NCBI RefSeq assembly: GCF_038397745.1
Contig: NZ_CP151636.1
Coordinates: forward strand, 2,170,001-2,234,000
DNA from: Microbacterium sp. LWH11-1.2
GTDB lineage: Bacteria; Actinomycetota; Actinomycetes; Actinomycetales; Microbacteriaceae
Reading direction: 5' to 3'
Length of the DNA stretch: 64,000 bases
Below the pieces are notes generated by a model. That model was given only the letters and a program-made list of their open reading frames with translations. It did not search any database and was not told where the DNA came from. Shown in pieces: positions 1 to 64,000 of the stretch (its first letter is position 1; each line of letters starts with the position of its first letter). A program made the position numbers and the translations under genes.

Positions 1-226
<226 letters not shown>

Positions 227-230
<4 letters not shown>

Positions 231-1189
231 ACGCCCAGGGAGGGTTCTCCCGCCGCGGTTGGCTCCTCTTCGGCGCGATGGCGCTGCTGTGGGGCGTGCC
301 CTATCTCTTCATCAGCATCGCGGTCGAGTCGCTCTCCCCGCCCGCGATCGTGGCCGGCCGCACTCTCATCGCCGCAGTGCTGCTGCTGCCGTTCGCCCTC
401 CGCGGCGGGGCGCTGCGCGCCGCCCTCAAGCACTGGCCGTGGGTGCTGGCCTTCGGGCTGGTCGAGATGGCCGGTCCCTTCGTGCTGCTGGGGCATGCCG
501 AGATGACGCTGCCCTCGGGCATGACCGGTCTTCTGGTCGCCACGGTGCCCCTTTTCGCGGCCCTGATCGCCCTCGGCGGAGGGGATCGCGGCGTGCTCCG
601 CCCTGCGCGGGGCATCGGCCTCCTCGTCGGCTTCGTGGGCGTCGGGATCGTGGTGGCGGGACCGGGGCTGTTCGGCGGCGAGGTCAGCCTGCTCGCCGCG
701 GGCGAGGTGCTGCTCGTCGCGGTCCTCTACGCGATCGCCCCGTTCATCGTGGCGCGCAAGCTCGCCGATGTGCCCTCGCTCGGCACGATCACGCTGTCGC
801 TGCTGATGATCGGCATCCTCTACCTCCCGATCGGTCTGCTCACCCAGCACGAGGTCCCGACGCTGCCGTCCATCGGCGCGCTCCTCGCTCTCGCGGTGAT
901 CTGCACGGCCGTCGCGTTCCTCGCGTTCTTCGCCCTCATCCGCGAGGTCGGACCGGTGCGCGCGCCGCTGTTCACCTACGTGAACCCCGTCGTGGCGATC
1001 GTGCTCGGCGCGATCGTGCTCTCCGAACCGCTGACGCCCGGGCTGCTCATCGGATTCCCGCTCATCATCGCCGGATGCTGGTTCGCGGCGACCGGCGGGC
1101 GCCTGCGGCGCGCCACCGGCGACCCGCTCGGCTCCGATCCGCTCGCATCCGATCCGCCTCCCGCCGCAGCGCTGCCGCCGGCTCCCTGA
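227..1189 (+). CDS. DMT/EamA-family transporter
   Basis: A 320-residue integral membrane protein with about ten hydrophobic segments arranged as two EamA repeats (roughly residues 15-145 and 155-290), the usual layout of drug/metabolite exporters of the RhaT/YedA type. The conserved WG(V)PYLFI motif lies in the first helix (residues ~22-29). The GTG start overlaps the recR stop (GTGA). The C-terminal ~30 residues are Pro/Ala/Asp rich and probably cytoplasmic. The substrate cannot be told from sequence; family members export amino acids or small metabolites, and the neighbouring lysC/asd genes do not prove an amino-acid substrate. Confidence 0.9.
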
Positions 1190-1258
1190 CGCCTCGACGC
1201 GCTGCCCGTCTGCTCGTCCCTCCGCGACACATGCGCGGCGGGGTATACGGGCCGATCG

Positions 1259-1288
1259 TAGAATGAGCGGTGGGCGGATCCGCCCACC
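1259..1288 (+). promoter_or_regulatory. lysC -10 element and perfect 20-bp palindrome in the 5' leader
   Basis: TAGAAT at 1259-1264 is a good -10 hexamer. It is followed at 1269-1288 by the perfect 20-bp palindrome GGTGGGCGGATCCGCCCACC, which lies at or just after the predicted transcription start. It would form either a 5'-terminal RNA hairpin or an operator. An upstream in-frame ATG at 1263 sits inside the -10 element, so it cannot be the translation start. Confidence 0.55.
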
Positions 1289-1304
1289 ATCCCCGGGAGT
1301 GAAC

Positions 1305-2585
1305 GTGGCCCTCATCGTGCAGAAGTACGGCGGCTCCTCTGTCGCCGACGCAGAGAGCATCAAGCGCGTCGCCAAGCGCATCGTCGACACGCGTCGCGCC
1401 GGGCACGACGTGGTCGTCGCCGTCAGCGCCATGGGCGACACGACCGACGAGCTGCTCGACCTCGCGAACGAGGTCGCTCCCATCCCCGCGCCGCGCGAAC
1501 TGGACATGCTCCTCTCGAGCGGTGAGCGCATCTCGATGGCGCTGCTGGCGATGGCCATCCATTCGATGGGTTTCGAGGCGCGTTCCTTCACCGGCAGCCA
1601 GGCCGGCATGATCACCGACTCGCAGCACGGCGCGGCCCGCATCGTCGATGTGACGCCCGTGCGCCTGCGCGAAGCGCTCGACGAGGGCGCGATCGTCATC
1701 GTCGCCGGCTTCCAGGGCTTCAACCGCGACACCCGAGACATCACGACCCTCGGCCGCGGCGGCTCCGACACCACGGCGGTCGCCCTGGCCGCAGCGCTCG
1801 GGGCCGACGTCTGCGAGATCTACAGCGACGTCGACGGCATCTACACGGCGGACCCCCGGGTGATCCCGAAGGCGCAGAAGCTCGATCACGTCTCGACGGA
1901 GGAGATGCTCGAGCTCGCCGCCAACGGCGCCAAGGTGCTGTACATCCGCGCCGTCGAATACGCACGCCGTCACGGCGTGCTCATCCACTCCCGGTCGACG
2001 TTCTCGTCGGCCGAGGGCACGTACGTTCTGGGCGAGGGTATGAAGAACCCGCGCGAAGCCGAGGGAGCAGTCATGGAAGAACCGATCGTCGCCGGTGTGG
2101 CCACCGATTTCAGCCATGCCAAGATCACCGTCGCCGGTGTCCCCGACGTACCGGGCAAGGCGGCCGAGATCTTCAAGATCGTGGCGAGGTCCGGCGCGAA
2201 CGTCGACATGATCGTGCAGAACGTCTCCGCGACGGGCCGCACCGACATCTCGTTCACCGTCCCCAAGGCGGATGCCGCGGCAGCGCTCAAGGCCCTGGCC
2301 GCCGAGCAGAACGAGGTCGGATTCCAGAACCTCGTGCACGACGACCAGATCGGCAAGCTCTCGGTCGTCGGCGCCGGCATGCGCACGCACTCCGGCGTCT
2401 CAGCGACGCTGTTCGAGGCCCTCTCGGCCGGCGGCATCAACATCGAGATGATCTCGACCTCCGAGATCCGCATCTCGGTCGTGCTGCGTGGTGACGACCT
2501 CGCCGAGGCGGCACGCACCGTGCACACGGCCTACGGCCTCGACGGCGACTCCGAGGCCACCGTCCACGCCGGCACAGGTCGTTGA
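1305..2585 (+). CDS. lysC: Aspartate kinase (aspartokinase)
   Basis: Catalyses ATP-dependent phosphorylation of L-aspartate, the first step toward lysine, threonine, methionine and diaminopimelate. The 426-residue product starts MALIVQ and carries the kinase signature KYGGSS (residues 7-12), a kinase domain to ~residue 250 and two C-terminal ACT domains for feedback control. The GTG at 1305 is chosen because GGGAG lies at 1295-1299 and homologues begin here; the upstream ATG at 1263 overlaps the -10. An in-frame ATG at 2073, preceded by GAGGGAG at 2061-2067, would give the separate regulatory beta subunit known in Corynebacterium. It is followed by asd, the next enzyme, 135 nt downstream. Confidence 0.96.
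2073..2585 (+). CDS. Internal in-frame start for aspartokinase beta subunit
   Basis: ATG 2073 is in frame with lysC and has GAGGGAG at 2061-2067, five nucleotides upstream. It would yield a 170-residue protein starting [12 protein letters not shown] and containing only the two ACT regulatory domains. The alpha2beta2 aspartokinase of corynebacteria and Bacillus is made this way from one gene. This entry is inferred from position and ribosome binding site only. Confidence 0.6.
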
Positions 2586-2609
2586 CCCCACCCGCCCTCG
2601 CCCCCGTGA

Positions 2610-3791
<1,182 letters not shown>

Positions 3792-3884
3792 CCGCATCGC
3801 CGCCATGCGCATCCGGTCTCATCGGGCCGTCCGCGCGGACCTGGGCTGGCTCTGAGACCCGTGCGGCCGAACTAGACTGATCTG

Positions 3885-5357
3885 GTGACTGAAAACGTCG
3901 ATGTCGTCCTGATCGGCGGTGGCATCATGAGCGCCACCCTGGGTACTCTGCTGCACGAGCTGCAGCCGGAGTGGAAGATCGTCGCCTTCGAGCGACTCTC
4001 CGATGTCGCCCAGGAGAGCTCGAACCCCTGGAACAACGCAGGAACCGGTCACGCCGCCCTGTGCGAGCTGAATTACATGCCGCAGCAGGGCGACGCGCCT
4101 CTCGACCCGGCGAAGGCCGTCTCGATCAACGAGCAGTTCCAGCAGAGCCGTCAGTTCTGGTCGTCGCTGGTCGACAAGGGCGTGCTCGACGCGCCGTCGA
4201 CCTTCATCAACGCGACTCCGCACATGACCTTCGTGCGTGGCGAGAAGGACGTCGCCTACCTCAAGGCCCGCTACGAGGTGCTCAAGGAGCAGCCGCTGTT
4301 CGCGGGCATCGAGTACAGCGAGGACTCGCGCGTCATCAACAAGTGGGCGCCGCTCCTCATGCAGCAGCGTCGCAAGGGCGAGCCCTTCGCGGCCACACGC
4401 GTTCCGGCGGGGACCGACGTCGACTTCGGCGCCCTCACGCACCAGCTGTTCGACCACCTCACCGCCTCCGGCGTCGAGCTGCGCACGAACCACGAGGTGC
4501 GCAGCCTGAAGAAGCAGAAGGGCGGCGGCTGGCTGGTCAAGTACCGCACGACGATCGGCCGCACCCCGAACGAGGTCAAGGCGCGCTTCGTGTTCGTCGG
4601 TGCGGGCGGCTGGGCGCTCAAGCTGCTGCAGAACTCCGGCATCCCCGAGATCAAGGGCTACGGCGTCTTCCCCATCGGAGGACAGTTCCTCAAGACGACG
4701 AACCCGACGGTCGTCGCGCAGCACAAGGCGAAGGTGTACTCGCAGGCCTCGGTCGGCGCCCCGCCCATGTCGGTCCCGCACCTCGACACCCGCGTCGTGG
4801 GCGGGGAGGCCTCGCTCATGTTCGGCCCCTTCGCGACGTTCAGCCCCAAGTTCCTCAAGAACGGCTCGATGCTCGACATCGTCTCGCAGGTGCGCGCGCA
4901 CAACCTGATGCCGATGCTGCAGGTCGCGGTCAAGAACCCCGATCTCATCACGTATCTCGTGGGCGAGCTGCTGAAGAACCACGCGAAGAAGGTCGACAGC
5001 CTGCGCACCTTCATGCCGACCGCGAAGGACGAGGACTGGACCCTCATCGACGCCGGTCAGCGTGCCCAGGTGATGAAGAAGGATCCGCAGAAGGGCGGCA
5101 TCCTCCAGTTCGGCACCGAGGTGGTCTCGTCGGCCGACGGATCGATAGCCGGCCTCCTCGGCGCATCGCCCGGCGCATCGACGGCCGTCCCGATCATGCT
5201 CCAGCTGCTCAAGACCTGCTTCCCGGCTGAGTACGCGGGCTGGGAGCCCGAGCTGCGCGCGCTCATCCCGACGTTCGGCGAGCAGCTGAACAAGGATGCC
5301 GAGCTCGCGGAGGAATCCACGGCGGCGACCGCCGCGACCCTCGGCATCAACGCCTGA
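3885..5357 (+). CDS. mqo: Malate:quinone oxidoreductase
   Basis: Membrane-associated FAD enzyme that oxidises malate to oxaloacetate and passes electrons to the quinone pool, the respiratory TCA step used in many actinobacteria. The 490-residue protein begins with the dinucleotide-binding motif GGGIMSAT (from residue 11) and contains the family signatures SSNPWNNAGTGHAALCELNY and, near the C-terminus, SPGASTAV. The GTG start is exactly 7 nt past the -10 TAGACT (3873-3878), so the mRNA is predicted to be leaderless. It is followed 9 nt later by thymidine kinase. Confidence 0.97.
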   Translation: MTENVDVVLIGGGIMSATLGTLLHELQPEWKIVAFERLSDVAQESSNPWNNAGTGHAALCELNYMPQQGDAPLDPAKAVSINEQFQQSRQFWSSLVDKGVLDAPSTFINATPHMTFVRGEKDVAYLKARYEVLKEQPLFAGIEYSEDSRVINKWAPLLMQQRRKGEPFAATRVPAGTDVDFGALTHQLFDHLTASGVELRTNHEVRSLKKQKGGGWLVKYRTTIGRTPNEVKARFVFVGAGGWALKLLQNSGIPEIKGYGVFPIGGQFLKTTNPTVVAQHKAKVYSQASVGAPPMSVPHLDTRVVGGEASLMFGPFATFSPKFLKNGSMLDIVSQVRAHNLMPMLQVAVKNPDLITYLVGELLKNHAKKVDSLRTFMPTAKDEDWTLIDAGQRAQVMKKDPQKGGILQFGTEVVSSADGSIAGLLGASPGASTAVPIMLQLLKTCFPAEYAGWEPELRALIPTFGEQLNKDAELAEESTAATAATLGINA

Positions 5358-5366
5358 GCCGGCACC

Positions 5367-6020
5367 GTGGCGAAGCTCTACTTCCGCTACGGCGCGATGA
5401 ACTCCGGCAAGTCGACCTCGCTGCTGCAGGCCGCGTACAACTACGAGGAGCGCGGGCAGCATGTGCTGCTCGCCAAGCCCGCGATCGACACCAAGGGGGC
5501 GTCCGAGATCGCCAGCCGGCTCGGCGTCACGCGCGAGGTGGACTTCCTGATCGGCCCGGGGGATGACGCCCGGCGCCTGTTCGGCGAGCACCGCGAGCGC
5601 ATCCGGCGTTCGGCGGAAGAGGAGCTGATCCCGAGCGGGCCGGTCGATGTGGCCTGCCTCCTCATCGACGAGGCGCAGTTCCTCACGCCACCGCAGGTCG
5701 ACGACCTGTTCCGGATCGCGATCGAGGATCGCATCCCGGTCATGGCCTACGGCATCCGCAACGACTTCCTGACCCATGCGTTCCCCGGCTCCGCCCGCCT
5801 GCTGGCGATCGCGCACTCGCTGGAGGAGCTCAAGACGATCTGCCGCTGCGGACGGAAGGCCGTGTTCAACGGCCGCGTCATCGGAGGGCGGTTCGTCTTC
5901 GACGGCGATCAGGTCGCGATCGACGAGGGGGCCGACGGCTCCGCCGCGCCCGAGCTGACGACGTACGAGTCGCTGTGCGGCACCTGCTACCTCGAGGAGT
6001 CCGGCGGACGCCTGGGCTGA
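5367..6020 (+). CDS. tdk: Thymidine kinase (type II)
   Basis: Phosphorylates thymidine to dTMP in the salvage pathway. The 217-residue protein has the P-loop GAMNSGKST (9-17), the Walker B/catalytic stretch IDEAQF (100-105), and two cysteine pairs near the C-terminus (CRCGRK and CGTCY) expected to bind structural zinc in the lasso domain. It starts with GTG 9 nt after the mqo stop and is likely co-transcribed with it. Length is normal for bacterial TK of this family. Confidence 0.95.
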   Translation: MAKLYFRYGAMNSGKSTSLLQAAYNYEERGQHVLLAKPAIDTKGASEIASRLGVTREVDFLIGPGDDARRLFGEHRERIRRSAEEELIPSGPVDVACLLIDEAQFLTPPQVDDLFRIAIEDRIPVMAYGIRNDFLTHAFPGSARLLAIAHSLEELKTICRCGRKAVFNGRVIGGRFVFDGDQVAIDEGADGSAAPELTTYESLCGTCYLEESGGRLG

Positions 6021-6030
6021 GCGCTCGACC

Positions 6031-6074
6031 TCTTCTCGCCGACTCTCTTCTCGCCGACTCTCTTCTCGCCGAAC
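6031..6074. repeat. Three tandem copies of a 15-nt unit
   Basis: TCTTCTCGCCGACTC is repeated perfectly at 6031-6045 and 6046-6060, with a third copy matching its first 13 nt at 6061-6074. It lies just after the thymidine kinase stop in a non-coding spacer. The number of copies could vary by slippage. No function is known. Confidence 0.8.
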
Positions 6075-6077
6075 GGC

Positions 6078-6120
6078 CCCTTTGAGGGCGAACGGCACCT
6101 CTGGGTGCGTCCTCAAAGGG
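6078..6120. terminator. Nested inverted repeat after tdk, possible terminator
   Basis: CCCTTTGAGG (6078-6087) pairs perfectly with CCTCAAAGGG (6111-6120). The loop itself contains a smaller hairpin, GCACC-TCT-GGGTGC. There is no U-tract, so the termination role is inferred from position between mqo-tdk and the separately controlled regulator gene. Confidence 0.45.
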
Positions 6121-6171
6121 ACGGCTCGCGCACAGAGGGGCGGTTCGGCCGGTTCGCGCCGCCGACGTTGC

Positions 6172-6207
6172 GTGGTCTGACCACACGCGCTACTGTGGTC
6201 AGACCAC
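6172..6207. promoter_or_regulatory. Twin operators of the FadR-type regulator
   Basis: Two 13-bp palindromes, GTGGTCTGACCAC (6172-6184) and GTGGTCAGACCAC (6195-6207), differ only in the central base. Both fit the TNGTNNNACNA operator of FadR-subfamily GntR repressors. Their centres are 23 bp apart, about two helical turns. A -10-like TACTGT (6191-6196) lies between them, so binding would block transcription of the regulator and the downstream lactate gene. Confidence 0.8.
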
Positions 6208-6250
6208 ATGCCGCGGCACCCGCGCCCGCGTGCCGCGACGAGGAGGACGG

Positions 6251-6955
6251 ATGCCGGAGCAGCAGCCCGCGCGCGCCTGGCGTCTCGTGCTCGAGCACAT
6301 CGAGCGCGATCTCCTCGACGGACGCCTCGGCCCGGGCGACGGGCTGGCCTCGGAGCGGGACCTGGCGAGCGAACTGGGTGTCGGTCGATCGAGCGTGCGC
6401 GAGGCCTTCCGCGTCCTCGAGGTCATGGGGCTGATCCGCACAGCCACGGGCTCCGGGCCCCAGTCCGGTGCCATCGTGATCGCGACCCCGACCGGCGGGA
6501 TGTCGGCGCTGCTGCGGCTCCAGGTCGCGGCCCAGGGGTTTCCGCTCGCCGACGTGGTGCAGACGCGTCTGGTGCTCGAAGACGCCGTCGTCGGGGCTAT
6601 GGCGGCATCCGATGAGCGGGACACGGCCCGCGCGCACGAGCTCCTCGAGGCGATGGACGCGGCAGACCTCACCCCGGAGGAGTTCCTCGCCCTCGACGCG
6701 CAGCTGCACCTCTCTCTGGCCGAGGGCAGCGGCAACACCGTCATCGCGGCGATGATGGCGGGGCTGCGCTCGTCGATCGAGTCGTACGTGCAGGGCGGGG
6801 TCGCCGCGATCCCCGACTGGGAGGCCATGGCCGCCCGGCTGCGCATCGAGCACCACGAGCTGGTCTCCGCGATCGACGCCGGCGACGCCGATGCCGCGCG
6901 ATCCCTCGTGCGCGCCCACATCACCGGCTACTACACGCAGATACTGACCCCCTGA
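6251..6955 (+). CDS. lldR: FadR/LldR-type GntR transcriptional regulator
   Basis: A 234-residue repressor with an N-terminal winged helix-turn-helix ([30 protein letters not shown], about residues 34-63) and a C-terminal all-helical FCD ligand-binding domain containing the metal-site pattern D...H...H. ATG 6251 is preferred over the in-frame GTG at 6230 because AGGAGG lies at 6241-6246. Two matching operators sit directly upstream, so autoregulation is likely. The gene is followed 34 nt later by a lactate dehydrogenase, making L-lactate the probable effector; the lldR name rests on this context. Confidence 0.85.
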
Positions 6956-6989
6956 TCCTGACCCCCTGATCCGCACCGAGAGGCACACC

Positions 6990-8270
6990 ATGGTCCAGCG
7001 CCAGCTTCCCAACCCCGCAGAGCTGCTCGAGCTCATGAAGTTCAAGAAGCCCGAGCTCGACGGCCGCAAGCGCCGCCTCGACGCCGCTCTCACGATCGAC
7101 GATCTGCGCTCGATCGCCAAGCGCCGCACCCCGAAGGCGGCCTTCGACTACACCGACGGCGCCGCTGAGGGCGAGCTCTCGCTCACCCGCGCGCGTCAGG
7201 CGTTCCAGGACGTGGAGTTCCACCCGGGCATCCTCCGCCCAGCGCCGACCGTCGACACGAGCGTCGAGATCCTCGGCGGGCCGTCCGCTCTGCCGTTCGG
7301 CATCGCCCCCACCGGCTTCACGCGGCTCATGCAGACCGAGGGTGAGGTCGCCGGCGCAGGCGCCGCGGCCGCCGCCGGCATCCCGTTCACCCTCTCGACG
7401 CTCGGCACGACGTCGATCGAGGGCGTCAAGGCCGCCACCCTTCGAGAGCCTCAGGGACCGGTCCCCGGACGGAACTGGTTCCAGCTGTACGTGATGCGCG
7501 ACCGTGAGATCTCCTACGAGCTCACCCGCCGCGCGGCCGCCGCCGGCTTCGACACCCTGCAGTTCACGGTCGACACCCCGGTCGCCGGCGCCCGTCTGCG
7601 CGACAAGCGCAACGGCTTCAGCATCCCTCCGCAGCTGACGCTCGGCACGATCATCAACGCGATCCCGCGGCCCTGGTGGTGGTTCGACTTCCTGACCACC
7701 CCGAAGCTCGAGTTCGCGTCGCTGAGCACCACGGGCGGTACCGTCGGCGAGCTGCTGGACGCCGCGATGGACCCGACGATCAGCTACGACGACCTGGCGG
7801 TGATCCGCGACCTATGGCCCGGCAAGATCGTCATCAAGGGCGTGCAGAACGTCGAGGACTCGATCCGCCTGCGCGATGAGGGCGTCGACGGCATCGTGCT
7901 CTCGAACCACGGCGGGCGCCAGCTCGACCGCGCCCCGATCCCGTTCCACCTGCTTCCCGAGGTCCGCAAGGCGGTCGGGGACGACTTCACGGTGATGATC
8001 GACACCGGCATCATGAACGGCGCCGACATCGTGGCGGCGGTGGCGCTGGGGGCGGACTTCACGCTCATCGGGCGCGCCTACCTGTACGGACTGATGGCGG
8101 GTGGTCGCCAGGGCGTCGATCGCACGATCGCGATCCTGCGCAGCGAGATCGAGCGCACCATGCGGCTGCTCGGCGTCTCGTCGCTCGCGGAGCTCGAGCC
8201 CGGACACGTCACGCAGCTCACCCGCCTGGTGCCGGTGTCGCGCGCGGTGACCGAGGCGGTCGTCCGCTGA
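6990..8270 (+). CDS. lldD: FMN-dependent alpha-hydroxy-acid (L-lactate) dehydrogenase
   Basis: A 426-residue TIM-barrel flavoprotein that oxidises L-2-hydroxy acids, most likely L-lactate, to the 2-oxo acid. It has the catalytic segment SNHGGRQLD (about residues 304-312, with the base His and substrate-binding Arg), the conserved Lys in IVIKGVQ, and [30 protein letters not shown] forming the FMN phosphate site. It starts with the ~40-residue N-terminal extension common in actinobacterial LldD. The ATG follows GAGAGG. Co-transcription with the FadR-type gene is likely. Other 2-hydroxy acids remain possible substrates. Confidence 0.93.
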
Positions 8271-8282
8271 CCGGGGAAGCGG

Positions 8283-9125
8283 TCAGGCCGAGGTGACGGC
8301 GGCGCGGGCACGTGGCGGCCAGGGCACGAGCATCGAGGTGGTGCGCCGGTACTCCGCATAGGCGGGATACTTGCCCGCTGTGATGGACTCGGTGAAGATC
8401 GTCGATCCGATGAACAGCACGGTGAGCAGGGCAGGACCGATGATGGTCGGGTTCAGCGCTCCGCCCAGGATGCCGGCGCCCCCGGCCACCGCGGCCGTCG
8501 CGCCGATGGCGTAGAACGCCCACCACTGCGCCTGCTCGAAGAAGAAGTTCGGGTGACGGCTGTAGCGGAACAGGCCGTCGGTCGCGAAGCCGGGAGCGAG
8601 CGTGCCGCCGGCATTCTTCTTGCGCTGGTGGAAGCGCCACTGCTGCTGGTCGGCGACGGTCTCACCCACGAGGAACCCCAGGAACGCGGCCACGAAGAGC
8701 GCGTCCCACCCGGTGAGGCCGGAGGGGTTCTGCGCGGCGACGGCGGCGGGGAGCGTGATCAGCACCAGCAGCGTCATCTGGTAGCCGATGATGAACAGCA
8801 CGTTGAAGACCTGGAACTGCCACGGCTTCATCCGCTTCCGCAGGATGGCCCACCGGTAGTCCTCCATGCCCGTGTACCCGCCCTTGCGGGCGAAGTTGAA
8901 GGTCAGACGTACGCCCCACAGGGTGGCGAGCACCCCCATCAGCACCACGCGCGCCGAGCCGTCGCCCGCGGCGAAGGCCCCGCCGACGAAGATCCACACG
9001 TACACGACCGGAACGATCGACCAGGCGCGATCCACCCAGGACGTGTCACGGGTGATCAGCGAGAGCGCCCAGCAGGCGAGACCGGCGATCGCGGCGACGA
9101 TGATGACGATCAGCAGGGCATCCAT
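8283..9125 (-). CDS. DUF1295 membrane protein (steroid 5-alpha-reductase fold)
   Basis: A 280-residue protein with about six membrane segments and the DUF1295 signatures WGVRLTFNFARKGGY, DYRW and, near the C-terminus, LFRYSRHPNFFFEQAQWW and GKYPAYAEYRR, which resemble NADPH-binding regions of isoprenylcysteine methyltransferases and steroid reductases. The substrate is unknown. The ATG is 7 nt after TAGCAT (9132-9137 on this strand), indicating a leaderless transcript. It converges with lldD, with only 12 nt between the stops. Confidence 0.88.
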   Translation of the reverse strand: MDALLIVIIVAAIAGLACWALSLITRDTSWVDRAWSIVPVVYVWIFVGGAFAAGDGSARVVLMGVLATLWGVRLTFNFARKGGYTGMEDYRWAILRKRMKPWQFQVFNVLFIIGYQMTLLVLITLPAAVAAQNPSGLTGWDALFVAAFLGFLVGETVADQQQWRFHQRKKNAGGTLAPGFATDGLFRYSRHPNFFFEQAQWWAFYAIGATAAVAGGAGILGGALNPTIIGPALLTVLFIGSTIFTESITAGKYPAYAEYRRTTSMLVPWPPRARAAVTSA

Positions 9126-9163
9126 GACGCCATGCTAGATCCCCGTCGCGGATCGGCGGCGAT

Positions 9164-9925
9164 TCAGAGCGTCGGGAGGAGCGCGTCGAGCCGGTCGGCG
9201 GTGTCTTCCCAGCCCTCGACCGACACGGACGGCACGCCGATCGCGAGCACCGGGTAGTCGTTGCCGCCCTCGTCGAGGCGGTCGCCGTAGAAGAGCATGG
9301 CGGACAGGGGGATGCCGGTGTGCTCGGCGAGCCGCCGCATGCCGAACGCCTTGTCGATGCCCGCCTGCGTGATGTCGATCGAGGTCGACCCGCCGGAGCG
9401 CACCTCGAGCCCGGGCAGCCGTGCGCTGACGGCGTCACGCAGCAGGGCGCGCTTGGAGCCCGTCGGGTCCCACGCGTGCTTCGCCGCGCGCGGGGCGCGC
9501 TGGCCGAGGGCCGAGAAGGTGATCTGCGAACCTCGGTCCTCGAGGATCTCGCCCCAGGGCTCTGTCTCCCACAGCCCGAGGCGTTCGGCCTCCTCGCGGA
9601 GCGCGGTCAATGCGGCGGTCTTCTCGGCGTCGCTGAGGTCGTGCGCGTACACGGGAGTGAAGTCGGTGCCGTCGTGCCGAAGGTACCGCGTGCCGCAGGT
9701 CGGCAGCAGGTGCAGGCGCGCGAGGTCGGCGGCATCCGCGTCGCCGAGCCGGGCGATCACCTGCGTGCGGAACTGCGCCTCGTTGCCGCCCGAGATGATC
9801 GCGACATCGACGGAGCGCAGCAGCGCCCGGAGGAGGTCGGCGATGCGCTGGTCGATCAGGCCCTTGGACGGAGCGAGCGTGTCGTCGAGGTCGAAGGCGA
9901 CGAGTGCGGGAGCGGGAGCGGTCAT
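9164..9925 (-). CDS. HAD-IIB family hydrolase (phosphomannomutase-like)
   Basis: A 253-residue Cof/PMM-type phosphatase with motif I FDLDDTLAPS (nucleophile Asp12, acid Asp14), motif II ISGGN, a basic Lys in the middle and motif III FYGDRLDEGGNDYPV. Members act on sugar phosphates or, in eukaryotes, interconvert mannose phosphates. The true start is ATG 9925, overlapping the VanZ stop (ATGA). A longer upstream reading is only an open-frame extension across the VanZ gene and the tRNA. Confidence 0.9.
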   Translation of the reverse strand: MTAPAPALVAFDLDDTLAPSKGLIDQRIADLLRALLRSVDVAIISGGNEAQFRTQVIARLGDADAADLARLHLLPTCGTRYLRHDGTDFTPVYAHDLSDAEKTAALTALREEAERLGLWETEPWGEILEDRGSQITFSALGQRAPRAAKHAWDPTGSKRALLRDAVSARLPGLEVRSGGSTSIDITQAGIDKAFGMRRLAEHTGIPLSAMLFYGDRLDEGGNDYPVLAIGVPSVSVEGWEDTADRLDALLPTL

Positions 9926-10398
9926 GATGCCTCCAGCGTAGGAGATGGCTGCGGAGCGAAGCGCGGCGCGAACGCGAGTGTGCACAGCACAGCGAACGCG
10001 ACGCCGGCGGTCGCTCCGGAGGAGTTGGCGATCACGTCGGTCAGGGTCGCCGCGCGGTGCGGCAGCGCGACACGCTGAGCCGCCTCGATCGAGAGCGACA
10101 GCAGCGGTCCGACCAGCAGCGACAGCAGCCACACCCGGCGGGGGAGCAGCACGAAGGCGAGCACCCCGACCGGGAGGAAGACGAGGATGTTGGCGATGAC
10201 TTCGAGGCGCGTGAAGTCGAGGGCGGTCCACCCCAGCTGCTGGATCGTCGAGAGCACGAGATCCAGCAGATTCGGCATCGTCTGCTCGACCCGCGACGGC
10301 GTCAGCGTCAGCAGGGCGAGGCCGGCGAGGAAGGGGATGCCGAGGGCCAGAGCCCATGCGCGGGTGTGACGGCGCGGCGGGGGAAGCAGAGAGCCCAT
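9922..10398 (-). CDS. VanZ-family membrane protein
   Basis: A 158-residue protein with four to five membrane segments and the VanZ-type features LTPS, NILVFLPVGVLAF, SIEAAQ and LTDVIANSSGATAG. VanZ proteins are linked to low-level glycopeptide resistance but have no established biochemical role. The ATG at 10398 is preferred to an upstream GTG at 10464 because GGAAGGGA precedes it and the longer form would run through the tRNA terminator. It overlaps the HAD gene by 4 nt, so they form a pair. Confidence 0.85.
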   Translation of the reverse strand: MGSLLPPPRRHTRAWALALGIPFLAGLALLTLTPSRVEQTMPNLLDLVLSTIQQLGWTALDFTRLEVIANILVFLPVGVLAFVLLPRRVWLLSLLVGPLLSLSIEAAQRVALPHRAATLTDVIANSSGATAGVAFAVLCTLAFAPRFAPQPSPTLEAS

Positions 10399-10430
10399 GA
10401 GTCCCTTCCGTGCGCTGTCTCCGTACAGAG

Positions 10431-10454
10431 AAGGCCGCCCCTGAGGGCGGCCTT
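10431..10454 (-). terminator. Terminator after tRNA-Pro
   Basis: AAGGCCGCCC-CTGA-GGGCGGCCTT forms a 10-bp stem with a 4-nt loop directly downstream of tRNA-Pro on the minus strand and upstream of the VanZ start. The flanking A/T bases resemble an intrinsic terminator. Confidence 0.75.
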
Positions 10455-10463
10455 CCGGTGTCA

Positions 10464-10541
<78 letters not shown>

Positions 10542-10597
10542 TTTGCAACCCTCCGAGTCTACAGGGAAATGTCCCGTGCGCCGAATCGTGAGCGCGA

Positions 10598-11539
10598 TCA
10601 CGTCCGAGCGGTCAGGGTGAGCAGCGTGGCCTCCGGGCGGCAGGCGAAACGGACCGGTGCATAGATCGAGTGGCCGCAGCCGGCGCTGACGTTCAGGGGG
10701 ACCGTGCGGTCGCCGTGGGACCAGGTGCTGAGTCCCTTGGCCTGCTTCAGCGGGATGTCGCAGTTCGCCACCAGCGCGCCGTAGCCGGGCAGGCACACCT
10801 GGCCGCCGTGCGTGTGGCCCCCGAAGATCGCGTCCGCGCCGAGGCCGGTGAAGCCGTTGAGGATCCGCTGGTAGGGAGCATGGGTGACGCCGAGCCGCGT
10901 GATGCCGGCATCCGCTGCGCCGAGGTCGCCGATCGCGGCGGGCAGCAGATCGAGCCGATCCCAGTCGCGGTGCGCGTCGTTCACGCCGAAGAAGTCGACC
11001 GTGTTGCCGGCGACGGTCAGCCGCGCGGCCGCGTTGTCGAGATCGGTCCAGCCGAGCTCGTCGGTGAAGTACCGGTCCAGTGCCTCGGTGTCGAGGGTCT
11101 CGGGTTCGTGCTGCTTCTTCGACGGGCCGAGGAAGTACCGCAGCGGATTGCGCGGAGACGGGCCGACGACATCGTTCGAGCCGTGCACGAACACCCCGGG
11201 GATGCCGGCGAACGGATCGAACGCGCGGCGGATGCCCACGAGTCCGTCGCGGTGCCCGAGGTTGTCGCCGGTGTTGACGACGAGGTCGGGCTTCAGCTGC
11301 GCGAGCGACGCCAGCCAGTCCTGCTTGCGGTGCTGCCAGGGCGCCATGTGCGCATCCGAGATGTGCAGGACGCGGATGGGCGTCGAGCCGGGGGAGAGCG
11401 CGGGTGCCGTCTCCTCACGAAGCGTGAAGAGATAGCGCTCGATGCCGATGCCCCACACCGCCGCCGCGACACCCGCGGCCCCCACCGCGCCGAGCGCGAT
11501 GAGGGCCGGGTGTGCGGATCGGCCGGAGGCTACTGGCAC
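10598..11539 (-). CDS. Metallophosphoesterase, membrane-anchored
   Basis: A 313-residue calcineurin-like phosphoesterase with one N-terminal hydrophobic segment (about residues 9-27) and all metal motifs: SDAHMAPW (D-X-H), NTGDN (GD), HGSNDV (GN[HD]) and [14 protein letters not shown] (GHXH). The GTG at 11539 overlaps the end of the penicillin-binding protein by 10 nt. Adjacent location to class A PBP genes is common in actinobacteria, which suggests a cell-envelope role, but the substrate is not known. Confidence 0.9.
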
Positions 11540-14100
11540 GTCACGCCGACGGTGGTGGCCTTGCTGGCCGCGGCTCCCGGGGCGGGATCCGACCCGGTCA
11601 CGGCGGCCGTCGGAGGATTGCAGGAGGCGTCGAAGCTGATCTTCGTGAAGCCCGCCGCGATCAGTGCGGCCTGAGCCTGCGCCTTCGACATCCCCACCAG
11701 GTTCGCGGGCACGGTCGTTCCGGAGCCGTTGCTGGTCGCGACCGTGATCGTCGCACCGGCCGGAGCCTGGCCGTTCGGATCCTGGGCCGCGACGAGACCG
11801 GCGGCGAGGTTGCTGTCGATCTCTCCACCCTGCGAGAACTGGAAGCCGGCGCCCTCGAGGGTCGCCTTCGCGGCATCCACGGTCATGCCCACCACGCTGG
11901 GCACGTCCGTCAGAACGACCTTGGTGAGGTTGCGGTCGGGCTGCGGGAAGTCGTCGCCGCCGTAGGCCGCGTTCGCGGCGGCCTGCGCCACCTCGGCCAG
12001 CGGGTAGCGCAGGTCGTTGAGCTGCCAGTCGCCGTACCATTCGCGGTAGATGTTGTCCTGGCCCTGGGTGCGGCCGACCCACGCGGCGGTCGCGACCTTG
12101 GTGCTGGCCTCGATCATCATCGTGCCGTATTCGTTGTGCGTGCCCGTCTTTCCGATCAGCGGCGTGCCGTCGCCCGGGTTGGCCCGGCTTCCGGTGCCGC
12201 CCGAGTTCATGACGCCCTGGAGGGCGTAGGCGGCGGTCGCCGCGACCTCGGGGCTGATGACGCCGGCGGTGCACGATGATGCCGGGAGCTCGCGGTCCTT
12301 GCCGTCGGCGCCGATGACGCGATCGATCGCTCGGGGGGTGCACAGCGTGCCGCCGCTCGCGACCGTCGCGTAGGCGTTGGCCATGGCCAGCGGCGAGATG
12401 TTCTTCGAGCCGAGCACGTCGAAGGGGACGTTGCTGTCGGTGGTCTTCTCGCCCGTGGCGACCGTGACGCCCATGCGGTCGGCGACCTTGTTGATGTCGC
12501 AGAGGTCGAGCTTGGACGCCATCGCGAAGAAACCGCTGTTCAGCGACTGCGCCGTGAAGTTCATCACGGTCCCGGTGTAGCCGGCCGCGCTGTTGAAGTT
12601 CCCGATCTCGCGGGTGTTGGCGGTCATGGTGCCGCCGCCGCAGGCCGCCGCGGTGAACTTCATGTTCGTCTGCAGGCTGCCGTCGACCCGCTCGTTGACG
12701 GAGTGCCCCTTCTCGAGCCAGTCGATCAGGGTGAAGAGCTTGTATGTCGACCCGACGGGGAACCCGACCGAGTCGCCGTTCTTCTTGTCGCCGGCGAACA
12801 CCAGCGAGGTGTAGTCCGGACTGTCGGTGATCGTCTCGCTGAACAGCGTGTTCTGCGTCATCGAAAGGATGCGGCCGGTGCCGACCTCGATCGAGGTGCC
12901 CGTCGCACCGAAGTACGCGCCGTAGCTCGTCGGGACGATGTCGGCCATCGTCTGGGCGGCCGGCTCCTGGATGCGGAAGTCCAGCGACGTGAAGATCTTG
13001 AGGCCACCGCGGCGGAGCAGATCACGACGATCCTGCAGGGTCTCGCCGAACGACGGGTCCGTCTCGATGATCGACTTCACGTACTGGCAGAAGTACGCGT
13101 TGCGTCCGGCCGACGCGCAGCCCTGCGTCGGCGGGTTGAGCAGCGGCTCGATGGCGGAGGCATCCGCCTCGTCGTACTGCGCCTGCGTGATCTTGCCGTC
13201 GGTGAGCATGCGGCCGAGCACGTAGTGACGCCGGTCCTTGGTCAGCGAGTACCCGTCTTCGGCTCCGTTGACCGCGGTGCCGTCGTCGTTCGTCGACGTG
13301 CCCTCCGGCTGGTCGATGCGGAAGGTGTTCGGGTTCTGCACGATGCCGGCGAGCGTCGCCGCCTGCGCGACGGTGAGGTTCGCGGCGGTCGTGGAGAAGT
13401 AGTAGTTGGCTGCGGATTCGATGCCGTAGACCGTGCCGCCGAAGTTGGCGATGTTGAGGTAGCCGAGAAGGATGTCGTTCTTCGAGAAGTCCTTCTCGAT
13501 CTGGATCGCGTAGCGCATCTCCTGGAGCTTGCGCTCGATGCCCTTGCTGCCGACCGCGTTCGTCGCGTCGAGCCAGCACTGCTGCAGCTCTTCCGAGTAC
13601 GTCTCGGAGGTCGTGTCGACCTCCTGCTCGCACTGCTGGATCAGCACGTTCTTGACGAACTGCTGGCTGATCGTCGAGGCGCCGCGACTCGACGTGCCGC
13701 GCACGTTGTCGACCAGGGCCTTGACGGTGGCGCCGACGTTCACGCCGCCGTGGCTGTAGAAGTTCTTGTCCTCGCTCGAGAGGATCGCGTCGTACAGTGC
13801 CGGGGCGACCTGCTCATAGGTGACCGGGACGCGGTTCTGCTCGTAGAACGAGGCGAGCTCGACCGGGGTGCCGTCGGGAGCCGTCGCGTAGATGGTCGAC
13901 TGCTCCATCGGAGTACCCGGGTTGAGGTTCTCGGGGAGCTGGTCGAACAGGGTCAGAGCCTGGGTGCCGGCGACTCCGGTCATGGCGAGGACCGGGGTGA
14001 CGCTCGCCGTGACCAGCAGACCGGCGACGGCGCTCAGACCGACGAGCCCGACGAGACCGCCGAGCACGCCTCTCACCGTTCGATTCTTCTTTTGGGGCAT
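11530..14100 (-). CDS. Class A penicillin-binding protein with PASTA domains
   Basis: Bifunctional peptidoglycan glycosyltransferase/transpeptidase of 856 residues. It has an N-terminal membrane anchor (about 11-40), the GT51 domain (EDKNFYSHGGVN, STISQQFVKN), and a transpeptidase domain with the S-T-Y-K active site (Ser near 449), SLN and KTGTH (near 650). Two PASTA repeats follow from ~715 (VPSVVGMTVDAAKATL and VPANLVGMSKAQAQAAL). The start MPQKKNRTVRG is chosen because TACGAT lies 7 nt upstream and the extension above it is not conserved-looking. It makes and cross-links cell-wall glycan outside the membrane. Confidence 0.95.
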   Translation of the reverse strand: MPQKKNRTVRGVLGGLVGLVGLSAVAGLLVTASVTPVLAMTGVAGTQALTLFDQLPENLNPGTPMEQSTIYATAPDGTPVELASFYEQNRVPVTYEQVAPALYDAILSSEDKNFYSHGGVNVGATVKALVDNVRGTSSRGASTISQQFVKNVLIQQCEQEVDTTSETYSEELQQCWLDATNAVGSKGIERKLQEMRYAIQIEKDFSKNDILLGYLNIANFGGTVYGIESAANYYFSTTAANLTVAQAATLAGIVQNPNTFRIDQPEGTSTNDDGTAVNGAEDGYSLTKDRRHYVLGRMLTDGKITQAQYDEADASAIEPLLNPPTQGCASAGRNAYFCQYVKSIIETDPSFGETLQDRRDLLRRGGLKIFTSLDFRIQEPAAQTMADIVPTSYGAYFGATGTSIEVGTGRILSMTQNTLFSETITDSPDYTSLVFAGDKKNGDSVGFPVGSTYKLFTLIDWLEKGHSVNERVDGSLQTNMKFTAAACGGGTMTANTREIGNFNSAAGYTGTVMNFTAQSLNSGFFAMASKLDLCDINKVADRMGVTVATGEKTTDSNVPFDVLGSKNISPLAMANAYATVASGGTLCTPRAIDRVIGADGKDRELPASSCTAGVISPEVAATAAYALQGVMNSGGTGSRANPGDGTPLIGKTGTHNEYGTMMIEASTKVATAAWVGRTQGQDNIYREWYGDWQLNDLRYPLAEVAQAAANAAYGGDDFPQPDRNLTKVVLTDVPSVVGMTVDAAKATLEGAGFQFSQGGEIDSNLAAGLVAAQDPNGQAPAGATITVATSNGSGTTVPANLVGMSKAQAQAALIAAGFTKISFDASCNPPTAAVTGSDPAPGAAASKATTVGVTCQ

Positions 14101-14215
14101 ACGCTTGATCGTAGGGGAGTTCCCTGAATACCGCCTTTGACGAGCCTGCACCCTCGAACCGCCGGGTTTCGAGCCTGCCACCACGGGGTGCGGCGCCCGA
14201 ATCGACAGGAGTGCC

Positions 14216-14440
14216 ATGACCACGTGGGAATACCTGACCACGCCGCTGCTGATCCACAACACGGCTGCGATCCTCAACAACTGGGGCAAGCAGGGCTGGG
14301 AGCTGGTCCAGGTCGTACAGGGTCCGGAGGGCGGCCTGGTCGCCTACCTGAAGCGTCCCGTGACGTCCGACGCCTCGGCGAACGCCGGCCTCGCGGCCGC
14401 GGCTGAAGCCGCTCGCCAGTTCGAGGGAGGCGCGGCATGA
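14216..14440 (+). CDS. DUF4177-type small protein
   Basis: A 74-residue protein beginning MTTWEYLTTPLLIHNTAAILNNWGKQGWELV, which matches the pattern of actinobacterial DUF4177 proteins (E-Y-x-T followed by GxxGWELV). AGGAG at 14205-14209 precedes the ATG. It is divergent from the penicillin-binding protein and overlaps ridA by 4 nt. Function unknown; the pairing with ridA is conserved in related genomes as far as I know. Confidence 0.85.
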   Translation: MTTWEYLTTPLLIHNTAAILNNWGKQGWELVQVVQGPEGGLVAYLKRPVTSDASANAGLAAAAEAARQFEGGAA

Positions 14441-14895
14441 CCGTCTCCGCACGCCTCGCCGAGCTCGGCATCGAGCTGCCGGCCGTCGCCGCTCCCGTCG
14501 CCGCATACGTGCCCGCCGTCGTCCACGACGGCCTCGTCTACACCTCCGGTCAGCTGCCGTTCACCGCGGGCGCCCTCCCCGCGACGGGCAAGCTCGGCGC
14601 AGAGATCACGGCCGAGGACGCCAAGGGCTACGCCCGCACCTGCGCGCTGAACGCGCTGGCCGCGGCAGCGGATGCCGCGGGCGGCGTCGACCGCATCGCC
14701 GGCGTGCTGCGGGTCGGCGGCTTCGTGGCATCCGTCCCGGAGTTCTCCGGGCAGCCGGGCGTCATCAACGGCGCCAGCGAGGTCCTCGGCGAGATCTTCG
14801 GCGACGCCGGCCGGCACGCGCGCGCCGCCGTCGGTGTGCCGGTGCTCCCGCTCGACAGCCCGGTCGAGGTCGAGGTCACGTTCATCCTCGCCTGA
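14437..14895 (+). CDS. ridA: RidA-family enamine/imine deaminase
   Basis: A 152-residue YjgF/YER057c protein that hydrolyses reactive enamines/imines released by PLP enzymes. Features include VHDGLVYTSGQLPF near residue 30-45, the 'GASEVLGEIFG...HARAAVGVPVLPLDSPVEVE' C-terminal strand-helix block with the catalytic-site Arg in HARAAVGV. The ATG overlaps the DUF4177 stop (ATGA). This is the long actinobacterial version of the family (about 150 rather than 128 residues). Confidence 0.93.
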   Translation: MTVSARLAELGIELPAVAAPVAAYVPAVVHDGLVYTSGQLPFTAGALPATGKLGAEITAEDAKGYARTCALNALAAAADAAGGVDRIAGVLRVGGFVASVPEFSGQPGVINGASEVLGEIFGDAGRHARAAVGVPVLPLDSPVEVEVTFILA

Positions 14896-14898
14896 CAC

Positions 14899-14940
14899 GT
14901 CGACAGGCTCAGCGACCCGTGGGTCCCTGAGCCTGTCGAG
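14899..14940. terminator. Palindromic TCGACAGGCTCAG repeat between convergent genes
   Basis: TCGACAGGCTCAG (14900-14912) is inverted as CTGAGCCTGTCGA (14927-14939) with GCGACCC/GGGTCCC-like bases inside. The same palindromic word is, from memory, a common intergenic repeat in Microbacteriaceae. Its location between the converging ridA and acs stops fits a bidirectional terminator. Confidence 0.7.
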
Positions 14941-14949
14941 GGGCGCCGG

Positions 14950-16917
<1,968 letters not shown>

Positions 16918-17046
16918 CAGCAGGCGCTCCTTTGCGGCATCACGGGTCATGCGGGCACGGCGTGACTCTGCCACCGCCGTGTCAGGGCGAATCTATCCCC
17001 GGCGCCCGAGCGCGCATACTGCCGAAAGTCGGTAGTGGAGCGGGTT

Positions 17047-17074
17047 TTGTCAGGACGGTCGCCTTGCGTACACT
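17047..17074 (+). promoter_or_regulatory. Promoter of the 6C RNA
   Basis: TTGTCA (17047-17052), a 16-nt spacer and TACACT (17069-17074) form the most complete sigma-70-type promoter noted in the window. The predicted transcription start is near 17081, directly upstream of the C-loop hairpins. Confidence 0.7.
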
Positions 17075-17080
17075 CGACGT

Positions 17081-17182
17081 CAGCCGAATTCTCATTCGTG
17101 CCTTGGTGCGCCCGATTCCCCCGATCGTGGCCCACCGTGGGCGGCATCTCATTCCCCCCGTGAGATGCCGCCCATTTCCGTT
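17081..17182 (+). ncRNA. 6C small RNA (B11-like)
   Basis: Two consecutive hairpins have C-rich loops. The first (17105-17136) pairs GGTGCGCCCGAT with ATCGTGGCCCACC around the loop TCCCCCG. The second (17139-17173) has the perfect 13-bp stem GGGCGGCATCTCA/TGAGATGCCGCCC around TTCCCCCCG. This is the signature of the actinobacterial 6C RNA family, called B11 in Mycobacterium. 6C RNAs tend to lie near chromosome-partition and pilus (Tad) genes, which is the case here. The first loop has five rather than six cytosines. The second hairpin probably also ends transcription. The exact 5' and 3' ends are predicted. Confidence 0.85.
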
Positions 17183-17323
17183 GGGAGCGCTCTCGCTCTC
17201 AACTGGTGCTGCGCCATCTCCCGGTTCTGCACGGGAACACCGATGCCGGGGCTTCTGCACAGCACACGGCGTCGGCCGCTGTGCGGCGGTCGCCGTGACC
17301 GAGGCTCGGCATAGCTTCGCGTC

Positions 17324-18334
17324 ATGGCCGATTCCTTCGTCATCCAGCCGCGAGGCGGAACGCGCTCAGCGCTCGCTGAAGCGAACGTCTCCGAGCGACT
17401 GCGTGTGGACCCGGCCTTCGGACCGCTCGCCGAGCACTGCGTCGATGACACCGTCACCGACGTCTTCGTCAACGGAGCGGACGGATTGTTCATCGACCGG
17501 GGGAGCGGCGCCGAGCCCGTGTCCACCTGGAGGGCGTCGGAGCGCGAGGTCCGCGACCTGGCGGTAGCGCTCGTCGGGCTCGGAGGTCGGCACCTCGACG
17601 ATCAGGCGCCGTGCGTCGATGTGCGCCTCGACTCCGGCATCCGCGTCCACGCCGTGCTGGCGCCGGTGTCGACGACGGGGACCGCGCTGTCCATCCGGAT
17701 TCCTCGTGTGCGCGCCGCCGACCTCGATGCACTCGCGGCGCTCGGATCCTTCGACGCCCGCCAGCAGAGCTGGCTCACGACGCTGGTCGCCGAGCGGGCG
17801 AACATCCTCATCACGGGCGGCACCGGCACGGGCAAGACGACCCTGCTCTCGGCGCTGCTGTCCGAGGTCTCCGCCGCCGAGCGCATCGTCACGATCGAAG
17901 ACGTCGCGGAGCTCCGCCCTCGCCACCCTCATCACGTCGCGCTCGAGGCGCGTCAGGCCAACCTCGAGGGCGCGGGCGGGATCAGTCTCGCCCGGCTGGT
18001 GCGGGAGTCGCTGCGCATGCGGCCCGATCGCCTCGTGGTCGGGGAGTGTCGCGGTGAGGAGGTGCGGGAGCTGCTCACCGCCCTGAACACCGGGCACGAC
18101 GGCGGCGCGGGCACCCTGCACGCGAGCGGTCTGCGCGACGTGCCGGCGCGCCTCGAGGCGCTCGGGGCCCTCGCCGGGATGGATGCCACGGCGCTCGCCC
18201 GGCAGGCCGTCAGCGCCTTCACGATGGTGCTGCACCTCGAGCGCGCGCCCGACGGCACCCGGCGCATCGCCCAGGCGGGACGGCTCGTCCTGGACCGAGA
18301 GCGACTCGGCATCGAGGAGGTCTGGCCGTGGTGA
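17324..18334 (+). CDS. tadA: TadA-type secretion ATPase (CpaF family)
   Basis: A 336-residue hexameric ATPase expected to power assembly of Flp-type pili or Tad secretion at the cytoplasmic membrane. It contains Walker A GGTGTGKTT (about 165-173), an Asp box (IVTIEDVAELR), Walker B/His box (RPDRLVVGECRG, GHDGGAGTLHA). ATG 17324 lies 7 nt after TAGCTT (17312-17317), indicating a leaderless mRNA. It heads a tight operon with the next four genes, all overlapping or separated by under 40 nt. Confidence 0.94.
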   Translation: MADSFVIQPRGGTRSALAEANVSERLRVDPAFGPLAEHCVDDTVTDVFVNGADGLFIDRGSGAEPVSTWRASEREVRDLAVALVGLGGRHLDDQAPCVDVRLDSGIRVHAVLAPVSTTGTALSIRIPRVRAADLDALAALGSFDARQQSWLTTLVAERANILITGGTGTGKTTLLSALLSEVSAAERIVTIEDVAELRPRHPHHVALEARQANLEGAGGISLARLVRESLRMRPDRLVVGECRGEEVRELLTALNTGHDGGAGTLHASGLRDVPARLEALGALAGMDATALARQAVSAFTMVLHLERAPDGTRRIAQAGRLVLDRERLGIEEVWPW

Positions 18335-19230
18335 TCCGGTTCGGCCGACCGGCCGTGATCGAACCCGATGCGGCGGATGCGGCGACCTCGGTGCAGTCCC
18401 TCGCCGTGCTGCTCCAGGCGGGCGCCGTGCCGCTCGTCGCCTGGCGACACCTCGCCGAGACAGGCGATCGGCATGCCGCGTCCGTCGTGGACCGCGTGGC
18501 GTCGGGGGTGCCCCTGCTCGACGCGATCGAGGCCGAGGGTGGCGCGTGGGCCGATCTGGCCGCCGCGTGGGAGATCGCGACGACCGTCGGCGCGCCGCTG
18601 GCCGAGGTGCTCCGCATGATCGCCGAGACGCTGCGTGACGCGGCCTCCGCGGCCGACGACGTGCGCATCGCGCTGGCGGAGCCCGCGGGAACCGCGCGCC
18701 TGCTGCTGTGGATGCCGTTCGGCGGACTGCTGCTGGGCTTCGCCCTCGGCTTCGACACGCTGGGCGTGATCATCGCCAACCCGCTCGGCGCCGCGTGTGT
18801 GGTGGCGGGGCTGCTGTTGGTGGTGGCCGCGCGGCAGTGGACGCGGAGCCTGCTGAAGAAGGCGCGTCCTGCTCCGGGCACCCCGGGTATGAGGGCCGAG
18901 CTGGTCGCCGTCGCGCTCGCCGGCGGTGCCTCCATCGACCGGGCGCTGCGGCTCGTCGCGGAGAGTGCGGTCTCCGGAGCCGGAGAAGAGGAGCGCGTGA
19001 GGACCGTGCTGGATCTCTCCCGCGCGGCAGGCGTTCCGGCGGGCGAACTGCTCCGAGCAGCCGCGGCCCAGGACCGGCATTCCGCTCGAGTGCAGGGCCG
19101 CCTGCGCGCGGCGAAGCTCTCGACGCGCCTGCTCATCCCGCTCGGCGTCTGCACGCTGCCGGCATTCCTGCTGCTGGGCGTGGCACCGCTGCTGCTCAGC
19201 GTGCTCGCCTCGACCCCGCTTCCGCTGTGA
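18328..19230 (+). CDS. TadB/TadC-like membrane protein, two halves in one gene
   Basis: A 300-residue inner-membrane platform protein of the type II secretion F (GspF) superfamily. A first cytoplasmic helical bundle (residues ~20-110; SLAVLLQAGAVPLVAWRHL) is followed by a membrane hairpin (~118-170), a second similar bundle (~190-265; ELVAVALAGGASIDRALRLVAE) and a C-terminal membrane segment. Many actinobacteria encode TadB and TadC separately; here one gene seems to cover both, each half being short. The GTG overlaps the tadA stop by 7 nt. Confidence 0.85.
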   Translation: MVIRFGRPAVIEPDAADAATSVQSLAVLLQAGAVPLVAWRHLAETGDRHAASVVDRVASGVPLLDAIEAEGGAWADLAAAWEIATTVGAPLAEVLRMIAETLRDAASAADDVRIALAEPAGTARLLLWMPFGGLLLGFALGFDTLGVIIANPLGAACVVAGLLLVVAARQWTRSLLKKARPAPGTPGMRAELVAVALAGGASIDRALRLVAESAVSGAGEEERVRTVLDLSRAAGVPAGELLRAAAAQDRHSARVQGRLRAAKLSTRLLIPLGVCTLPAFLLLGVAPLLLSVLASTPLPL

Positions 19231-19268
19231 ACGACAGCGGAAGACATCACAGAGAAAGAAGGAACACC

Positions 19269-19466
19269 ATGAACGCCCTTCCCACGCTGGATCGCCGCCG
19301 CGCGGCACGTCTCTTCGGCGACGACACCGGAGCAGCCACAGCCGAGTACGCGATCACGACCATGGCCGCCGTGGCCTTCGCCGGACTGCTCGTCGTCATC
19401 ATGAGGTCGGACGAGGTGCGCGGCATCCTCACCGACCTCGTGCGCCGAGCGCTCACGGTGGCGTGA
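19269..19466 (+). CDS. Flp-pilin-like protein (DUF4244)
   Basis: A 65-residue protein in which GAATAEYAITTMAAVAFAGLLVVIM (about residues 21-45) provides the E-Y dipeptide followed by one hydrophobic helix, the layout of Flp pilins cleaved by a prepilin peptidase. A ribosome binding site (GAAGGAA) precedes the ATG. It sits between the platform protein and the TadE gene, as in other actinobacterial Tad loci. The stop overlaps the next start by 4 nt. Confidence 0.88.
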   Translation: MNALPTLDRRRAARLFGDDTGAATAEYAITTMAAVAFAGLLVVIMRSDEVRGILTDLVRRALTVA

Positions 19467-19822
19467 GCGTGCTCTCCGCGGCAGCGCGCCTCGGCGGGGA
19501 GCGCGGCTCGGTGGCCGCCGAGCTCGCGCTCGCGCTCCCGGCTGTGCTCCTCGCTCTCCTCCTGGGCGCCGGCGCCCTCGGGGCGGCATCCCGTCAGGTC
19601 GCTCTGCAGGATGCCGCCGCCGATGCTGCTCGTCTCCTCGGGCGCGGCGAGGGGGCCGGTGCGGCGGAGGGGATCGTGGGCCGCGCCGTCCCGGGAGCGG
19701 GGGTCTCGTCATCCCGCTCCGGCGACCTCGTGTGCGTCACCGCATCGATCGACGTGTCGCTCGGCGCCGTCATCCGTCTCCCGTTGCAGGCATCGAGCTG
19801 CGCGCTCGACGGCGGCCGCTGA
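19463..19822 (+). CDS. TadE-like minor pilin
   Basis: A 119-residue protein with the TadE N-terminus ERGSVAAELALALPAVLLALLLGAG (about 13-37): a Glu five residues after the G, followed by one membrane helix. The rest is expected outside the membrane. GTG start overlaps the preceding pilin stop. TadE-like proteins act as pseudopilins or anchors in pilus assembly. Confidence 0.85.
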   Translation: MSVLSAAARLGGERGSVAAELALALPAVLLALLLGAGALGAASRQVALQDAAADAARLLGRGEGAGAAEGIVGRAVPGAGVSSSRSGDLVCVTASIDVSLGAVIRLPLQASSCALDGGR

Positions 19823-20151
19823 TGGCCGGCACGGCGCTCGCGGCGGGCCTCCTGACCGTCGCGGCGGCGCTCTCCCTGGGGCTCGCCGCCGTCGGCGGGG
19901 CGGCCGTGACGGCTCAGCGCGCCGCCGGGGCAGCCGACGCCGCCGCGCTCGCCGCCGCCGATGCCGCCAGCGGTGCGGTGCCGTCGGCCGACGGCCCCTG
20001 CGCACTCGCGGCGCGGGTGGCGGGAGCCTCCGGAGCGACCCTCACCGGGTGCACCGTGCAGGGCTTCGTGGCGACTGTGCAGGTGCAGGCGGCGTACGCT
20101 GGTCTGGCTGCCGTCTCCCGCGCCCGTGCCGGGCCACCCGAGGGTCACTGA
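19822..20151 (+). CDS. Tad-locus helical secreted/membrane protein (Rv3660c-neighbourhood type)
   Basis: A 109-residue protein with an N-terminal hydrophobic helix (residues ~5-32), then AAVTAQRAAGAADAAALAAADAASG, which is typical of the last gene of actinobacterial tad operons ('helicase/secretion neighbourhood TadE-like'). It overlaps the TadE stop by 1 nt (TGATG). Two cysteines (in GPCAL and TGCTV) could form a disulfide outside the cell. The precise role is unknown. Confidence 0.78.
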   Translation: MAGTALAAGLLTVAAALSLGLAAVGGAAVTAQRAAGAADAAALAAADAASGAVPSADGPCALAARVAGASGATLTGCTVQGFVATVQVQAAYAGLAAVSRARAGPPEGH

Positions 20152-20228
20152 CGGCCGCGCGACCTCACTCACTGTGAACGACCCCACACAGTGGTGTGTA
20201 TGGTGTGCTTCGAAGAAAGGACGCCCCC

Positions 20229-23138
20229 TTGGCTGAAGGCAAGAAGCTCGTCATCGTCGAGTCCCCGACGAAGATGCGGTCTATTCAGGGATACCTCGGC
20301 GACGGCTATGAGGTGCTCAGCTCCGTCGGCCACATCCGCGACCTCGCTGACAAGAAGGACATCCCGGCCGCCGACAAGGAGGCGTACGGGAAGTACTCGA
20401 TCGACATCGAGAACGGCTTCGACCCGTACTACGTGGTCTCCGATCGGAAGACCAAGACGGTCGCCGAGCTCAAGCGCGCGCTCAAGACCGCCGACGAGCT
20501 CCTGCTCGCCACTGATGAGGACCGCGAGGGCGAGGCGATCGCCTGGCACCTGCTCGAGACTCTGAAGCCCAAGGTTCCCGTCAAGCGCATGGTCTTCCAC
20601 GAGATCACCAAGGACGCGATCCAGGCGGCTGTGGGAAACACCCGCGAGCTCGACCACGACCTCGTCGACGCGCAGGAGACCCGCCGCATCCTCGACCGCC
20701 TCTACGGCTGGGACGTCTCGCCGGTGCTCTGGTACAAGGTCAAGACCGGCATCTCCGCCGGGCGCGTGCAGTCCGCCGCCACCCGCCTGATCGTCGACCG
20801 CGAACGCGAGCGCATGGCGTTCGTCTCGGCGGAGTACTGGGACGTCGATGCCGCCGCCGCAGCGACGGGGACGTCCTTCAAGATCCGCCTCGTCCGGGTC
20901 GACGGCGGGCAGCTCGCCCGCGGCACCGACTTCGACGACACCGGCAAGCTCAAGAAGGCCGTCGTCATCCTCGACGAGGCCACGGCCGCGTCGCTCGCCC
21001 AAGCCGTCGACGCCGTCGGTGCCGGCACCGTGACCAAGGTCGAGGCGAAGCCCGGAACCCGCAGCCCCTACGCGCCGTTCACGACCTCGACCATGCAGCA
21101 GGAAGCCGGCCGCAAGCTCTCGATGGGCGCGAAGCAGGCGATGGGCGTCGCCCAGCGTCTGTACGAGAAGGGCTACATCACCTATATGCGCACCGACTCC
21201 ACGGCGCTGAGCACCCAGGCGGTGCAGGCGGCGCGGAGCCAGGCGGTCGCGCTCTACGGCGACGCCGCGGTGCCGCTGAAGCCGCGCGTCTACAAGTCGA
21301 AGAGCAAGAACGCGCAGGAGGCTCACGAGGCGATCCGTCCCTCGGGCGAGAACTTCCGCACGCCGGCATCCCTCTCCAGCGAGCTCGACCGCGACGAGCA
21401 GCGTCTCTACGACCTCATCTGGAAGCGCACCGTCGCCAGCCAGATGGCCGACGCGAAGTACGAGACGACGACCGTCACGATCGCCGTCGACACCTCCGCA
21501 GAGCTCAAGGGGCAGGGCGCCGCCCAGCTCGCCGAGTTCACGGCATCCGGCACCGTCTACACCTTCAAGGGCTTCCTCGAGGCCTACGAAGAGGGGCGCG
21601 ACGAGAAGCGCGGGGATGCGGACGCGGCGGAGAACCAGTCCCTGCCCGCCGTCGCCGTCGGCGACGCGCTCGCCGTCTCGGATGCCGAGGCCAAGGGCCA
21701 CCGCACCACGCCCAAGCCCCGCTACACCGAGGCCTCGCTCGTCAAGGTGCTCGAGGAGAAGGGCATCGGCCGCCCGTCGACCTTCGCCTCGATCCCCGAG
21801 ACGATCCTCGACCGCGGCTACGCCGTCAAGCGCGGCCAGGCGCTCGTTCCCACCTGGCTCGCGTTCAGCGTGGTGCGTCTGCTCGAGGAGCACTTCGCCG
21901 CGCTCGTCGACTACGACTTCACTGCGGCGCTCGAAGACGATCTCGACACGATCGCGCGCGGCGAGCAGAACCGGGTGGAGTGGCTCAAGTCGTTCTACTT
22001 CGGATCCGAGAGCCGCACCGGCCTCCGCCAGGTCGTCGACAACCTCGGCGAGATCGACGCCCGTGCGCTGAACTCCACCCGCATCACCGACACGGCCACG
22101 CTCCGATTCGGCAAGTACGGTCCCTACCTCGAGGTCGCCGATCCGGAGAACCCCGATGCCAAGCCGCGCATCGTCAACGTGCCGGAGGACCTCGCGCCCG
22201 ACGAGCTCACGCAGGCGAAGGCGCAGGAGCTCATCGATGCTCCCGTCGCCGGCGACCGCGTGCTGGGGGAGAACCCCGAGAACGGCAAGATCATCGTCGT
22301 CAAGGACGGTCGATTCGGCCCCTACGTGCAGGAGAACGACCCGGTGTCGGAGGATGCCGCGGTCGACGAGTCGACCGGCGAGGTCGTCGAGGCTCCCAAG
22401 CCCAAGCGGGGAGCCAAGAAGGAGACGGCCCCCAAGCCCCGCACCGGGTCGCTGTTCCGCTCGATGTCGGTCGACTCGATCGATCTCGAGACGGCCCTGC
22501 AGCTGCTGAACCTCCCGCGCGTCGTCGGCACCGATCCGGAGTCGGGTGAGGAGATCACGGCCCAGAACGGTCGGTTCGGTCCGTACCTGAAGAAGGGCAC
22601 GGACTCGCGGTCGCTCGAGAGCGAATCGCAGATCTTCGATGTCACGCTCGAGCAGGCGCTCGAGATCTACGCGCAGCCGAAGTACGGCGCTCGACGCGCG
22701 TCCAGCGCGCTCGCCGAGTTCGACGCCGACCCGGTCAGCGGCAAGCCGATCCGCATCCGCGACGGTCGTTTCGGGGCGTACGTGACCGACAGCGAGACCA
22801 ACGTCACGATCCCGCGCGGACAGAAGGTCGAGGACATCACGTTCGAGATCGCCGTGCAGATGCTCGCCGACAAGCGCGCGAAGGGGCCGGCTCCCAAGCG
22901 CGGTGCCAAGAAGCCCGTAGCGAAGAAGGCTCCCGCGAAGAAGCCGGCGGCGAAGAAGCCGGCGGCGAAGACCGCTGCGGGGAAGACCACGACGGCGAAG
23001 ACCGCGGCCAAGAAGCCGGCCGCCAAGAAGCCGGCCGCCAAGAAGACGGATGCCGCGACCTCGGCCGCGCGCTCGGCCGCGGCGAAGAAGGCCGCCGCGA
23101 CACGGGCCGCGAACGCCGCTGCGAAGGCGGGCTCGTGA
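20229..23138 (+). CDS. topA: DNA topoisomerase I
   Basis: Type IA topoisomerase of 969 residues that relaxes negative supercoils. Toprim domain at the N-terminus (KLVIVESPTKMRSI; DEDREGEAIAWHL), active-site Tyr319 in GYITYMRTDST, four topo C-terminal repeats (GRFGPYVQ, GRFGPYLKK and GRFGAYV) and a Lys/Ala/Pro-rich tail (AKKPAAKKPAAK) typical of actinobacteria. The start is TTG 20229, with AGAAAGGA at 20214-20221, giving MAEGKKLVIVES. A GTG at 20196 in frame overlaps the -10 TATGGT (20199-20204) and is rejected. Overlaps tmk by 4 nt. Confidence 0.97.
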   Translation: MAEGKKLVIVESPTKMRSIQGYLGDGYEVLSSVGHIRDLADKKDIPAADKEAYGKYSIDIENGFDPYYVVSDRKTKTVAELKRALKTADELLLATDEDREGEAIAWHLLETLKPKVPVKRMVFHEITKDAIQAAVGNTRELDHDLVDAQETRRILDRLYGWDVSPVLWYKVKTGISAGRVQSAATRLIVDRERERMAFVSAEYWDVDAAAAATGTSFKIRLVRVDGGQLARGTDFDDTGKLKKAVVILDEATAASLAQAVDAVGAGTVTKVEAKPGTRSPYAPFTTSTMQQEAGRKLSMGAKQAMGVAQRLYEKGYITYMRTDSTALSTQAVQAARSQAVALYGDAAVPLKPRVYKSKSKNAQEAHEAIRPSGENFRTPASLSSELDRDEQRLYDLIWKRTVASQMADAKYETTTVTIAVDTSAELKGQGAAQLAEFTASGTVYTFKGFLEAYEEGRDEKRGDADAAENQSLPAVAVGDALAVSDAEAKGHRTTPKPRYTEASLVKVLEEKGIGRPSTFASIPETILDRGYAVKRGQALVPTWLAFSVVRLLEEHFAALVDYDFTAALEDDLDTIARGEQNRVEWLKSFYFGSESRTGLRQVVDNLGEIDARALNSTRITDTATLRFGKYGPYLEVADPENPDAKPRIVNVPEDLAPDELTQAKAQELIDAPVAGDRVLGENPENGKIIVVKDGRFGPYVQENDPVSEDAAVDESTGEVVEAPKPKRGAKKETAPKPRTGSLFRSMSVDSIDLETALQLLNLPRVVGTDPESGEEITAQNGRFGPYLKKGTDSRSLESESQIFDVTLEQALEIYAQPKYGARRASSALAEFDADPVSGKPIRIRDGRFGAYVTDSETNVTIPRGQKVEDITFEIAVQMLADKRAKGPAPKRGAKKPVAKKAPAKKPAAKKPAAKTAAGKTTTAKTAAKKPAAKKPAAKKTDAATSAARSAAAKKAAATRAANAAAKAGS

Positions 23139-23770
23139 CCCCAGGCGGTGGTGTGTGGATCACGCTCGAAGGCGGCGACGGCTCGGGCAAGACCACGCAG
23201 TCGAATCTGCTCGCCTCCTGGTTGACGGATGCCGGGCGCACGGTCGTGCGTACCCGTGAACCCGGCGGGTCAGAGGTCGGTCAGCTGATCCGCGACATCG
23301 TGCTGCATCACCGCGGCGATATCGCGCCGCGTGCGGAGGCGCTGCTGTATGCGGCCGACCGGGCGCACCATGTCGCGACCGTGGTCCGGCCCGCCCTCGA
23401 CCGCGGCGAGGTCGTGCTGCAGGACCGCTATCTCGACTCCTCGGTCGCGTATCAGGGTGCGGGACGCGTGCTCGACGCGACCGAGATCCGCGACCTGTCG
23501 CTCTGGGCCGCCGAGGGCGCGCTGCCCGATCTCACGATCCTGCTCGACCTTGACCCCGGCGCGGCGCGCGTGCGCCTCGATTCCGCGGACAAGCCCTTCG
23601 ATCGGCTCGAGGCGGAGCAGGTCGACTTCCACGCGCGGGTCAGGGACGCCTACCTGGCGCTGGCCGCTGCCGAGCCCGAACGGTTCCTGGTGGTCGACGC
23701 CGCCGCATCCGCCGACGACATCGCCGGGCTGATCCGCGCCCGCGTCGACAGCCTGCTCGCCTCACGGTGA
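23135..23770 (+). CDS. tmk: Thymidylate kinase
   Basis: Converts dTMP to dTDP. The 211-residue protein has the P-loop GGDGSGKTT (13-21), the DR(Y/H)-type motif QDRYLDSSVAYQG and the lid-region Arg residues. It starts with GTG overlapping the topA stop. The order topA-tmk-holB is widespread in actinobacteria, and a shared transcript is likely although holB has its own -10. Confidence 0.96.
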   Translation: MTPGGGVWITLEGGDGSGKTTQSNLLASWLTDAGRTVVRTREPGGSEVGQLIRDIVLHHRGDIAPRAEALLYAADRAHHVATVVRPALDRGEVVLQDRYLDSSVAYQGAGRVLDATEIRDLSLWAAEGALPDLTILLDLDPGAARVRLDSADKPFDRLEAEQVDFHARVRDAYLALAAAEPERFLVVDAAASADDIAGLIRARVDSLLASR

Positions 23771-23844
23771 GCCGGCACCCGCGGTCGCGGGGGCCGCGCC
23801 GATGCCGTGCCGCGGGCGTCGGTGCTCCCGATTAGGCTGAGGTC

Positions 23845-25002
23845 ATGCCCCAGACCGTCGCCGCCCCGTTCCCGTGGGCCGATGTGTGGGGGCAGGACGC
23901 AGCGGTCGAGACGCTCCGCGCCGCAGCATCCGATCCTGCAGCGCTCTCGCACGCCTGGCTGATCACCGGTCCACCCGGGTCCGGCCGTTCGACGCTCGCG
24001 CACGCCTTCGCCGCCGCGCTGGTCGCCGATCGTCCCGACGACGAGGCGGCGATGCGCCAGGTGCTCGCCGGCACGCATCCCGACGTCACGGCGCTGCGCA
24101 CCGACAAGGTCATCATCACCATCGCCGAGGCGCGCGCGCTCGTCGAGCGCTCGTACTTCGCGCCCTCCGCCGGACGATACCGGGTGATCGTCGTCGAAGA
24201 CGCCGATCGCATGGTCGAGCGCACCTCGAACGTGCTGCTGAAAGCGCTGGAGGAGCCCCCGGAGCAGACCGTCTGGATCCTGTGCGCCCCGAGCGAGGCC
24301 GACCTGCTGCCGACCATCCGCTCCCGGGTGCGGTCGCTGCGGCTCCGCGAGCCCGACGTGGCCGACGTCGCGCGTCTGATCAGCCTGCGGACCGGCGTCG
24401 ACGGGGAGATCGCCGAGCAGGCCGCCCGGCATGCGCAACGCCACATCGGCATGGCGCAGCGGCTCGCGACCGATGAATCGGCTCGCCGTCGGCGCGACGA
24501 GACCCTGCGCTCCGTCCTCGGCGTGCGCGGTGTCGGCGACGCCGTCGAGGTGGCCGGTCGCATCATCCAGGCCGCCACCGAGGACGCGAAAGCGCTCACG
24601 GCCGAGCGCGATGCGACGGAGAGGGCCTCGATGCTCCGGACCGTGGGCATCGCCGAGGGGCAGCCCGTCCCGCCGGCTCTGCGCACGCAGCTCTCCGCTC
24701 TCGAGGACGACCAGAAGAAGCGCGCCACGCGCAGTCTGCGTGACGGCATCGACCGGGTGCTCACCGACCTCCAATCCCTGTTCCGCGACGTCGTCATGCT
24801 GCAGTTCGGCAGAGATGACGATCTGATCAACACCGAGCTGCGCGCCGAGCTGGCAGGCCTCGCATCCGCCTGGCCCGAGACACGTACTCTTGTCGTACTT
24901 GACCACCTTGCCGAGACGCGGCAGTCGCTGGAGCGCAACGTCGCCCCGCTGCTCGCCCTGGAGAGCTTGCTCGTGACGATCACGAGCGGGAGGAAACCGT
25001 GA
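23845..25002 (+). CDS. holB: DNA polymerase III subunit delta'
   Basis: Clamp-loader subunit of 385 residues related to AAA+ ATPases. The P-loop position reads GPPGSGRST (42-50), with Arg in place of the catalytic Lys, consistent with a delta' subunit that does not hydrolyse ATP. VIIVEDADRM and the 'LLKALEEPPEQTVWILCAP' segment are diagnostic. The ATG is 7 nt past TAGGCT (23833-23838), so leaderless. The stop overlaps the next gene's GTG. Confidence 0.93.
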   Translation: MPQTVAAPFPWADVWGQDAAVETLRAAASDPAALSHAWLITGPPGSGRSTLAHAFAAALVADRPDDEAAMRQVLAGTHPDVTALRTDKVIITIAEARALVERSYFAPSAGRYRVIVVEDADRMVERTSNVLLKALEEPPEQTVWILCAPSEADLLPTIRSRVRSLRLREPDVADVARLISLRTGVDGEIAEQAARHAQRHIGMAQRLATDESARRRRDETLRSVLGVRGVGDAVEVAGRIIQAATEDAKALTAERDATERASMLRTVGIAEGQPVPPALRTQLSALEDDQKKRATRSLRDGIDRVLTDLQSLFRDVVMLQFGRDDDLINTELRAELAGLASAWPETRTLVVLDHLAETRQSLERNVAPLLALESLLVTITSGRKP

Positions 25003-26555
25003 ACAACCGATCGACTTCCCGCTTCCGCCGCGCCGCCGCGATCGTCGCCGGCCTGGCAGCGGCATCCGTCGCCCTCTCCGGGTGCCTGTACGCCATGATC
25101 CCCGAGCAGGCGGCTCCGCGGCCGTCGACGACGAACGCGCCCGACACCGAGGGCGTCTCCGCCGACCTGCTCCCGTTCTACTCGCAGACGCTCACGTGGA
25201 CGACGTGCGGCACCGGCTTCGACTGCACCGACGTGACGGCGCCGCTCGACTGGGAGAACCCGAGCGCGGGGGAGATCACGCTCTCCGTGGTGCGCCACCA
25301 GGCCGAGGGCACCGCGATCGGCTCCCTGCTGACCAACCCGGGCGGGCCCGGTGCCAGCGGCGTCGAGCTCATCCAGGGCAGCCTCGACTTCGCGGTCGGA
25401 GCAGACCTCATCGAGAACTATGACGTGATCGGCTTCGATCCTCGCGGTGTCGGCGCTTCGACGGCCGTCACCTGCTATGACGCAGCGCAGATGGACGACT
25501 ACCTCTACACGATCCCCGACGCCCCGCGCGGGACGCCCGAGTGGGAGGCCGAGCTGCTCGAGTCGCACAAGGCCTTCGCCGAGGCGTGCGACGCGAACAG
25601 CGGCGGCATCCTGCCCCACATCACCACGATCAACTCCGCTCGCGACATGGATCTGATCCGTGCGGTGCTCGGCGACAAGCAGTTGAACTACCTCGGCTAC
25701 TCCTACGGCACCTTCCTCGGCGCCACCTACGCGAAGCTGTACCCCGAGAAGGCCGGTCGGCTCGTGCTCGACGGCGCGATCGACCCCGCGGTCCCGGGCC
25801 TCGAGGTCGGCGCGACCCAGGCCCTCGGCTTCGAATCGGCGCTGCGCGCCTACATGCAGAACTGCCTCGATTCCGGAAGCTGCCCGTTCAACGGCACGGT
25901 CGACGAGGCGATGGCCGACCTCGGAGCCCTGCTCGCGAGCGCCGACCGCACGCCGCTGAAGAACGGCGACGGACGCCTGATGGGCGCCGACTCGATGATG
26001 ACCGCCATCATCGCGGCGCTCTACTCGGAAGACAGCTGGGGCTACCTCACCCAGGCGCTCGACGAGGCGCTGCAGGGCGACCCGACGACCGCCTTCCTGC
26101 TCGCCGACTTCTACAACGAGCGGGAGAACGGCGCCTACCTCAGCAACTCCTCCGAGGCGTTCCGTGCGTACAACTGCATGGACTACCCGGTCGAGGACGA
26201 CCCCGATGCCGAGGCCGCGATCACGAAGAAGATCGCCGAGGGCGCTCCGACCATCGCCCCCTACTGGAACGGCCCCGACTCGTGCTCGGTCTGGCCGTAC
26301 CCGCCCACGGGAACCCGCGGTGAGATCAAGGCCGAGGGCGCGGGGCCGATCCTCGTGATCGGCACCACGAACGATCCGGCGACGCCGTACGAGTGGTCCG
26401 AGTCGCTCGCGAACCAGCTGGAGGAGGGTGTCCTCATCACCCGTGTCGGCGAAGGCCACACCGGCTACAACAAGGGCAACGCCTGTGTCGACGACGCCGT
26501 GGAGGCGTTCCTGCTCGACGACGTGGTGCCGGAGGACGGTCTGCGCTGCGAGTGA
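24999..26555 (+). CDS. Secreted alpha/beta-hydrolase lipoprotein (tripeptidyl aminopeptidase-like)
   Basis: A 518-residue exported hydrolase with a lipobox LSGC (Cys29), so it is expected to be anchored on the outer face of the membrane. The nucleophile elbow GYSYG places the catalytic Ser at 235. The conserved N-terminal LTNPGGPGASG and FDPRGVGAS motifs and the C-terminal TAP-like block (GTTNDPATPYEWS, with catalytic Asp; GEGHTGY with catalytic His) match the SCO7095/TAP family of aminopeptidases and proteases. GTG overlaps holB by 4 nt, a pairing common in Microbacteriaceae. Confidence 0.93.
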   Translation: MNNRSTSRFRRAAAIVAGLAAASVALSGCLYAMIPEQAAPRPSTTNAPDTEGVSADLLPFYSQTLTWTTCGTGFDCTDVTAPLDWENPSAGEITLSVVRHQAEGTAIGSLLTNPGGPGASGVELIQGSLDFAVGADLIENYDVIGFDPRGVGASTAVTCYDAAQMDDYLYTIPDAPRGTPEWEAELLESHKAFAEACDANSGGILPHITTINSARDMDLIRAVLGDKQLNYLGYSYGTFLGATYAKLYPEKAGRLVLDGAIDPAVPGLEVGATQALGFESALRAYMQNCLDSGSCPFNGTVDEAMADLGALLASADRTPLKNGDGRLMGADSMMTAIIAALYSEDSWGYLTQALDEALQGDPTTAFLLADFYNERENGAYLSNSSEAFRAYNCMDYPVEDDPDAEAAITKKIAEGAPTIAPYWNGPDSCSVWPYPPTGTRGEIKAEGAGPILVIGTTNDPATPYEWSESLANQLEEGVLITRVGEGHTGYNKGNACVDDAVEAFLLDDVVPEDGLRCE

Positions 26556-26624
26556 TGCGGGCTCGATTCGCGACGAGCCGCGAGACAGGGTAATATCGGT
26601 GATCGCGCCGCTCACGCGTCGCAC

Positions 26625-26697
26625 GCCGCTTTAGCTCAGTCGGCAGAGCATTTCACTCGTAATGAAAAGGTCGTCAGTTCGATTCTGACAAGCGGCT
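26625..26697 (+). tRNA. tRNA-Thr (anticodon CGT)
   Basis: A 73-nt cloverleaf: acceptor GCCGCTT/AAGCGGC, anticodon arm TTTCA-CTCGTAA-TGAAA giving CGT (reads ACG), T-arm GTTCGATT. CCA is not encoded. TAATAT at 26591-26596 is a good -10. Confidence 0.97.
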
Positions 26698-26700
26698 CCG

Positions 26701-26740
26701 AAGGCCCCGTGATGCGAAGAACATCACGGGGCCTTTCCCT
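26701..26740 (+). terminator. Terminator of tRNA-Thr(CGT)
   Basis: AAGGCCCCGTGATG (26701-26714) pairs perfectly with CATCACGGGGCCTT (26722-26735) around CGAAGAA, followed by a pyrimidine-rich run TCCCTTTCC. Strong intrinsic terminator shape, 3 nt after the tRNA. Confidence 0.88.
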
Positions 26741-26764
26741 TTCCCCACGGCGTACCCTCGAACC

Positions 26765-27346
26765 ATGAGCAGAGCGCTTCTCATCGTCGATGTCCAGAAC
26801 GACTTCACCGAAGGCGGCGCCCTCGCCGTCGCCGGGGGCGACGCGGTGGCCTCCGCCGTCTCCACGTTCCTGGCCGTGCACGCAGCCGACTATGCGGTGA
26901 TCGTCGCGTCGCGCGACTGGCACGATGCCGAGGGCGACAACGGCGGGCACTTCGCGGCGGAGCCGGACTACGTCGACACCTGGCCGGCCCACTGCGTCGC
27001 CGGGACCGAGGGGGCGGAGTACGACCCCCTGTTGACGACGGATGCCGTGACGCATCATGTGCAGAAGGGACAGGGCGTTGCCGCCTACTCGATGTTCGAG
27101 GGCGTGACAGACGAGGGATCGACCGTCGGCGCCGTGCTCACCGGAGCCGGGGTGCTCACAGCGGATGTCGTGGGCATCGCGACCGACCACTGCGTACGGG
27201 CGACCGCCCTCGACGCGATCGCCCACGGCGTGCGGGTGCGCGTGCTCACCGATCTCGTCGCGGGCGTCGGTGCGGAATCCAGCGAGGCTGCCCTCGCCGA
27301 GCTCGCGCACGCGGGCGCCGAGCTCGTCGAGAGCGCAGAGGCGTGA
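26765..27346 (+). CDS. pncA: Nicotinamidase (pyrazinamidase)
   Basis: Hydrolyses nicotinamide to nicotinate in NAD salvage; the family also activates pyrazinamide. The 193-residue isochorismatase-fold enzyme has the full triad: Asp9 in VDVQNDF, Lys101 and Cys143 in TDHCVRATALDA. The metal ligands D51/H53 (SRDWH) and the later His lie in the expected place. ATG 26765 is 7 nt after TACCCT (26753-26758), leaderless. Overlaps the next gene by 4 nt. Confidence 0.93.
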   Translation: MSRALLIVDVQNDFTEGGALAVAGGDAVASAVSTFLAVHAADYAVIVASRDWHDAEGDNGGHFAAEPDYVDTWPAHCVAGTEGAEYDPLLTTDAVTHHVQKGQGVAAYSMFEGVTDEGSTVGAVLTGAGVLTADVVGIATDHCVRATALDAIAHGVRVRVLTDLVAGVGAESSEAALAELAHAGAELVESAEA

Positions 27347-27876
27347 CCCGCAGCGTCCTGCTGCTGCGGGCCGTGAACGTGAGCGGGCGCAACAGCGTGC
27401 CGATGGCGCGGCTGCGCGACGTCCTGGCCGCGGAGACCGACCTCGAGGACGTCTCCACGTACATCGCCAGCGGGAACATCATCTGCGAGACGCCGACCAC
27501 GCCGGATGCGGCCTGCACCGCCGTGCGGAAGGCGATTGCCGCGGAGTTCGGCGTCGACACCCCCGTGATCCATCGCCGCCATGCGCAGCTCGTGGCCTCC
27601 GAGAAGACTCAGCCGTTCCCCGACGGTGAGGAGAAGTTCGTGCACGCCATGTTCCTCGAGAGGGCCGGCAAGGCGGGCGCGCTCGAGGCGCTGGAGGAGC
27701 GGCTCCAGCCCGGAGAGCGCCTCGCGCTCGTGGACGACGATCTCTGGATCGACTATGGCAGCGGCGGCGTGCACTCGACGAAGCTGACGAAGGCGGTGCT
27801 GGACCGCGCTCTCGGCGTCGCGGGCACCGCGCGCAACCTCCGCACGGTCCGGAAGCTCATCGAGCTGACCGCGTGA
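27343..27876 (+). CDS. DUF1697 protein
   Basis: A 177-residue protein matching DUF1697: LLLRAVNVSGRNSVPMARLRDVL, TYIASGNIICE and a C-terminal LTKAVLDRALGVAGTARNLRTVRKL that resembles a DNA-glycosylase-free helical cap. Cytoplasmic, function unknown. GTG start overlaps the pncA stop and its own stop overlaps the next GTG, so the three genes are translationally linked. Confidence 0.88.
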   Translation: MTRSVLLLRAVNVSGRNSVPMARLRDVLAAETDLEDVSTYIASGNIICETPTTPDAACTAVRKAIAAEFGVDTPVIHRRHAQLVASEKTQPFPDGEEKFVHAMFLERAGKAGALEALEERLQPGERLALVDDDLWIDYGSGGVHSTKLTKAVLDRALGVAGTARNLRTVRKLIELTA

Positions 27877-28505
27877 GCGCTGCGGATGCCGTCGAGCTGG
27901 CGCTGCCCTTCACCGGGCGGTGGCTGGTGCAGAACAGCCCGGCTGCGCGAGTTCCCAGCCACGGCACCACGCTCTTCGGCACCTCGCACGCGATCGACTT
28001 CGTGCCCGTCGGCGAAGACGGACGGAGTGCACCTCGCACGCTGAGGAGCGTCTTCGGCACGGAGCGCCCCGAGTCGTTCATCGGCTTCGGTCGGCCGATC
28101 CTCGCTCCGGCATCCGGAGAGGTCGTCTCGGTGCTCGACGGCGAGAGCGATCACGTGGCACGCCGCTCCGTGATCGCGCTGCTCGGGTACGCGCTCAGCC
28201 AGCCGTCCCGCGTCCGCCGCGGCGCCTCCGCGATCGCCGGCAATCACGTCGTGATCAGGGTGGGTGGAGCGCTGGTGCTGCTCGCACACCTGCGCCGAGG
28301 GAGCATTCGCGTGCGCCCGGGGCAGCGCGTGACGGCGGGGGACGTGCTCGGCGAATGCGGGAACTCCGGCAACAGCACCGAGCCGCACGTGCACGTGCAG
28401 GCGTCGGAGTCGTTCGGGCGGAACGCCCGCGGCATCCCCCTCGTCTTCACGAGCGCGGCCGGTGCGCGGCGAGTGCCCGAGAACGGCGAGATCGTCGTCG
28501 CCTGA
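27873..28505 (+). CDS. M23-family peptidase (LytM-like) without signal peptide
   Basis: A 210-residue protein with zinc-site motifs of LytM peptidases: H39xxD42 (SHAIDF) and H172-V-H174 (EPHVHVQ), plus PASGEVVSVLDG and the sheet core IRVGGALVLLAHL. No N-terminal hydrophobic stretch is present, so Sec/Tat export is not apparent. Peptidoglycan would therefore not be an accessible substrate unless export is unusual. GTG overlaps the DUF1697 stop (GTGA). Confidence 0.85.
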   Translation: MSAADAVELALPFTGRWLVQNSPAARVPSHGTTLFGTSHAIDFVPVGEDGRSAPRTLRSVFGTERPESFIGFGRPILAPASGEVVSVLDGESDHVARRSVIALLGYALSQPSRVRRGASAIAGNHVVIRVGGALVLLAHLRRGSIRVRPGQRVTAGDVLGECGNSGNSTEPHVHVQASESFGRNARGIPLVFTSAAGARRVPENGEIVVA

Positions 28506-28514
28506 GCCTCCGAG

Positions 28515-28730
28515 TCAGTTCGTGCGCGCGGAGACCTCGGTGCTGAGCGCCGAGGGAGGGGTGTGCGGGTGCGGCTGCAGGTCGACGCGCCGCACTGCGC
28601 ATCCGGCGCAGCGAACGTAGAGCACGATGCCGTCGCTCGTCGGATGCCGCGATTCGACGAGCCATGCGTGCTCGTGCTGCGTCGTGGATCGGGGGATGCG
28701 GGGGATCGGGCGGGTGTGTAATGCGGTCAT
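28515..28730 (-). CDS. Small hypothetical protein with a CxxC
   Basis: A 71-residue protein starting MTALHTRPIPRIPRS. The centre reads IVLYVRCAGCAVRRVDLQ, a single CxxC on a short beta-like stretch as in small zinc-ribbon proteins. The start at 28730 is preferred over an in-frame start at 28766 that would overlap the divergent gene. It is convergent with the M23 gene, 9 nt between stops. Function unknown. Confidence 0.65.
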   Translation of the reverse strand: MTALHTRPIPRIPRSTTQHEHAWLVESRHPTSDGIVLYVRCAGCAVRRVDLQPHPHTPPSALSTEVSARTN

Positions 28731-28755
28731 GCATCCAGCGTGATGTAATGCTCTT

Positions 28756-29274
28756 ATGCATCTCAACCCTTACGGCGAGTACGCGGTCCTGCTGGCGGCG
28801 TCGCTCGCCAACGACTGGCCGGCGGACCGCGCGGGAATCGAGGAGCGCACGCTCGAACTCGGGATGACGCAGACCTTCCCACCCGCTCCGGGCGATCATG
28901 CCGAGGTCAGGGCGGTCATCGACGACTGGCTGAAGATCGTCGACGAGCCGGATCCCGCCGCCCGAGCCGACCTGCTGAACGCCGAGCTCGCCGCGACGGC
29001 CGCCTACCCGCGGCTGACGAACCACGACGGCGAGGGCTGGCACCTGCACTACCGCGACGACGTGAAGTCGCTGCCCTACGTGCTCCGGGCCGTCATCAAC
29101 CTCGGGACCTCGCTGCATCTCGTCACCCGCGGCATGAGCAGGCTGGGTCGCTGTCAGGCTTCGCCGTGCACGAACGTCGTCGCGGACGTCACGCGCAACG
29201 GTCGCCAGCGCTTCTGCTCGGTGCGCTGCGCGAACCGGGCGGCGGTCCGCCGGCATCGGGCGCGAGCCGCCTGA
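28756..29274 (+). CDS. CGNR zinc-finger (ABATE-domain) transcription regulator
   Basis: A 172-residue protein whose C-terminus is the CGNR zinc finger: LGRCQASPCTNVV...RFCSVRCANRAAVRRHR (four cysteines, then the conserved CANR). The N-terminal ~120 residues match the ABATE domain. Such proteins are thought to be regulators of stress responses. The ATG is 7 nt after TGTAAT (28744-28749), a near-consensus -10, so probably leaderless. Divergent from the small CxxC gene with 25 nt between starts. Confidence 0.88.
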   Translation: MHLNPYGEYAVLLAASLANDWPADRAGIEERTLELGMTQTFPPAPGDHAEVRAVIDDWLKIVDEPDPAARADLLNAELAATAAYPRLTNHDGEGWHLHYRDDVKSLPYVLRAVINLGTSLHLVTRGMSRLGRCQASPCTNVVADVTRNGRQRFCSVRCANRAAVRRHRARAA

Positions 29275-29283
29275 CCGCGCGGG

Positions 29284-29829
29284 TCAGGCGGTCTGGCCGG
29301 CGTGCGGCCCTTCGCCGATCTCCTCGACGAGCTTCGCGTTGAAGGCCGGCAGATCATCGGGGGTGCGGCTGGAGACCAGGCCCTGGTCGACCACGACCTC
29401 CTCGTCGACCCAGGATGCCCCGGCGTTGCGGAGGTCGGTCTGCAGGCTCGGGTAGCTGGTGAGGGTGCGGTCGTCCACGACGCCGGCCTCGATGAGGATC
29501 CACGCGCCGTGACAGATCACTCCCACCGGCTTGTGCTGCTCGAAGAAGGCGCGGGCGAGAGCGATCGAGGGTGCGTCCATGCGCAGGTGGTCGGCGTTCA
29601 CGACGCCTCCGGGGAGCACGAGGGCGTCGAACTGGTCGGCGGTCGCCTCGGCGGCGGTGAGGTCCACCGACTGCTCATGACCGTTCTTGCCGGTGATCCG
29701 ACCGCCGTCGGGGGCGATCAGTGTCGCGGATGCGCCCTCTGCGGTCACGGCATCCCACGGGCTCGTCAGCTCGCTGTCCTCGAATCCGTCTGTCGCCAGG
29801 AATGCCACTCGGCTGCCGGTGAGAGTCAT
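29284..29829 (-). CDS. DJ-1/PfpI-family protein (YhbO/YraA-like)
   Basis: A 181-residue type-1 glutamine-amidotransferase-fold protein with Glu17 and the nucleophile Cys106 followed by His107 (VGVICHGAW), the triad of the PfpI subfamily. ATDGFEDSELTSPWD, VLPGGVVNADHLR and TSYPSLQTDLRNAGASWVDEEVVVDQGLVSSRTPDDLP are hallmark segments. Reported activities of relatives include protein/nucleotide deglycation and protease activity; the assignment here is open. AAAGGAC precedes the ATG. Convergent with the CGNR gene. Confidence 0.92.
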   Translation of the reverse strand: MTLTGSRVAFLATDGFEDSELTSPWDAVTAEGASATLIAPDGGRITGKNGHEQSVDLTAAEATADQFDALVLPGGVVNADHLRMDAPSIALARAFFEQHKPVGVICHGAWILIEAGVVDDRTLTSYPSLQTDLRNAGASWVDEEVVVDQGLVSSRTPDDLPAFNAKLVEEIGEGPHAGQTA

Positions 29830-29950
29830 CGTTCGTCCTTTCGGGGGAGAGTCGTCCCCGCAGGTCTCGGGGACGTTTCGACTCTCTCGCGGGCCCCGGG
29901 AGGAGTGAAGGGGGTGGCCGAAGTCGGGCGGCGGTGATACGGCGGGTGCG

Positions 29951-30412
29951 TCAGCCGAGGTATCGGCCGAGCGCCCCCAGCAGTCCTCGCGTGCCGTCCT
30001 CGCGCCCCTGCCCGTCGGCCCAGAACCTATCGAAGAAGACGCCGTGCTCGATGTGCGTGAACCGTGTCCCGCCGTCGATCGGCTCGAACTCCAGCGACGC
30101 CACGGATGTCGACATGTGCGCCCCGTCGATCCACATGTCGTAGGTGGTGACGATGCGGATGTGCTCGACGATGTCGGTGTAGGTCGCCTCGTAGCGCGAG
30201 ACCGGACGATCGTGGAACCGGCTCTCGGCGACGTCGCGACCGCCGACGCGGAAGTCGAACGCCCACTCGCGCGTCTTCATCGACTCGCCGGCGCCCCACC
30301 AGCGGAGCTTCTGCTCCTCCACGGCGAAGGCGTCCCAGACGCGCTCGACGCCGGCGGGGTAGTCGCGGGTCAGGGTGAATCCGGAACGGGCGAGTCGGCG
30401 TTCTGTCGTCAT
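29951..30412 (-). CDS. SRPBCC/AHSA1-domain protein
   Basis: A 153-residue START-like protein (TRDYPAGVERVWDAFAVEEQKLRWWG at the N-terminus; GGTRFTHIEHGVFFDRF near the C-terminus), typical of the activator-of-Hsp90 homology family. These proteins bind hydrophobic ligands or act as detoxification-type accessory proteins. It is the last gene of an arsR-led operon and overlaps the preceding gene by 4 nt. Confidence 0.9.
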   Translation of the reverse strand: MTTERRLARSGFTLTRDYPAGVERVWDAFAVEEQKLRWWGAGESMKTREWAFDFRVGGRDVAESRFHDRPVSRYEATYTDIVEHIRIVTTYDMWIDGAHMSTSVASLEFEPIDGGTRFTHIEHGVFFDRFWADGQGREDGTRGLLGALGRYLG

Positions 30413-31071
30413 CGGTCGCCCTCCCGTGTCAGGGTGACGTGGATCTCGCCGCTCTCGGCGACCTCCGTCGTCACGGTGTGGGTGAGGTCGAAGCCGCGCA
30501 GATCATCCCAGAGACGGTGGCCGCGGCCGAGGAAGATCGGCGCCACCATGAGGTGCAGGTCGTCGACCAGGCCCGCGCGGAGGAAATCCCGCGCTGTGCG
30601 GTATCCGCCGCCGATCCGCACATCCAGACCGCCCGCGGCTTCTGTCGCCTCGGCGAGCACGTCTTCGATCGCCGCGTCTCGGAAGTGGAAGGTCGTACCG
30701 CCGTCCATCGCGATCGACGGGCGAGGGGCGGAGTGGGTGAGGACGTATACCGGGGTGCCGAACGGCGGGGTGTCGCCCCACCAGCCCTTCCAATCCGGGT
30801 CGTCGGGGAAGGCGTGCAGGCCGAACATCCCCGCGCCCATGATCTCGGCACCGATGCCGTCGAAGAACGCCGCGGCGTATCGATCGTCGATGCCGGTCGT
30901 TCCGGCGCCGCTCGTGTCACCGAAGATCTTCGCGCGGAAGGTGCGGGTCGCCGCGTACGCGGCCGTGAGACGGCCCCAGTCCTCACCCATGGGGTTCTCG
31001 GGCGTCGGTGTCGGGTCGTTGGGCGTGTAGCCGTCCAGCGACGTGAAGAGGGCCATGCGAACGCGGGTCAT
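30409..31071 (-). CDS. Dihydrofolate reductase-fold protein (RibD C-terminal type)
   Basis: A 220-residue protein with the DHFR-like/RibD_C fold, recognised from the N-terminal VRMALFTSLDGYTPNDP, FYVLTH-like VYVLTHSAPRP, DVRIGGGYRTARDFLRAGLVDDLHLMVAPIFLGRGHRLWDDL. Similar YwjB/YyaP-like proteins accompany ArsR-type regulators in many actinobacteria; their substrate is unknown. It starts 1 nt after the arsR stop (TGACATG). Confidence 0.9.
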   Translation of the reverse strand: MTRVRMALFTSLDGYTPNDPTPTPENPMGEDWGRLTAAYAATRTFRAKIFGDTSGAGTTGIDDRYAAAFFDGIGAEIMGAGMFGLHAFPDDPDWKGWWGDTPPFGTPVYVLTHSAPRPSIAMDGGTTFHFRDAAIEDVLAEATEAAGGLDVRIGGGYRTARDFLRAGLVDDLHLMVAPIFLGRGHRLWDDLRGFDLTHTVTTEVAESGEIHVTLTREGDR

Positions 31072-31072
31072 G

Positions 31073-31411
31073 TCAGTTCTCCTGGGGGGTGGTGAGGGCG
31101 AGATGGATGCCGAGGCGGTCGGCCTGGTGCTCGGCGGGCGTGCGCTGGTCGCCCAGCCACAGGTGCAGCACGTCGAGTGCGCCGGGGCGCAGAGTCACGG
31201 TGCGGACGCGGCCGTGCTTCTCCGAGCTGATGACCCCCGCGTCCTCGAGGATGCGGAGGTGCTGCATGAGCGACGGCAGCGCCATCGCGAACGGCTCGGC
31301 GAGCTCGGAGACCACCGCGGGGGACTTGGCCAGGCGCTCGACGACAGCGCGGCGCGTCGGGTCCGCGAGAGCGCGGAGCACGGCGTCGACGTCATCCTGA
31401 TACTTAGGCAT
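31073..31411 (-). CDS. ArsR-family transcriptional regulator
   Basis: A 112-residue winged-helix repressor: VDAVLRALADPTRRAVVERLAKSPAVVSELAEPFAMALPSLMQHLRILEDAGVI contains the complete HTH. There is no ArsR-type CxC metal motif, so a non-metal signal is likely. It belongs to the group paired with SRPBCC (AHSA1) genes, as here. The start codon lies within a 16-bp palindrome (31404-31419) that would serve as its operator; TACAGT is 7 nt upstream on this strand. Confidence 0.92.
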   Translation of the reverse strand: MPKYQDDVDAVLRALADPTRRAVVERLAKSPAVVSELAEPFAMALPSLMQHLRILEDAGVISSEKHGRVRTVTLRPGALDVLHLWLGDQRTPAEHQADRLGIHLALTTPQEN

Positions 31412-31419
31412 TTGCCTAA
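31404..31419. promoter_or_regulatory. ArsR operator overlapping the start codon
   Basis: TTAGGCA-TT-TGCCTAA is a perfect inverted repeat with a 2-nt centre, spanning the arsR ATG and predicted transcription start. Size and position fit an ArsR/SmtB-type autoregulatory operator. Confidence 0.65.
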
Positions 31420-31937
31420 CTGTATGACTCGGGGACGGAGGTGCGCAAGGGGTCGTTCATCGCGAGTGAGCGCCAGTTCTCTCCCATCCGCTCGTAGGTC
31501 GCGATCGCGTGGCAGTTCCGACAGCGCACGTCGCACTTCTCGACCTCGGCAGCCACGACGGCGATGCTGAAGCCGTTCCGCACCAGCTGCATGACGCCGT
31601 CCCGCTTCTCGCTCCCGGGGCGATGGTCGAAATCGAGGACTCGGAGATCTGCTTCACCGCAATCGGCGCACGGGTGATCCCGCAGATACTCGCAGACGAA
31701 CGCGATGCTCGCTCGCTTCTGGGCGTTCGTGCGTTCTCGGATCACGGCGACGTGATGCTCCCGATTCCGGCGATAGTACTCGCGCGACGACGTCCGATTG
31801 CACTCTCGGCAGACTTCCTGCCGTCCGTCCGCGCGAGAGGACTTCCGATTGAACGCGGTCAGCGGCTTGATCGCCCGGCACGAGCCGCAGCGCTTCTCCG
31901 ATTCATCCGGTGCGGATGACGGCAGCGCGTCGTGCAT
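31416..31937 (-). CDS. HNH-type zinc-ribbon protein
   Basis: A 173-residue protein with two zinc-binding modules. The first is C17xxC20...C43xxC46 (KRCGSC; EVCRECN). The second, C90xxC93...C139xxC142-H143 with D104-H105 between (LDFDHRPGS; CRNCHA), has the order of an HNH endonuclease core. Between them is a highly basic helix (SREYYRRNREHH). ATG 31937 is chosen over a longer form that would run into the tRNA. It lies 84 nt downstream of the intron-bearing tRNA-Lys on the same strand. It may be a nuclease or only a DNA/RNA-binding ribbon. Confidence 0.8.
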   Translation of the reverse strand: MHDALPSSAPDESEKRCGSCRAIKPLTAFNRKSSRADGRQEVCRECNRTSSREYYRRNREHHVAVIRERTNAQKRASIAFVCEYLRDHPCADCGEADLRVLDFDHRPGSEKRDGVMQLVRNGFSIAVVAAEVEKCDVRCRNCHAIATYERMGENWRSLAMNDPLRTSVPESYS

Positions 31938-32020
31938 GTCGGCCCCCCGCTCTCTCGCTGAGGGGCACGATATCCCGACCGTGCGACATGACTGCTCGTC
32001 GCGCTCGGGATCAGACGGGG

Positions 32021-32313
32021 TGGGCCCTGTGGGGATCGAACCCACAACCCGCGGATTAACTTGCCACTTCGGCTTTCGCCGCCGCCGTCTCCGGCGTTCG
32101 TGGTCTGGACTGTCCCTTCACCGTGGCTCTCGCCGTAGGTGCCACCCGTCCAGTCTCTACACCTTCCGGACCGCTGGTCCGGCTTGGCTCGGGATTGCCA
32201 ACTGGTTTCCCAGGAAGGGTTCCCCGACTTTGAGTGGTGTCATCCCCGGAGTTTCCTCCGAGGCGCTCCTATTTTGTTGAAGTCCGCTGCTCTGCCAATT
32301 GAGCTAAAGGCCC
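32021..32313 (-). tRNA. tRNA-Lys (anticodon TTT) interrupted by a group I intron
   Basis: The two exons, 32313-32280 (34 nt) and 32059-32021 (39 nt), join to an ideal 73-nt tRNA. The acceptor is GGGCCTT/AGGGCCC, the anticodon stem GCGGA/TCCGC, the loop CTTTTAA, and the T-arm GTGGG-TTCGATC-CCCAC. The anticodon is UUU (Lys AAA/AAG). The intron splits it between U34 and U35. CCA is not encoded. TAGACT (32322-32327 on this strand) is a plausible -10, placing the transcript start just before the tRNA. Without splicing the product cannot be a functional tRNA. Confidence 0.94.
32060..32279 (-). ncRNA. Group I self-splicing intron (IC3-like) in tRNA-Lys
   Basis: A 220-nt intron beginning after a U (U34) and ending in G (32060), as group I chemistry requires. 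The conserved core is clear: Q/P4-P6 GGCAATCCCGAGCCAAGC (32199-32182), R GTGTAGAGACTGGACGGG (32162-32145) and S AAGGGACAGTCCAG (32118-32105). These differ from the Azoarcus tRNA-Ile intron, as I remember it, by few bases. P7 pairs GACUG with CAGUC where Azoarcus has GACUA/UAGUC, a compensatory change. A guide GAG near 32268 can pair with the exon end CUU through a G-U wobble. P2 is CGGAG-GAAA-CTCCG. No open reading frame lies inside. Confidence 0.92.
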
Positions 32314-32335
32314 GTCCGACAAGTCTAGTGCGCAC

Positions 32336-32380
32336 AGAAGGGGCCGCCGGTGAACACCATCACCGGCGGCCCCTTCTCCT
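32336..32380 (-). terminator. Terminator of the fasciclin gene
   Basis: AGAAGGGGCCGCCGGTG (32336-32352) pairs perfectly with CACCGGCGGCCCCTTCT (32361-32377), a 17-bp stem with an 8-nt loop. It separates the fasciclin gene from the tRNA-Lys gene on the same strand. Confidence 0.85.
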
Positions 32381-32453
32381 TCTCACGTTCCTCCCCCGAG
32401 ACGAGAGAAGGTCGCTTGCCGGGAGATCCCCACCCGGCAGGTCGTGTCCCTGA

Positions 32454-33110
32454 TTACATCGGGGGCATCAGGACCGTGTCGATCAGGTACACGGTCGCGT
32501 TGGCGGTCTGGACGCCACCGCAGATGACGGTCGAAGTTCCGTTGACCATCAGGTCGTCACCGCTGCCGGTGACCTCGAGGTCGGCGCCCTGCACGGTGGT
32601 GTGCATGCCGGCGATCTCGTCCGGCGCGATCTGGCCGGGGACCACGTGGTACGTCAGGATCGAGCTCAGCAGTGCGCTGTCGGTCTTGAGCGTCTCGATG
32701 GTGGCGGGGTCGATCTTCGCGAAGGCGTCATCCACCGGTGCGAAGACGGTGAACTCGTCGCCGTTGAGCGTGTCGACGAGGTTCACGTCGGGGTTGAGCT
32801 GACCGCTCACCGCTGCGACGAGCGTCTTGAGCAGCGGGTTGTTGGAGGCGGCCACGGCGACCGGGTCCTTCGACATGCCCTCGACCGATCCGGCACCGTC
32901 CGGGACGGCCTCGGCGTAGGCGGAGCAACCGGCTCCGACGAGGTTGGCGGCCGGGTCCATCGCCTCGGTCGTGGGCTCAGCCGACTCCGACGTCGTCGGC
33001 TCCGACGACTCCTCGGCGGGCGCTGTGCCGGTCGAACACGCGGAGAGCAGGAATGCTCCGGCGAGCGTCAGGGTGAGTGCTGCGGTGACCTTCTTCTTGG
33101 TGCTGAACAT
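32454..33110 (-). CDS. Fasciclin-domain lipoprotein (MPT83-like)
   Basis: A 218-residue secreted protein with lipobox LSAC (Cys25), a Ser/Glu/Thr-rich linker (30-50) and one FAS1 domain ([82 protein letters not shown]). FAS1 lipoproteins mediate adhesion; the mycobacterial relatives MPT70/MPT83 are controlled by SigK. GAAGGAG (33117-33123) precedes the ATG. A SigK-like promoter lies at 33163-33189, and the neighbouring divergent operon encodes SigK- and RskA-like proteins. Confidence 0.94.
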
Positions 33111-33162
33111 CTCGAGCTCCTTCAGAAACTTCAGCCACGGCCTCTCCGTGGCGTCGACATCT

Positions 33163-33189
33163 GTTCGGAGCCCCGTCGGTATCGGATGG
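33163..33189 (-). promoter_or_regulatory. SigK-type promoter of the fasciclin gene
   Basis: On the minus strand CCATCC (33189-33184) is separated by 15 nt from CCGAAC (33168-33163). Mycobacterial SigK promoters are described, as I recall, as CCATCC, 16-17 nt, CCGAAT. The element would start a ~45-nt leader ending at the fasciclin ATG. Confidence 0.6.
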
Positions 33190-33308
33190 GAGAAATCTCA
33201 GAATCGATCGGGTCCCGTGCCTCGATCCGCAGAATCACGGGAGAAATTCCCTCACGATCGGGTGACGGCTGCACGGGAACACGGGGGAGATGCGGCATGC
33301 TTGGAGGG

Positions 33309-33896
33309 ATGGTCATTGACGGAATGGACGTGCCCGAGGACGGGACGGCGAGAGATGCGGTCGCCGCACTCCTCGTCCGCGTCGCCGACGGGGATCAACG
33401 GGCATTCGCCGAGCTCTACGACTCCCTCTCCGCGCGCGTGTTCGGGCTCATCCTGCGCGTGCTCGTGAACCGCGCGCAGAGCGAGGAAGTGCTGCAGGAG
33501 GTTTTTCTCGAGATCTGGCAATCCGCTTCGCGCTTCGCTCCGAACAGAGGTCAAGGACGAGCATGGGTGATGACGATCGCACATCGTCGGGCCGTGGACA
33601 GGGTGCGTGCATCCCAGTCCAGTGCGGACCGTGATGTGCGAGCGGGGCTGAGGGACATCGGCGTTGCGCACGACAGTGTGGCAGAGCAGGTGGAACTCGG
33701 GATCGACGGCGAGAAGGTCGTCGAAGCACTCACGGAGCTGCCGGAGGTGCAGCGAGAAGCGCTCGTGCTCGCGTATTACGGCGGTTACAGTCAGAACGAG
33801 ATTTCGGTGCTTGTGGGAGCACCATTGGGGACGATCAAGACAAGGATGCGAGACGGGCTCACCCGTCTCCGGTCAGCCATGGGGGTGACAGCATGA
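33309..33896 (+). CDS. sigK: ECF sigma factor, SigK-like
   Basis: A 195-residue extracytoplasmic-function sigma factor with region 2 (GDQRAFAELYDSLSARVFGLILRVLVNRAQSEEVLQEVFLEIWQ, DQRAF and the -10-binding helix) and region 4 (LPEVQREALVLAYYGGYSQNEISVLVGAPLGTIKTRMRDGLTRLR, the -35 HTH). Similarity to SigK is by region 4 and by its partner RskA. The start is uncertain: ATG 33309 or ATG 33324; GGAGGG at 33303-33308 abuts the first. Stop overlaps the anti-sigma gene by 4 nt. Confidence 0.9.
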   Translation: MVIDGMDVPEDGTARDAVAALLVRVADGDQRAFAELYDSLSARVFGLILRVLVNRAQSEEVLQEVFLEIWQSASRFAPNRGQGRAWVMTIAHRRAVDRVRASQSSADRDVRAGLRDIGVAHDSVAEQVELGIDGEKVVEALTELPEVQREALVLAYYGGYSQNEISVLVGAPLGTIKTRMRDGLTRLRSAMGVTA

Positions 33897-34699
33897 ACGA
33901 GCAGGAGTTCGCAGAGCTCGCGGCGGGGGCCGCCCTGAACGCGTTGTCGCCCGACGACGCGCGTCGCTTCGACGACGCTCTCGTCGCGCATCCCGAGTGG
34001 CGGGCGATCGCCGAGGCGGATGCCGAGACGGCCGATCTTCTGTCCGCCTCCGCCACGCCTGTCTCCCCGCCTCCCGGCATCCGTGCCGCGCTCCTCGCCC
34101 AGATCGCGGTGACGCCCCAGAACAGCGAGCCGACGACGCCTGTCGAGCCGGTCGCGACCGACGTTCTCGCAGACGAGCGACCGCGCGTCGACGAGTCGTC
34201 GGCGAACGATGCGGAGAAGGATCGCGCCCCCTCCCCGAAGCGCCGCTGGAGCCGCGTCGTGTTCGCGCTCGCCGCATGCCTCGCCGTGCTGGTGGGCGTC
34301 GGGATCGGCGCCGTCGCGCTCAACGGGCAGCTCAACCGTCCGGCATCCGTCGTCGCTCTGGAGCAGATCCAGTCGTCGTCCGATGCGGAACAGGCGTCCG
34401 TGGAGCTCCCCTCCGGGGGAACGGCGACCGCGCACTGGTCGGCATCCGCGGGAGCAGCCGTGCTCGTGACCGACGGCGTGCCCGCCCCGGCCGACGGCAA
34501 GACCTACGAACTCTGGTACGTGCGCGGGGACGACGCGATCCCCGCCGGCGTCTTCGACGTCGAGGACGGTCGGGCGACGGCGGCGCTCGAAGGCGACATG
34601 CACGCGGGCGATGTGATCGCGGTCACCGTCGAGCAGGCCGGAGGATCCCCTTCCGGCACGCCGACGTCCGACCCTGTCATCGTGATCCCCACGGCCTGA
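33893..34699 (+). CDS. rskA: RskA-type anti-sigma factor
   Basis: A 268-residue single-pass membrane protein. The cytoplasmic N-terminal ~95 residues (ELAAGAALNALSPDDARRFDDALVAHPEWRAIA) form the anti-sigma domain, followed by one membrane helix (about 122-145, VVFALAACLAVLVGVGIGAVAL) and an extracytoplasmic RskA domain (KTYELWYVRGDDAIPAGVFDVEDGRA). It overlaps the sigma factor gene by 4 nt and should hold SigK inactive at the membrane until regulated proteolysis. Confidence 0.92.
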   Translation: MNEQEFAELAAGAALNALSPDDARRFDDALVAHPEWRAIAEADAETADLLSASATPVSPPPGIRAALLAQIAVTPQNSEPTTPVEPVATDVLADERPRVDESSANDAEKDRAPSPKRRWSRVVFALAACLAVLVGVGIGAVALNGQLNRPASVVALEQIQSSSDAEQASVELPSGGTATAHWSASAGAAVLVTDGVPAPADGKTYELWYVRGDDAIPAGVFDVEDGRATAALEGDMHAGDVIAVTVEQAGGSPSGTPTSDPVIVIPTA

Positions 34700-34728
34700 T
34701 CGGCCGCGATCGCGGGTACCCTGGTTCG

Positions 34729-35358
34729 ATGCCCGAGCAGCATCACCGTCCCATCCGTCGACCGACCAGCGCTTTCGATAACATCGTCGGCGCGCACGAT
34801 CCCGCCGAGGAGACGCGCGTGGCGCACGCGACGGCATCCGCTCTGCTGACGCGGGTGCGGGCCGACGAGAGCGGGGCGAGCGCCGAGCGTCTGGTCGCGT
34901 TCACCGCCGAGCACGGCATCGACGAGATCGCCGAGCTGTGGTCCAAGGCGCCTTCGCGCACACTGCCCGGAGCGCTCTGGAGGCTGTACCTGCTGCAGCT
35001 GGCGATCCACGGCGACCCGCAGACGGCGGCACTGCTCTATGAGCGCGGACGCGTCGAGCTGCCGTCGGCGGATGCGGTCATCGCGGGTGCTCCTGCCCCT
35101 GCGGAGCCGGCTGAGCTCGTGGCGCTCATCGACACGATCCTGCGCGGGGCCTTCCGTGGGGACTTCGCGGTCGCGCTCGACCGCGCCGCCGCCTTCTGTC
35201 GCGTGCAGGCCTCAGGCGCGACCCACACGGCCGACGACTATGAGCCGACCGAGCCCGCGCGGGCCAGCGAGCTGACGACGCGAGCCCTGCGTCTCAGCAG
35301 CTACGCGCAGGATCTCTCCGCGTCAGCGGTGCTCTGGCGCACGGGTTCTCTGGCCTGA
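34729..35358 (+). CDS. Conserved actinobacterial protein of unknown function
   Basis: A 209-residue, mostly alpha-helical cytoplasmic protein (HRPIRRPTSAFDNIVGAHDP... ELWSKAPSRTLPGALWRLYLLQLAIHGDP ... LSSYAQDLSASAVLWRTGSLA). I know this type only as a conserved hypothetical in Microbacteriaceae, sometimes mislabelled as an RNA polymerase beta subunit; no recognised domain is visible. ATG 34729 is 7 nt after TACCCT (34717-34722), which fixes the start and predicts a leaderless message independent of the sigK operon. Confidence 0.82.
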   Translation: MPEQHHRPIRRPTSAFDNIVGAHDPAEETRVAHATASALLTRVRADESGASAERLVAFTAEHGIDEIAELWSKAPSRTLPGALWRLYLLQLAIHGDPQTAALLYERGRVELPSADAVIAGAPAPAEPAELVALIDTILRGAFRGDFAVALDRAAAFCRVQASGATHTADDYEPTEPARASELTTRALRLSSYAQDLSASAVLWRTGSLA

Positions 35359-35374
35359 ACGCAACCCGGACAGA

Positions 35375-35457
35375 GAAAGACCGGGCCGCAAGAACGCCTC
35401 TCGGCGGAAGGCCGCTCAAAGCGGCAAAAATTGGAGCCCGGGGTTATGCGGCCCGGC
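35375..35457 (-). ncRNA. Candidate structured small RNA
   Basis: On the minus strand a consensus TATAAT (35469-35464) is followed 7 nt later by G35457. A fold closed by a perfect 10-bp stem starts there: CCGGGCCGCA (35456-35447) with TGCGGCCCGG (35390-35381). Inside are an A/T-rich single strand (CCAATTTTT), hairpin GCCGC-TTTGA-GCGGC and hairpin CGCC-GAGA-GGCG. A run TCTTTCTCT follows the closing stem, as in a terminator. The spacer has no coding gene. No known RNA family is recognised. A clear -35 is lacking. Confidence 0.5.
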
Positions 35458-35512
35458 CGTTCAATTATAACGCGAGACCTCCATGGGTATTCCCTGACCG
35501 TAGGCTCGAGGC

Positions 35513-36397
35513 ATGAACCGGCGCTTCGCACTGATGATCGATCCCGTCGCGGCCGACGAGGACCGCCCCGACTTCGCAGACACCTTCACGGCGGTGGATG
35601 CCGCGGCCCCCGCTCTGAGCGTGGGCGAGCTGAGCACGCAGCGGGGTGACGGCGTCTTCGAGTCCATCGGCGTGGTCGACGGCCACGCGCAGGAGGTCGT
35701 TCCGCACCTGGAACGGCTCGCGCACTCGGCGCGGCTGTGCGACCTCCCGGCGCCGAATCTGCCGCAGTGGCGTCAGGCCATCGACCACGCGGCGTCGCGG
35801 TGCGGAGAGGGCGAAGCGGTGATCAAGCTGATCCTCAGTCGCGGAGTCGAGCACGGTCCGACCCCGACCGCCTGGGTCACCGCATCTCCGGCATCCGACT
35901 TCTCGCGCGTGCGTGCCGAGGGCGTGCGCGTCGTCACCCTCGACCGGGGCTACGACCTCGGCGCCGCAGAGCGCGCGCCATGGCTGCTGCTCGGCGCGAA
36001 GACCCTCTCGTACGCGGTGAACATGGCGGCCCTCCGAGAGGCCCACCGCCGCGACGCCGACGATGCGATCTTCCTGTCGAGCGACGGGTTCGTGCTCGAA
36101 GCGCCGACCGCCTCTCTCATCCTCCGCTTCGGCGACCGCTTCGTGACGCCGGCGCCGAACGGCGGCATCCTGCACGGCACCACGCAGCTCAGCGTGTACG
36201 AGCATCTCGCCGGGCGCGGCTTCGAGGTCGGATACGACCGCATACCGGCATCCGATCTTCCTCGTGCCGACGCGGCGTGGCTGGTGTCGAGCGTTCGTCT
36301 CGCCGCGGCGATCACGGCCGTCGACGGGGTCGCCCTGCCCGTGGACCAGACCCTGACCGACGAGCTGAACGCCTACCTCCTGTCCCCGCGGGACTGA
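35513..36397 (+). CDS. pabC: Aminodeoxychorismate lyase (class IV aminotransferase fold)
   Basis: A 294-residue PLP enzyme of fold type IV; most likely cleaves 4-amino-4-deoxychorismate to p-aminobenzoate for folate. The PLP lysine is Lys163 in GAKTLSYAVNMAALREA; downstream DDAIFLSSDGFVLEAPTASLIL and GILHGTT form the cofactor phosphate site. D-amino acid or branched-chain aminotransferase activity is an alternative for this fold. ATG 35513 is 7 nt after TAGGCT (35501-35506), leaderless. Confidence 0.88.
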   Translation: MNRRFALMIDPVAADEDRPDFADTFTAVDAAAPALSVGELSTQRGDGVFESIGVVDGHAQEVVPHLERLAHSARLCDLPAPNLPQWRQAIDHAASRCGEGEAVIKLILSRGVEHGPTPTAWVTASPASDFSRVRAEGVRVVTLDRGYDLGAAERAPWLLLGAKTLSYAVNMAALREAHRRDADDAIFLSSDGFVLEAPTASLILRFGDRFVTPAPNGGILHGTTQLSVYEHLAGRGFEVGYDRIPASDLPRADAAWLVSSVRLAAAITAVDGVALPVDQTLTDELNAYLLSPRD

Positions 36398-36482
36398 CTC
36401 GGAGCCTCGCGCGGCTCACGCCCCTGGAAATCGCAGATCTTCGAGTGACCGCGCGGCGCGGCGACGGGCGACACACCCTGAT

Positions 36483-37229
36483 TCAGGAGTTCGGTCCAGC
36501 GGCGATCGCATCGCGGCGGAGGTCCTTTGCGCGTTCCCTCTCGCGCTCGTGGTTCTCCCGCCCGTCGGCTTCGACGATGAGGCGTTCGCCGACGACGAAG
36601 TCGACCTCGCCCACATCGCGAATGCTCACCTGCGTGCGCACGCTGATGCCGATCCTGTGCAGCCTGAGGCGGATCAGCGACTCGAGACCGCTGTCGGCAT
36701 CCGATCGTGCGAACGCGACCAGCCACCGCAGCTCGAGAGGAAGATGCCGCCAGAGCCATGCGGTTTCACCGGCGGAGAGTCGTGAATGTCGGAACGCGGA
36801 TTCGAGAGCTGCGAAGAACGGCTCCTCGCCCTCGCACAGCGCGACCTGCAGCAGGACATTGGCGACGGGTGGGAGGATGCCGACTTCGACGCGGCCCGCG
36901 TCCCAGTGGAGACGGCATTCCGTACAGCGGGATCGTCGTGTACCCGCGGTGCCCATCCAGATGTGATGCTCTGCCGGGACCGCCAAGATCCACAGCCCGT
37001 GCAGTGCCGCGGCACCGCAGCATCCGATGACGCCGCCATGTTCTGCGGCGTGGACGATCGCTGCGGGTTCCTCGGGCAGCGCGTACACGCCGTTGCGCGG
37101 TCGCAGCACTCTGCCTTCACGCACAGCGCTGGTCAGCTCGGCTTCGGTCACACCGCGTCGAGTGAGCTCCGAGGTCCGCGCCATGCGCCCCAGTGAGCGA
37201 AGGGCCACGTCTGCGCGAAGGAAGGACAT
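36483..37229 (-). CDS. AbiEi-like/DUF559 protein, C-terminally truncated
   Basis: A 248-residue protein. The N-terminal ~60 residues (RTSELTRRGVTEAELTSAVREGRVLRPRNGVYAL) match the AbiEi-type winged-helix antitoxin domain; the C-terminal part (ESLIRLRLHRIGISVRTQVSIRDVGEVDFVVGERLIVEADGRENH) matches the start of a DUF559/Vsr-like nuclease fold with the D..E.DG residues. The usual final strand and helices of that fold (after 'DRRRD') are missing; the protein ends RRDAIAAGPNS. It may be an inactivated or shortened version. Common as orphan genes in actinobacteria. Confidence 0.78.
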   Translation of the reverse strand: MSFLRADVALRSLGRMARTSELTRRGVTEAELTSAVREGRVLRPRNGVYALPEEPAAIVHAAEHGGVIGCCGAAALHGLWILAVPAEHHIWMGTAGTRRSRCTECRLHWDAGRVEVGILPPVANVLLQVALCEGEEPFFAALESAFRHSRLSAGETAWLWRHLPLELRWLVAFARSDADSGLESLIRLRLHRIGISVRTQVSIRDVGEVDFVVGERLIVEADGRENHERERERAKDLRRDAIAAGPNS

Positions 37230-37331
37230 TCGACGAGCTTGCCTGTGCCGGCACCTCGTGCCAGGCCGTTCTCACGGCAACTGTGCAGAGGCAAGGTCGA
37301 CCGCCGGTTGTGCAGGACTGCCCACCCACGA

Positions 37332-37410
37332 GAAAACCCAGACCATCACGCGGCGAGCCGGTGTGTCGAAGTGGGACACGCCGAACCCCGCACAGTTGAT
37401 CTGGGTTTTC
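37332..37410. repeat. 11-bp inverted repeats 57 nt apart
   Basis: GAAAACCCAGA (37332-37342) and its exact reverse complement TCTGGGTTTTC (37400-37410) bracket a 57-nt stretch between the AbiEi-like gene and pstB. The A/T-rich ends stand out from their surroundings. It could be a long-loop terminator or the ends of a tiny non-coding element. The rest of the 37230-37441 spacer shows nothing recognisable. Confidence 0.6.
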
Positions 37411-37441
37411 CGGAGCGGAAAGGGAGGGCAGAAGCCTCAGC

Positions 37442-38221
37442 TCATCCGAAGCGGCCCGAGACGTAGTCCTCGGTCGCCTGCACGGACGGGGTGGTGAAGA
37501 TCGACGTGGTGTCGTCGTATTCGATCAGCTTCCCGGGCTTTCCCGTGCCGGCGATGTTGAAGAACGCGGTCTTGTCGGAGACGCGGCTCGCCTGCTGCAT
37601 GTTGTGGGTGACGATGACGATCGTGAACTCGTTCTTCAGCTCGCCGATCAGCTCCTCGATCGCGTAGGTCGAGATCGGGTCGAGGGCCGAGCACGGCTCG
37701 TCCATCAGCAGCACCTCGGGCGACACGGCGATGGCGCGGGCGATGCACAGACGCTGCTGCTGGCCACCCGACAGGCCGGATCCCGGGCGGTCGAGACGGT
37801 CCTTGACCTCGTTCCAGAGGTTCGCGCCGGTGAGCGACTTCTCGACGAGTGCGTCCTGGTCGCTCTTCGACATGCGGCTGTTGTTGAGCTTCACGCCCGC
37901 GAGCACGTTCTCCTTGATGGACATCGTGGGGAACGGGTTCGGCCGCTGGAAGACCATGCCGACCTGGCGACGCACGAGCACCGGGTCGACGCCGGGGCCG
38001 TAGAGGTCCTTGCCGTCGAGGAGCACCTCGCCCTCGACGCGGGCGCCGGGGATGACCTCGTGCATGCGGTTGAGCGTGCGGAGGAAGGTGGACTTGCCGC
38101 AGCCCGAGGGGCCGATGAACGCGGTCACGCTGCGCGGCTGGATGTCGAGCGACACCCCTTCGACCGCGAGGAAGCTGCTGTAGTAGACGTTGAGGTCGTT
38201 GACTTCGATGCTCTTGGACAC
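37442..38221 (-). CDS. pstB: Phosphate ABC transporter ATP-binding protein
   Basis: ATPase of the high-affinity phosphate importer, 259 residues, with Walker [10 protein letters not shown] (37-45), the Q-loop, signature LSGGQQQRL, Walker [14 protein letters not shown] and H-loop THNMQQA. GTG 38221 is the start (AGGAAA upstream); the reading frame continues far upstream only as an overlap with pstA. Last gene of pstSCAB. Confidence 0.97.
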
Positions 38222-38250
38222 GTGGTTTCCTGTTCTGAGTGGTCGGGTGC

Positions 38251-39342
38251 TCAGCGGCCGGTCATCTTCGGTGCGAACAGCTTCGCGATGAGACGCGCCA
38301 GCAGGTTCAGCACCATGACGATGAGGATGAGGGTGAGCGCGGCGGCCCAGGCGCGGGCGACGGCCGCATCCGGGTTCGTGCCCTGGTTCATGTACTGGTT
38401 GTAGGCGAACACCGGAAGGGTCATCATCTGACCGCTGAAGATGTTCGTGTTCAGGCTCTGGGTGAATCCGGCGGTGAGCAGCAGCGGGGCCGTCTCGCCG
38501 ATCACGCGGGAGATGGCCAGCATGATCGAGGTCGTGATGCCGGCGATCGAGGTGGGGAGCACCACCTTCAGGATGGTCAGCCACTTCGGCACGCCCAGCG
38601 CGTACGACGCCTCGCGCAGCTCGTTCGGGACGATCTTCAGGAGCTCCTCGCTGCCGCGCACGACGACCGGGGTCATCAGCACGGCGAGGGCGAGGGCGCC
38701 CATGAAGCCCATCGAGATGCCGGGGCCGACCAGCAGGGCGAACACGGCGTAGATGAAGAGACCGGCGACGATCGACGGGATGCCGGTCATCACGTCGACG
38801 AAGAAGGTGATGCCCTTCGCGAGCCGGCCGCGCCCGTACTCGACCAGGTAGATCGAGGTCATGAGTCCGATCGGCACCGAGATGATCGTCGCGGTGAGCG
38901 TGATCATCACGGTGCCCCAGATCGCGTGCACGATGCCGCCGCCGTCGCCGACGACGTTGCGCATGGAGTAGCTGAAGAACTCGGCGTCGAACCGCTCGAT
39001 GCCGTTCGCCACCACGGTCCACAGCAGCGAGACTAGGGGCAGCAGCGCGATCAGGAACGCGGTGGCGACCAGGGCGGTCATCAGGCGATCGACGGCCTTG
39101 CGGCGGCTCTCGACGATCGAGGAGATCACGGTGATGATCACCATGTAGAGCAGGATGCCGACGATCACCGTTCCGGCGATGTTGAAGTCGGCCAGGCTCG
39201 ACCCCGCGGCGGCGACGCCGAAGACGGCGGCGGAGATGACGAAGGAGCCGGCGAGGAGGGCCCAGGGCGCCCACTTGGGCAGTCGGCCGGAGGTGAGGAC
39301 CGCCGTGTGCGGCGTGACGGGAGCAGCGGTGAGGGTGGTCAT
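38251..39342 (-). CDS. pstA: Phosphate ABC transporter permease PstA
   Basis: A 363-residue inner-membrane permease with six or more helices and the EAA-type loop ([37 protein letters not shown]). An extra ~100-residue N-terminal region with two hydrophobic segments is present, as in other actinobacterial PstA. ATG 39342 follows the pstC stop by 1 nt (TGACATG). Confidence 0.95.
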
Positions 39343-39343
39343 G

Positions 39344-40321
39344 TCAGTTCGCTCCCGAGAACTCGGCGCGGCGGGCGACGATCCAGCGCGCCAGCGCATT
39401 GACCGCGAAGGTCACGACGAAGAGGATGAGGCCGGTGGCGATGAGGGTGTTGACGCCCGTGTCGTGCGCCTCGGGGAAGGCGAGCGCGATGTTCGCGGGG
39501 ATGGGCGTCGGGTTCGTCGAGGTGAGCACGAGGAAGCTGACGACCGCGGAGGGGGAGAGGACCATGGTCACGGCCATGGTCTCGCCGAGTGCGCGTCCGA
39601 GGGCGAGCATGGCTGCGGAGACCATGCCGCCGCGGGCGAACGGCAGGACCGCCATGCGCACCATCTCCCAGCGCGTGGATCCGAGCGCGAGCGCGGCCTC
39701 CTCGTGCAGCTTCGGAGTCTGCAGGAAGACCTCGCGGCAGATCGCTGTCATGATCGGGATGCACATCACGGCGAGCACGAGCGATGCGGTGAGGATGGTC
39801 TTGCCGGTCGACGAGACCTGGCCCTGGAAGAACGGCACCCACGAGGCGTTCGTGTTCAGCCAGGCGTAGATCGGCTGCAGGAGGGGCGCGAGCACCAGAC
39901 CGCCCCAGAGGCCGAAGACCACCGAGGGGACGGCGGCCAGCAGGTCGATGATGTAGCCGAGGAACGCGGCCAGACGCCGGTGGGCGTAGTGCGAGATGAA
40001 CAGCGCGATGCCGATCGCGATCGGAGCGGCGATGAGCAGCGCGATGAACGACGCCCACAGCGTTCCGAAGACGAGCGGCCCCACATAGGTCCAGAAGGAC
40101 TCGCCGCGGAGGATGTGGTTGTCGCTCGTGTCGAGCTGGAACGCCGGGATGCTCTGGATGACGAGGAAGGCGGCGACGAGCACCAGGACGATGAGGATGA
40201 CCACCCCCGCCCCGAGCGCGGTGCCGGAGAAGACCCGGTCGCCGAGTCGCTGCTTGGCCTTGATCGGTGCGGGCGGCGCCTTGGTCGGTGCCGGAGTCGG
40301 CGCCTGCGCGGTCGTGCTCAT
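39344..40321 (-). CDS. pstC: Phosphate ABC transporter permease PstC
   Basis: A 325-residue permease with six membrane helices, the periplasmic loop after helix 1 (FQLDTSDNHILRGESFWTYVGPLVFGTLW) and the EAA loop VFLQTPKLHEEAALALGSTRWEMVRMAVLPFARGG. Partner of PstA in the transmembrane channel. It follows pstS after a ~105-nt spacer containing a strong hairpin. Confidence 0.96.
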   Translation of the reverse strand: MSTTAQAPTPAPTKAPPAPIKAKQRLGDRVFSGTALGAGVVILIVLVLVAAFLVIQSIPAFQLDTSDNHILRGESFWTYVGPLVFGTLWASFIALLIAAPIAIGIALFISHYAHRRLAAFLGYIIDLLAAVPSVVFGLWGGLVLAPLLQPIYAWLNTNASWVPFFQGQVSSTGKTILTASLVLAVMCIPIMTAICREVFLQTPKLHEEAALALGSTRWEMVRMAVLPFARGGMVSAAMLALGRALGETMAVTMVLSPSAVVSFLVLTSTNPTPIPANIALAFPEAHDTGVNTLIATGLILFVVTFAVNALARWIVARRAEFSGAN

Positions 40322-40373
40322 GATCTCCCTGTTTCGGGCCGGGTCGAGGTGGAGCGGGTGCTGACCCGGCGGA

Positions 40374-40402
40374 GCCCCCGCGTCCGATCGGGACGCGGGG
40401 GC
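40374..40402 (-). terminator. Hairpin between pstS and pstC
   Basis: GCCCCCGCGTCC (40374-40385) pairs perfectly with GGACGCGGGGGC (40391-40402). In many pst operons a hairpin here lowers expression of the permease genes relative to the binding protein or stabilises the pstS mRNA end; that role is inferred. Confidence 0.75.
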
Positions 40403-40426
40403 ACCGCCGTCAGTGGGTGGGCGGGA

Positions 40427-41530
40427 TCAGCCGACCTGGATCAGATCGATCGCGGCGAGCACCTGCTCGCGCAGACCCTCCGAGATCGGTGCGCTGCCGG
40501 CGTTGTCGGCAGCGGCCTTCTGACCGTCCTCGCTCGCGATGTAGGAGAAGTACTCCTTCACGAGCTCGGCGACGTTGGTGTCCTCGTACTGCTCGCAGCC
40601 GATGAGGTAGCTGACCAGCGCGATCGGGTAGGCGCCGTCCGCGGCGGATGCCGGGTCGACATCGAAGACGAGGTCGCCCTCGCCGCGGCCCTCGACCAGC
40701 GGCGAGCCCTCGACGAGCTTCGCGGCAGCCTCGGCCGAGTAGGCCACGAAGTCCTCGCCGACGCCGACGTGCACCTGGCCGAGGTCGCCGACCTGCGACG
40801 CGTCGGCGAAGCCGATCGCACCGTTGCCGGCGCCGATCGCCTGGACGACACCCGAGGTGCCCTGAGCGGCTTCGCCGCCCTGGATCGGCCAGACGTCGGC
40901 CGGCTCGTAGGTCCAGACGTCACCGGCGGTGGCGCTGAGGTACTTCGTGAACGTCTCCTGCGTGCCCGAGGGGTCGGAGCGGTGGACCGGCGAGATGGCC
41001 AGGTCGGGCAGCTTGACGCCGTCGTTCAGGTCGGCGATGGCCGGGTCGTTCCAGTTGGTGATGGTGCCCGCGAAGATGCCCGCGATGGTGGCGGCATCCA
41101 GGTTCAGGGTGTCGACGCCCTCGAGGTTGAATGCGACCGCGACGGGGGAGATGTAGAGCGGGACCTCGACGATGTCGTCGGTCGTGCAGGCGCCGAAGCC
41201 CCCGGCTGCGACCTCTTCGTCGTTGAACGCGCGGTCGGAGCCGATGAAGTTGCTGCCGCCTTCGAGGAAGTTCTCACGACCCGTGCCCGAACCGGTGGGC
41301 TCGTAGTTGACGGTGACGTCGGGGTTCGCGGTCTGGAACGCGGCGACCCAGGCCTCCTGGGCGGCGGTCTGCGAGGACGCGCCGGTCGCGTCGATGGTGC
41401 CGGAGAGCGTGGACTCCGAGGGCTGGTCGGCGGAGCCGCCGGTGCCGCCTTCGTTCGCGGCACAGCCGGCGAGTGCGAGAGCGGCGACGGCGCCGATGGC
41501 GCCGATTCGTGCGATTCGGGAGATCTTCAC
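40427..41530 (-). CDS. pstS: Phosphate-binding lipoprotein PstS
   Basis: A 367-residue periplasmic-binding lipoprotein with lipobox LAGC (Cys23). Phosphate-ligand segments are visible: GSGTGRENF, IGSDRAFNDEE and HRSDPSGTQETFTKYL. It delivers phosphate to PstCA. Tandem GGTGAAC boxes lie about 85 nt upstream of the start and a -10 (TAGCGT, 41586-41581) between them and the gene, so phosphate-starvation control is likely. Confidence 0.97.
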   Translation of the reverse strand: MKISRIARIGAIGAVAALALAGCAANEGGTGGSADQPSESTLSGTIDATGASSQTAAQEAWVAAFQTANPDVTVNYEPTGSGTGRENFLEGGSNFIGSDRAFNDEEVAAGGFGACTTDDIVEVPLYISPVAVAFNLEGVDTLNLDAATIAGIFAGTITNWNDPAIADLNDGVKLPDLAISPVHRSDPSGTQETFTKYLSATAGDVWTYEPADVWPIQGGEAAQGTSGVVQAIGAGNGAIGFADASQVGDLGQVHVGVGEDFVAYSAEAAAKLVEGSPLVEGRGEGDLVFDVDPASAADGAYPIALVSYLIGCEQYEDTNVAELVKEYFSYIASEDGQKAAADNAGSAPISEGLREQVLAAIDLIQVG

Positions 41531-41614
41531 TGTGGATCCTTCGATCTTGGAGGGTGGGGCCCGGTGCAGGGCACACAGTGACGCTAAGTGCGGCGGTTAA
41601 CGAGACTCTCCCGC

Positions 41615-41636
41615 GCAGGTGAACGGCAGGTGAACG
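41615..41636 (-). promoter_or_regulatory. PHO box upstream of pstS
   Basis: Two perfect tandem copies of the 11-mer GCAGGTGAACG (41615-41625, 41626-41636); on the pst strand each contains GTTCACC. Direct repeats of GTTCACC-type units at 11-nt spacing are the binding site of actinobacterial PhoP/RegX3 response regulators. It lies just upstream of the predicted -35, an activator position. Confidence 0.85.
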
Positions 41637-41689
41637 ACGAGCGACTCTCTGGGGCGGACCCGGAGGATTGCGGGGGACGCGCGAGGTCG

Positions 41690-42688
41690 TCAGACCTTGG
41701 GGATGTGGGTCTCGATCGAGATGATGCCGGAGCCGGGGTTCGTGGCGGAGAGGTGCACGACCGAGAAGGCCCCGGGCTCGAGGTCGGCCGCGCTGCTGAG
41801 ATAGGACCCCTGGATGGTGCCGGTCGCGAGAGCGATCTCCGACAGCAGACCGGGGAGCACGGGGCCGTGACTGCAGAGCACGGCCGGCTTCCCGGCACGG
41901 ACACGGCGGCCGACGACGGCACGGAGATCGGAGGTGCCGTCCTCCCACGCGTCCTGGCTGATCTTCTCGGTCTTCACGAGTTTGCGATCGAGTGCCTTGG
42001 CGAGCGGTCTGACCGTCTCGATGCATCGCACGGCATCGCTGGTGACGATCTTGCGGGCGCCGAAGGCGCGCAGCGGACCCACGATCGAGGCCGCCTGCTT
42101 CCGTCCGCGCTCGGTCAGCGGACGCGCGGCATCCGTGCCGTCCCACTCCGACCGCGACAGCGCCTTCGCATGCCGCAGGGCGATCACCGGGAACGTGCGC
42201 AGGACGCCGTCTTCGACGAGGTTCGTGAAGAAGTCGAGGATCTCGAGGTCCACGGGGTAGCTGAGCCGCTCCCGCGCCTTCTTGGCGCTCACCCACTCCA
42301 CCGCGGCGATCTCGCGATTCGGGATGAAGGTCGATTCGCGGATCGCGTCGTCGGTCGCCTCGGCGGCCCAGTAGTGCACGACCTTCTGCTTCTGCGAGGC
42401 GAGGTGATAGCGGCTCACGCCCACCGGCACGCCCAGGGACACCCGGATGCCGGTCTCCTCGTGCACCTCGCGCACGGCCGTCTCGGCGAGCATCTCGCCC
42501 GGGTCGACCTTGCCCTTGGGGAGCGTGACGTCGCGGTACTTCGTGCGGTGGATCAGCAGGATGCGGAGCTTGCCGTCGACGATGCGCCAGACCACGGCGC
42601 CCGCGGCGTACACGGCCTTGTCGGTCCACTTCGACGCCGGGGGCGGCGTCCGCTCGGCCCGGGCCCTCTGCTCCTGCCGGACCGTCAT
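41690..42688 (-). CDS. mutT1: NUDIX hydrolase fused to a histidine phosphatase (MutT1-like)
   Basis: A 332-residue two-domain protein. The N-terminal NUDIX domain has the complete box from G59 to I81 ([22 protein letters not shown]). The C-terminal half is a SixA-type phosphoglycerate-mutase fold with RHAK (172-175). It resembles mycobacterial MutT1, which degrades oxidised guanine nucleotides and Ap4A-type dinucleotides. It overlaps ppk by 4 nt (ATGA), the same pairing as in Mycobacterium. Confidence 0.92.
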
Positions 42689-44850
42689 CGCACCGCCCGT
42701 GCGCGGCGCCGCCGCTGGATCAACCCCATGGTCTTATCCTGCAGGTCGACGAGCGGCTTGCCGTCGGCATCCTCGGCGTGCCGCGTCCACACGCCCTCCG
42801 CGCCGAGGTGCCACGATGTGGTGCCGGCGTCCATGGCGAGGTCGAAGAACGACAGCAGCTCCTTGAGGTGGGCGGGGTCCGAGACGCGCACGAGCGCCTC
42901 GACCCGACGGTCGAGGTTGCGGTGCATCATGTCGGCGCTGCCGATGTAGACCTGCGGGTCGCCGTCGTTCTCGAAGGCGAAGATGCGCGAGTGCTCCAGA
43001 TACCGGCCCAGGATGCTGCGCACCGTGATGTTGTCGCTGATCCCCTCGAGGTCGGTCCGGAGGCTGCAGATGCCGCGCACCCACACCTCGACCTTCACCC
43101 CGGCGGCGCTGGCGCGGTACAGGGCGTCGATGATCTCCTCGTCGACCATCGAGTTGACCTTGATGCGGATGTGCGCGGGCTTGCCGGCCTCGGCGTTCTT
43201 GCGCTCGGCGTCGATCTGGCGCACCAGGCCCTTGCGCAGGTGGAGCGGCGCGACGAGCAGGCGCTTGAACTTCTTCTCGATCGCGTAGCCGCTGAGCTCG
43301 TTGAAGAGGCGGGTGAGGTCCTTGCCGACCTGCGCGTCGGCCGTGAACAGACCGAAGTCCTCGTAGATGCGGCTGGTCTTCGGGTTGTAGTTGCCCGTGC
43401 CGACGTGGGAGTAGTGCTGGAGCTTGCCGTCCTCCTCGCGGATGACGAGGGCGAGCTTGCAGTGGGTCTTCAGGCCGACCAGACCGTAGACGACGTGCAC
43501 GCCGGCCTTTTCCAGCTTGCGGGCCCAGACGATGTTGTTCGCCTCGTCGAAACGGGCCTTCACCTCGACCAGGGCGAGCACCTGCTTGCCGGCCTCGGCG
43601 GCGTCGATGAGCGCCTGCACGATCGGGCTGTCGCCCGACGTGCGGTACAGCGTCTGCTTGATCGCCAGCACGTGAGGATCGCGGGCCGCCTGCTCGAGGA
43701 ACGCCTGCACGCTGGTCGTGAACGACTCGTACGGGTGGTGCACGAGCACGTCGGACTTGCGGATCGCCTTGAAGATGTCGGCGCGCGAGTTGGATCCGGT
43801 GGGCTGGAAGGCCACGGCCGTGGTGGGCAGGTGCGGCGGGTAGCGCAGGTCCGGCCGGTCGATGCGGGACAGGTCGAAGAGACCGCGCAGGTCGAGAAGG
43901 CCCGGCAGGCGATAGACCTCGAGGTCCGTGATGTCGAGCTCGCGGACCAGCAGGTCCATCGTGACCTCGTCCATGTCGTCGGTGATCTCGAGACGGATCG
44001 GCGGGCCGAAGCGTCGGCGGAGGAGCTCCGCCTCGAGAGCCTGGATGAGGTTCTCGCTCTCGTCCTCCTCGATCTCCACGTCTTCGTTGCGGGTGAGCCG
44101 GAACGCGTGGTGGTCGAGCACCTCCATGCCGGGGAAGAGGTCGCCCAGGTGGTTGGCGATCAGCTCCTCGAGGCGCAGGAACCTCTTGATCTCGCCGTGA
44201 CCGGGGACCTCGACGAAGCGCGGGAGCATCGGCGGCACCTTGAGGCGGGCGAATTCCTGGCGGCCGGTACGGGCGTTGCGGATGCGGATGGCGAGGTTCA
44301 GCGAGAGACCGGAGATGTACGGGAAGGGGTGGGCGGGGTCGACCGCCAGGGGCATCAGCACGGGGAAGACCTGCGCGCCGAAGTAGTCCGACAGCGCGGA
44401 GCGCTCCTCCTCGGCGAGCTCGGACCAGTCGGTGATCTCGATCCCGGCATCCGCGAGGGCGGGACGGACGAGGTCGGTCCATGCCGCGGCATGGCGCAGC
44501 TGCAGGGCGTGCGCCTCACGGGAGATGTCGGCGAGGGCGTCGACGGGGGAGCGGCCGATGTTCGTGGGCACCGCGAGGCCGGTCATGATGCGTCGCTTGA
44601 GACCCGCGACGCGGACCATGAAGAACTCGTCGAGGTTGCTGGCGAAGATCGCCAGGAAGTTCGCCCGCTCGAGCTCGGGCAGTGACGGATCCTCGGCGAG
44701 CTCCAGCACGCGCTGGTTGAACGCCAGCCAGCTCAGCTCCCGGTCGAGGTACCGGTGGTCAGGGAGCAGGGCGTCGGGCGACTCGACGGCGTCGAAGTCG
44801 TCGTCTTCGGCGTCACCGAGGCCGGCGTCGGTGAGTGCGGGATCGATCAT
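42685..44850 (-). CDS. ppk: Polyphosphate kinase 1
   Basis: Reversibly polymerises ATP gamma-phosphate into polyphosphate. The 721-residue protein has the N, head and two catalytic domains ([20 protein letters not shown] at the start; [60 protein letters not shown]) containing the autophosphorylated histidines. ATG 44850 is favoured because the alternative ATG 44859 falls inside the predicted -10 (TTAGAT/TAGATG, 44863-44857); the difference is three residues. A PHO-like box lies just upstream. Confidence 0.95.
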
Positions 44851-44872
44851 GGGGTACATCTAATCACCGCGA

Positions 44873-44890
44873 GGTGACGCGCGTGTGAAC
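44873..44890 (-). promoter_or_regulatory. Possible PHO box upstream of ppk
   Basis: GGTGACG (44873-44879) and TGTGAAC (44884-44890) are 11 nt apart and each differs by one base from GGTGAAC. They overlap the expected -35 of ppk, so either activation or competition is possible. Weaker than the pstS box. Confidence 0.5.
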
Positions 44891-44902
44891 GGACCCGATC
44901 CG

Positions 44903-45586
44903 TTACCGGGCTGCCGCCACGGTCTCGTCTTCGTACACGTTGAACCGGTAGCCGACGTTGCGCACCGTTCCGATGATCTGCTCCTGGTCGCCCAGCTTCG
45001 CGCGGAGGCGGCGCACGTGCACGTCGACCGTGCGGGTGCCGCCGAAGTAGTCGTAGCCCCACACCTCGCTGAGCAGCTGCTCACGCGTGAAGACGCGCGA
45101 CGGGTGGGTCGCGAGGAAGTGCAGCAGCTGGAACTCCTTGTAGGTGAGATCCAGCGGCTTGCCGCGCAGCTTCGCGGAGTAGGACTGCTCGTCGATCGTG
45201 ACGCCGGAGGCCTGCACCCTGGAGGGTTCGGCGACCTCGTCGCGGCGGGCGAGCGCGAGCCGGATGCGCGCGTCGATCTCGGCGGGGCCGGCGGTCACGA
45301 GCAGGACGTCGTCGATTCCCCAGTCGCCGGAGAGGGCGCTCATGCCGCCCTCCGTGACGACGAGGAGCAGCGGGGCATCCTGTCCGGTGGCGCGGAGGAG
45401 GCGGCACAGCGACTTCGCGCCGACCAGGTCGTGGCGGCCGTCGACGACCACGACGTCATAATCCGGGGCGCTGACGAGCTGCGCGGGTTCGGCGGGGATC
45501 TGGCGGACCCGGTGGCTGAGCAGTTCGAGGGCGGGCAGAACCTGCTCCGACAGCGGAGCGTTGGTCAGAACCAGCACCAGGGCCAC
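44903..45586 (-). CDS. glnR: GlnR-type orphan response regulator
   Basis: A 227-residue OmpR-family regulator. The atypical receiver ([24 protein letters not shown]... [23 protein letters not shown]) matches GlnR, the global nitrogen regulator of actinobacteria, followed by the winged-helix DNA-binding domain ([54 protein letters not shown]). No kinase gene is adjacent. GTG 45586 is chosen: GAGGAG is 5 nt upstream and homologues begin M-A-x-L; a GTG at 45592 directly abuts that site. Confidence 0.88.
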
Positions 45587-45660
45587 GCGCACTCCTCACC
45601 GGCGCGGGGGTCGACGCCGTGCCGCCATGATACCGGCACCGGATGCGCAACAATGGTGTC

Positions 45661-45951
45661 ATGTCCGAACCAGCGCTCGCACCGCGTAATGCCCTCGTCG
45701 GCGTGGTCGCCGTGTGGGTCACCGCCTTCGTCGCGACCGTGGCCGTCGGGATCTTCGTGCCGGAGGAATGGCGCGTCCCGTGGATGCTCGTCGCCTTCGG
45801 CGGCATCGTGCTGCTCTCGTTCGCCGTGCAGCTCTGGTACGGCCGCACCCAGGGGTTCATCTTCCGGGTGGCCGGCAGCGTCACGGGCGCGCTCGTGCTG
45901 ATGGGATTGATCTCGGTCGGCTTCGGCATCGCCGCGCTGCTGCCGACCTGA
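45661..45951 (+). CDS. Small membrane protein, three helices
   Basis: A 96-residue protein with three to four predicted membrane segments (about 12-31, 42-61, 70-94) and no recognised domain. ATG 45661 is 7 nt after AACAAT (45649-45654), a weak -10, suggesting a leaderless mRNA. Divergent from glnR. Conserved hypothetical of actinobacteria. Confidence 0.75.
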   Translation: MSEPALAPRNALVGVVAVWVTAFVATVAVGIFVPEEWRVPWMLVAFGGIVLLSFAVQLWYGRTQGFIFRVAGSVTGALVLMGLISVGFGIAALLPT

Positions 45952-45984
45952 CCTCCGCGTCCCGCCGCGCGGTAAGGTGGAGGC

Positions 45985-46098
45985 ATGGACCTCATGGCGC
46001 TCGAAATCTTCTTCATCGGCCTGCTGGGCCTTGCGAGCCTCGCTATCGTCTTCGTCTCGGCCGTGGTTCTGCGCAACCTCTTCCGCGGCCAGCGCTGA
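45985..46098 (+). CDS. 37-residue single-helix membrane peptide
   Basis: The peptide MDLMALEIFFIGLLGLASLA continues with a hydrophobic stretch and ends with a positively charged tail (LRNLFRGQR). It has one membrane helix with an inside-positive C-terminus. ATG 45985 lies exactly 7 nt after TAAGGT (45973-45978), the same arrangement as proven-length genes nearby, which supports it as a real leaderless gene. It ends 6 nt before the nitrobindin-like gene and may be co-transcribed. Function unknown. Confidence 0.65.
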   Translation: MDLMALEIFFIGLLGLASLAIVFVSAVVLRNLFRGQR

Positions 46099-46104
46099 CG
46101 CATC

Positions 46105-46707
46105 GTGCTCGATCTGCCCACCGACCTCCCCGCCGACCTCGCCCCGCTCGCGTGGCTGATCGGCGTGTGGGAGGGCACCGGTGTCATCGACTACCCCGTC
46201 GGCGACGAGCGCCTGCAGGGCGAGTTCGTCCATCGGGTCAGCTTCAGTCATGACGGCGGCCCGTACCTCAACTACTCGGGGACCGCGACGTTCACCGGCG
46301 AGGACCAGGCGGTGTCGATCCCGCTGATCGCCGAGACCGGATTCTGGCGCCTCTCGCGCCCGGCGTCCGCGGCGGACCCCGGTCCGGCGCTGCTTCCCCC
46401 GCAGGCCGATGTCGTCACCCGCACGGTCGACGACGTCGAGAGCCTGCGCGCGGCGAACGGCGCCTTCCCGATCGAGGTCTCGCTCGCGCATTCCGACGGC
46501 ATGCTGGAGCTCTACCTGGGCGAGATCAACGGCCCGCGGGTCGACATCGCCTCGGATGCCGTCGTGCGCGCGGCCGGCACGAAGGACTACGGCGCGGCAT
46601 CGCGCATGTACGGACTCGTCGACGGGCACATGCTGTGGGCGTGGGACATCGCGGCCCTCGGAACGCCGCTGCGCGCGCACGCCTCGGCGCGACTGGCCAA
46701 GGTCTGA
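46105..46707 (+). CDS. Nitrobindin-like (FABP-fold) heme-binding protein
   Basis: A 200-residue beta-barrel protein of the THAP4/nitrobindin family with the diagnostic WLIGVWEGTGVIDYP motif near residue 15 and a C-terminal barrel strand with the expected heme-proximal region (GTKDYGAASRMYGLVDGHMLWAWDI). The proximal His in relatives lies in this last part; His near residue 175 is a candidate. Relatives bind ferric heme and nitric oxide. GTG start; followed by ygfZ, 17 nt downstream. Confidence 0.87.
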   Translation: MLDLPTDLPADLAPLAWLIGVWEGTGVIDYPVGDERLQGEFVHRVSFSHDGGPYLNYSGTATFTGEDQAVSIPLIAETGFWRLSRPASAADPGPALLPPQADVVTRTVDDVESLRAANGAFPIEVSLAHSDGMLELYLGEINGPRVDIASDAVVRAAGTKDYGAASRMYGLVDGHMLWAWDIAALGTPLRAHASARLAKV

Positions 46708-46724
46708 GACGGGCGGGATCCGAC

Positions 46725-47846
46725 GTGAGCGTGTTCGAGAGCTTCCCCGGAGCCGTCGCCGGCGATGCGGGCATCGCGCATTTCGGCGATCCGTTCCGCG
46801 AGCAGCGCCGCCTCGCGGCCGGTGACGCCGTCGTCGCGCTCGACGACCGCACCGCGATCGAGGTCTCGGGTCCGGAGCGGCTCGGCTGGCTCGACTCGAT
46901 CACCTCGCAGGCCGTCGGTCGCCTGAGCGCGGGAGACAGCACCGAACTGCTGGTGCTCGACCCGCAAGGTCGTGTCGAGCACGCGGCCGGTGTCGTCGAC
47001 GACGGAACGTCCACCTGGTTGATCGCCGACGCGGCGGATGCCGAGGCGCTCGCGACCTGGCTGACGCGGATGAAGTTCCGCACGCAGGCGAGCGTCGACG
47101 TGCGCGCGGACCTGGTGCTGCTGGGCTTCGTCGACGGCGGGTCCGCCGCTCGAGCCGTGCATGCCGCTGCCGCGTCGCACGACCGCCTCCCGCTCGTCTG
47201 GGAGGACCCGTGGCAGCAGGTCGCCCTGGGCGGCCACCAGTACGCCGAGGTCGCGGATCACCCCGGCGCCTCGCTCGCGTGGCGCATCGCGGTGCTCTCG
47301 CCGGATGCCGCGGACGAACTGGCTGCGACCCTCGACCATGATGCCGCCGCAGGTCTCCTGGCCGCCGAGGCTCTGCGCATCGCCGCCTGGCGCCCGCGCT
47401 GGGCGGCAGAGGTCGACGACAGGTCGCTCCCGCACGAGTCGGACTGGATCCGCACCGCCGTGCACCTGAACAAGGGGTGCTATCGGGGGCAGGAGACCAT
47501 CGCCAAGGTCCACAACCTCGGACACCCGCCGCGTCGTCTCGCCGCTCTCCAGCTCGACGGCAGCGATGCCGTGCTGCCCGAGCCCGGGTCTCCCGTGTTC
47601 GCGGGCGATGACGAGATCGGCCACGTCACCTCGGTCGCCCGTCATCATGAAGACGGTCCGATCGCGCTCGCGATCCTGGCGCGACGCGCGCCGATCGGCG
47701 ACCTCGTCGTGCGCGCCGACGGCATCGACATCGCCGCCTCGCAGCAGGTGATCGTGCCCGCGGATGCCGGGGCGACCGCCGACATCCCGCGCCTCACGCG
47801 GCTGTCACGTCGCCCGTCGGCGCCGGATCCCCGCGCCGCGAGCTAG
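46725..47846 (+). CDS. ygfZ: YgfZ/GcvT-like folate-binding protein
   Basis: A 373-residue tetrahydrofolate-binding protein for iron-sulfur cluster assembly or repair. The hallmark motif is LNKGCYRGQETIAK (K-G-C-Y-x-G-Q-E) at about residues 247-260, after the aminomethyltransferase-like domain. GTG 46725 gives MSVFESFPGAVAGD; an upstream in-frame start would lie within the nitrobindin gene. It overlaps the convergent methyltransferase gene by 4 nt (CTAG). Confidence 0.93.
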   Translation: MSVFESFPGAVAGDAGIAHFGDPFREQRRLAAGDAVVALDDRTAIEVSGPERLGWLDSITSQAVGRLSAGDSTELLVLDPQGRVEHAAGVVDDGTSTWLIADAADAEALATWLTRMKFRTQASVDVRADLVLLGFVDGGSAARAVHAAAASHDRLPLVWEDPWQQVALGGHQYAEVADHPGASLAWRIAVLSPDAADELAATLDHDAAAGLLAAEALRIAAWRPRWAAEVDDRSLPHESDWIRTAVHLNKGCYRGQETIAKVHNLGHPPRRLAALQLDGSDAVLPEPGSPVFAGDDEIGHVTSVARHHEDGPIALAILARRAPIGDLVVRADGIDIAASQQVIVPADAGATADIPRLTRLSRRPSAPDPRAAS

Positions 47847-48679
47847 GCGCGAGGCGAGTCGACCGGCGCCACGGCCGCCCACGGAAGCGTGATCTCGCCG
47901 AGACGCCAGCGGCTCCGCCCGCCCGCGATCGGCCAGCCTTGATCCCGCAGGGCGGCGACCGTCGCCAGGAACCGCTGGGTGGCGCCGAACGTCGCGAGCG
48001 CGGCCGCCCGATCCCACTCGCGGTCGAGGTCGACGAGGAGGGCGTGGATCCGTTCCCCCGGGACGTTGCGGTGGATCAGGGCCTTGGGCAGCCGCTCGGC
48101 GACGATGCTCGGATGCTCGAGCCCGGTCAGGCGCAGGGAGATCGTGAAGCGCACCGGGATCCCGTCGGGCTGCACGTCGGCCCAGCTCGCCACACGACCG
48201 ATCTCGTCGCACGTGCCCTCGACGAGGAGCCCGTCCGGCGCGAGTCGTGAAGCCGTCTTCCGCCAGGCGGCCGGCACGTCGGCCTCGTCGTACTGGCGCA
48301 GCACATTCATCGCGCGGATCACCGCAGGCCGCCGGCCGTCGGGGAGGGGGACCTCGAAGCCGCCGCGCGCGAACGAGACGCGGAGGTCGTGGGGGAAGCC
48401 CGTGCGGCCGGCGCGGACCTCGGCGAGCTGGGCATCGGCCGTCGCCACCCGCGCCGGGTCGATCTCGAGACCGCGCACCTCGGCATCGGGTCGGACTCCG
48501 CGCAGCCGTGCGGCCAGTTCGAACGCGGTGACACCGCTCGCTCCGTAACCGAGATCGACCACCAGCGGATCCGCGGCACGGCGGAACGCGGGGCTCGCGG
48601 CGATCCAGCGGTCGTTGCGGCGCAGCCGGTTCGTCCCGGTCGTGCCGCGCGTCGGCCGGCCGACGGGAGATGACGCCAT
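47843..48679 (-). CDS. Class I SAM-dependent methyltransferase-like protein
   Basis: A 278-residue protein with a Rossmann methyltransferase core: motif I VVDLGYGASGVTAFELA (about 41-57), motif II RGLEIDPARV, and FARGGFEVPLPDGRRPAVIRAMNVLRQYDEADV. Target unknown. The order ygfZ - methyltransferase (convergent) - gpm is usual in Microbacteriaceae. GGAGAGGA precedes the ATG. Its stop shares the CTAG with the ygfZ stop. Confidence 0.85.
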   Translation of the reverse strand: MASSPVGRPTRGTTGTNRLRRNDRWIAASPAFRRAADPLVVDLGYGASGVTAFELAARLRGVRPDAEVRGLEIDPARVATADAQLAEVRAGRTGFPHDLRVSFARGGFEVPLPDGRRPAVIRAMNVLRQYDEADVPAAWRKTASRLAPDGLLVEGTCDEIGRVASWADVQPDGIPVRFTISLRLTGLEHPSIVAERLPKALIHRNVPGERIHALLVDLDREWDRAAALATFGATQRFLATVAALRDQGWPIAGGRSRWRLGEITLPWAAVAPVDSPRA

Positions 48680-48747
48680 GAGTCAATCCTCTCCCTCGAT
48701 GAGCCCTCGGGCCAATCCGGAGCGGCCGTCGCGGATAAACTGGCCGC

Positions 48748-49497
48748 ATGACTGCGACGCGCACCCTGATCCTGCTCCGCCATGGCCGGAGCGAGTGGAA
48801 CGAACGGAACCTGTTCACCGGCTGGGTGGACGTCCGCCTGAACGAGCAGGGGGAGAAGGAGGCCCGCCGCGGCGGTGAGCTGCTCGCCGAGTCCGGCATC
48901 CTGCCCGACGTGCTGCACACGTCGCTCCTGAGCCGGGCGATCCAGACGGCGAACATCGCGCTCGACGCCGCCGACCGGCTGTGGATCCCCGTGACCCGCT
49001 CGTGGCGGCTCAACGAGCGCCACTACGGCGCCCTGCAGGGCAAGGACAAGGCGCAGACGCTCGAGGAGTTCGGTCCCGAGCAGTTCCAGCTGTGGCGCCG
49101 CTCCTTCGACGTGCCGCCGCCCGTGCTCGACGACGCGAGCGAGTTCAGCCAGGTGAACGACCCGCGCTACGCCGGGATCGACGGAGAGGTGCCGCGCACC
49201 GAATCGCTCAAGCTCGTGATCGACCGTCTGCTGCCCTACTGGGAGAGCGCGATCGTCCCCGACCTCGAGGCCGGCAAGACCGTGCTCGTCACGGCGCACG
49301 GCAACTCGCTCCGCGGTCTCGTCAAGCACCTCGAGGGCATCAGCGACGCCGACATCGCCGAGCTGAACATCCCCACCGGCATCCCGCTCGTCTACGAGCT
49401 CGACGAGAACAACGTCCCCACCGGTCCCGGCCGCTACCTCGACCCGGAGGCCGCTGCCGCCGGTGCCGCAGCGGTCGCCGCGCAGGGCAAGAAGTAG
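48748..49497 (+). CDS. gpmA: Phosphoglycerate mutase (2,3-BPG dependent)
   Basis: Glycolytic enzyme of 249 residues with the catalytic His12 in [18 protein letters not shown] and the second His in [25 protein letters not shown] and the C-terminal tail are present. ATG 48748 is 7 nt after TAAACT (48736-48741), so leaderless. In Mycobacterium the same gene precedes senX3-regX3; here phoU is inserted between them in reverse orientation. Confidence 0.97.
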
Positions 49498-49500
49498 CAC

Positions 49501-49557
49501 CACGCAGAAGAGGAGGGGCGGATGCTGTCACAGCATCCGCCCCTCCTCTTCTGCGTG
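49501..49557. terminator. 27-bp bidirectional terminator between gpmA and phoU
   Basis: A perfect 27-bp inverted repeat, from CACGCAGAAGAGG (49501) to CCTCTTCTGCGTG (49557), with a 3-nt loop (TCA). It lies between convergent gpmA and phoU and serves both directions. The core GGGGCGGATGC recurs in the carD terminator at 53636-53672. Confidence 0.92.
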
Positions 49558-49561
49558 CGCG

Positions 49562-50260
49562 TCAGGCGTGCCCGAGCTCCTGCTGCTGCTCGACGGCCAG
49601 AGCGATCTCGGCCTCGGAGACCTGCCAGTCGCCCGTGGCGAGGTAGACCATCTTCTTGGCGACCGCGACCGCGTGGTCGGCGAAGCGCTCGTGGTACCGG
49701 CTGGCGAGCGTGGCATCGACCGTCGCCGTCGCCTCTCCCTTCCAGTTGTCGCTGAGCACCTTCTCGAAGACGCTGGCGTGCAGCTCGTCGACGTCGTCGT
49801 CCGCGTTGCGGATCGTGTCGGCGAAGCGCAGGTCGCCGGTGCGGAGGAGCTCGGAGAGCGTGCGGGAGATCTCGACGTCGAGCTCGCCCATCTTCACGAA
49901 GGTGCCCTTGAGACCCTTCGGGATGGCGCGCTCGGGGAACCGCAGGCGAGCGAGCTGGGCGATGTGCTCGGACATGTCGCCCATCCGCTCCAGCGAGGCG
50001 CTCACCCGCAGCGCCGTGACGACGATGCGGAGGTCGCGGGCGACGGGCTGCTGGCGAGCGAGGATCTCGATGGCCTGCTCGTCGAGCGTGACCGCGAGCG
50101 CGTCGATCTTGGCGTCGTCGGCGATGACCTCTTCGGCCAGGGCGACGTCGCTGGTCGCGAACGCGCGAGTCGCCTTGTCGATCGAGACCGTGACGAGGTC
50201 CGCGATCTCGACGAGGCGGGACTGCAGGTCCTCGAGGGACTGGTGGAAGACTTCGCGCAT
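49562..50260 (-). CDS. phoU: Phosphate-signalling regulator PhoU
   Basis: A 232-residue protein with two three-helix PhoU repeats (MREVFHQSLEDLQSRLVEIADLVTVSIDKATRAF; ERMGDMSEHIAQLARLRFPER; NADDDVDELHASVFEKVLSD; ERFADHAVAVAKKMVYLATGD) containing the metal-binding E/DxxxD motifs. It links PstSCAB to the sensor kinase, dampening the response under high phosphate. ATG 50260 is favoured over an upstream in-frame ATG. Divergent from senX3, sharing a 219-nt control region with PHO-like repeats. Confidence 0.95.
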   Translation of the reverse strand: MREVFHQSLEDLQSRLVEIADLVTVSIDKATRAFATSDVALAEEVIADDAKIDALAVTLDEQAIEILARQQPVARDLRIVVTALRVSASLERMGDMSEHIAQLARLRFPERAIPKGLKGTFVKMGELDVEISRTLSELLRTGDLRFADTIRNADDDVDELHASVFEKVLSDNWKGEATATVDATLASRYHERFADHAVAVAKKMVYLATGDWQVSEAEIALAVEQQQELGHA

Positions 50261-50378
50261 GGTGGGGCGCAACCTTTCATTGGGATCTCGGCTGTGTGCA
50301 CGGCGCGAGACGGCGGTTCGTCCGCACGGGGGCGGGTCCACGCTCTCGCGCAGGCCCGAAGAGATTGTGTGCTCCGAA

Positions 50379-50407
50379 GGTTAACGAACGGTGCCCAGCA
50401 CGTGAAT
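50379..50407 (-). promoter_or_regulatory. Three-unit PHO-like box in the phoU/senX3 spacer
   Basis: GGTTAAC (50379-50385), GGTGCCC (50390-50396) and CGTGAAT (50401-50407) are phased at 11 nt and match GGTGAAC at 6, 5 and 5 of 7 positions. A single perfect GGTGAAC lies at 50455-50461, beside the senX3 -10. Autoregulation by RegX3 is inferred. Confidence 0.55.
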
Positions 50408-50479
50408 AGTACTTCTCGCGTTGCCGTCAGGGCGCAGGAACCCGCTGTTCGGACGGTGAACGCACTCTACGCTGGAGTC

Positions 50480-51700
50480 ATGACCCTGCCGCAGCTCGCG
50501 CTGTCTTCACTCGCCATCGGGCTGGTGATCGGCATCGGCCTCTCTCTCCTCGTGGTGTGGGCGTACCGTGCCCGCGCGCGGGCCGAGGAGGAGACATCGC
50601 TCGCGATCCCCGCCGGGATCACCGATGTCCTCGGCAGCATGGACGACGCCGCCTGCGTGGTCGACTCCTCCGGTCTGGTCCTCGCCGTCTCGCAGGCGGC
50701 GACCCGCTTCGGCATCGAGGTCGGCTCCACGCTCGACAACCCCGAGCTCCGCCAGCTCGTGCGCGCCGCGAAGGCGACGGGTGGCTCGACCACCGAGTCG
50801 TTCCGCATCACCCGCGGCGGGCTGAGCCTCGATCCGCGGCTCGTCTCGGCCCGAGCGAGCGTGATCGGTGCGCGTCTGGTGCTGCTGATCATCCGCGACG
50901 TCACGGAGCAGGAGCGACTCGACCAGATGCGGCGCGACTTCGTGGCGAACACCAGTCACGAGCTGAAGACGCCCGTGGGTGCGGTCAGCCTCCTCGCGGA
51001 AGCCATCGAGTCCGCGGCCGACGATCCGGCGCAGGTGCGCATCTTCGCCGCGCGGATCTCCGCGGAGGCCGGACGTCTCGGCCAGCTCACGGGACGGATC
51101 ATGAGCCTGTCGCGGCTGCAGGCGGAGGGCGGGCTCACCGAGGTCGCATCCGTCTCGATCGACGAGGTGATCGCGTCGTCGATCGAGGCCCACGTCGTCC
51201 AGGCCGACTCCGCCGGTGTGGAGCTCGCCCGCGGCGGCGATCGCGGCCTCTGGGTGCGCGGCGACGCGCAGATCCTGGTCGAGGCCGTCGGCAACCTGAT
51301 CGCGAACGCCATCGTCTACTCGCCCCGCGGATCGCGGGTCGGCGTCGGGGTCAAGGCCGACGCCGAGGTCGTCGAGATCGCGGTGTCCGATCAGGGCATC
51401 GGCATCGCCGAGGCAGACCGCGAACGCATCTTCGAGCGCTTCTACCGCGCGGACGAGGCCCGCTCGCGGCGCACCGGCGGCACCGGTCTGGGATTGTCGA
51501 TCGTCAAGCACGCGACGCAGCGGCACGGCGGCGAGGTGCGCCTGTGGTCACGTCCGGGTCGCGGCTCCACGTTCACGATCCGGCTTCCCCGGATCGACAC
51601 CCCCGGGCACATCGACTCGGACAAGAAGAGCAAGAAGAAGCGCGCGCGCAAAGCGGCCAAGACCGCCTCCGCCCGCGTTCGAAACGGAGAGAGAGCATGA
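50480..51700 (+). CDS. senX3: Sensor histidine kinase SenX3 (PhoR-like)
   Basis: A 406-residue membrane kinase: one N-terminal hydrophobic helix (about 7-27), a PAS-like domain (IPAGITDVLGSMDDAACVVDSSGLVLAVSQ), the dimerisation helix with phospho-His160 in VANTSHELKTPVGAV, and the ATPase domain (N box NLIANAIVYSP, G1 DQGIGI, F box, G2 GTGLGLSI). The tail is Lys/Arg-rich. ATG 50480 is 7 nt after TACGCT (50468-50473). It overlaps regX3 by 4 nt. It senses phosphate limitation through PhoU and Pst. Confidence 0.95.
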   Translation: MTLPQLALSSLAIGLVIGIGLSLLVVWAYRARARAEEETSLAIPAGITDVLGSMDDAACVVDSSGLVLAVSQAATRFGIEVGSTLDNPELRQLVRAAKATGGSTTESFRITRGGLSLDPRLVSARASVIGARLVLLIIRDVTEQERLDQMRRDFVANTSHELKTPVGAVSLLAEAIESAADDPAQVRIFAARISAEAGRLGQLTGRIMSLSRLQAEGGLTEVASVSIDEVIASSIEAHVVQADSAGVELARGGDRGLWVRGDAQILVEAVGNLIANAIVYSPRGSRVGVGVKADAEVVEIAVSDQGIGIAEADRERIFERFYRADEARSRRTGGTGLGLSIVKHATQRHGGEVRLWSRPGRGSTFTIRLPRIDTPGHIDSDKKSKKKRARKAAKTASARVRNGERA

Positions 51701-52380
51701 CCCGCATCCTTCTGGTCGAGGACGAGCCCGACCTCGCCGACCCCCTCGCCTATCTGCTGCGCCGGGAGGGCTACGAGGTGGAGATCGCCGAGGACGGCCC
51801 CGGGGCGCTCACGGCGTTCCGGGAGCGCGGTGCCGACATCGTGCTGCTCGATCTGATGCTGCCGGGGATGCCGGGCACCGAGGTGTGCCGCCAGATCCGG
51901 TCGACGTCGGCCGTGCCGATCATCATGCTGACCGCCAAGGACTCCGAGGTCGACATCGTGGTGGGCCTCGAGCTCGGTGCCGACGACTACATCACCAAGC
52001 CGTACTCCTCGCGGGAGCTGCTCGCGCGCATGCGCGCGGTGCTCCGTCGGGTGGTCCAGGCCGACAGCGAGCTCGACGAGCGGGTGCTCGACGGCGGACG
52101 CGTCTCGCTCGACATCGACCGGCACACCGTCGCGGTCGCCGGCGCTCAGATCAACATGCCGCTCAAGGAATTCGAGCTTCTCGAGGTGCTGATGCGCAAC
52201 TCGGGCCGCGTGCTCACGCGTGGACAGCTCATCGACCGCGTGTGGGGCAGCGACTACTTCGGCGACACCAAGACGCTCGACGTGCACATCAAGCGCATCC
52301 GCTCGCGCATCGAGGAGAACCCGAGCGAGCCGGTGATGCTCGTGACCGTGCGCGGTCTGGGGTACCGCTTCGAGGGCTGA
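51697..52380 (+). CDS. regX3: Response regulator RegX3 (PhoP-like)
   Basis: A 227-residue OmpR-family regulator with phospho-acceptor Asp52 (VLLDLMLPG), acidic pair E8-D9, conserved Lys in YITKPYSSREL, and a winged-helix effector domain (NMPLKEFELLEVLMRNSGRVLTRGQLIDRVWG; TLDVHIKRIRSRIE). It is the likely protein that binds the GGTGAAC repeats near pstS, ppk and its own operon. Confidence 0.97.
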   Translation: MTRILLVEDEPDLADPLAYLLRREGYEVEIAEDGPGALTAFRERGADIVLLDLMLPGMPGTEVCRQIRSTSAVPIIMLTAKDSEVDIVVGLELGADDYITKPYSSRELLARMRAVLRRVVQADSELDERVLDGGRVSLDIDRHTVAVAGAQINMPLKEFELLEVLMRNSGRVLTRGQLIDRVWGSDYFGDTKTLDVHIKRIRSRIEENPSEPVMLVTVRGLGYRFEG

Positions 52381-52396
52381 GCCCCCGCGAGACGAA

Positions 52397-52431
52397 GAAG
52401 AGGCCGGCACCCCAGGGGTGCCGGCCTCTTC
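52397..52431 (+). terminator. Terminator of senX3-regX3
   Basis: AAGAGGCCGGCACCCC and GGGGTGCCGGCCTCTT form a perfect 16-bp inverted repeat around a single A (real loop about 4-5 nt), between regX3 and the convergent lipoprotein gene. Probably bidirectional. Confidence 0.88.
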
Positions 52432-52450
52432 TGTCTCCGTCAGCGACGGA

Positions 52451-52990
52451 TCACTCCGCGGGAGCGGGAGCGGCGGTGTCGGTGGGGACGGGCGTCGTCG
52501 TCGGCTGCGGCGCGCGCTCGCTGACGTCCGGGACCAGGTCCGCGTAGTAGGGGAGTGCGCCGTCGAGGACGGGCACCTCGGTCTTGACGCCGGTGGCGTC
52601 GCCCGACTGGAAGTGGATCTCGACCGTCGCGCCCGGCTTGGTGTCGAGATCGACGATGCGGAGGGGCTCCTCGTCGGCGCCGAGGCTCACCGTCTCGCCG
52701 GCGGGAACCGTGACCGTGAACGGGTCGATGCCCTCGAGGGTGATCGTGAGCGTGGCCTTCTCGTCGGTCGGGTTCACGATCGCGGCGATCAGGTTGCCGA
52801 CCGAGCCGTCTTCCGTCGCGACGATGAAGACGTTGCGGACGTCGATCGGAGCGTCGGGGTCGGAGACGTTCACGCCGTCCGAGGCGGCGTACTCGATCTT
52901 CGTCGCCTGGGGCGAGATGAACGTGCATCCCGTCGCGCCGAGAAGAACGACGGCGCTGAGGGCGGCAGACGCAACAAGGCGCGATTTCAC
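52451..52990 (-). CDS. Probable lipoprotein of unknown function
   Basis: A 179-residue exported protein: MKSRLVASAALSAVVLLGATG is followed by a cysteine (residue 22), a lipoprotein-type signal although Ala at -3 is less usual. The mature part is a beta-rich domain (VNVSDPDAPIDVRNVFIVATEDGSVGNLIAAIVNP..., VTVPAGETVSLG) with a Thr/Pro/Ala-rich tail, common in Microbacteriaceae next to carD. GTG 52990 is favoured by AGGAGG at a 4-nt distance; a TTG at 53023 lies upstream of the start of transcription predicted from TAGAAT (53031-53026). Confidence 0.82.
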   Translation of the reverse strand: MKSRLVASAALSAVVLLGATGCTFISPQATKIEYAASDGVNVSDPDAPIDVRNVFIVATEDGSVGNLIAAIVNPTDEKATLTITLEGIDPFTVTVPAGETVSLGADEEPLRIVDLDTKPGATVEIHFQSGDATGVKTEVPVLDGALPYYADLVPDVSERAPQPTTTPVPTDTAAPAPAE

Positions 52991-53125
52991 GGGTCCTCCT
53001 GAGGTCCGGCGGGGTATCCGCAACCATTCTACGGGTATGCGGGCAGGCGCTCAGGGACGCCGAGGCGCGAACCTTAGCGCATATTCCCTGTGGTATCCTT
53101 GAGGTTGCCGAAAGGACACGTTTTT

Positions 53126-53608
53126 ATGCTTTTTGAGGTTGGCGAGACCGTCGTCTATCCGCACCATGGCGCTGCGACCATCATCGAGGTCAAGGAACGC
53201 ATCATCAAGGGTGAGGCGAAGAAATATCTGAAGCTCAACGTCACGCAGGGCGATCTCATCATCGAGGTTCCGGCGGAGAATGTCGACCTGGTCGGCGTCC
53301 GCGACGTGATCGGCAAGGAGGGCCTCGACCATGTGTTCGAGGTGCTGCGCGCCCCGTTCACGGAGGAGCCGACCAACTGGTCGCGTCGTTACAAGGCGAA
53401 CCTCGAGAAGCTCGCCTCCGGCGATGTCATCAAGGTCAGCGAGGTCGTCCGCGACCTGTGGCGTCGTGACCAGGACCGCGGACTCTCCGCAGGAGAGAAG
53501 CGGATGCTGGCCAAGGCGCGCCAGATCCTCATCTCCGAGCTCGCGCTCGCCGAGAAGACCGACGAGGACAAGGCGGGCGCACTGCTCGACGAGGTCCTCG
53601 CCTCCTGA
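53126..53608 (+). CDS. carD: CarD-family transcription regulator
   Basis: A 160-residue RNA-polymerase-binding protein: N-terminal RNAP-interaction domain ([19 protein letters not shown]) with the beta-lobe contact, then a helical DNA-binding domain containing the conserved Trp ([13 protein letters not shown]... [22 protein letters not shown]). CarD stabilises the open complex at rRNA and other promoters and is essential in mycobacteria. AAAGGA (53111-53116) precedes the ATG; TATCCT (53094-53099) is the -10. Confidence 0.97.
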
Positions 53609-53635
53609 GGCGTCGCACGCCTGAGTAACACGTCC

Positions 53636-53672
53636 ACGAAGGGGCGGATGCACCGTGCATCCGCCCCTTCGT
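53636..53672 (+). terminator. Terminator of carD
   Basis: ACGAAGGGGCGGATGCA (53636-53652) pairs perfectly with TGCATCCGCCCCTTCGT (53656-53672), loop CCG. It precedes the ispDF promoter hexamer TAGCGT (53690-53695), so carD and ispDF are separate transcripts. Confidence 0.9.
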
Positions 53673-53701
53673 CGTGCTCGGCCACGCGGTAGCGTGAGAC
53701 G

Positions 53702-54931
53702 GTGACTCTGCTCCCTGTTCCCGATACCGCGATCATCGTCGTCGCCGCCGGTTCCGGCACGCGACTGGATGCCGGGGCGCCGAAGGCCCTGGTCGGCATC
53801 GATGCGCACTCGATCCTGCGCCACGCGCTCGACGGCGTCTTCGCCGCTGCTCCCGCGCAGGTGATCGTCGTCGCGCCGCCCGGGTACGAAGGCGACGCGG
53901 AGGCCGAGCTGGACGCCGCCGCGGGGAAGCGCCGCGACCTCGGTCGGGTCGTGGTCGGCGGCGCGACCCGACAGCTCTCCGTCGCAGCGGGACTCGACGC
54001 GCTCTGGGGCGACGTGACGACCGTGCTCGTGCACGATGCGGCCCGCGCTCTCACGCCTCCGGCTCAGATCGACGCGGTCGCCGCCGCCGTGACGCCGGAC
54101 ACGGGCATCATCCCCGCGCTTCCCGTCGTCGACACCCTCAAGCGGGTCGATGCCGACGTGGTCGTCGGACCTGTCGATCGCGCGGAACTCGCCGCCGCGC
54201 AGACCCCGCAGGGATTCCCCCGGGCGCTTCTCGAGGAGGCGTACGCCCGCGCGCTCTCGTCGGGCATCGACTACACCGACGACGCGGCCCTCTTCGCGGC
54301 ATCCGGTCATGCGGTGCGACACGTCGAGGGCTCCGCCCGCGCCTTCAAGATCACGACCCCCGCCGACCTCGAGCGGGCGCGGCACCTGCTCGCTGCGGCG
54401 GCTCCGGTCCCCGCCCCCTCAGCCGGTCCGGCATCCGGATTCGGCGTGCCACGCGTCGGCATCGGGACCGATGTGCACGCGTTCGGGGGAGAGGGCGACC
54501 TCTGGCTGGCCGGGTTGCCGTGGCCGGGGGAGCAGGCCCTGTCCGGGCACTCCGACGGCGACGCCGTGGCGCACGCGATCGTCGATGCGCTGCTGGGCGC
54601 TGCGGGGCTCGGCGACATCGGCGAGCACTTCGGAACCGCGCATCCGGAGTACGCCGGGGCGCACGCCGCGGTGTTCCTCTCCCGCACGCGGGAGCTGCTG
54701 ACGGATGCCGGCTTCGTGATCGGCAACGTCTCGGCGCAGTTCCAGGGCAACCGGCCGCGATTCAGCGCGCGTCGGGCCGAAGCCGAAGCGGTCCTCTCCG
54801 AGGCCCTCGGCGGGGCTCCTGTCTCGGTCACGGCCACCACGACGGACGGGCTCGGATTCCCGGGTCGCGGGGAGGGCATCTCCGTCACCGCGATCGCCCT
54901 CGTCGTCCCGGACGTCTCCCGGAGAGTGTGA
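53702..54931 (+). CDS. ispDF: Bifunctional IspD-IspF of the MEP isoprenoid pathway
   Basis: A 409-residue fusion. Residues ~1-230 are IspD (MEP cytidylyltransferase; VVAAGSGTRLDAGAPKAL nucleotide loop, DAARALTPP, DTLKRV). A Pro/Ala linker (~232-245) leads to IspF (MECDP synthase; IGTDVHAFGGEGDLWLAGL with metal-binding Asp/His, SGHSDGDAVAHAIVDALLGAAGLGDIGEHF). The two enzymes are non-consecutive in the pathway. In Mycobacterium they are adjacent separate genes in the same carD-ispD-ispF-cysS order. GTG 53702 is 7 nt after TAGCGT. Confidence 0.95.
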   Translation: MTLLPVPDTAIIVVAAGSGTRLDAGAPKALVGIDAHSILRHALDGVFAAAPAQVIVVAPPGYEGDAEAELDAAAGKRRDLGRVVVGGATRQLSVAAGLDALWGDVTTVLVHDAARALTPPAQIDAVAAAVTPDTGIIPALPVVDTLKRVDADVVVGPVDRAELAAAQTPQGFPRALLEEAYARALSSGIDYTDDAALFAASGHAVRHVEGSARAFKITTPADLERARHLLAAAAPVPAPSAGPASGFGVPRVGIGTDVHAFGGEGDLWLAGLPWPGEQALSGHSDGDAVAHAIVDALLGAAGLGDIGEHFGTAHPEYAGAHAAVFLSRTRELLTDAGFVIGNVSAQFQGNRPRFSARRAEAEAVLSEALGGAPVSVTATTTDGLGFPGRGEGISVTAIALVVPDVSRRV

Positions 54932-55034
54932 CGTTTCGCGGAACTTTCTCCCCGATCCCTCCGCGATTCGTCACATGTTCCGCGATTCGTCGCACGGCGG
55001 CGGGCGTTCAGCCATGCCCGAGTAGGCTTGAGCG

Positions 55035-56501
55035 GTGACACTCCGCCTCTATGACACCCGCGCTGCGGAACTGCGCGACTTCGTGCCTCTCGATCCCGAG
55101 AACATCACGATGTACGTCTGCGGACCCACCGTGCAGTCCGGCCCGCACATCGGCCACGTCAGAGCCGCGCTGAGCTTCGATCTGCTGCGTCGCTGGCTCA
55201 CGCACCGGTTCGGCCGTGTCACGTTCGTGCGCAACGTCACCGACATCGACGACAAGGTGCTCGCGAACGCGACGGATGCCGAGCCCTGGTGGGCTCTGGC
55301 CTACCGGATGGAGCAGGAGTTCACGGCGGCATATGCCGGAGTCGGCATCCTCGCCCCGACGTATGAGCCGCGGGCGACGGCATCCGTTCCCCAGATGCAG
55401 GAGCTCATCTCCCGGCTGATCGACCGTGGCCACGCGTATCCGGCTCCGGACGGCTCGGGCGATGTGTACTTCGATGTGCGCTCGTGGTCCGAGTACGGTG
55501 CGCTCACGCATCAGTCCGTCGACGCGATGGAGGCCGCGGAGGACGCGGATCCTCGCGGCAAGCGCAACCCTCAGGACTTCGCCCTCTGGAAGGGCGCCAA
55601 GCCCGAGGAACCCGCCGACGCGACCTGGTCGTCCCCGTGGGGGCCCGGACGGCCGGGGTGGCACATCGAGTGCTCCGCGATGTCGAAGCGGTACCTCGGC
55701 GCCGAGTTCGACATCCACGGCGGCGGGCTCGATCTGCGCTTCCCGCACCATGAGAACGAGCTCGCTCAGTCGACCGCGGCCGGCGACGCCTTCGCGCGCT
55801 ACTGGGTGCACAACGGGCTCGTGACCGTCAACGGTCAGAAGATGTCGAAGTCGCTGGGAAACTTCACGCTCGCTGCCGACGTGCTCGAGGAGTTCGACCC
55901 GCTCGTGGTGCGCTACGCCCTCGCCGCAGCGCACTATCGGTCGAACCTCGACCTGACCGAGTCGTCGTTCGTCGAGGCGGATGCCGCGCTTGGTCGCATC
56001 CGATCGTTCCTCGAGCGCGCGGGGCGACTCGAGAGTCCCTTCACGTGGTCGGCCGAGAGGCCGGCGCAGGAGGCCGAGCGCCCCCATGACGGCGAAGCGG
56101 AGCACGGGTTCGTCCTTCCCGCGGCCTTCGGTGATGCGCTCGACGACGACCTCGCGGTCCCGCAGGCGCTTGCTGTCATCCACGACACCGTGCGTCGGGG
56201 CAACGGCGCGCTGGATGCCGGTGACGACGCTGCGGCATGGATCGCCGCGTGGAAGGTGCGCGAGATGACCGGCATCCTGGGCATCGACCCCGGCTCGACG
56301 CAGTGGCGCGACGGCGCGGACGGCGGCGGCGCCTCGGCATCCGCTCTGGACGCCCTCGTGCAGGCGATGATCACGCAGCGCGCTCAGGCGCGCGCGGACA
56401 AGGACTGGGCGGCGGCCGATCGCATCCGTGATGCGATCGCCGCCGCAGGAATCACGCTGGAGGACACTCCGGCCGGAACTCATTGGAGTATCGATGGCTA
56501 A
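55035..56501 (+). CDS. cysS: Cysteinyl-tRNA synthetase
   Basis: A class I aminoacyl-tRNA synthetase of 488 residues. It has the zinc Cys in VCGPTVQ, the HIGH-equivalent HIGH in [11 protein letters not shown], the second zinc site [10 protein letters not shown]...[15 protein letters not shown] and KMSKSLGN (269-276). GTG 55035 is 7 nt after TAGGCT (55023-55028), leaderless. No T-box or other leader fits before it. Its stop overlaps the rlmB start by 8 nt. Confidence 0.97.
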
Positions 56502-57507
56502 GCCAGGGCGCCCCGGCGCGAGCAAGGGAAACAAGAAGGGTCCGACCAAGGGCACGGGCGGACTCGGACGCAAGGCCCTCGAGGGCCGCGGACCGACCCC
56601 GAAGGCGGAGGACCGCGCCTGGCACCCGGCCGGCAAGCGCAAGGCCGCGGCCGAGCGGTACGCGGCATCCGGCGGCAAGGGCAAGCCGAACCAGCGCCAG
56701 GCGTCGGGCGGAAACCCGAATCGCTCGGCCCGCGCCAAGGACAACACCTCCGAGGCGGAGACGGTCACCGGCCGCAACTCCGTGCTCGAGGCGCTCCGGG
56801 CGAAGATCCCGGCGACCGCGTTCCACATCGCGCAGCGCGTGGAGATGGACGACCGCGTCAAGGAGATGCTGTCGATCGCGACCCACCGCGGCATCCCGGT
56901 GCTCGAGGTCACCCGCCAGGAGCTCGACCGGATGGCGGGCTTCGACGGCGTGCACCAGGGCGTCGCGATCAAGGTGCCGCCGTATGAGTACGCGCACCCG
57001 CAGGATCTGCTCGAGCAGACGATCGATCGCGGCCAGGTGCCGCTGTTCGTCGCGCTCGACGGCATCACCGATCCGCGCAACCTCGGGGCCGTCATCCGCT
57101 CGGCCGCCGCGTTCGGGGCACACGGCGTCATCCTCCCGCAGCGGCGCTCGGCCGGCGTCAACTCCGCGGTGTGGAAGACCAGCGCCGGTGCGGTCGCCCG
57201 CACCCCGGTGGCGCTCGCGACCAACCTCACGACGCTGCTCAAGGAGTTCAAGAAGCAGGGCGTCTTCATCCTCGGTCTCGCGGGTGACGGCGACGTCTCG
57301 CTCCCGGAACTCCAGCTCGCCGACCGTCCTGTCGTCATCGTCGCCGGGTCCGAAGGCAAGGGGCTGTCGCGCCTCGTGCGCGAGACCTGCGACCAGATCG
57401 TCTCGATCCCGATCTCCGCGTCCACCGAGTCGCTGAACGCCGGGATCGCCACGTCCGTCGCGCTGTACCAGGTGTCGACGGTCCGCGGCGCGAAGAAGAA
57501 GTCCTAG
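56494..57507 (+). CDS. rlmB: 23S rRNA 2'-O-methyltransferase RlmB
   Basis: A 337-residue SPOUT (TrmH-type) methyltransferase that modifies G2251-equivalent of 23S rRNA. A ~85-residue Lys/Gly/Arg-rich basic N-terminus precedes the substrate-binding domain (VTGRNSVLEALRAKIP) and the knot motifs DGITDPRNLGAVIRSAAAFGAHGVILP, VIVAGSEGKGLSRLVRETCD and SIPISASTESLNAGIA. ATG 56494 has GGAG 7 nt upstream and overlaps cysS. Confidence 0.96.
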   Translation: MAKPGRPGASKGNKKGPTKGTGGLGRKALEGRGPTPKAEDRAWHPAGKRKAAAERYAASGGKGKPNQRQASGGNPNRSARAKDNTSEAETVTGRNSVLEALRAKIPATAFHIAQRVEMDDRVKEMLSIATHRGIPVLEVTRQELDRMAGFDGVHQGVAIKVPPYEYAHPQDLLEQTIDRGQVPLFVALDGITDPRNLGAVIRSAAAFGAHGVILPQRRSAGVNSAVWKTSAGAVARTPVALATNLTTLLKEFKKQGVFILGLAGDGDVSLPELQLADRPVVIVAGSEGKGLSRLVRETCDQIVSIPISASTESLNAGIATSVALYQVSTVRGAKKKS

Positions 57508-57518
57508 GAGCGCAGCGC

Positions 57519-58160
57519 ATGACTCGCATCGTCGTCCTCGGCGGAACCGGATACGCCGGCCGCCATATCGTCGCGGAGGCCGTGGCCCGCGGGCATGCGG
57601 TGATCGCGGTCTCGCGGTCCGAGCCGGGCGATCCGGTGGCGGGCGCCGCGTACGTGCAGCGGTCGGCGCTCGACGTCGACGCGATCGCGGAGACCTTCGA
57701 GGGAGCCGACGCCGTCGTGTGGGCGCTGTCTCCGCGGGGCGACATGGAGGACAAGGTGCTCGGCGCACTGCGGCTGGTGGCTGCGAGGCTCGCCGGCACC
57801 GAGACGCGTCTCGGCGTGATCGGCGGAGCAGGCGGAAGCCTCGTCGCGCCCGGCGGCCCCCGGCTCTTCGATCAGGACTTCCCCGAGGAGTACAAGGCCG
57901 AGGCGCAGGTCGGCATCGACTCGCTCGCCTTCCTGCAGAGCGCGGATGCCGATCTCGACTGGTTCTTCGTGCACCCGGCGGAGGAGTTCGGTCCCTGGGC
58001 CGAGGGCGAGCGCACCGGGCACTACCGCGACGGCGGCGACGTGATCGTGCGGGATGCCGACGGGAAGTCGTGGATCTCCGGTGCGGACTTCGCGGTCGCC
58101 ATGGTCGACGAGATCGAACAGGGCAATCACCACCGCGAACGGTTCACCGTCGGGTACTGA
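57519..58160 (+). CDS. NAD(P)-binding reductase-like protein (SDR, NmrA type)
   Basis: A 213-residue Rossmann-fold protein with the N-terminal motif LGGTGYAGRHI (6-16) typical of atypical short-chain dehydrogenases (YwnB/NmrA group), and EYKAEAQVGIDSLAFLQSADADLDWFFVHPAEEFGP near the substrate side. It lacks the YxxxK pair. Substrate unknown. It lies 11 nt after rlmB and converges with the DUF4032 gene. Confidence 0.87.
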   Translation: MTRIVVLGGTGYAGRHIVAEAVARGHAVIAVSRSEPGDPVAGAAYVQRSALDVDAIAETFEGADAVVWALSPRGDMEDKVLGALRLVAARLAGTETRLGVIGGAGGSLVAPGGPRLFDQDFPEEYKAEAQVGIDSLAFLQSADADLDWFFVHPAEEFGPWAEGERTGHYRDGGDVIVRDADGKSWISGADFAVAMVDEIEQGNHHRERFTVGY

Positions 58161-58172
58161 GGTCGGCGGCGG

Positions 58173-59477
58173 TCAGACCAGGTCGCGCCAGTCGACCTCG
58201 TCCTCGTCGTCGGCGAGCGACAGGTTGCCCGTGATCACCGGCAGGCTCATCGTCTCGGTCGGCGGCCCCATGATGGTCGCCTCGTCGCGCCGGTGGCGCA
58301 GCACCTCGTTGATGTAGCTCGTCAGCACCTCGGCGAGCGGCACGGACCGCCCCTGCGCCTGCGACAGGTACCAGCGGTGCTCGAGAACCTGATGGAACAC
58401 CTCGGCCGGCTCGAGCTTGGTGCGCAGCTCGTACGGGATCGCCCGGACGACGGGCTCGAACACGCGCGTGAGCCACTCGTGTGCGTACATCTCCTCGTCG
58501 GCCCACTGCTTGGTCGAGCGGGCGCGGAACTCGTCGAGGTCGTTCAGCAGCCGGCGCGCCTGGTTCTCCTCGACGTCGAGACCGGTGAGGCGGATCAGGC
58601 GCCGCTGGTGGTGCCCCGCGTCGACGACCTTGGGCTGGATCTCGACGACCGTGCCGTCGGAGGTGGTCGACATCGACATCTCGTCGATGTCGAAGCCCAG
58701 CGCGTTGAGGCGCTCGACGCGTTCGGTGATGCGCCAGGTCTCCGCGGCCGAGAAGGACTCCTGCGCGGTCAGCTCGGCCCACAGCGACCGGTACGACGAC
58801 ACGATCCCGTCGGCGATCGCCACCGCGTCGACCCCGTGCTCCAGCCGCCCGCCCGCCGCGAGGTCCATGATCTCGCCGGCGATGTTCGTGCGGGCGAGGT
58901 CGAGGTCGTATGCGCGCTGGCCCGCCGTCAGACCCTCCTCGTGCAGCTCGCCGGTCTCGGCATCCACCAGGTAGGCGGCGAAGGCGCCGGCGTCACGACG
59001 GAAGAGCGTGTTCGAGAGCGAGACGTCGCCCCAGTAGAAGCCCACGTTGTGCAGGCGCACGAGCAGCAGCGCCAGGGCGTCGACGAGACGCGTGGCCGTA
59101 TCGGGGCGCAGCACGCGGGTGAAGAGGGCGCGGTACGGCATCGAGAAGCGCAGATGCGAGGTGACGAGCGCCGCGGGGAGCGGCTCGCCCGCGGCATCCG
59201 TCCGTCCGGCGATCACGGCGACGCGATCGACGCAGGGGACGTCGAGGCGCGCCAGGTTGCCGAGCATGTCGTACTCCCGCTGCGCCATCTCGGCGGTCGT
59301 CTCCTTGACGGCGACCACGCGTCCCGAGAGGTCGGCGAACCGCACGAGGTGGCGGGAGAGCCCCTTCGGGAGCGAGACGATCTGCTCGGATGGCCACTTC
59401 GCCAGCGTCGTCGACCAGGGGAGGGACAGCAGTCCCGGGTCGACGGTGCTCGCGGTGATCCGCAGCGAATCCTGCAT
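58173..59477 (-). CDS. DUF4032 kinase-like protein
   Basis: A 434-residue cytoplasmic protein with the start of a lipopolysaccharide-kinase-like fold (VAVKETTAEMAQREYDMLGNL, with the lysine and E; LLVRLHNVGFYWGDVSLSNTLFRRDAGAFAAYLVDAETGE resembling the HxDxxxxN catalytic loop) followed by the DUF4032 domain (VTRVFEPVVRAIPYELRTKLEPAEVFHQVLEHRWYLSQAQGRSVPL). Conserved in actinobacteria beside the following ABC ATPase gene. Function unproven; here the catalytic-loop Asp is in WGDVSLSN. Confidence 0.88.
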   Translation of the reverse strand: MQDSLRITASTVDPGLLSLPWSTTLAKWPSEQIVSLPKGLSRHLVRFADLSGRVVAVKETTAEMAQREYDMLGNLARLDVPCVDRVAVIAGRTDAAGEPLPAALVTSHLRFSMPYRALFTRVLRPDTATRLVDALALLLVRLHNVGFYWGDVSLSNTLFRRDAGAFAAYLVDAETGELHEEGLTAGQRAYDLDLARTNIAGEIMDLAAGGRLEHGVDAVAIADGIVSSYRSLWAELTAQESFSAAETWRITERVERLNALGFDIDEMSMSTTSDGTVVEIQPKVVDAGHHQRRLIRLTGLDVEENQARRLLNDLDEFRARSTKQWADEEMYAHEWLTRVFEPVVRAIPYELRTKLEPAEVFHQVLEHRWYLSQAQGRSVPLAEVLTSYINEVLRHRRDEATIMGPPTETMSLPVITGNLSLADDEDEVDWRDLV

Positions 59478-59506
59478 GGCGCTCCAGAGGGCAGTCGGGG
59501 GAAAAG

Positions 59507-59551
59507 CAGACGCGGCGCGGGCGACCCGAAGGTCGACCCGCGCCGCGTCTG
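59507..59551 (-). terminator. Terminator of the ABC ATPase gene
   Basis: CAGACGCGGCGCGGG (59507-59521) pairs perfectly with CCCGCGCCGCGTCTG (59537-59551), 15 bp, with a 15-nt apical part that can extend the hairpin (CGACC/GGTCG). Located just after the stop at 59558. Confidence 0.88.
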
Positions 59552-59557
59552 AGGGAA

Positions 59558-60664
<1,107 letters not shown>

Positions 60665-60897
60665 TGTCATTTCTCCTTCACCGGCAGGTACGTGCCGGAC
60701 GATCCGTTGTGATGGAAGTGGCGGAACAGGCCGCCATGACCCGTCTTTGGGTCGGGATCAGTATGACACGAACCGTGGCACCTGGGTATTTCTCAGCCTG
60801 GCTGGTTAACATCGAACCTGGCCGCGCAACGCGGCGATCGTCGCTCCGAGCGATGGTCGGGGCCAACCCGGACCCCCTCAGACTTTCAAGAGGAACG

Positions 60898-61851
60898 ATG
60901 TCGAGCGACGAAACGCCGAACGTCCCCACGCCTCGCAATTCCCGCGAGGCCGTGCGGGAGAAGGCCCAGCAGGTGCACGCCCAGCAGTCCAGGGCGCGTC
61001 TCATGCGACGGATCATCATCGGCGCGGTCGCCGTCATCGCCGTCGGCGCGATCGGCACCGCCGTCACCCTCGCGGTGTCCGCTCAGGTGTCCAAGCCGCA
61101 GCTCACCCCGACGGGGATGGAGTCGGACGGCGTTGTCGTGAACGACATCTCCGCCGTCGCGGCATCCGATGAGACGCTCACGACGCCGAGCCCCGAGCCG
61201 ACCGAGGCCGGTGCCACGGAGACTCCCGCGCCCGAGCCGACCGCGCCGGAGCGCGTCGAGATCCACGTGTACGTCGACTACCTGTCGCCGGACGCCGGGG
61301 AGTTCGAACGCGCCAACTCGCGCCAGCTCGCCAGCTGGATCTCCGAGGGCGCCGTGTCGGTGAGCTATCACCCCGTCGCCCTGCTGACCGCCAGCTCGAA
61401 CGGCACCAAGTACTCGCTGCGTGCGGCGGCCGCCGCGGCCTGCGTCGCGACGCACTCCCCGGACAAGTTCTACGCGTTCAACCATGATCTGCTCGACAAG
61501 CAGCCCAAGGTCGGCAGTGACGGGCTCTCCGACGAGCAGCTCGCCGACGCCGCAGCGGCCGTGGGCGTCGACAACACCAAAGCGGTGCGATCCTGCATCG
61601 TGGACGGCGACTTCGTGACCTGGGCCAAGGATGCGACGACCCGCGCGCTCGACGGTCCGCTCGCCGGGTCCGATGACCTGGTGCTGTCCTCCGCACCGAT
61701 GATCGTCGCGAACGGCGACGCGTACATCGGTGCGCTCGACGATCCCGCCGAGTTCGCGCAGTTCGTGCTCACCGTCGACAACGACGCGTCGCAGAAGTCG
61801 ACCGAGACCCCGTCGCCGACGCCCAGCCCGACCGCGACGCCCACGCCGTAG
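60898..61851 (+). CDS. DsbA-fold membrane protein lacking the CxxC
   Basis: A 317-residue protein: basic cytoplasmic N-terminus, one membrane helix (~37-62), an acidic Pro/Thr/Glu linker (~90-118), then a thioredoxin/DsbA domain starting VEIHVYVDYLSPDAGEFERANSRQL. In active relatives this position reads DxxCPxCxxF; here the pair is Ser130/Ala133. The cis-Pro loop SSAPMIVANG remains, and two cysteines occur elsewhere (AACVA, RSCIV). The tail is TPSPTPSPTATPTP. AAGAGGAA precedes the ATG. Oxidoreductase activity is therefore doubtful; it may bind or chaperone proteins. Confidence 0.87.
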   Translation: MSSDETPNVPTPRNSREAVREKAQQVHAQQSRARLMRRIIIGAVAVIAVGAIGTAVTLAVSAQVSKPQLTPTGMESDGVVVNDISAVAASDETLTTPSPEPTEAGATETPAPEPTAPERVEIHVYVDYLSPDAGEFERANSRQLASWISEGAVSVSYHPVALLTASSNGTKYSLRAAAAAACVATHSPDKFYAFNHDLLDKQPKVGSDGLSDEQLADAAAAVGVDNTKAVRSCIVDGDFVTWAKDATTRALDGPLAGSDDLVLSSAPMIVANGDAYIGALDDPAEFAQFVLTVDNDASQKSTETPSPTPSPTATPTP

Positions 61852-61892
61852 TTCGGAGCGGGGACGATGCCATCGCTAAGCTGGTGGCGTCC

Positions 61893-61965
61893 GCCGACTT
61901 GGCGCAATTGGTAGCGCACCGTACTTGTAATACGGGGGTTACGGGTTCGAGTCCCGTAGTCGGCT
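61893..61965 (+). tRNA. tRNA-Thr (anticodon TGT)
   Basis: A 73-nt cloverleaf: acceptor GCCGACT/AGTCGGC, anticodon arm CCGTA-CTTGTAA-TACGG giving TGT (reads ACA), T-arm CGGG-TTCGAGT-CCCG. CCA not encoded. TAAGCT at 61877-61882 is a possible -10. Confidence 0.97.
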
Positions 61966-61971
61966 CCGTGC

Positions 61972-62016
61972 GAGAAGGCCCGCCTCCCCGGTGAATCCGG
62001 AGAGGCGGGCCTTCTC
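61972..62016 (+). terminator. Terminator of tRNA-Thr(TGT)
   Basis: GAGAAGGCCCGCCTC (61972-61986) pairs perfectly with GAGGCGGGCCTTCTC (62002-62016), 15 bp, 6 nt after the tRNA. Confidence 0.88.
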
Positions 62017-62061
62017 TGTGTCCAGCGGGAGATCACTCCCGCCCGTCAGCGCGCCCGTGTC

Positions 62062-62535
62062 TCAGCGCAGAGTGACGTCGATCGTCTCCGTGAACGGGTC
62101 GATGTCGATGTTGGTCGTGATCGAGTATCCGGATCCGGAGGGGCCGGTGGGACGGAACTGGATGCGGACATTGGTGATGTCGCTCGCGGTGATCACGCCG
62201 GTGATCGAGCCGTCGGGGTTCTGCGTGACGACGATGCCGATGGCGTTGACGACCTGCAGGGTGACGCCCGGATCCGGGACGATCATGACGCTGGTGCCGG
62301 CGGGGAGCAGCGCGAGGTTGCCGTCCGCATCGCTGCCCTCGACGGTGAAGTTGGTCACGTTGCCGCTCACGACGCTGACGGTCGCGCCGGTGGCCCAGAA
62401 GGTCGCAGGGGGAGGCGTCTGCGATGCGGCGGCGAGCGGCGTCGCGACGGCGACGGCGACGACGGGTACCGACCAGGCTGCGCTCTTGACGAGGGTCCGG
62501 CGCGAGAGGTCGCGGGTGCTGAGGTTGTCCTGCAT
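62062..62535 (-). CDS. Tat-exported protein with beta-rich domain
   Basis: A 157-residue protein beginning MQDNLSTRDLSRRTLVKSAA with a twin-arginine motif (SRRTLVK) and hydrophobic core to about residue 38 (WSVPVVAVAVATPLAAAS). The mature part is beta-rich (FWATGATVSVVSGNVTNFTVEGSDADGNL... VRIQFRPTGPSGSGYSI), an Ig-like surface-protein fold. AAAGGAAAG precedes the ATG. Its signal peptide is clearly related to that of the divergent gene 62779-63561. Confidence 0.82.
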   Translation of the reverse strand: MQDNLSTRDLSRRTLVKSAAWSVPVVAVAVATPLAAASQTPPPATFWATGATVSVVSGNVTNFTVEGSDADGNLALLPAGTSVMIVPDPGVTLQVVNAIGIVVTQNPDGSITGVITASDITNVRIQFRPTGPSGSGYSITTNIDIDPFTETIDVTLR

Positions 62536-62778
62536 TTCTTTCCTTTTCCGGCTCTGAGGAGCCATCTCTTCCACGTGTGCGCGCGTCGTGACGCGGAGAG
62601 CGCATGATCGCTGAGTGCGCCACGGAGAAGGAGTCCCATCGGCCCCCGAAGTGACGCCGAACGGAGGAATCCACCGGAGATTTCACGATCTGCTGGATCT
62701 CGCGTCACTCCTGCGACGTTTCCGACTCCTTCCCAATGTGTCGACAGACTGTCGGCCGCTTGAGGGGAGTCAAATCAG

Positions 62779-63561
62779 ATGAAGGAACAAGAGGCAGTCC
62801 AGAAGCGTGGCCTGACGCGGAGAACGGTCGTGATCGGCGGGGCATGGTCCGTGCCCGTGATCGCGGCGGCCGTGGCCACACCGCTCACCGCCGCGTCCGT
62901 GGCATGCACCGCAGCGCTCAGCACGAGCACCGCCGTCTACTCGCGGTTGAGCGGCACCTCGTCGCTGTTCACCTGGGTGGACGTCTTCGGTGACGGCAAG
63001 GACCTCACACTCACGCTCAGCGCGGTCCCCAACGGTGCGAGCAACATGACGATCAACCAGACGAACAACCTTCGTCTCGACTCCGCCACCGTCGGCGGGG
63101 AAGCGCAGCCCAGCGTGCATCTCGCGCTCGACACCGCCGATCTCCGCAATCTCGGCGGAGGGCAGCGCGTCACGTTCAGCTTCGCTCTGGACGGAGTGGC
63201 GACCACGGTCTCGGACCTCGGCTACACGATCAAGGACATCGACGGCGTCCAGGCTCTGGACGGCCTCGGTGGTGCGGAGCGCGTGTACGTCTCCGAAGGC
63301 ACCGGAACGTACAACTCCGACTGGATCCGCGGCCAAGGGACGGGCACCAACGCATGGCGGCCGTTCACCAGCTCGCCGAACCCCGAGGTCGCGCCCACCA
63401 GCGCGGCTGGAAACGTGCGGGTGACCGCGTCGGGTGTCAGCGCGTTCGACCTCACCTTCGTCGCCAACAACTCCGGGCGTGCGCTCGGAGAGCGGCCGCC
63501 CCAGAACATCTGGATCGGGCCGCTCACGTTCACCGCCCTCAACCCGGTGTGCACGGTATGA
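62779..63561 (+). CDS. Tat-exported surface protein
   Basis: A 260-residue protein with a twin-arginine signal (LTRRTVVIGGAWSVPVIAAAVATPLTAA, about residues 12-39), followed by a beta-rich region with Thr/Ser/Asn-rich strands (LTLTLSAVPNGASNMTINQTNNLRLD; VTFSFALDGVATTVSDLGYTIKDIDG; SAFDLTFVANNSG). No catalytic motif seen. It overlaps the next gene by 4 nt, so both are made together and may form a surface structure. Confidence 0.82.
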   Translation: MKEQEAVQKRGLTRRTVVIGGAWSVPVIAAAVATPLTAASVACTAALSTSTAVYSRLSGTSSLFTWVDVFGDGKDLTLTLSAVPNGASNMTINQTNNLRLDSATVGGEAQPSVHLALDTADLRNLGGGQRVTFSFALDGVATTVSDLGYTIKDIDGVQALDGLGGAERVYVSEGTGTYNSDWIRGQGTGTNAWRPFTSSPNPEVAPTSAAGNVRVTASGVSAFDLTFVANNSGRALGERPPQNIWIGPLTFTALNPVCTV

Positions 63562-64000
63562 ACCGCCGGAGCGGCACGGGGGTGTCGAGAGGGTCGAGCC
63601 GCGCGGGGCGCTGGCTCGCCGGTGCGCTGCTCGCGCTCGGAGCCGCCATCGCACCCGGTGGCGTCAGCGCAGCCATGGCGGCCGAGGTCGAACCGGGCGA
63701 TGCGGTCTACATCGGCGGCAAGGAGGGATACGGCGGCACCGGCGTCTTCCCGATCTGGTCCTCAGGGGTGCAGGAAGGGGATCCGGATTACTGGGCGTAC
63801 TGCATCGAGCACGACGTGTCGGCGGAGACCGGACTGCTGGGCGTCGCCGGAGGCCTCGACAGCTACCTCGGCGCCAACTACTTCACCGACCCGGCGGTCA
63901 CCGGCAAAGTGCTGTGGGTGCTGGCGAACAGCTTCCCGGCCGTGAGTCTCGAAGACCTCGGTGCGGCGGCGGGGGTGCCGGGCATCTCGCGCAACGACGC
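63558..64000 (+). CDS. Thioester-domain surface protein, 5' part
   Basis: The first ~147 residues of a protein running past the window end. A basic N-terminus and hydrophobic core (WLAGALLALGAAIAPGGVSAAMAA, ~19-42) form a signal peptide. The mature start VYIGGKEGYGGTGVFPIW...DPDYWAYCIEHDVSAETG carries the cysteine of the thioester domain (Cys88), as in TQxA/TED adhesins that bond covalently to host or matrix through a Cys-Gln thioester. The matching Gln motif would follow just beyond 64000. ATG overlaps the preceding stop (ATGA). Confidence 0.85.
   Translation, partial: MNRRSGTGVSRGSSRAGRWLAGALLALGAAIAPGGVSAAMAAEVEPGDAVYIGGKEGYGGTGVFPIWSSGVQEGDPDYWAYCIEHDVSAETGLLGVAGGLDSYLGANYFTDPAVTGKVLWVLANSFPAVSLEDLGAAAGVPGISRND

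Follow-up and report, generated by a model that had tools for sequence, protein, structure and literature searches.

The window analyzed here is a 64,000-nucleotide stretch (positions 2,170,001–2,234,000) of a Microbacterium genome assembled as a single contig of 4,223,098 bases. Its minus strand carries a tRNA-Lys(UUU) gene in two pieces, of 34 and 39 nt, which give a 73-nt tRNA when joined; the intron that separates them lies between U34 and U35, and has C as its first base and G as its last (Table 1). A gene for a free-standing HNH endonuclease follows on the same strand, 83 bp past the tRNA 3′ end, in a reading frame that is open from a GTG at 32045. On the other side lies a fasciclin-domain protein gene, which adjoins an intronless tRNA-Lys in relatives. 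Further along the window, an msiK RNA motif was identified at 60667–60723 of the minus strand (62.2 bits).

Table 1. Features of the split tRNA-Lys(UUU) locus, in window coordinates.
Feature	Position	Strand	Evidence or remark
tRNA-Lys(UUU) 5′ exon, nt 1–34	32313–32280	minus	Sequence; ARAGORN with introns allowed; ends C32 U33 U34
Group I intron, 220 nt	32279–32060	minus	Empty site in genome G106; RF00028 E=1e-5 (below gathering score); covariation in 38 homologues
tRNA-Lys(UUU) 3′ exon, nt 35–73	32059–32021	minus	Sequence; empty site in G106; ARAGORN with introns allowed
P1: exon C32–U34 and first intron base with GGAG (32269–32266)	32266–32282	minus	Pairs invariant in 38/38
P2 hairpin	32244–32263	minus	5/8 pairs change on both sides
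P3 (32237–32232 with 32147–32142), around P4–P6	32142–32237	minus	1/6 pairs changed on both sides, in Daredevil
P7 (32155–32151 with 32112–32108), around P8, crosses P3	32108–32155	minus	
P9 and two side hairpins, up to immediately before the 3′ splice site	32064–32103	minus	
Free-standing HNH endonuclease gene	31416–31937	minus	PHROG 2255, E=2.4e-33; ATG at 31937 likely
Fasciclin-domain protein gene	32454–33110	minus	PF02469, E=2.6e-27; native neighbor, synteny anchor

The same-genus genome G106 provides the empty site. Window positions 32019–32059 align with 8948–8988 of its stretch L084, and window positions 32280–33191 with 8989–9892, with no base extra or missing, and neither intron end can slide; because these exon-plus-flank alignments abut exactly, the intron boundaries are set independently of any model. 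ARAGORN misses the gene at default settings, and reports tRNA-Lys(ttt) when introns are allowed or when the window exons are joined by script, the joined exons giving a full cloverleaf. Forty-five other tRNA matches were typed in the genome; the only other Lys gene has the anticodon CUU, and no second intact tRNA-Lys(UUU) was found on the single contig. A tRNA-Lys(CUU) cannot read AAA under standard decoding rules, and decoding of AAA in this genome should therefore depend on removal of the intron. The first-pass annotation had read the two exons, the 220-nt intron between U34 and U35 and the dependence of AAA decoding on splicing from the letters alone, and all three agree with the sequence, the ARAGORN result, the empty site and the tRNA inventory.

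It had also named the insert a group I intron, which a covariance model should recognize. The Rfam model RF00028 does match over its full length (model positions 1–253), with an E value of 1.0e-5 when the genome is searched and of 1.4e-5 with a 1.4-kb stretch, but the score of 30.6 bits does not reach the gathering score of 50 bits, which is a curation threshold and not a biochemical property. In the same search, four of 14 control genomes matched and two passed the gathering score. I do not take the low score as a refutation, because of the E value and because of the covariation described below.

The proposed structure, comprising the tRNA and helices P1–P9, has 81 of 81 pairs standard in the window sequence. 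It was compared with an alignment (A2) of 38 distinct genes, namely 37 of the 38 bacterial short-intron genes, omitting the divergent alphaproteobacterial L180, and the gene of phage Daredevil. Across these homologues 98.7% of 3,073 cells pair, a value that falls to 48% when partners are slid by one column, and none of 500 shuffles came up to any of the measures. Both sides change in 23 pairs, 17 of them intronic and located in P2, P3, P5, P6, P7, P8 and P9. Covariation thus supports the P3–P8 core with its P3/P7 pseudoknot, with P4 invariant. One P7 pair is G-C in 37 of the 38 genes and A-U in Daredevil, the remaining four being invariant, while the both-side changes of P9 (4 of 12 pairs) all lie within the side hairpins. 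P1, P4, the outer P9 helix and most pairs of P3 and P7 do not vary, and covariation is therefore no test of them. The P1 U34-G wobble at the 5′ splice site is present in all 38 homologues.

The fold signal is not due to chance. Together with the empty site, the P1 wobble and the terminal G, the covariation supports the group I identity of the intron, as had been proposed, and I consider it highly probable that the sole tRNA-Lys(UUU) gene of this genome contains a functional group I intron, whose precursor is predicted to be self-splicing. In 29 of the 38 aligned genes the tRNA-Lys is of the native-like form, in which U27 and C43 are mismatched where the anticodon stem begins; the same letters are found in most of the standard tRNA-Lys genes read.

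Each of 247 sampled Microbacterium genomes was searched in four ways: for the window intron (type A), for a second intron (type B), for a recoded intronless tRNA-Lys, and for the standard arm CGGACTTTTAATCCG. Type A is present in 21 genomes, a count that leaves out seven further short matches, type B in 15, the recoded gene in 12 and the standard arm in 193. A non-standard tRNA-Lys(UUU) is thus found in 48 of the 247 genomes, the standard arm is absent from 46 of these 48, and no genome among the 247 has two of the three non-standard forms. G300 and G363 were considered as carriers of both a standard and an intron tRNA-Lys, and rejected, as the standard arm of both belongs to half a gene, located at the junction of an insertion. 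None of the forms was detected in eight genomes, seven of which are 44–88% complete, the eighth being the lysogen G503. Full standard genes were read at 34 loci: 33 are intact, and one is the half gene of G363.

The exon arm CGGACTT/TTAATCCG, divided at the intron, is kept in 21/21 type A and 15/15 type B genes, and all 12 intronless replacements have the recoded arm ACCGGCTTTTAACCGGT. The exons are of native type in 15 of the 21 type A genes and foreign-looking in six, the window gene among them; in type B, all 15 are foreign-looking. G391 and G393 (L265 and L264) carry a tRNA-Lys with a recoded-form body (88%), the standard arm and no intron, and are counted as standard. The two introns represent separate lineages, which occupy one site in the Microbacteriaceae and are well separated in the tree; they also differ in length, 214–220 nt for type A in the bacterial set and 245–269 nt for type B.

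Beyond the genus, a pattern scan for the intron 3′ core followed by the Lys 3′ exon, over a contig collection of 84,980 species, returned 61 stretches. In 54 of these, the tRNA-Lys exons and an intron after U34 could be read; they come from Microbacterium, Agromyces, Nesterenkonia, Phytoactinopolyspora and other Actinomycetota, and from a few proteobacterial, gemmatimonadote and bacteroidete MAGs. The remaining loci were set aside, six from gammaproteobacterial MAGs (L176, L195, L196, L213, L223, L225) with a tmRNA-like 3′ end, and one flavobacterial. In IMG/VR the scan returned 14 stretches, including Daredevil, and eight further contigs, some of them near-duplicates, hold a tRNA-Lys gene with a 185–204-nt intron, mostly with other tRNA genes nearby. 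According to a 2014 review, all phage introns observed by then were in protein-coding genes (PMC3984707).

Searches of 299 Microbacteriaceae genomes gave a narrower picture. RF00028 identified two of the 299, and a BLAST view with a type A query was discarded: among the matches listed, only G000 and G258 were full, with G099 in two pieces. As type B introns are too divergent for a type A query, the larger counts given here are taken from the genus searches and the pattern scan. Two arrangements seen in the course of the scan differ from the single split gene of the window: Nesterenkonia alkaliphila F10 has an intron-split tRNA-Lys(UUU) on each of two contigs (L185 and L191), and a Rhizobiales MAG (L200) has two tandem tRNA-Lys 5′ halves, 313 bp apart, followed by one intron and 3′ exon.

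In an rpoB tree built from 77 genomes (31 with the standard arm, 45 of the 48 non-standard, and G503), parsimony requires at least 23 changes of replacement type (shuffled-label mean 40) and at least 20 changes of HNH state (shuffled-label mean 24). The HNH state thus tracks the host tree little better than shuffled labels, and the replacement type more so. Horizontal transfer, which the first-pass annotation had suggested, is supported by these repeated state changes inside Microbacterium, and by the relatives found in Daredevil, Nesterenkonia, Phytoactinopolyspora and MAGs of other phyla.

The HNH gene has no Pfam match above cut-off, and comparison to solved structures gave one weak match only, to Hpy99I (E=0.19). 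Its FDH and NCH motifs, with the zinc-binding and HNH residues, are conserved in its relatives, and the gene is under purifying selection, with a median dN/dS of 0.185 (23 stop-free sequences, of whose 253 pairs 234 were usable). Matches at E≤1e-8 are present in 41 of the 247 genomes; those in 32 genomes, with identity of at least 57%, are referred to as orthologues, and nine paralogues of 33–46% were set aside. Nine of the 32 orthologue matches are partial or have an internal stop. All 32 fall within the 48 non-standard genomes (15 type A, nine type B, eight recoded), and none in the 191 other genomes with the standard arm (Fisher p=2.5e-25, uncorrected for phylogeny), where the nine distant paralogues do coexist with it. 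An orthologue is absent, by the cut used, from 16 of the 48, three of which (G344, G384, G466) have HNH fragments near the tRNA. At the loci read, little distance separates the HNH gene from the altered tRNA-Lys; the two share a strand in type A and are mostly divergent in type B and recoded genomes, and the HNH clades mix the tRNA-Lys partner types. Since the same clade occurs beside recoded tRNAs and beside the second intron lineage, the constant partner is the altered tRNA gene, and not this intron.

At E≤1e-20, the HNH was identified in 13 of the 299 Microbacteriaceae genomes, three of them Microbacterium. Twelve HNH stretches outside Microbacterium were inspected. Two of these (L388, L390) are beside a recoded tRNA-Lys by ARAGORN, and L389 is likewise by eye; eight are near tRNA-Arg(UCU). 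One counterexample was found, in another Microbacteriaceae genus, where G280 has a 48%-identical HNH 166 bp from a tRNA-Lys with the standard arm. Among phage records, 113 match the HNH, with a tRNA gene under the match in 21 of the 60 listed; in SpeedDemon the HNH relative is 46 bp from the tRNA of the phage, and gp51 of Daredevil is a relative (36.6%). The nuclease gene beside tRNA genes, with HNH relatives in phage tRNA arrays, is reminiscent of the T4 SegB-type free-standing homing endonucleases (PMC2988022). However, SegB is a phage-borne GIY-YIG enzyme, whereas here a chromosomal HNH is tied to the replacement of an essential host tRNA. At L392–L399, from other Microbacteriaceae genera, the HNH relatives are 39–44% identical, and the nearby tRNA-Arg(UCU) genes have anticodon arms unlike the one in the window genome.

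Three genomes have an inserted element that appears to have disrupted the native tRNA-Lys gene and carries a rescue tRNA. In G503 the native 5′ half runs into foreign DNA (L308), the 3′ half neighbors a tyrosine integrase (L309; PF00589, E=3.5e-19), and at a distance of ∼1.3 kb there is an intronless tRNA-Lys(UUU) that is foreign and has the arm CTGACTTTTAATCAG. In G300 the insertion is near nt 26, and the native 5′ and 3′ halves are ∼22 kb apart, the former next to the fasciclin gene, the latter on the PfpI/CGNR side. The element between them encodes two tyrosine recombinases and a DUF6262 protein, a set that I take to be Tn554-like, and a type B intron tRNA-Lys, which is the only Lys(UUU) form that these searches found in that genome. 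The same gene set recurs in G363, along with a type B intron tRNA-Lys and the native 3′ half; the native 5′ half of this genome was not found. Three-gene elements of the Tn554-like kind, with their own tRNA-Lys, were thus located in tRNA-Lys(UUU) at L290 3758–7708 and L291 4910–8818. Relatives of the three element recombinase sets were detected at none of the 61 contig loci.

A similar arrangement exists in phages. Daredevil, a Gordonia phage, is described in a published survey as making clear plaques, as integrating at tRNA-Lys-TTT without rebuilding it and as encoding no tRNA of its own, although a figure legend of the same survey names tRNA-Ile2 instead (PMC10865867). I identified beside its integrase an unannotated tRNA-Lys(UUU) gene, split by a type A-like intron (L080 4998–5308; record 42131–41821) and 77.7% identical to the window gene over 88%. 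The attP core CGGACTTTTAATCCGC (L080 4829–4844), which is the tRNA-Lys arm, lies between the integrase and this gene, 153 bp from the latter; the exons are identical to the core, and only the intron differs. From its sequence, this gene appears to contradict the published absence of a tRNA in Daredevil. Because the plaques are clear, the rescue may work poorly under the conditions used.

Five phages with related integrases were examined, and all have an intronless tRNA at the same place, just upstream of int and on the other strand: tRNA-Met(CAT), which is probably Ile2, in Bantam, DatBoi and SpeedDemon, and tRNA-Lys in BrutonGaster and Cain. The rescue arm of BrutonGaster is recoded (GCGGTCTTTTAAACCGC), and the rescue tRNA of Cain shares its inner arm GACTTTTAATC with attP, from which it differs in the outer stem only. 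These arrangements resemble tRNA-dependent lysogeny (PMC10865867), in that the host tRNA-Lys(UUU) is apparently disrupted by an element that brings a replacement, and the position of the tRNA beside int is shared by Daredevil and the five phages. The tRNA on the element is of the same isotype in G503 (recoded), in G300 and G363 (type B intron), and in Daredevil (intron). Unlike in the published cases, the rescue tRNA can here be split by a predicted ribozyme, and it occurs also with Tn554-like elements, and as cellular alleles with no recognized integrase. The window gene belongs to the last group: no integrase was recognized in the region examined, and I have not filed it as tRNA-dependent lysogeny, as there is neither a recognized integrase nor a split native gene.

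What the first-pass annotation says of the intron itself is supported, but it had overlooked the HNH gene, both other replacement forms and the setting among mobile elements, and these lead to a different view of the probable purpose of the intron. Bacterial group I introns are usually treated as neutral or selfish. I think it rather likely that this one keeps an essential tRNA while removing from the DNA a contiguous site of HNH nucleases and integrases. The split gene would be one of several rescue alleles of tRNA-Lys(UUU), spread with mobile elements whose target in the standard gene is the anticodon arm or its vicinity, such as the adjacent HNH, prophages with site-specific integrases that disrupt the tRNA of the host, and the Tn554-like elements. 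A rescue allele would have to yield an identical tRNA while lacking the contiguous site CGGACTTTTAATCCG, and two escape routes are conceivable, in which the arm is either recoded, or split by an intron that is removed from the RNA only; in the latter case the precursor would splice itself to give the tRNA reading AAA. Recoding and splitting are read as two ways of losing one DNA site, because the 48 replaced genomes show one or the other, and never both. The agent selecting for masking may be the HNH, an integrase, or both; the cleavage of the standard gene by the HNH and the protection by the intron are both putative.

The masking hypothesis is supported by the status of the split gene as sole gene, by the repeated replacement, by the linkage of the HNH to altered genes and its absence from Microbacterium genomes with the standard one, and by the broken native genes beside rescue tRNAs. 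Several observations speak against it, namely the G280 counterexample, the 16 of 48 genomes with no HNH by the cut used, the nine orthologue matches that are partial or interrupted, the paralogues coexisting with a standard arm, the lack of a recognized integrase in the window region examined, the HNH state that barely tracks the host tree, the 34 loci to which the reading of full standard genes extends, the clear plaques of Daredevil, the inner arm of Cain, and G391 and G393, where a foreign-looking gene would have neither protection, and which fit the idea poorly.

A further proposal, to which I give only tentative credence, is that the locus is a natural cleave-and-rescue element, in which the HNH would destroy the standard tRNA-Lys(UUU) of relatives and spread with its linked rescue tRNA, the intron acting as camouflage. 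The engineered Cleave-and-Rescue gene drives (PMC7951863) likewise pair a nuclease with a copy of an essential gene that is closely linked to it and resists cleavage. The present system would differ in being natural and bacterial, with a rescue by intron or recoding, and with a cleavage that is putative. The HNH genes near tRNA-Arg(UCU) possibly represent the same strategy on another tRNA; if this is true, they would, with the HNH relatives beside the rescue tRNA of SpeedDemon and beside many phage tRNAs, point to a general strategy.

Alternatively, the intron may be an ordinary selfish or neutral one, moved by phage-borne transfer and homing with the HNH as its trans-acting endonuclease, and with nothing hidden. 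This would account for the conservation of fold and site and for the HNH adjoining many copies, and ‘collaborative homing’ is a known partnership of group I introns with free-standing endonucleases (PMC2988022). I nevertheless consider it doubtful, as the same HNH clade is found beside intronless recoded tRNA-Lys and the second intron lineage, and as intron and recoding behave as alternatives, with two of the three forms together in 0 of 247 genomes. It could also be that prophages and Tn554-like elements select for split or recoded genes purely as immunity of the integration site, the HNH being a passenger from phage tRNA arrays. G503, G300, G363, Daredevil and BrutonGaster are all consistent with this, as are the HNH homologues common beside phage tRNA genes, but the HNH evolves under purifying selection, element recombinase relatives were found in none of the 61 contig loci, and the HNH orthologues of the genus were found with no intact standard gene; I therefore regard it as quite improbable. 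Finally, that the split gene is a decaying pseudogene or an assembly artefact, with AAA read by something else, is suggested by the sub-gathering Rfam score and the miss by default ARAGORN, but is exceedingly improbable given the single contig with no other Lys(UUU) found, the full cloverleaf, the covariation among 38 homologues and the presence of the split gene in independent assemblies.

Masking of a DNA target inside an essential gene would be a benefit of a bacterial group I intron that can be put to the test. It would also correct the published case of Daredevil and account for the ‘missing’ tRNA-Lys genes of annotated genomes, and the engineered cleave-and-rescue drives would have a natural counterpart. 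Because related species alternate between split, recoded and standard alleles, the idea is directly testable in existing strains and phages.

Bacterial tRNA group I introns are known in tRNA-Leu(UAA), fMet, Ile and Arg. The intron described here shares their features (PMC3984707, PMC8450103), being small and ORF-less, located in the anticodon loop, and composed of P1–P9 with a terminal G. It differs from them in its host, a tRNA-Lys(UUU) of Actinomycetota, in that the exon arm equals an integrase target, and in being interchangeable with recoding. A search of the open-licence literature in PubMed Central revealed no report of this intron; a ‘group I intron’ of 22–49 nt mentioned for Gloeocapsa tRNA-Lys (PMC5733544) was judged too short to be one.

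Relatives in tRNA-Leu(UAA) were also observed on mobile DNA. In the huge phage LR756511 (L083 2750–3160), a tRNA-Leu(UAA)-like 3′ exon is found behind a group I intron core, which by eye appears 3′ of an HNH reading frame. At least 80% of the query is covered at one place in 1,253 of 72,556 plasmid records. The enteric plasmid pCTX-M3 (L081 5988–6286) has a tRNA-Leu(UAA) gene that lacks annotation, contains a group I intron and aligns to the query at ∼74%; similar plasmids also carry such a gene (two plasmids read). On pCTX-M3 it is located near aac(3)-IId and an AAA-ATPase gene, which I take to be tmrB.
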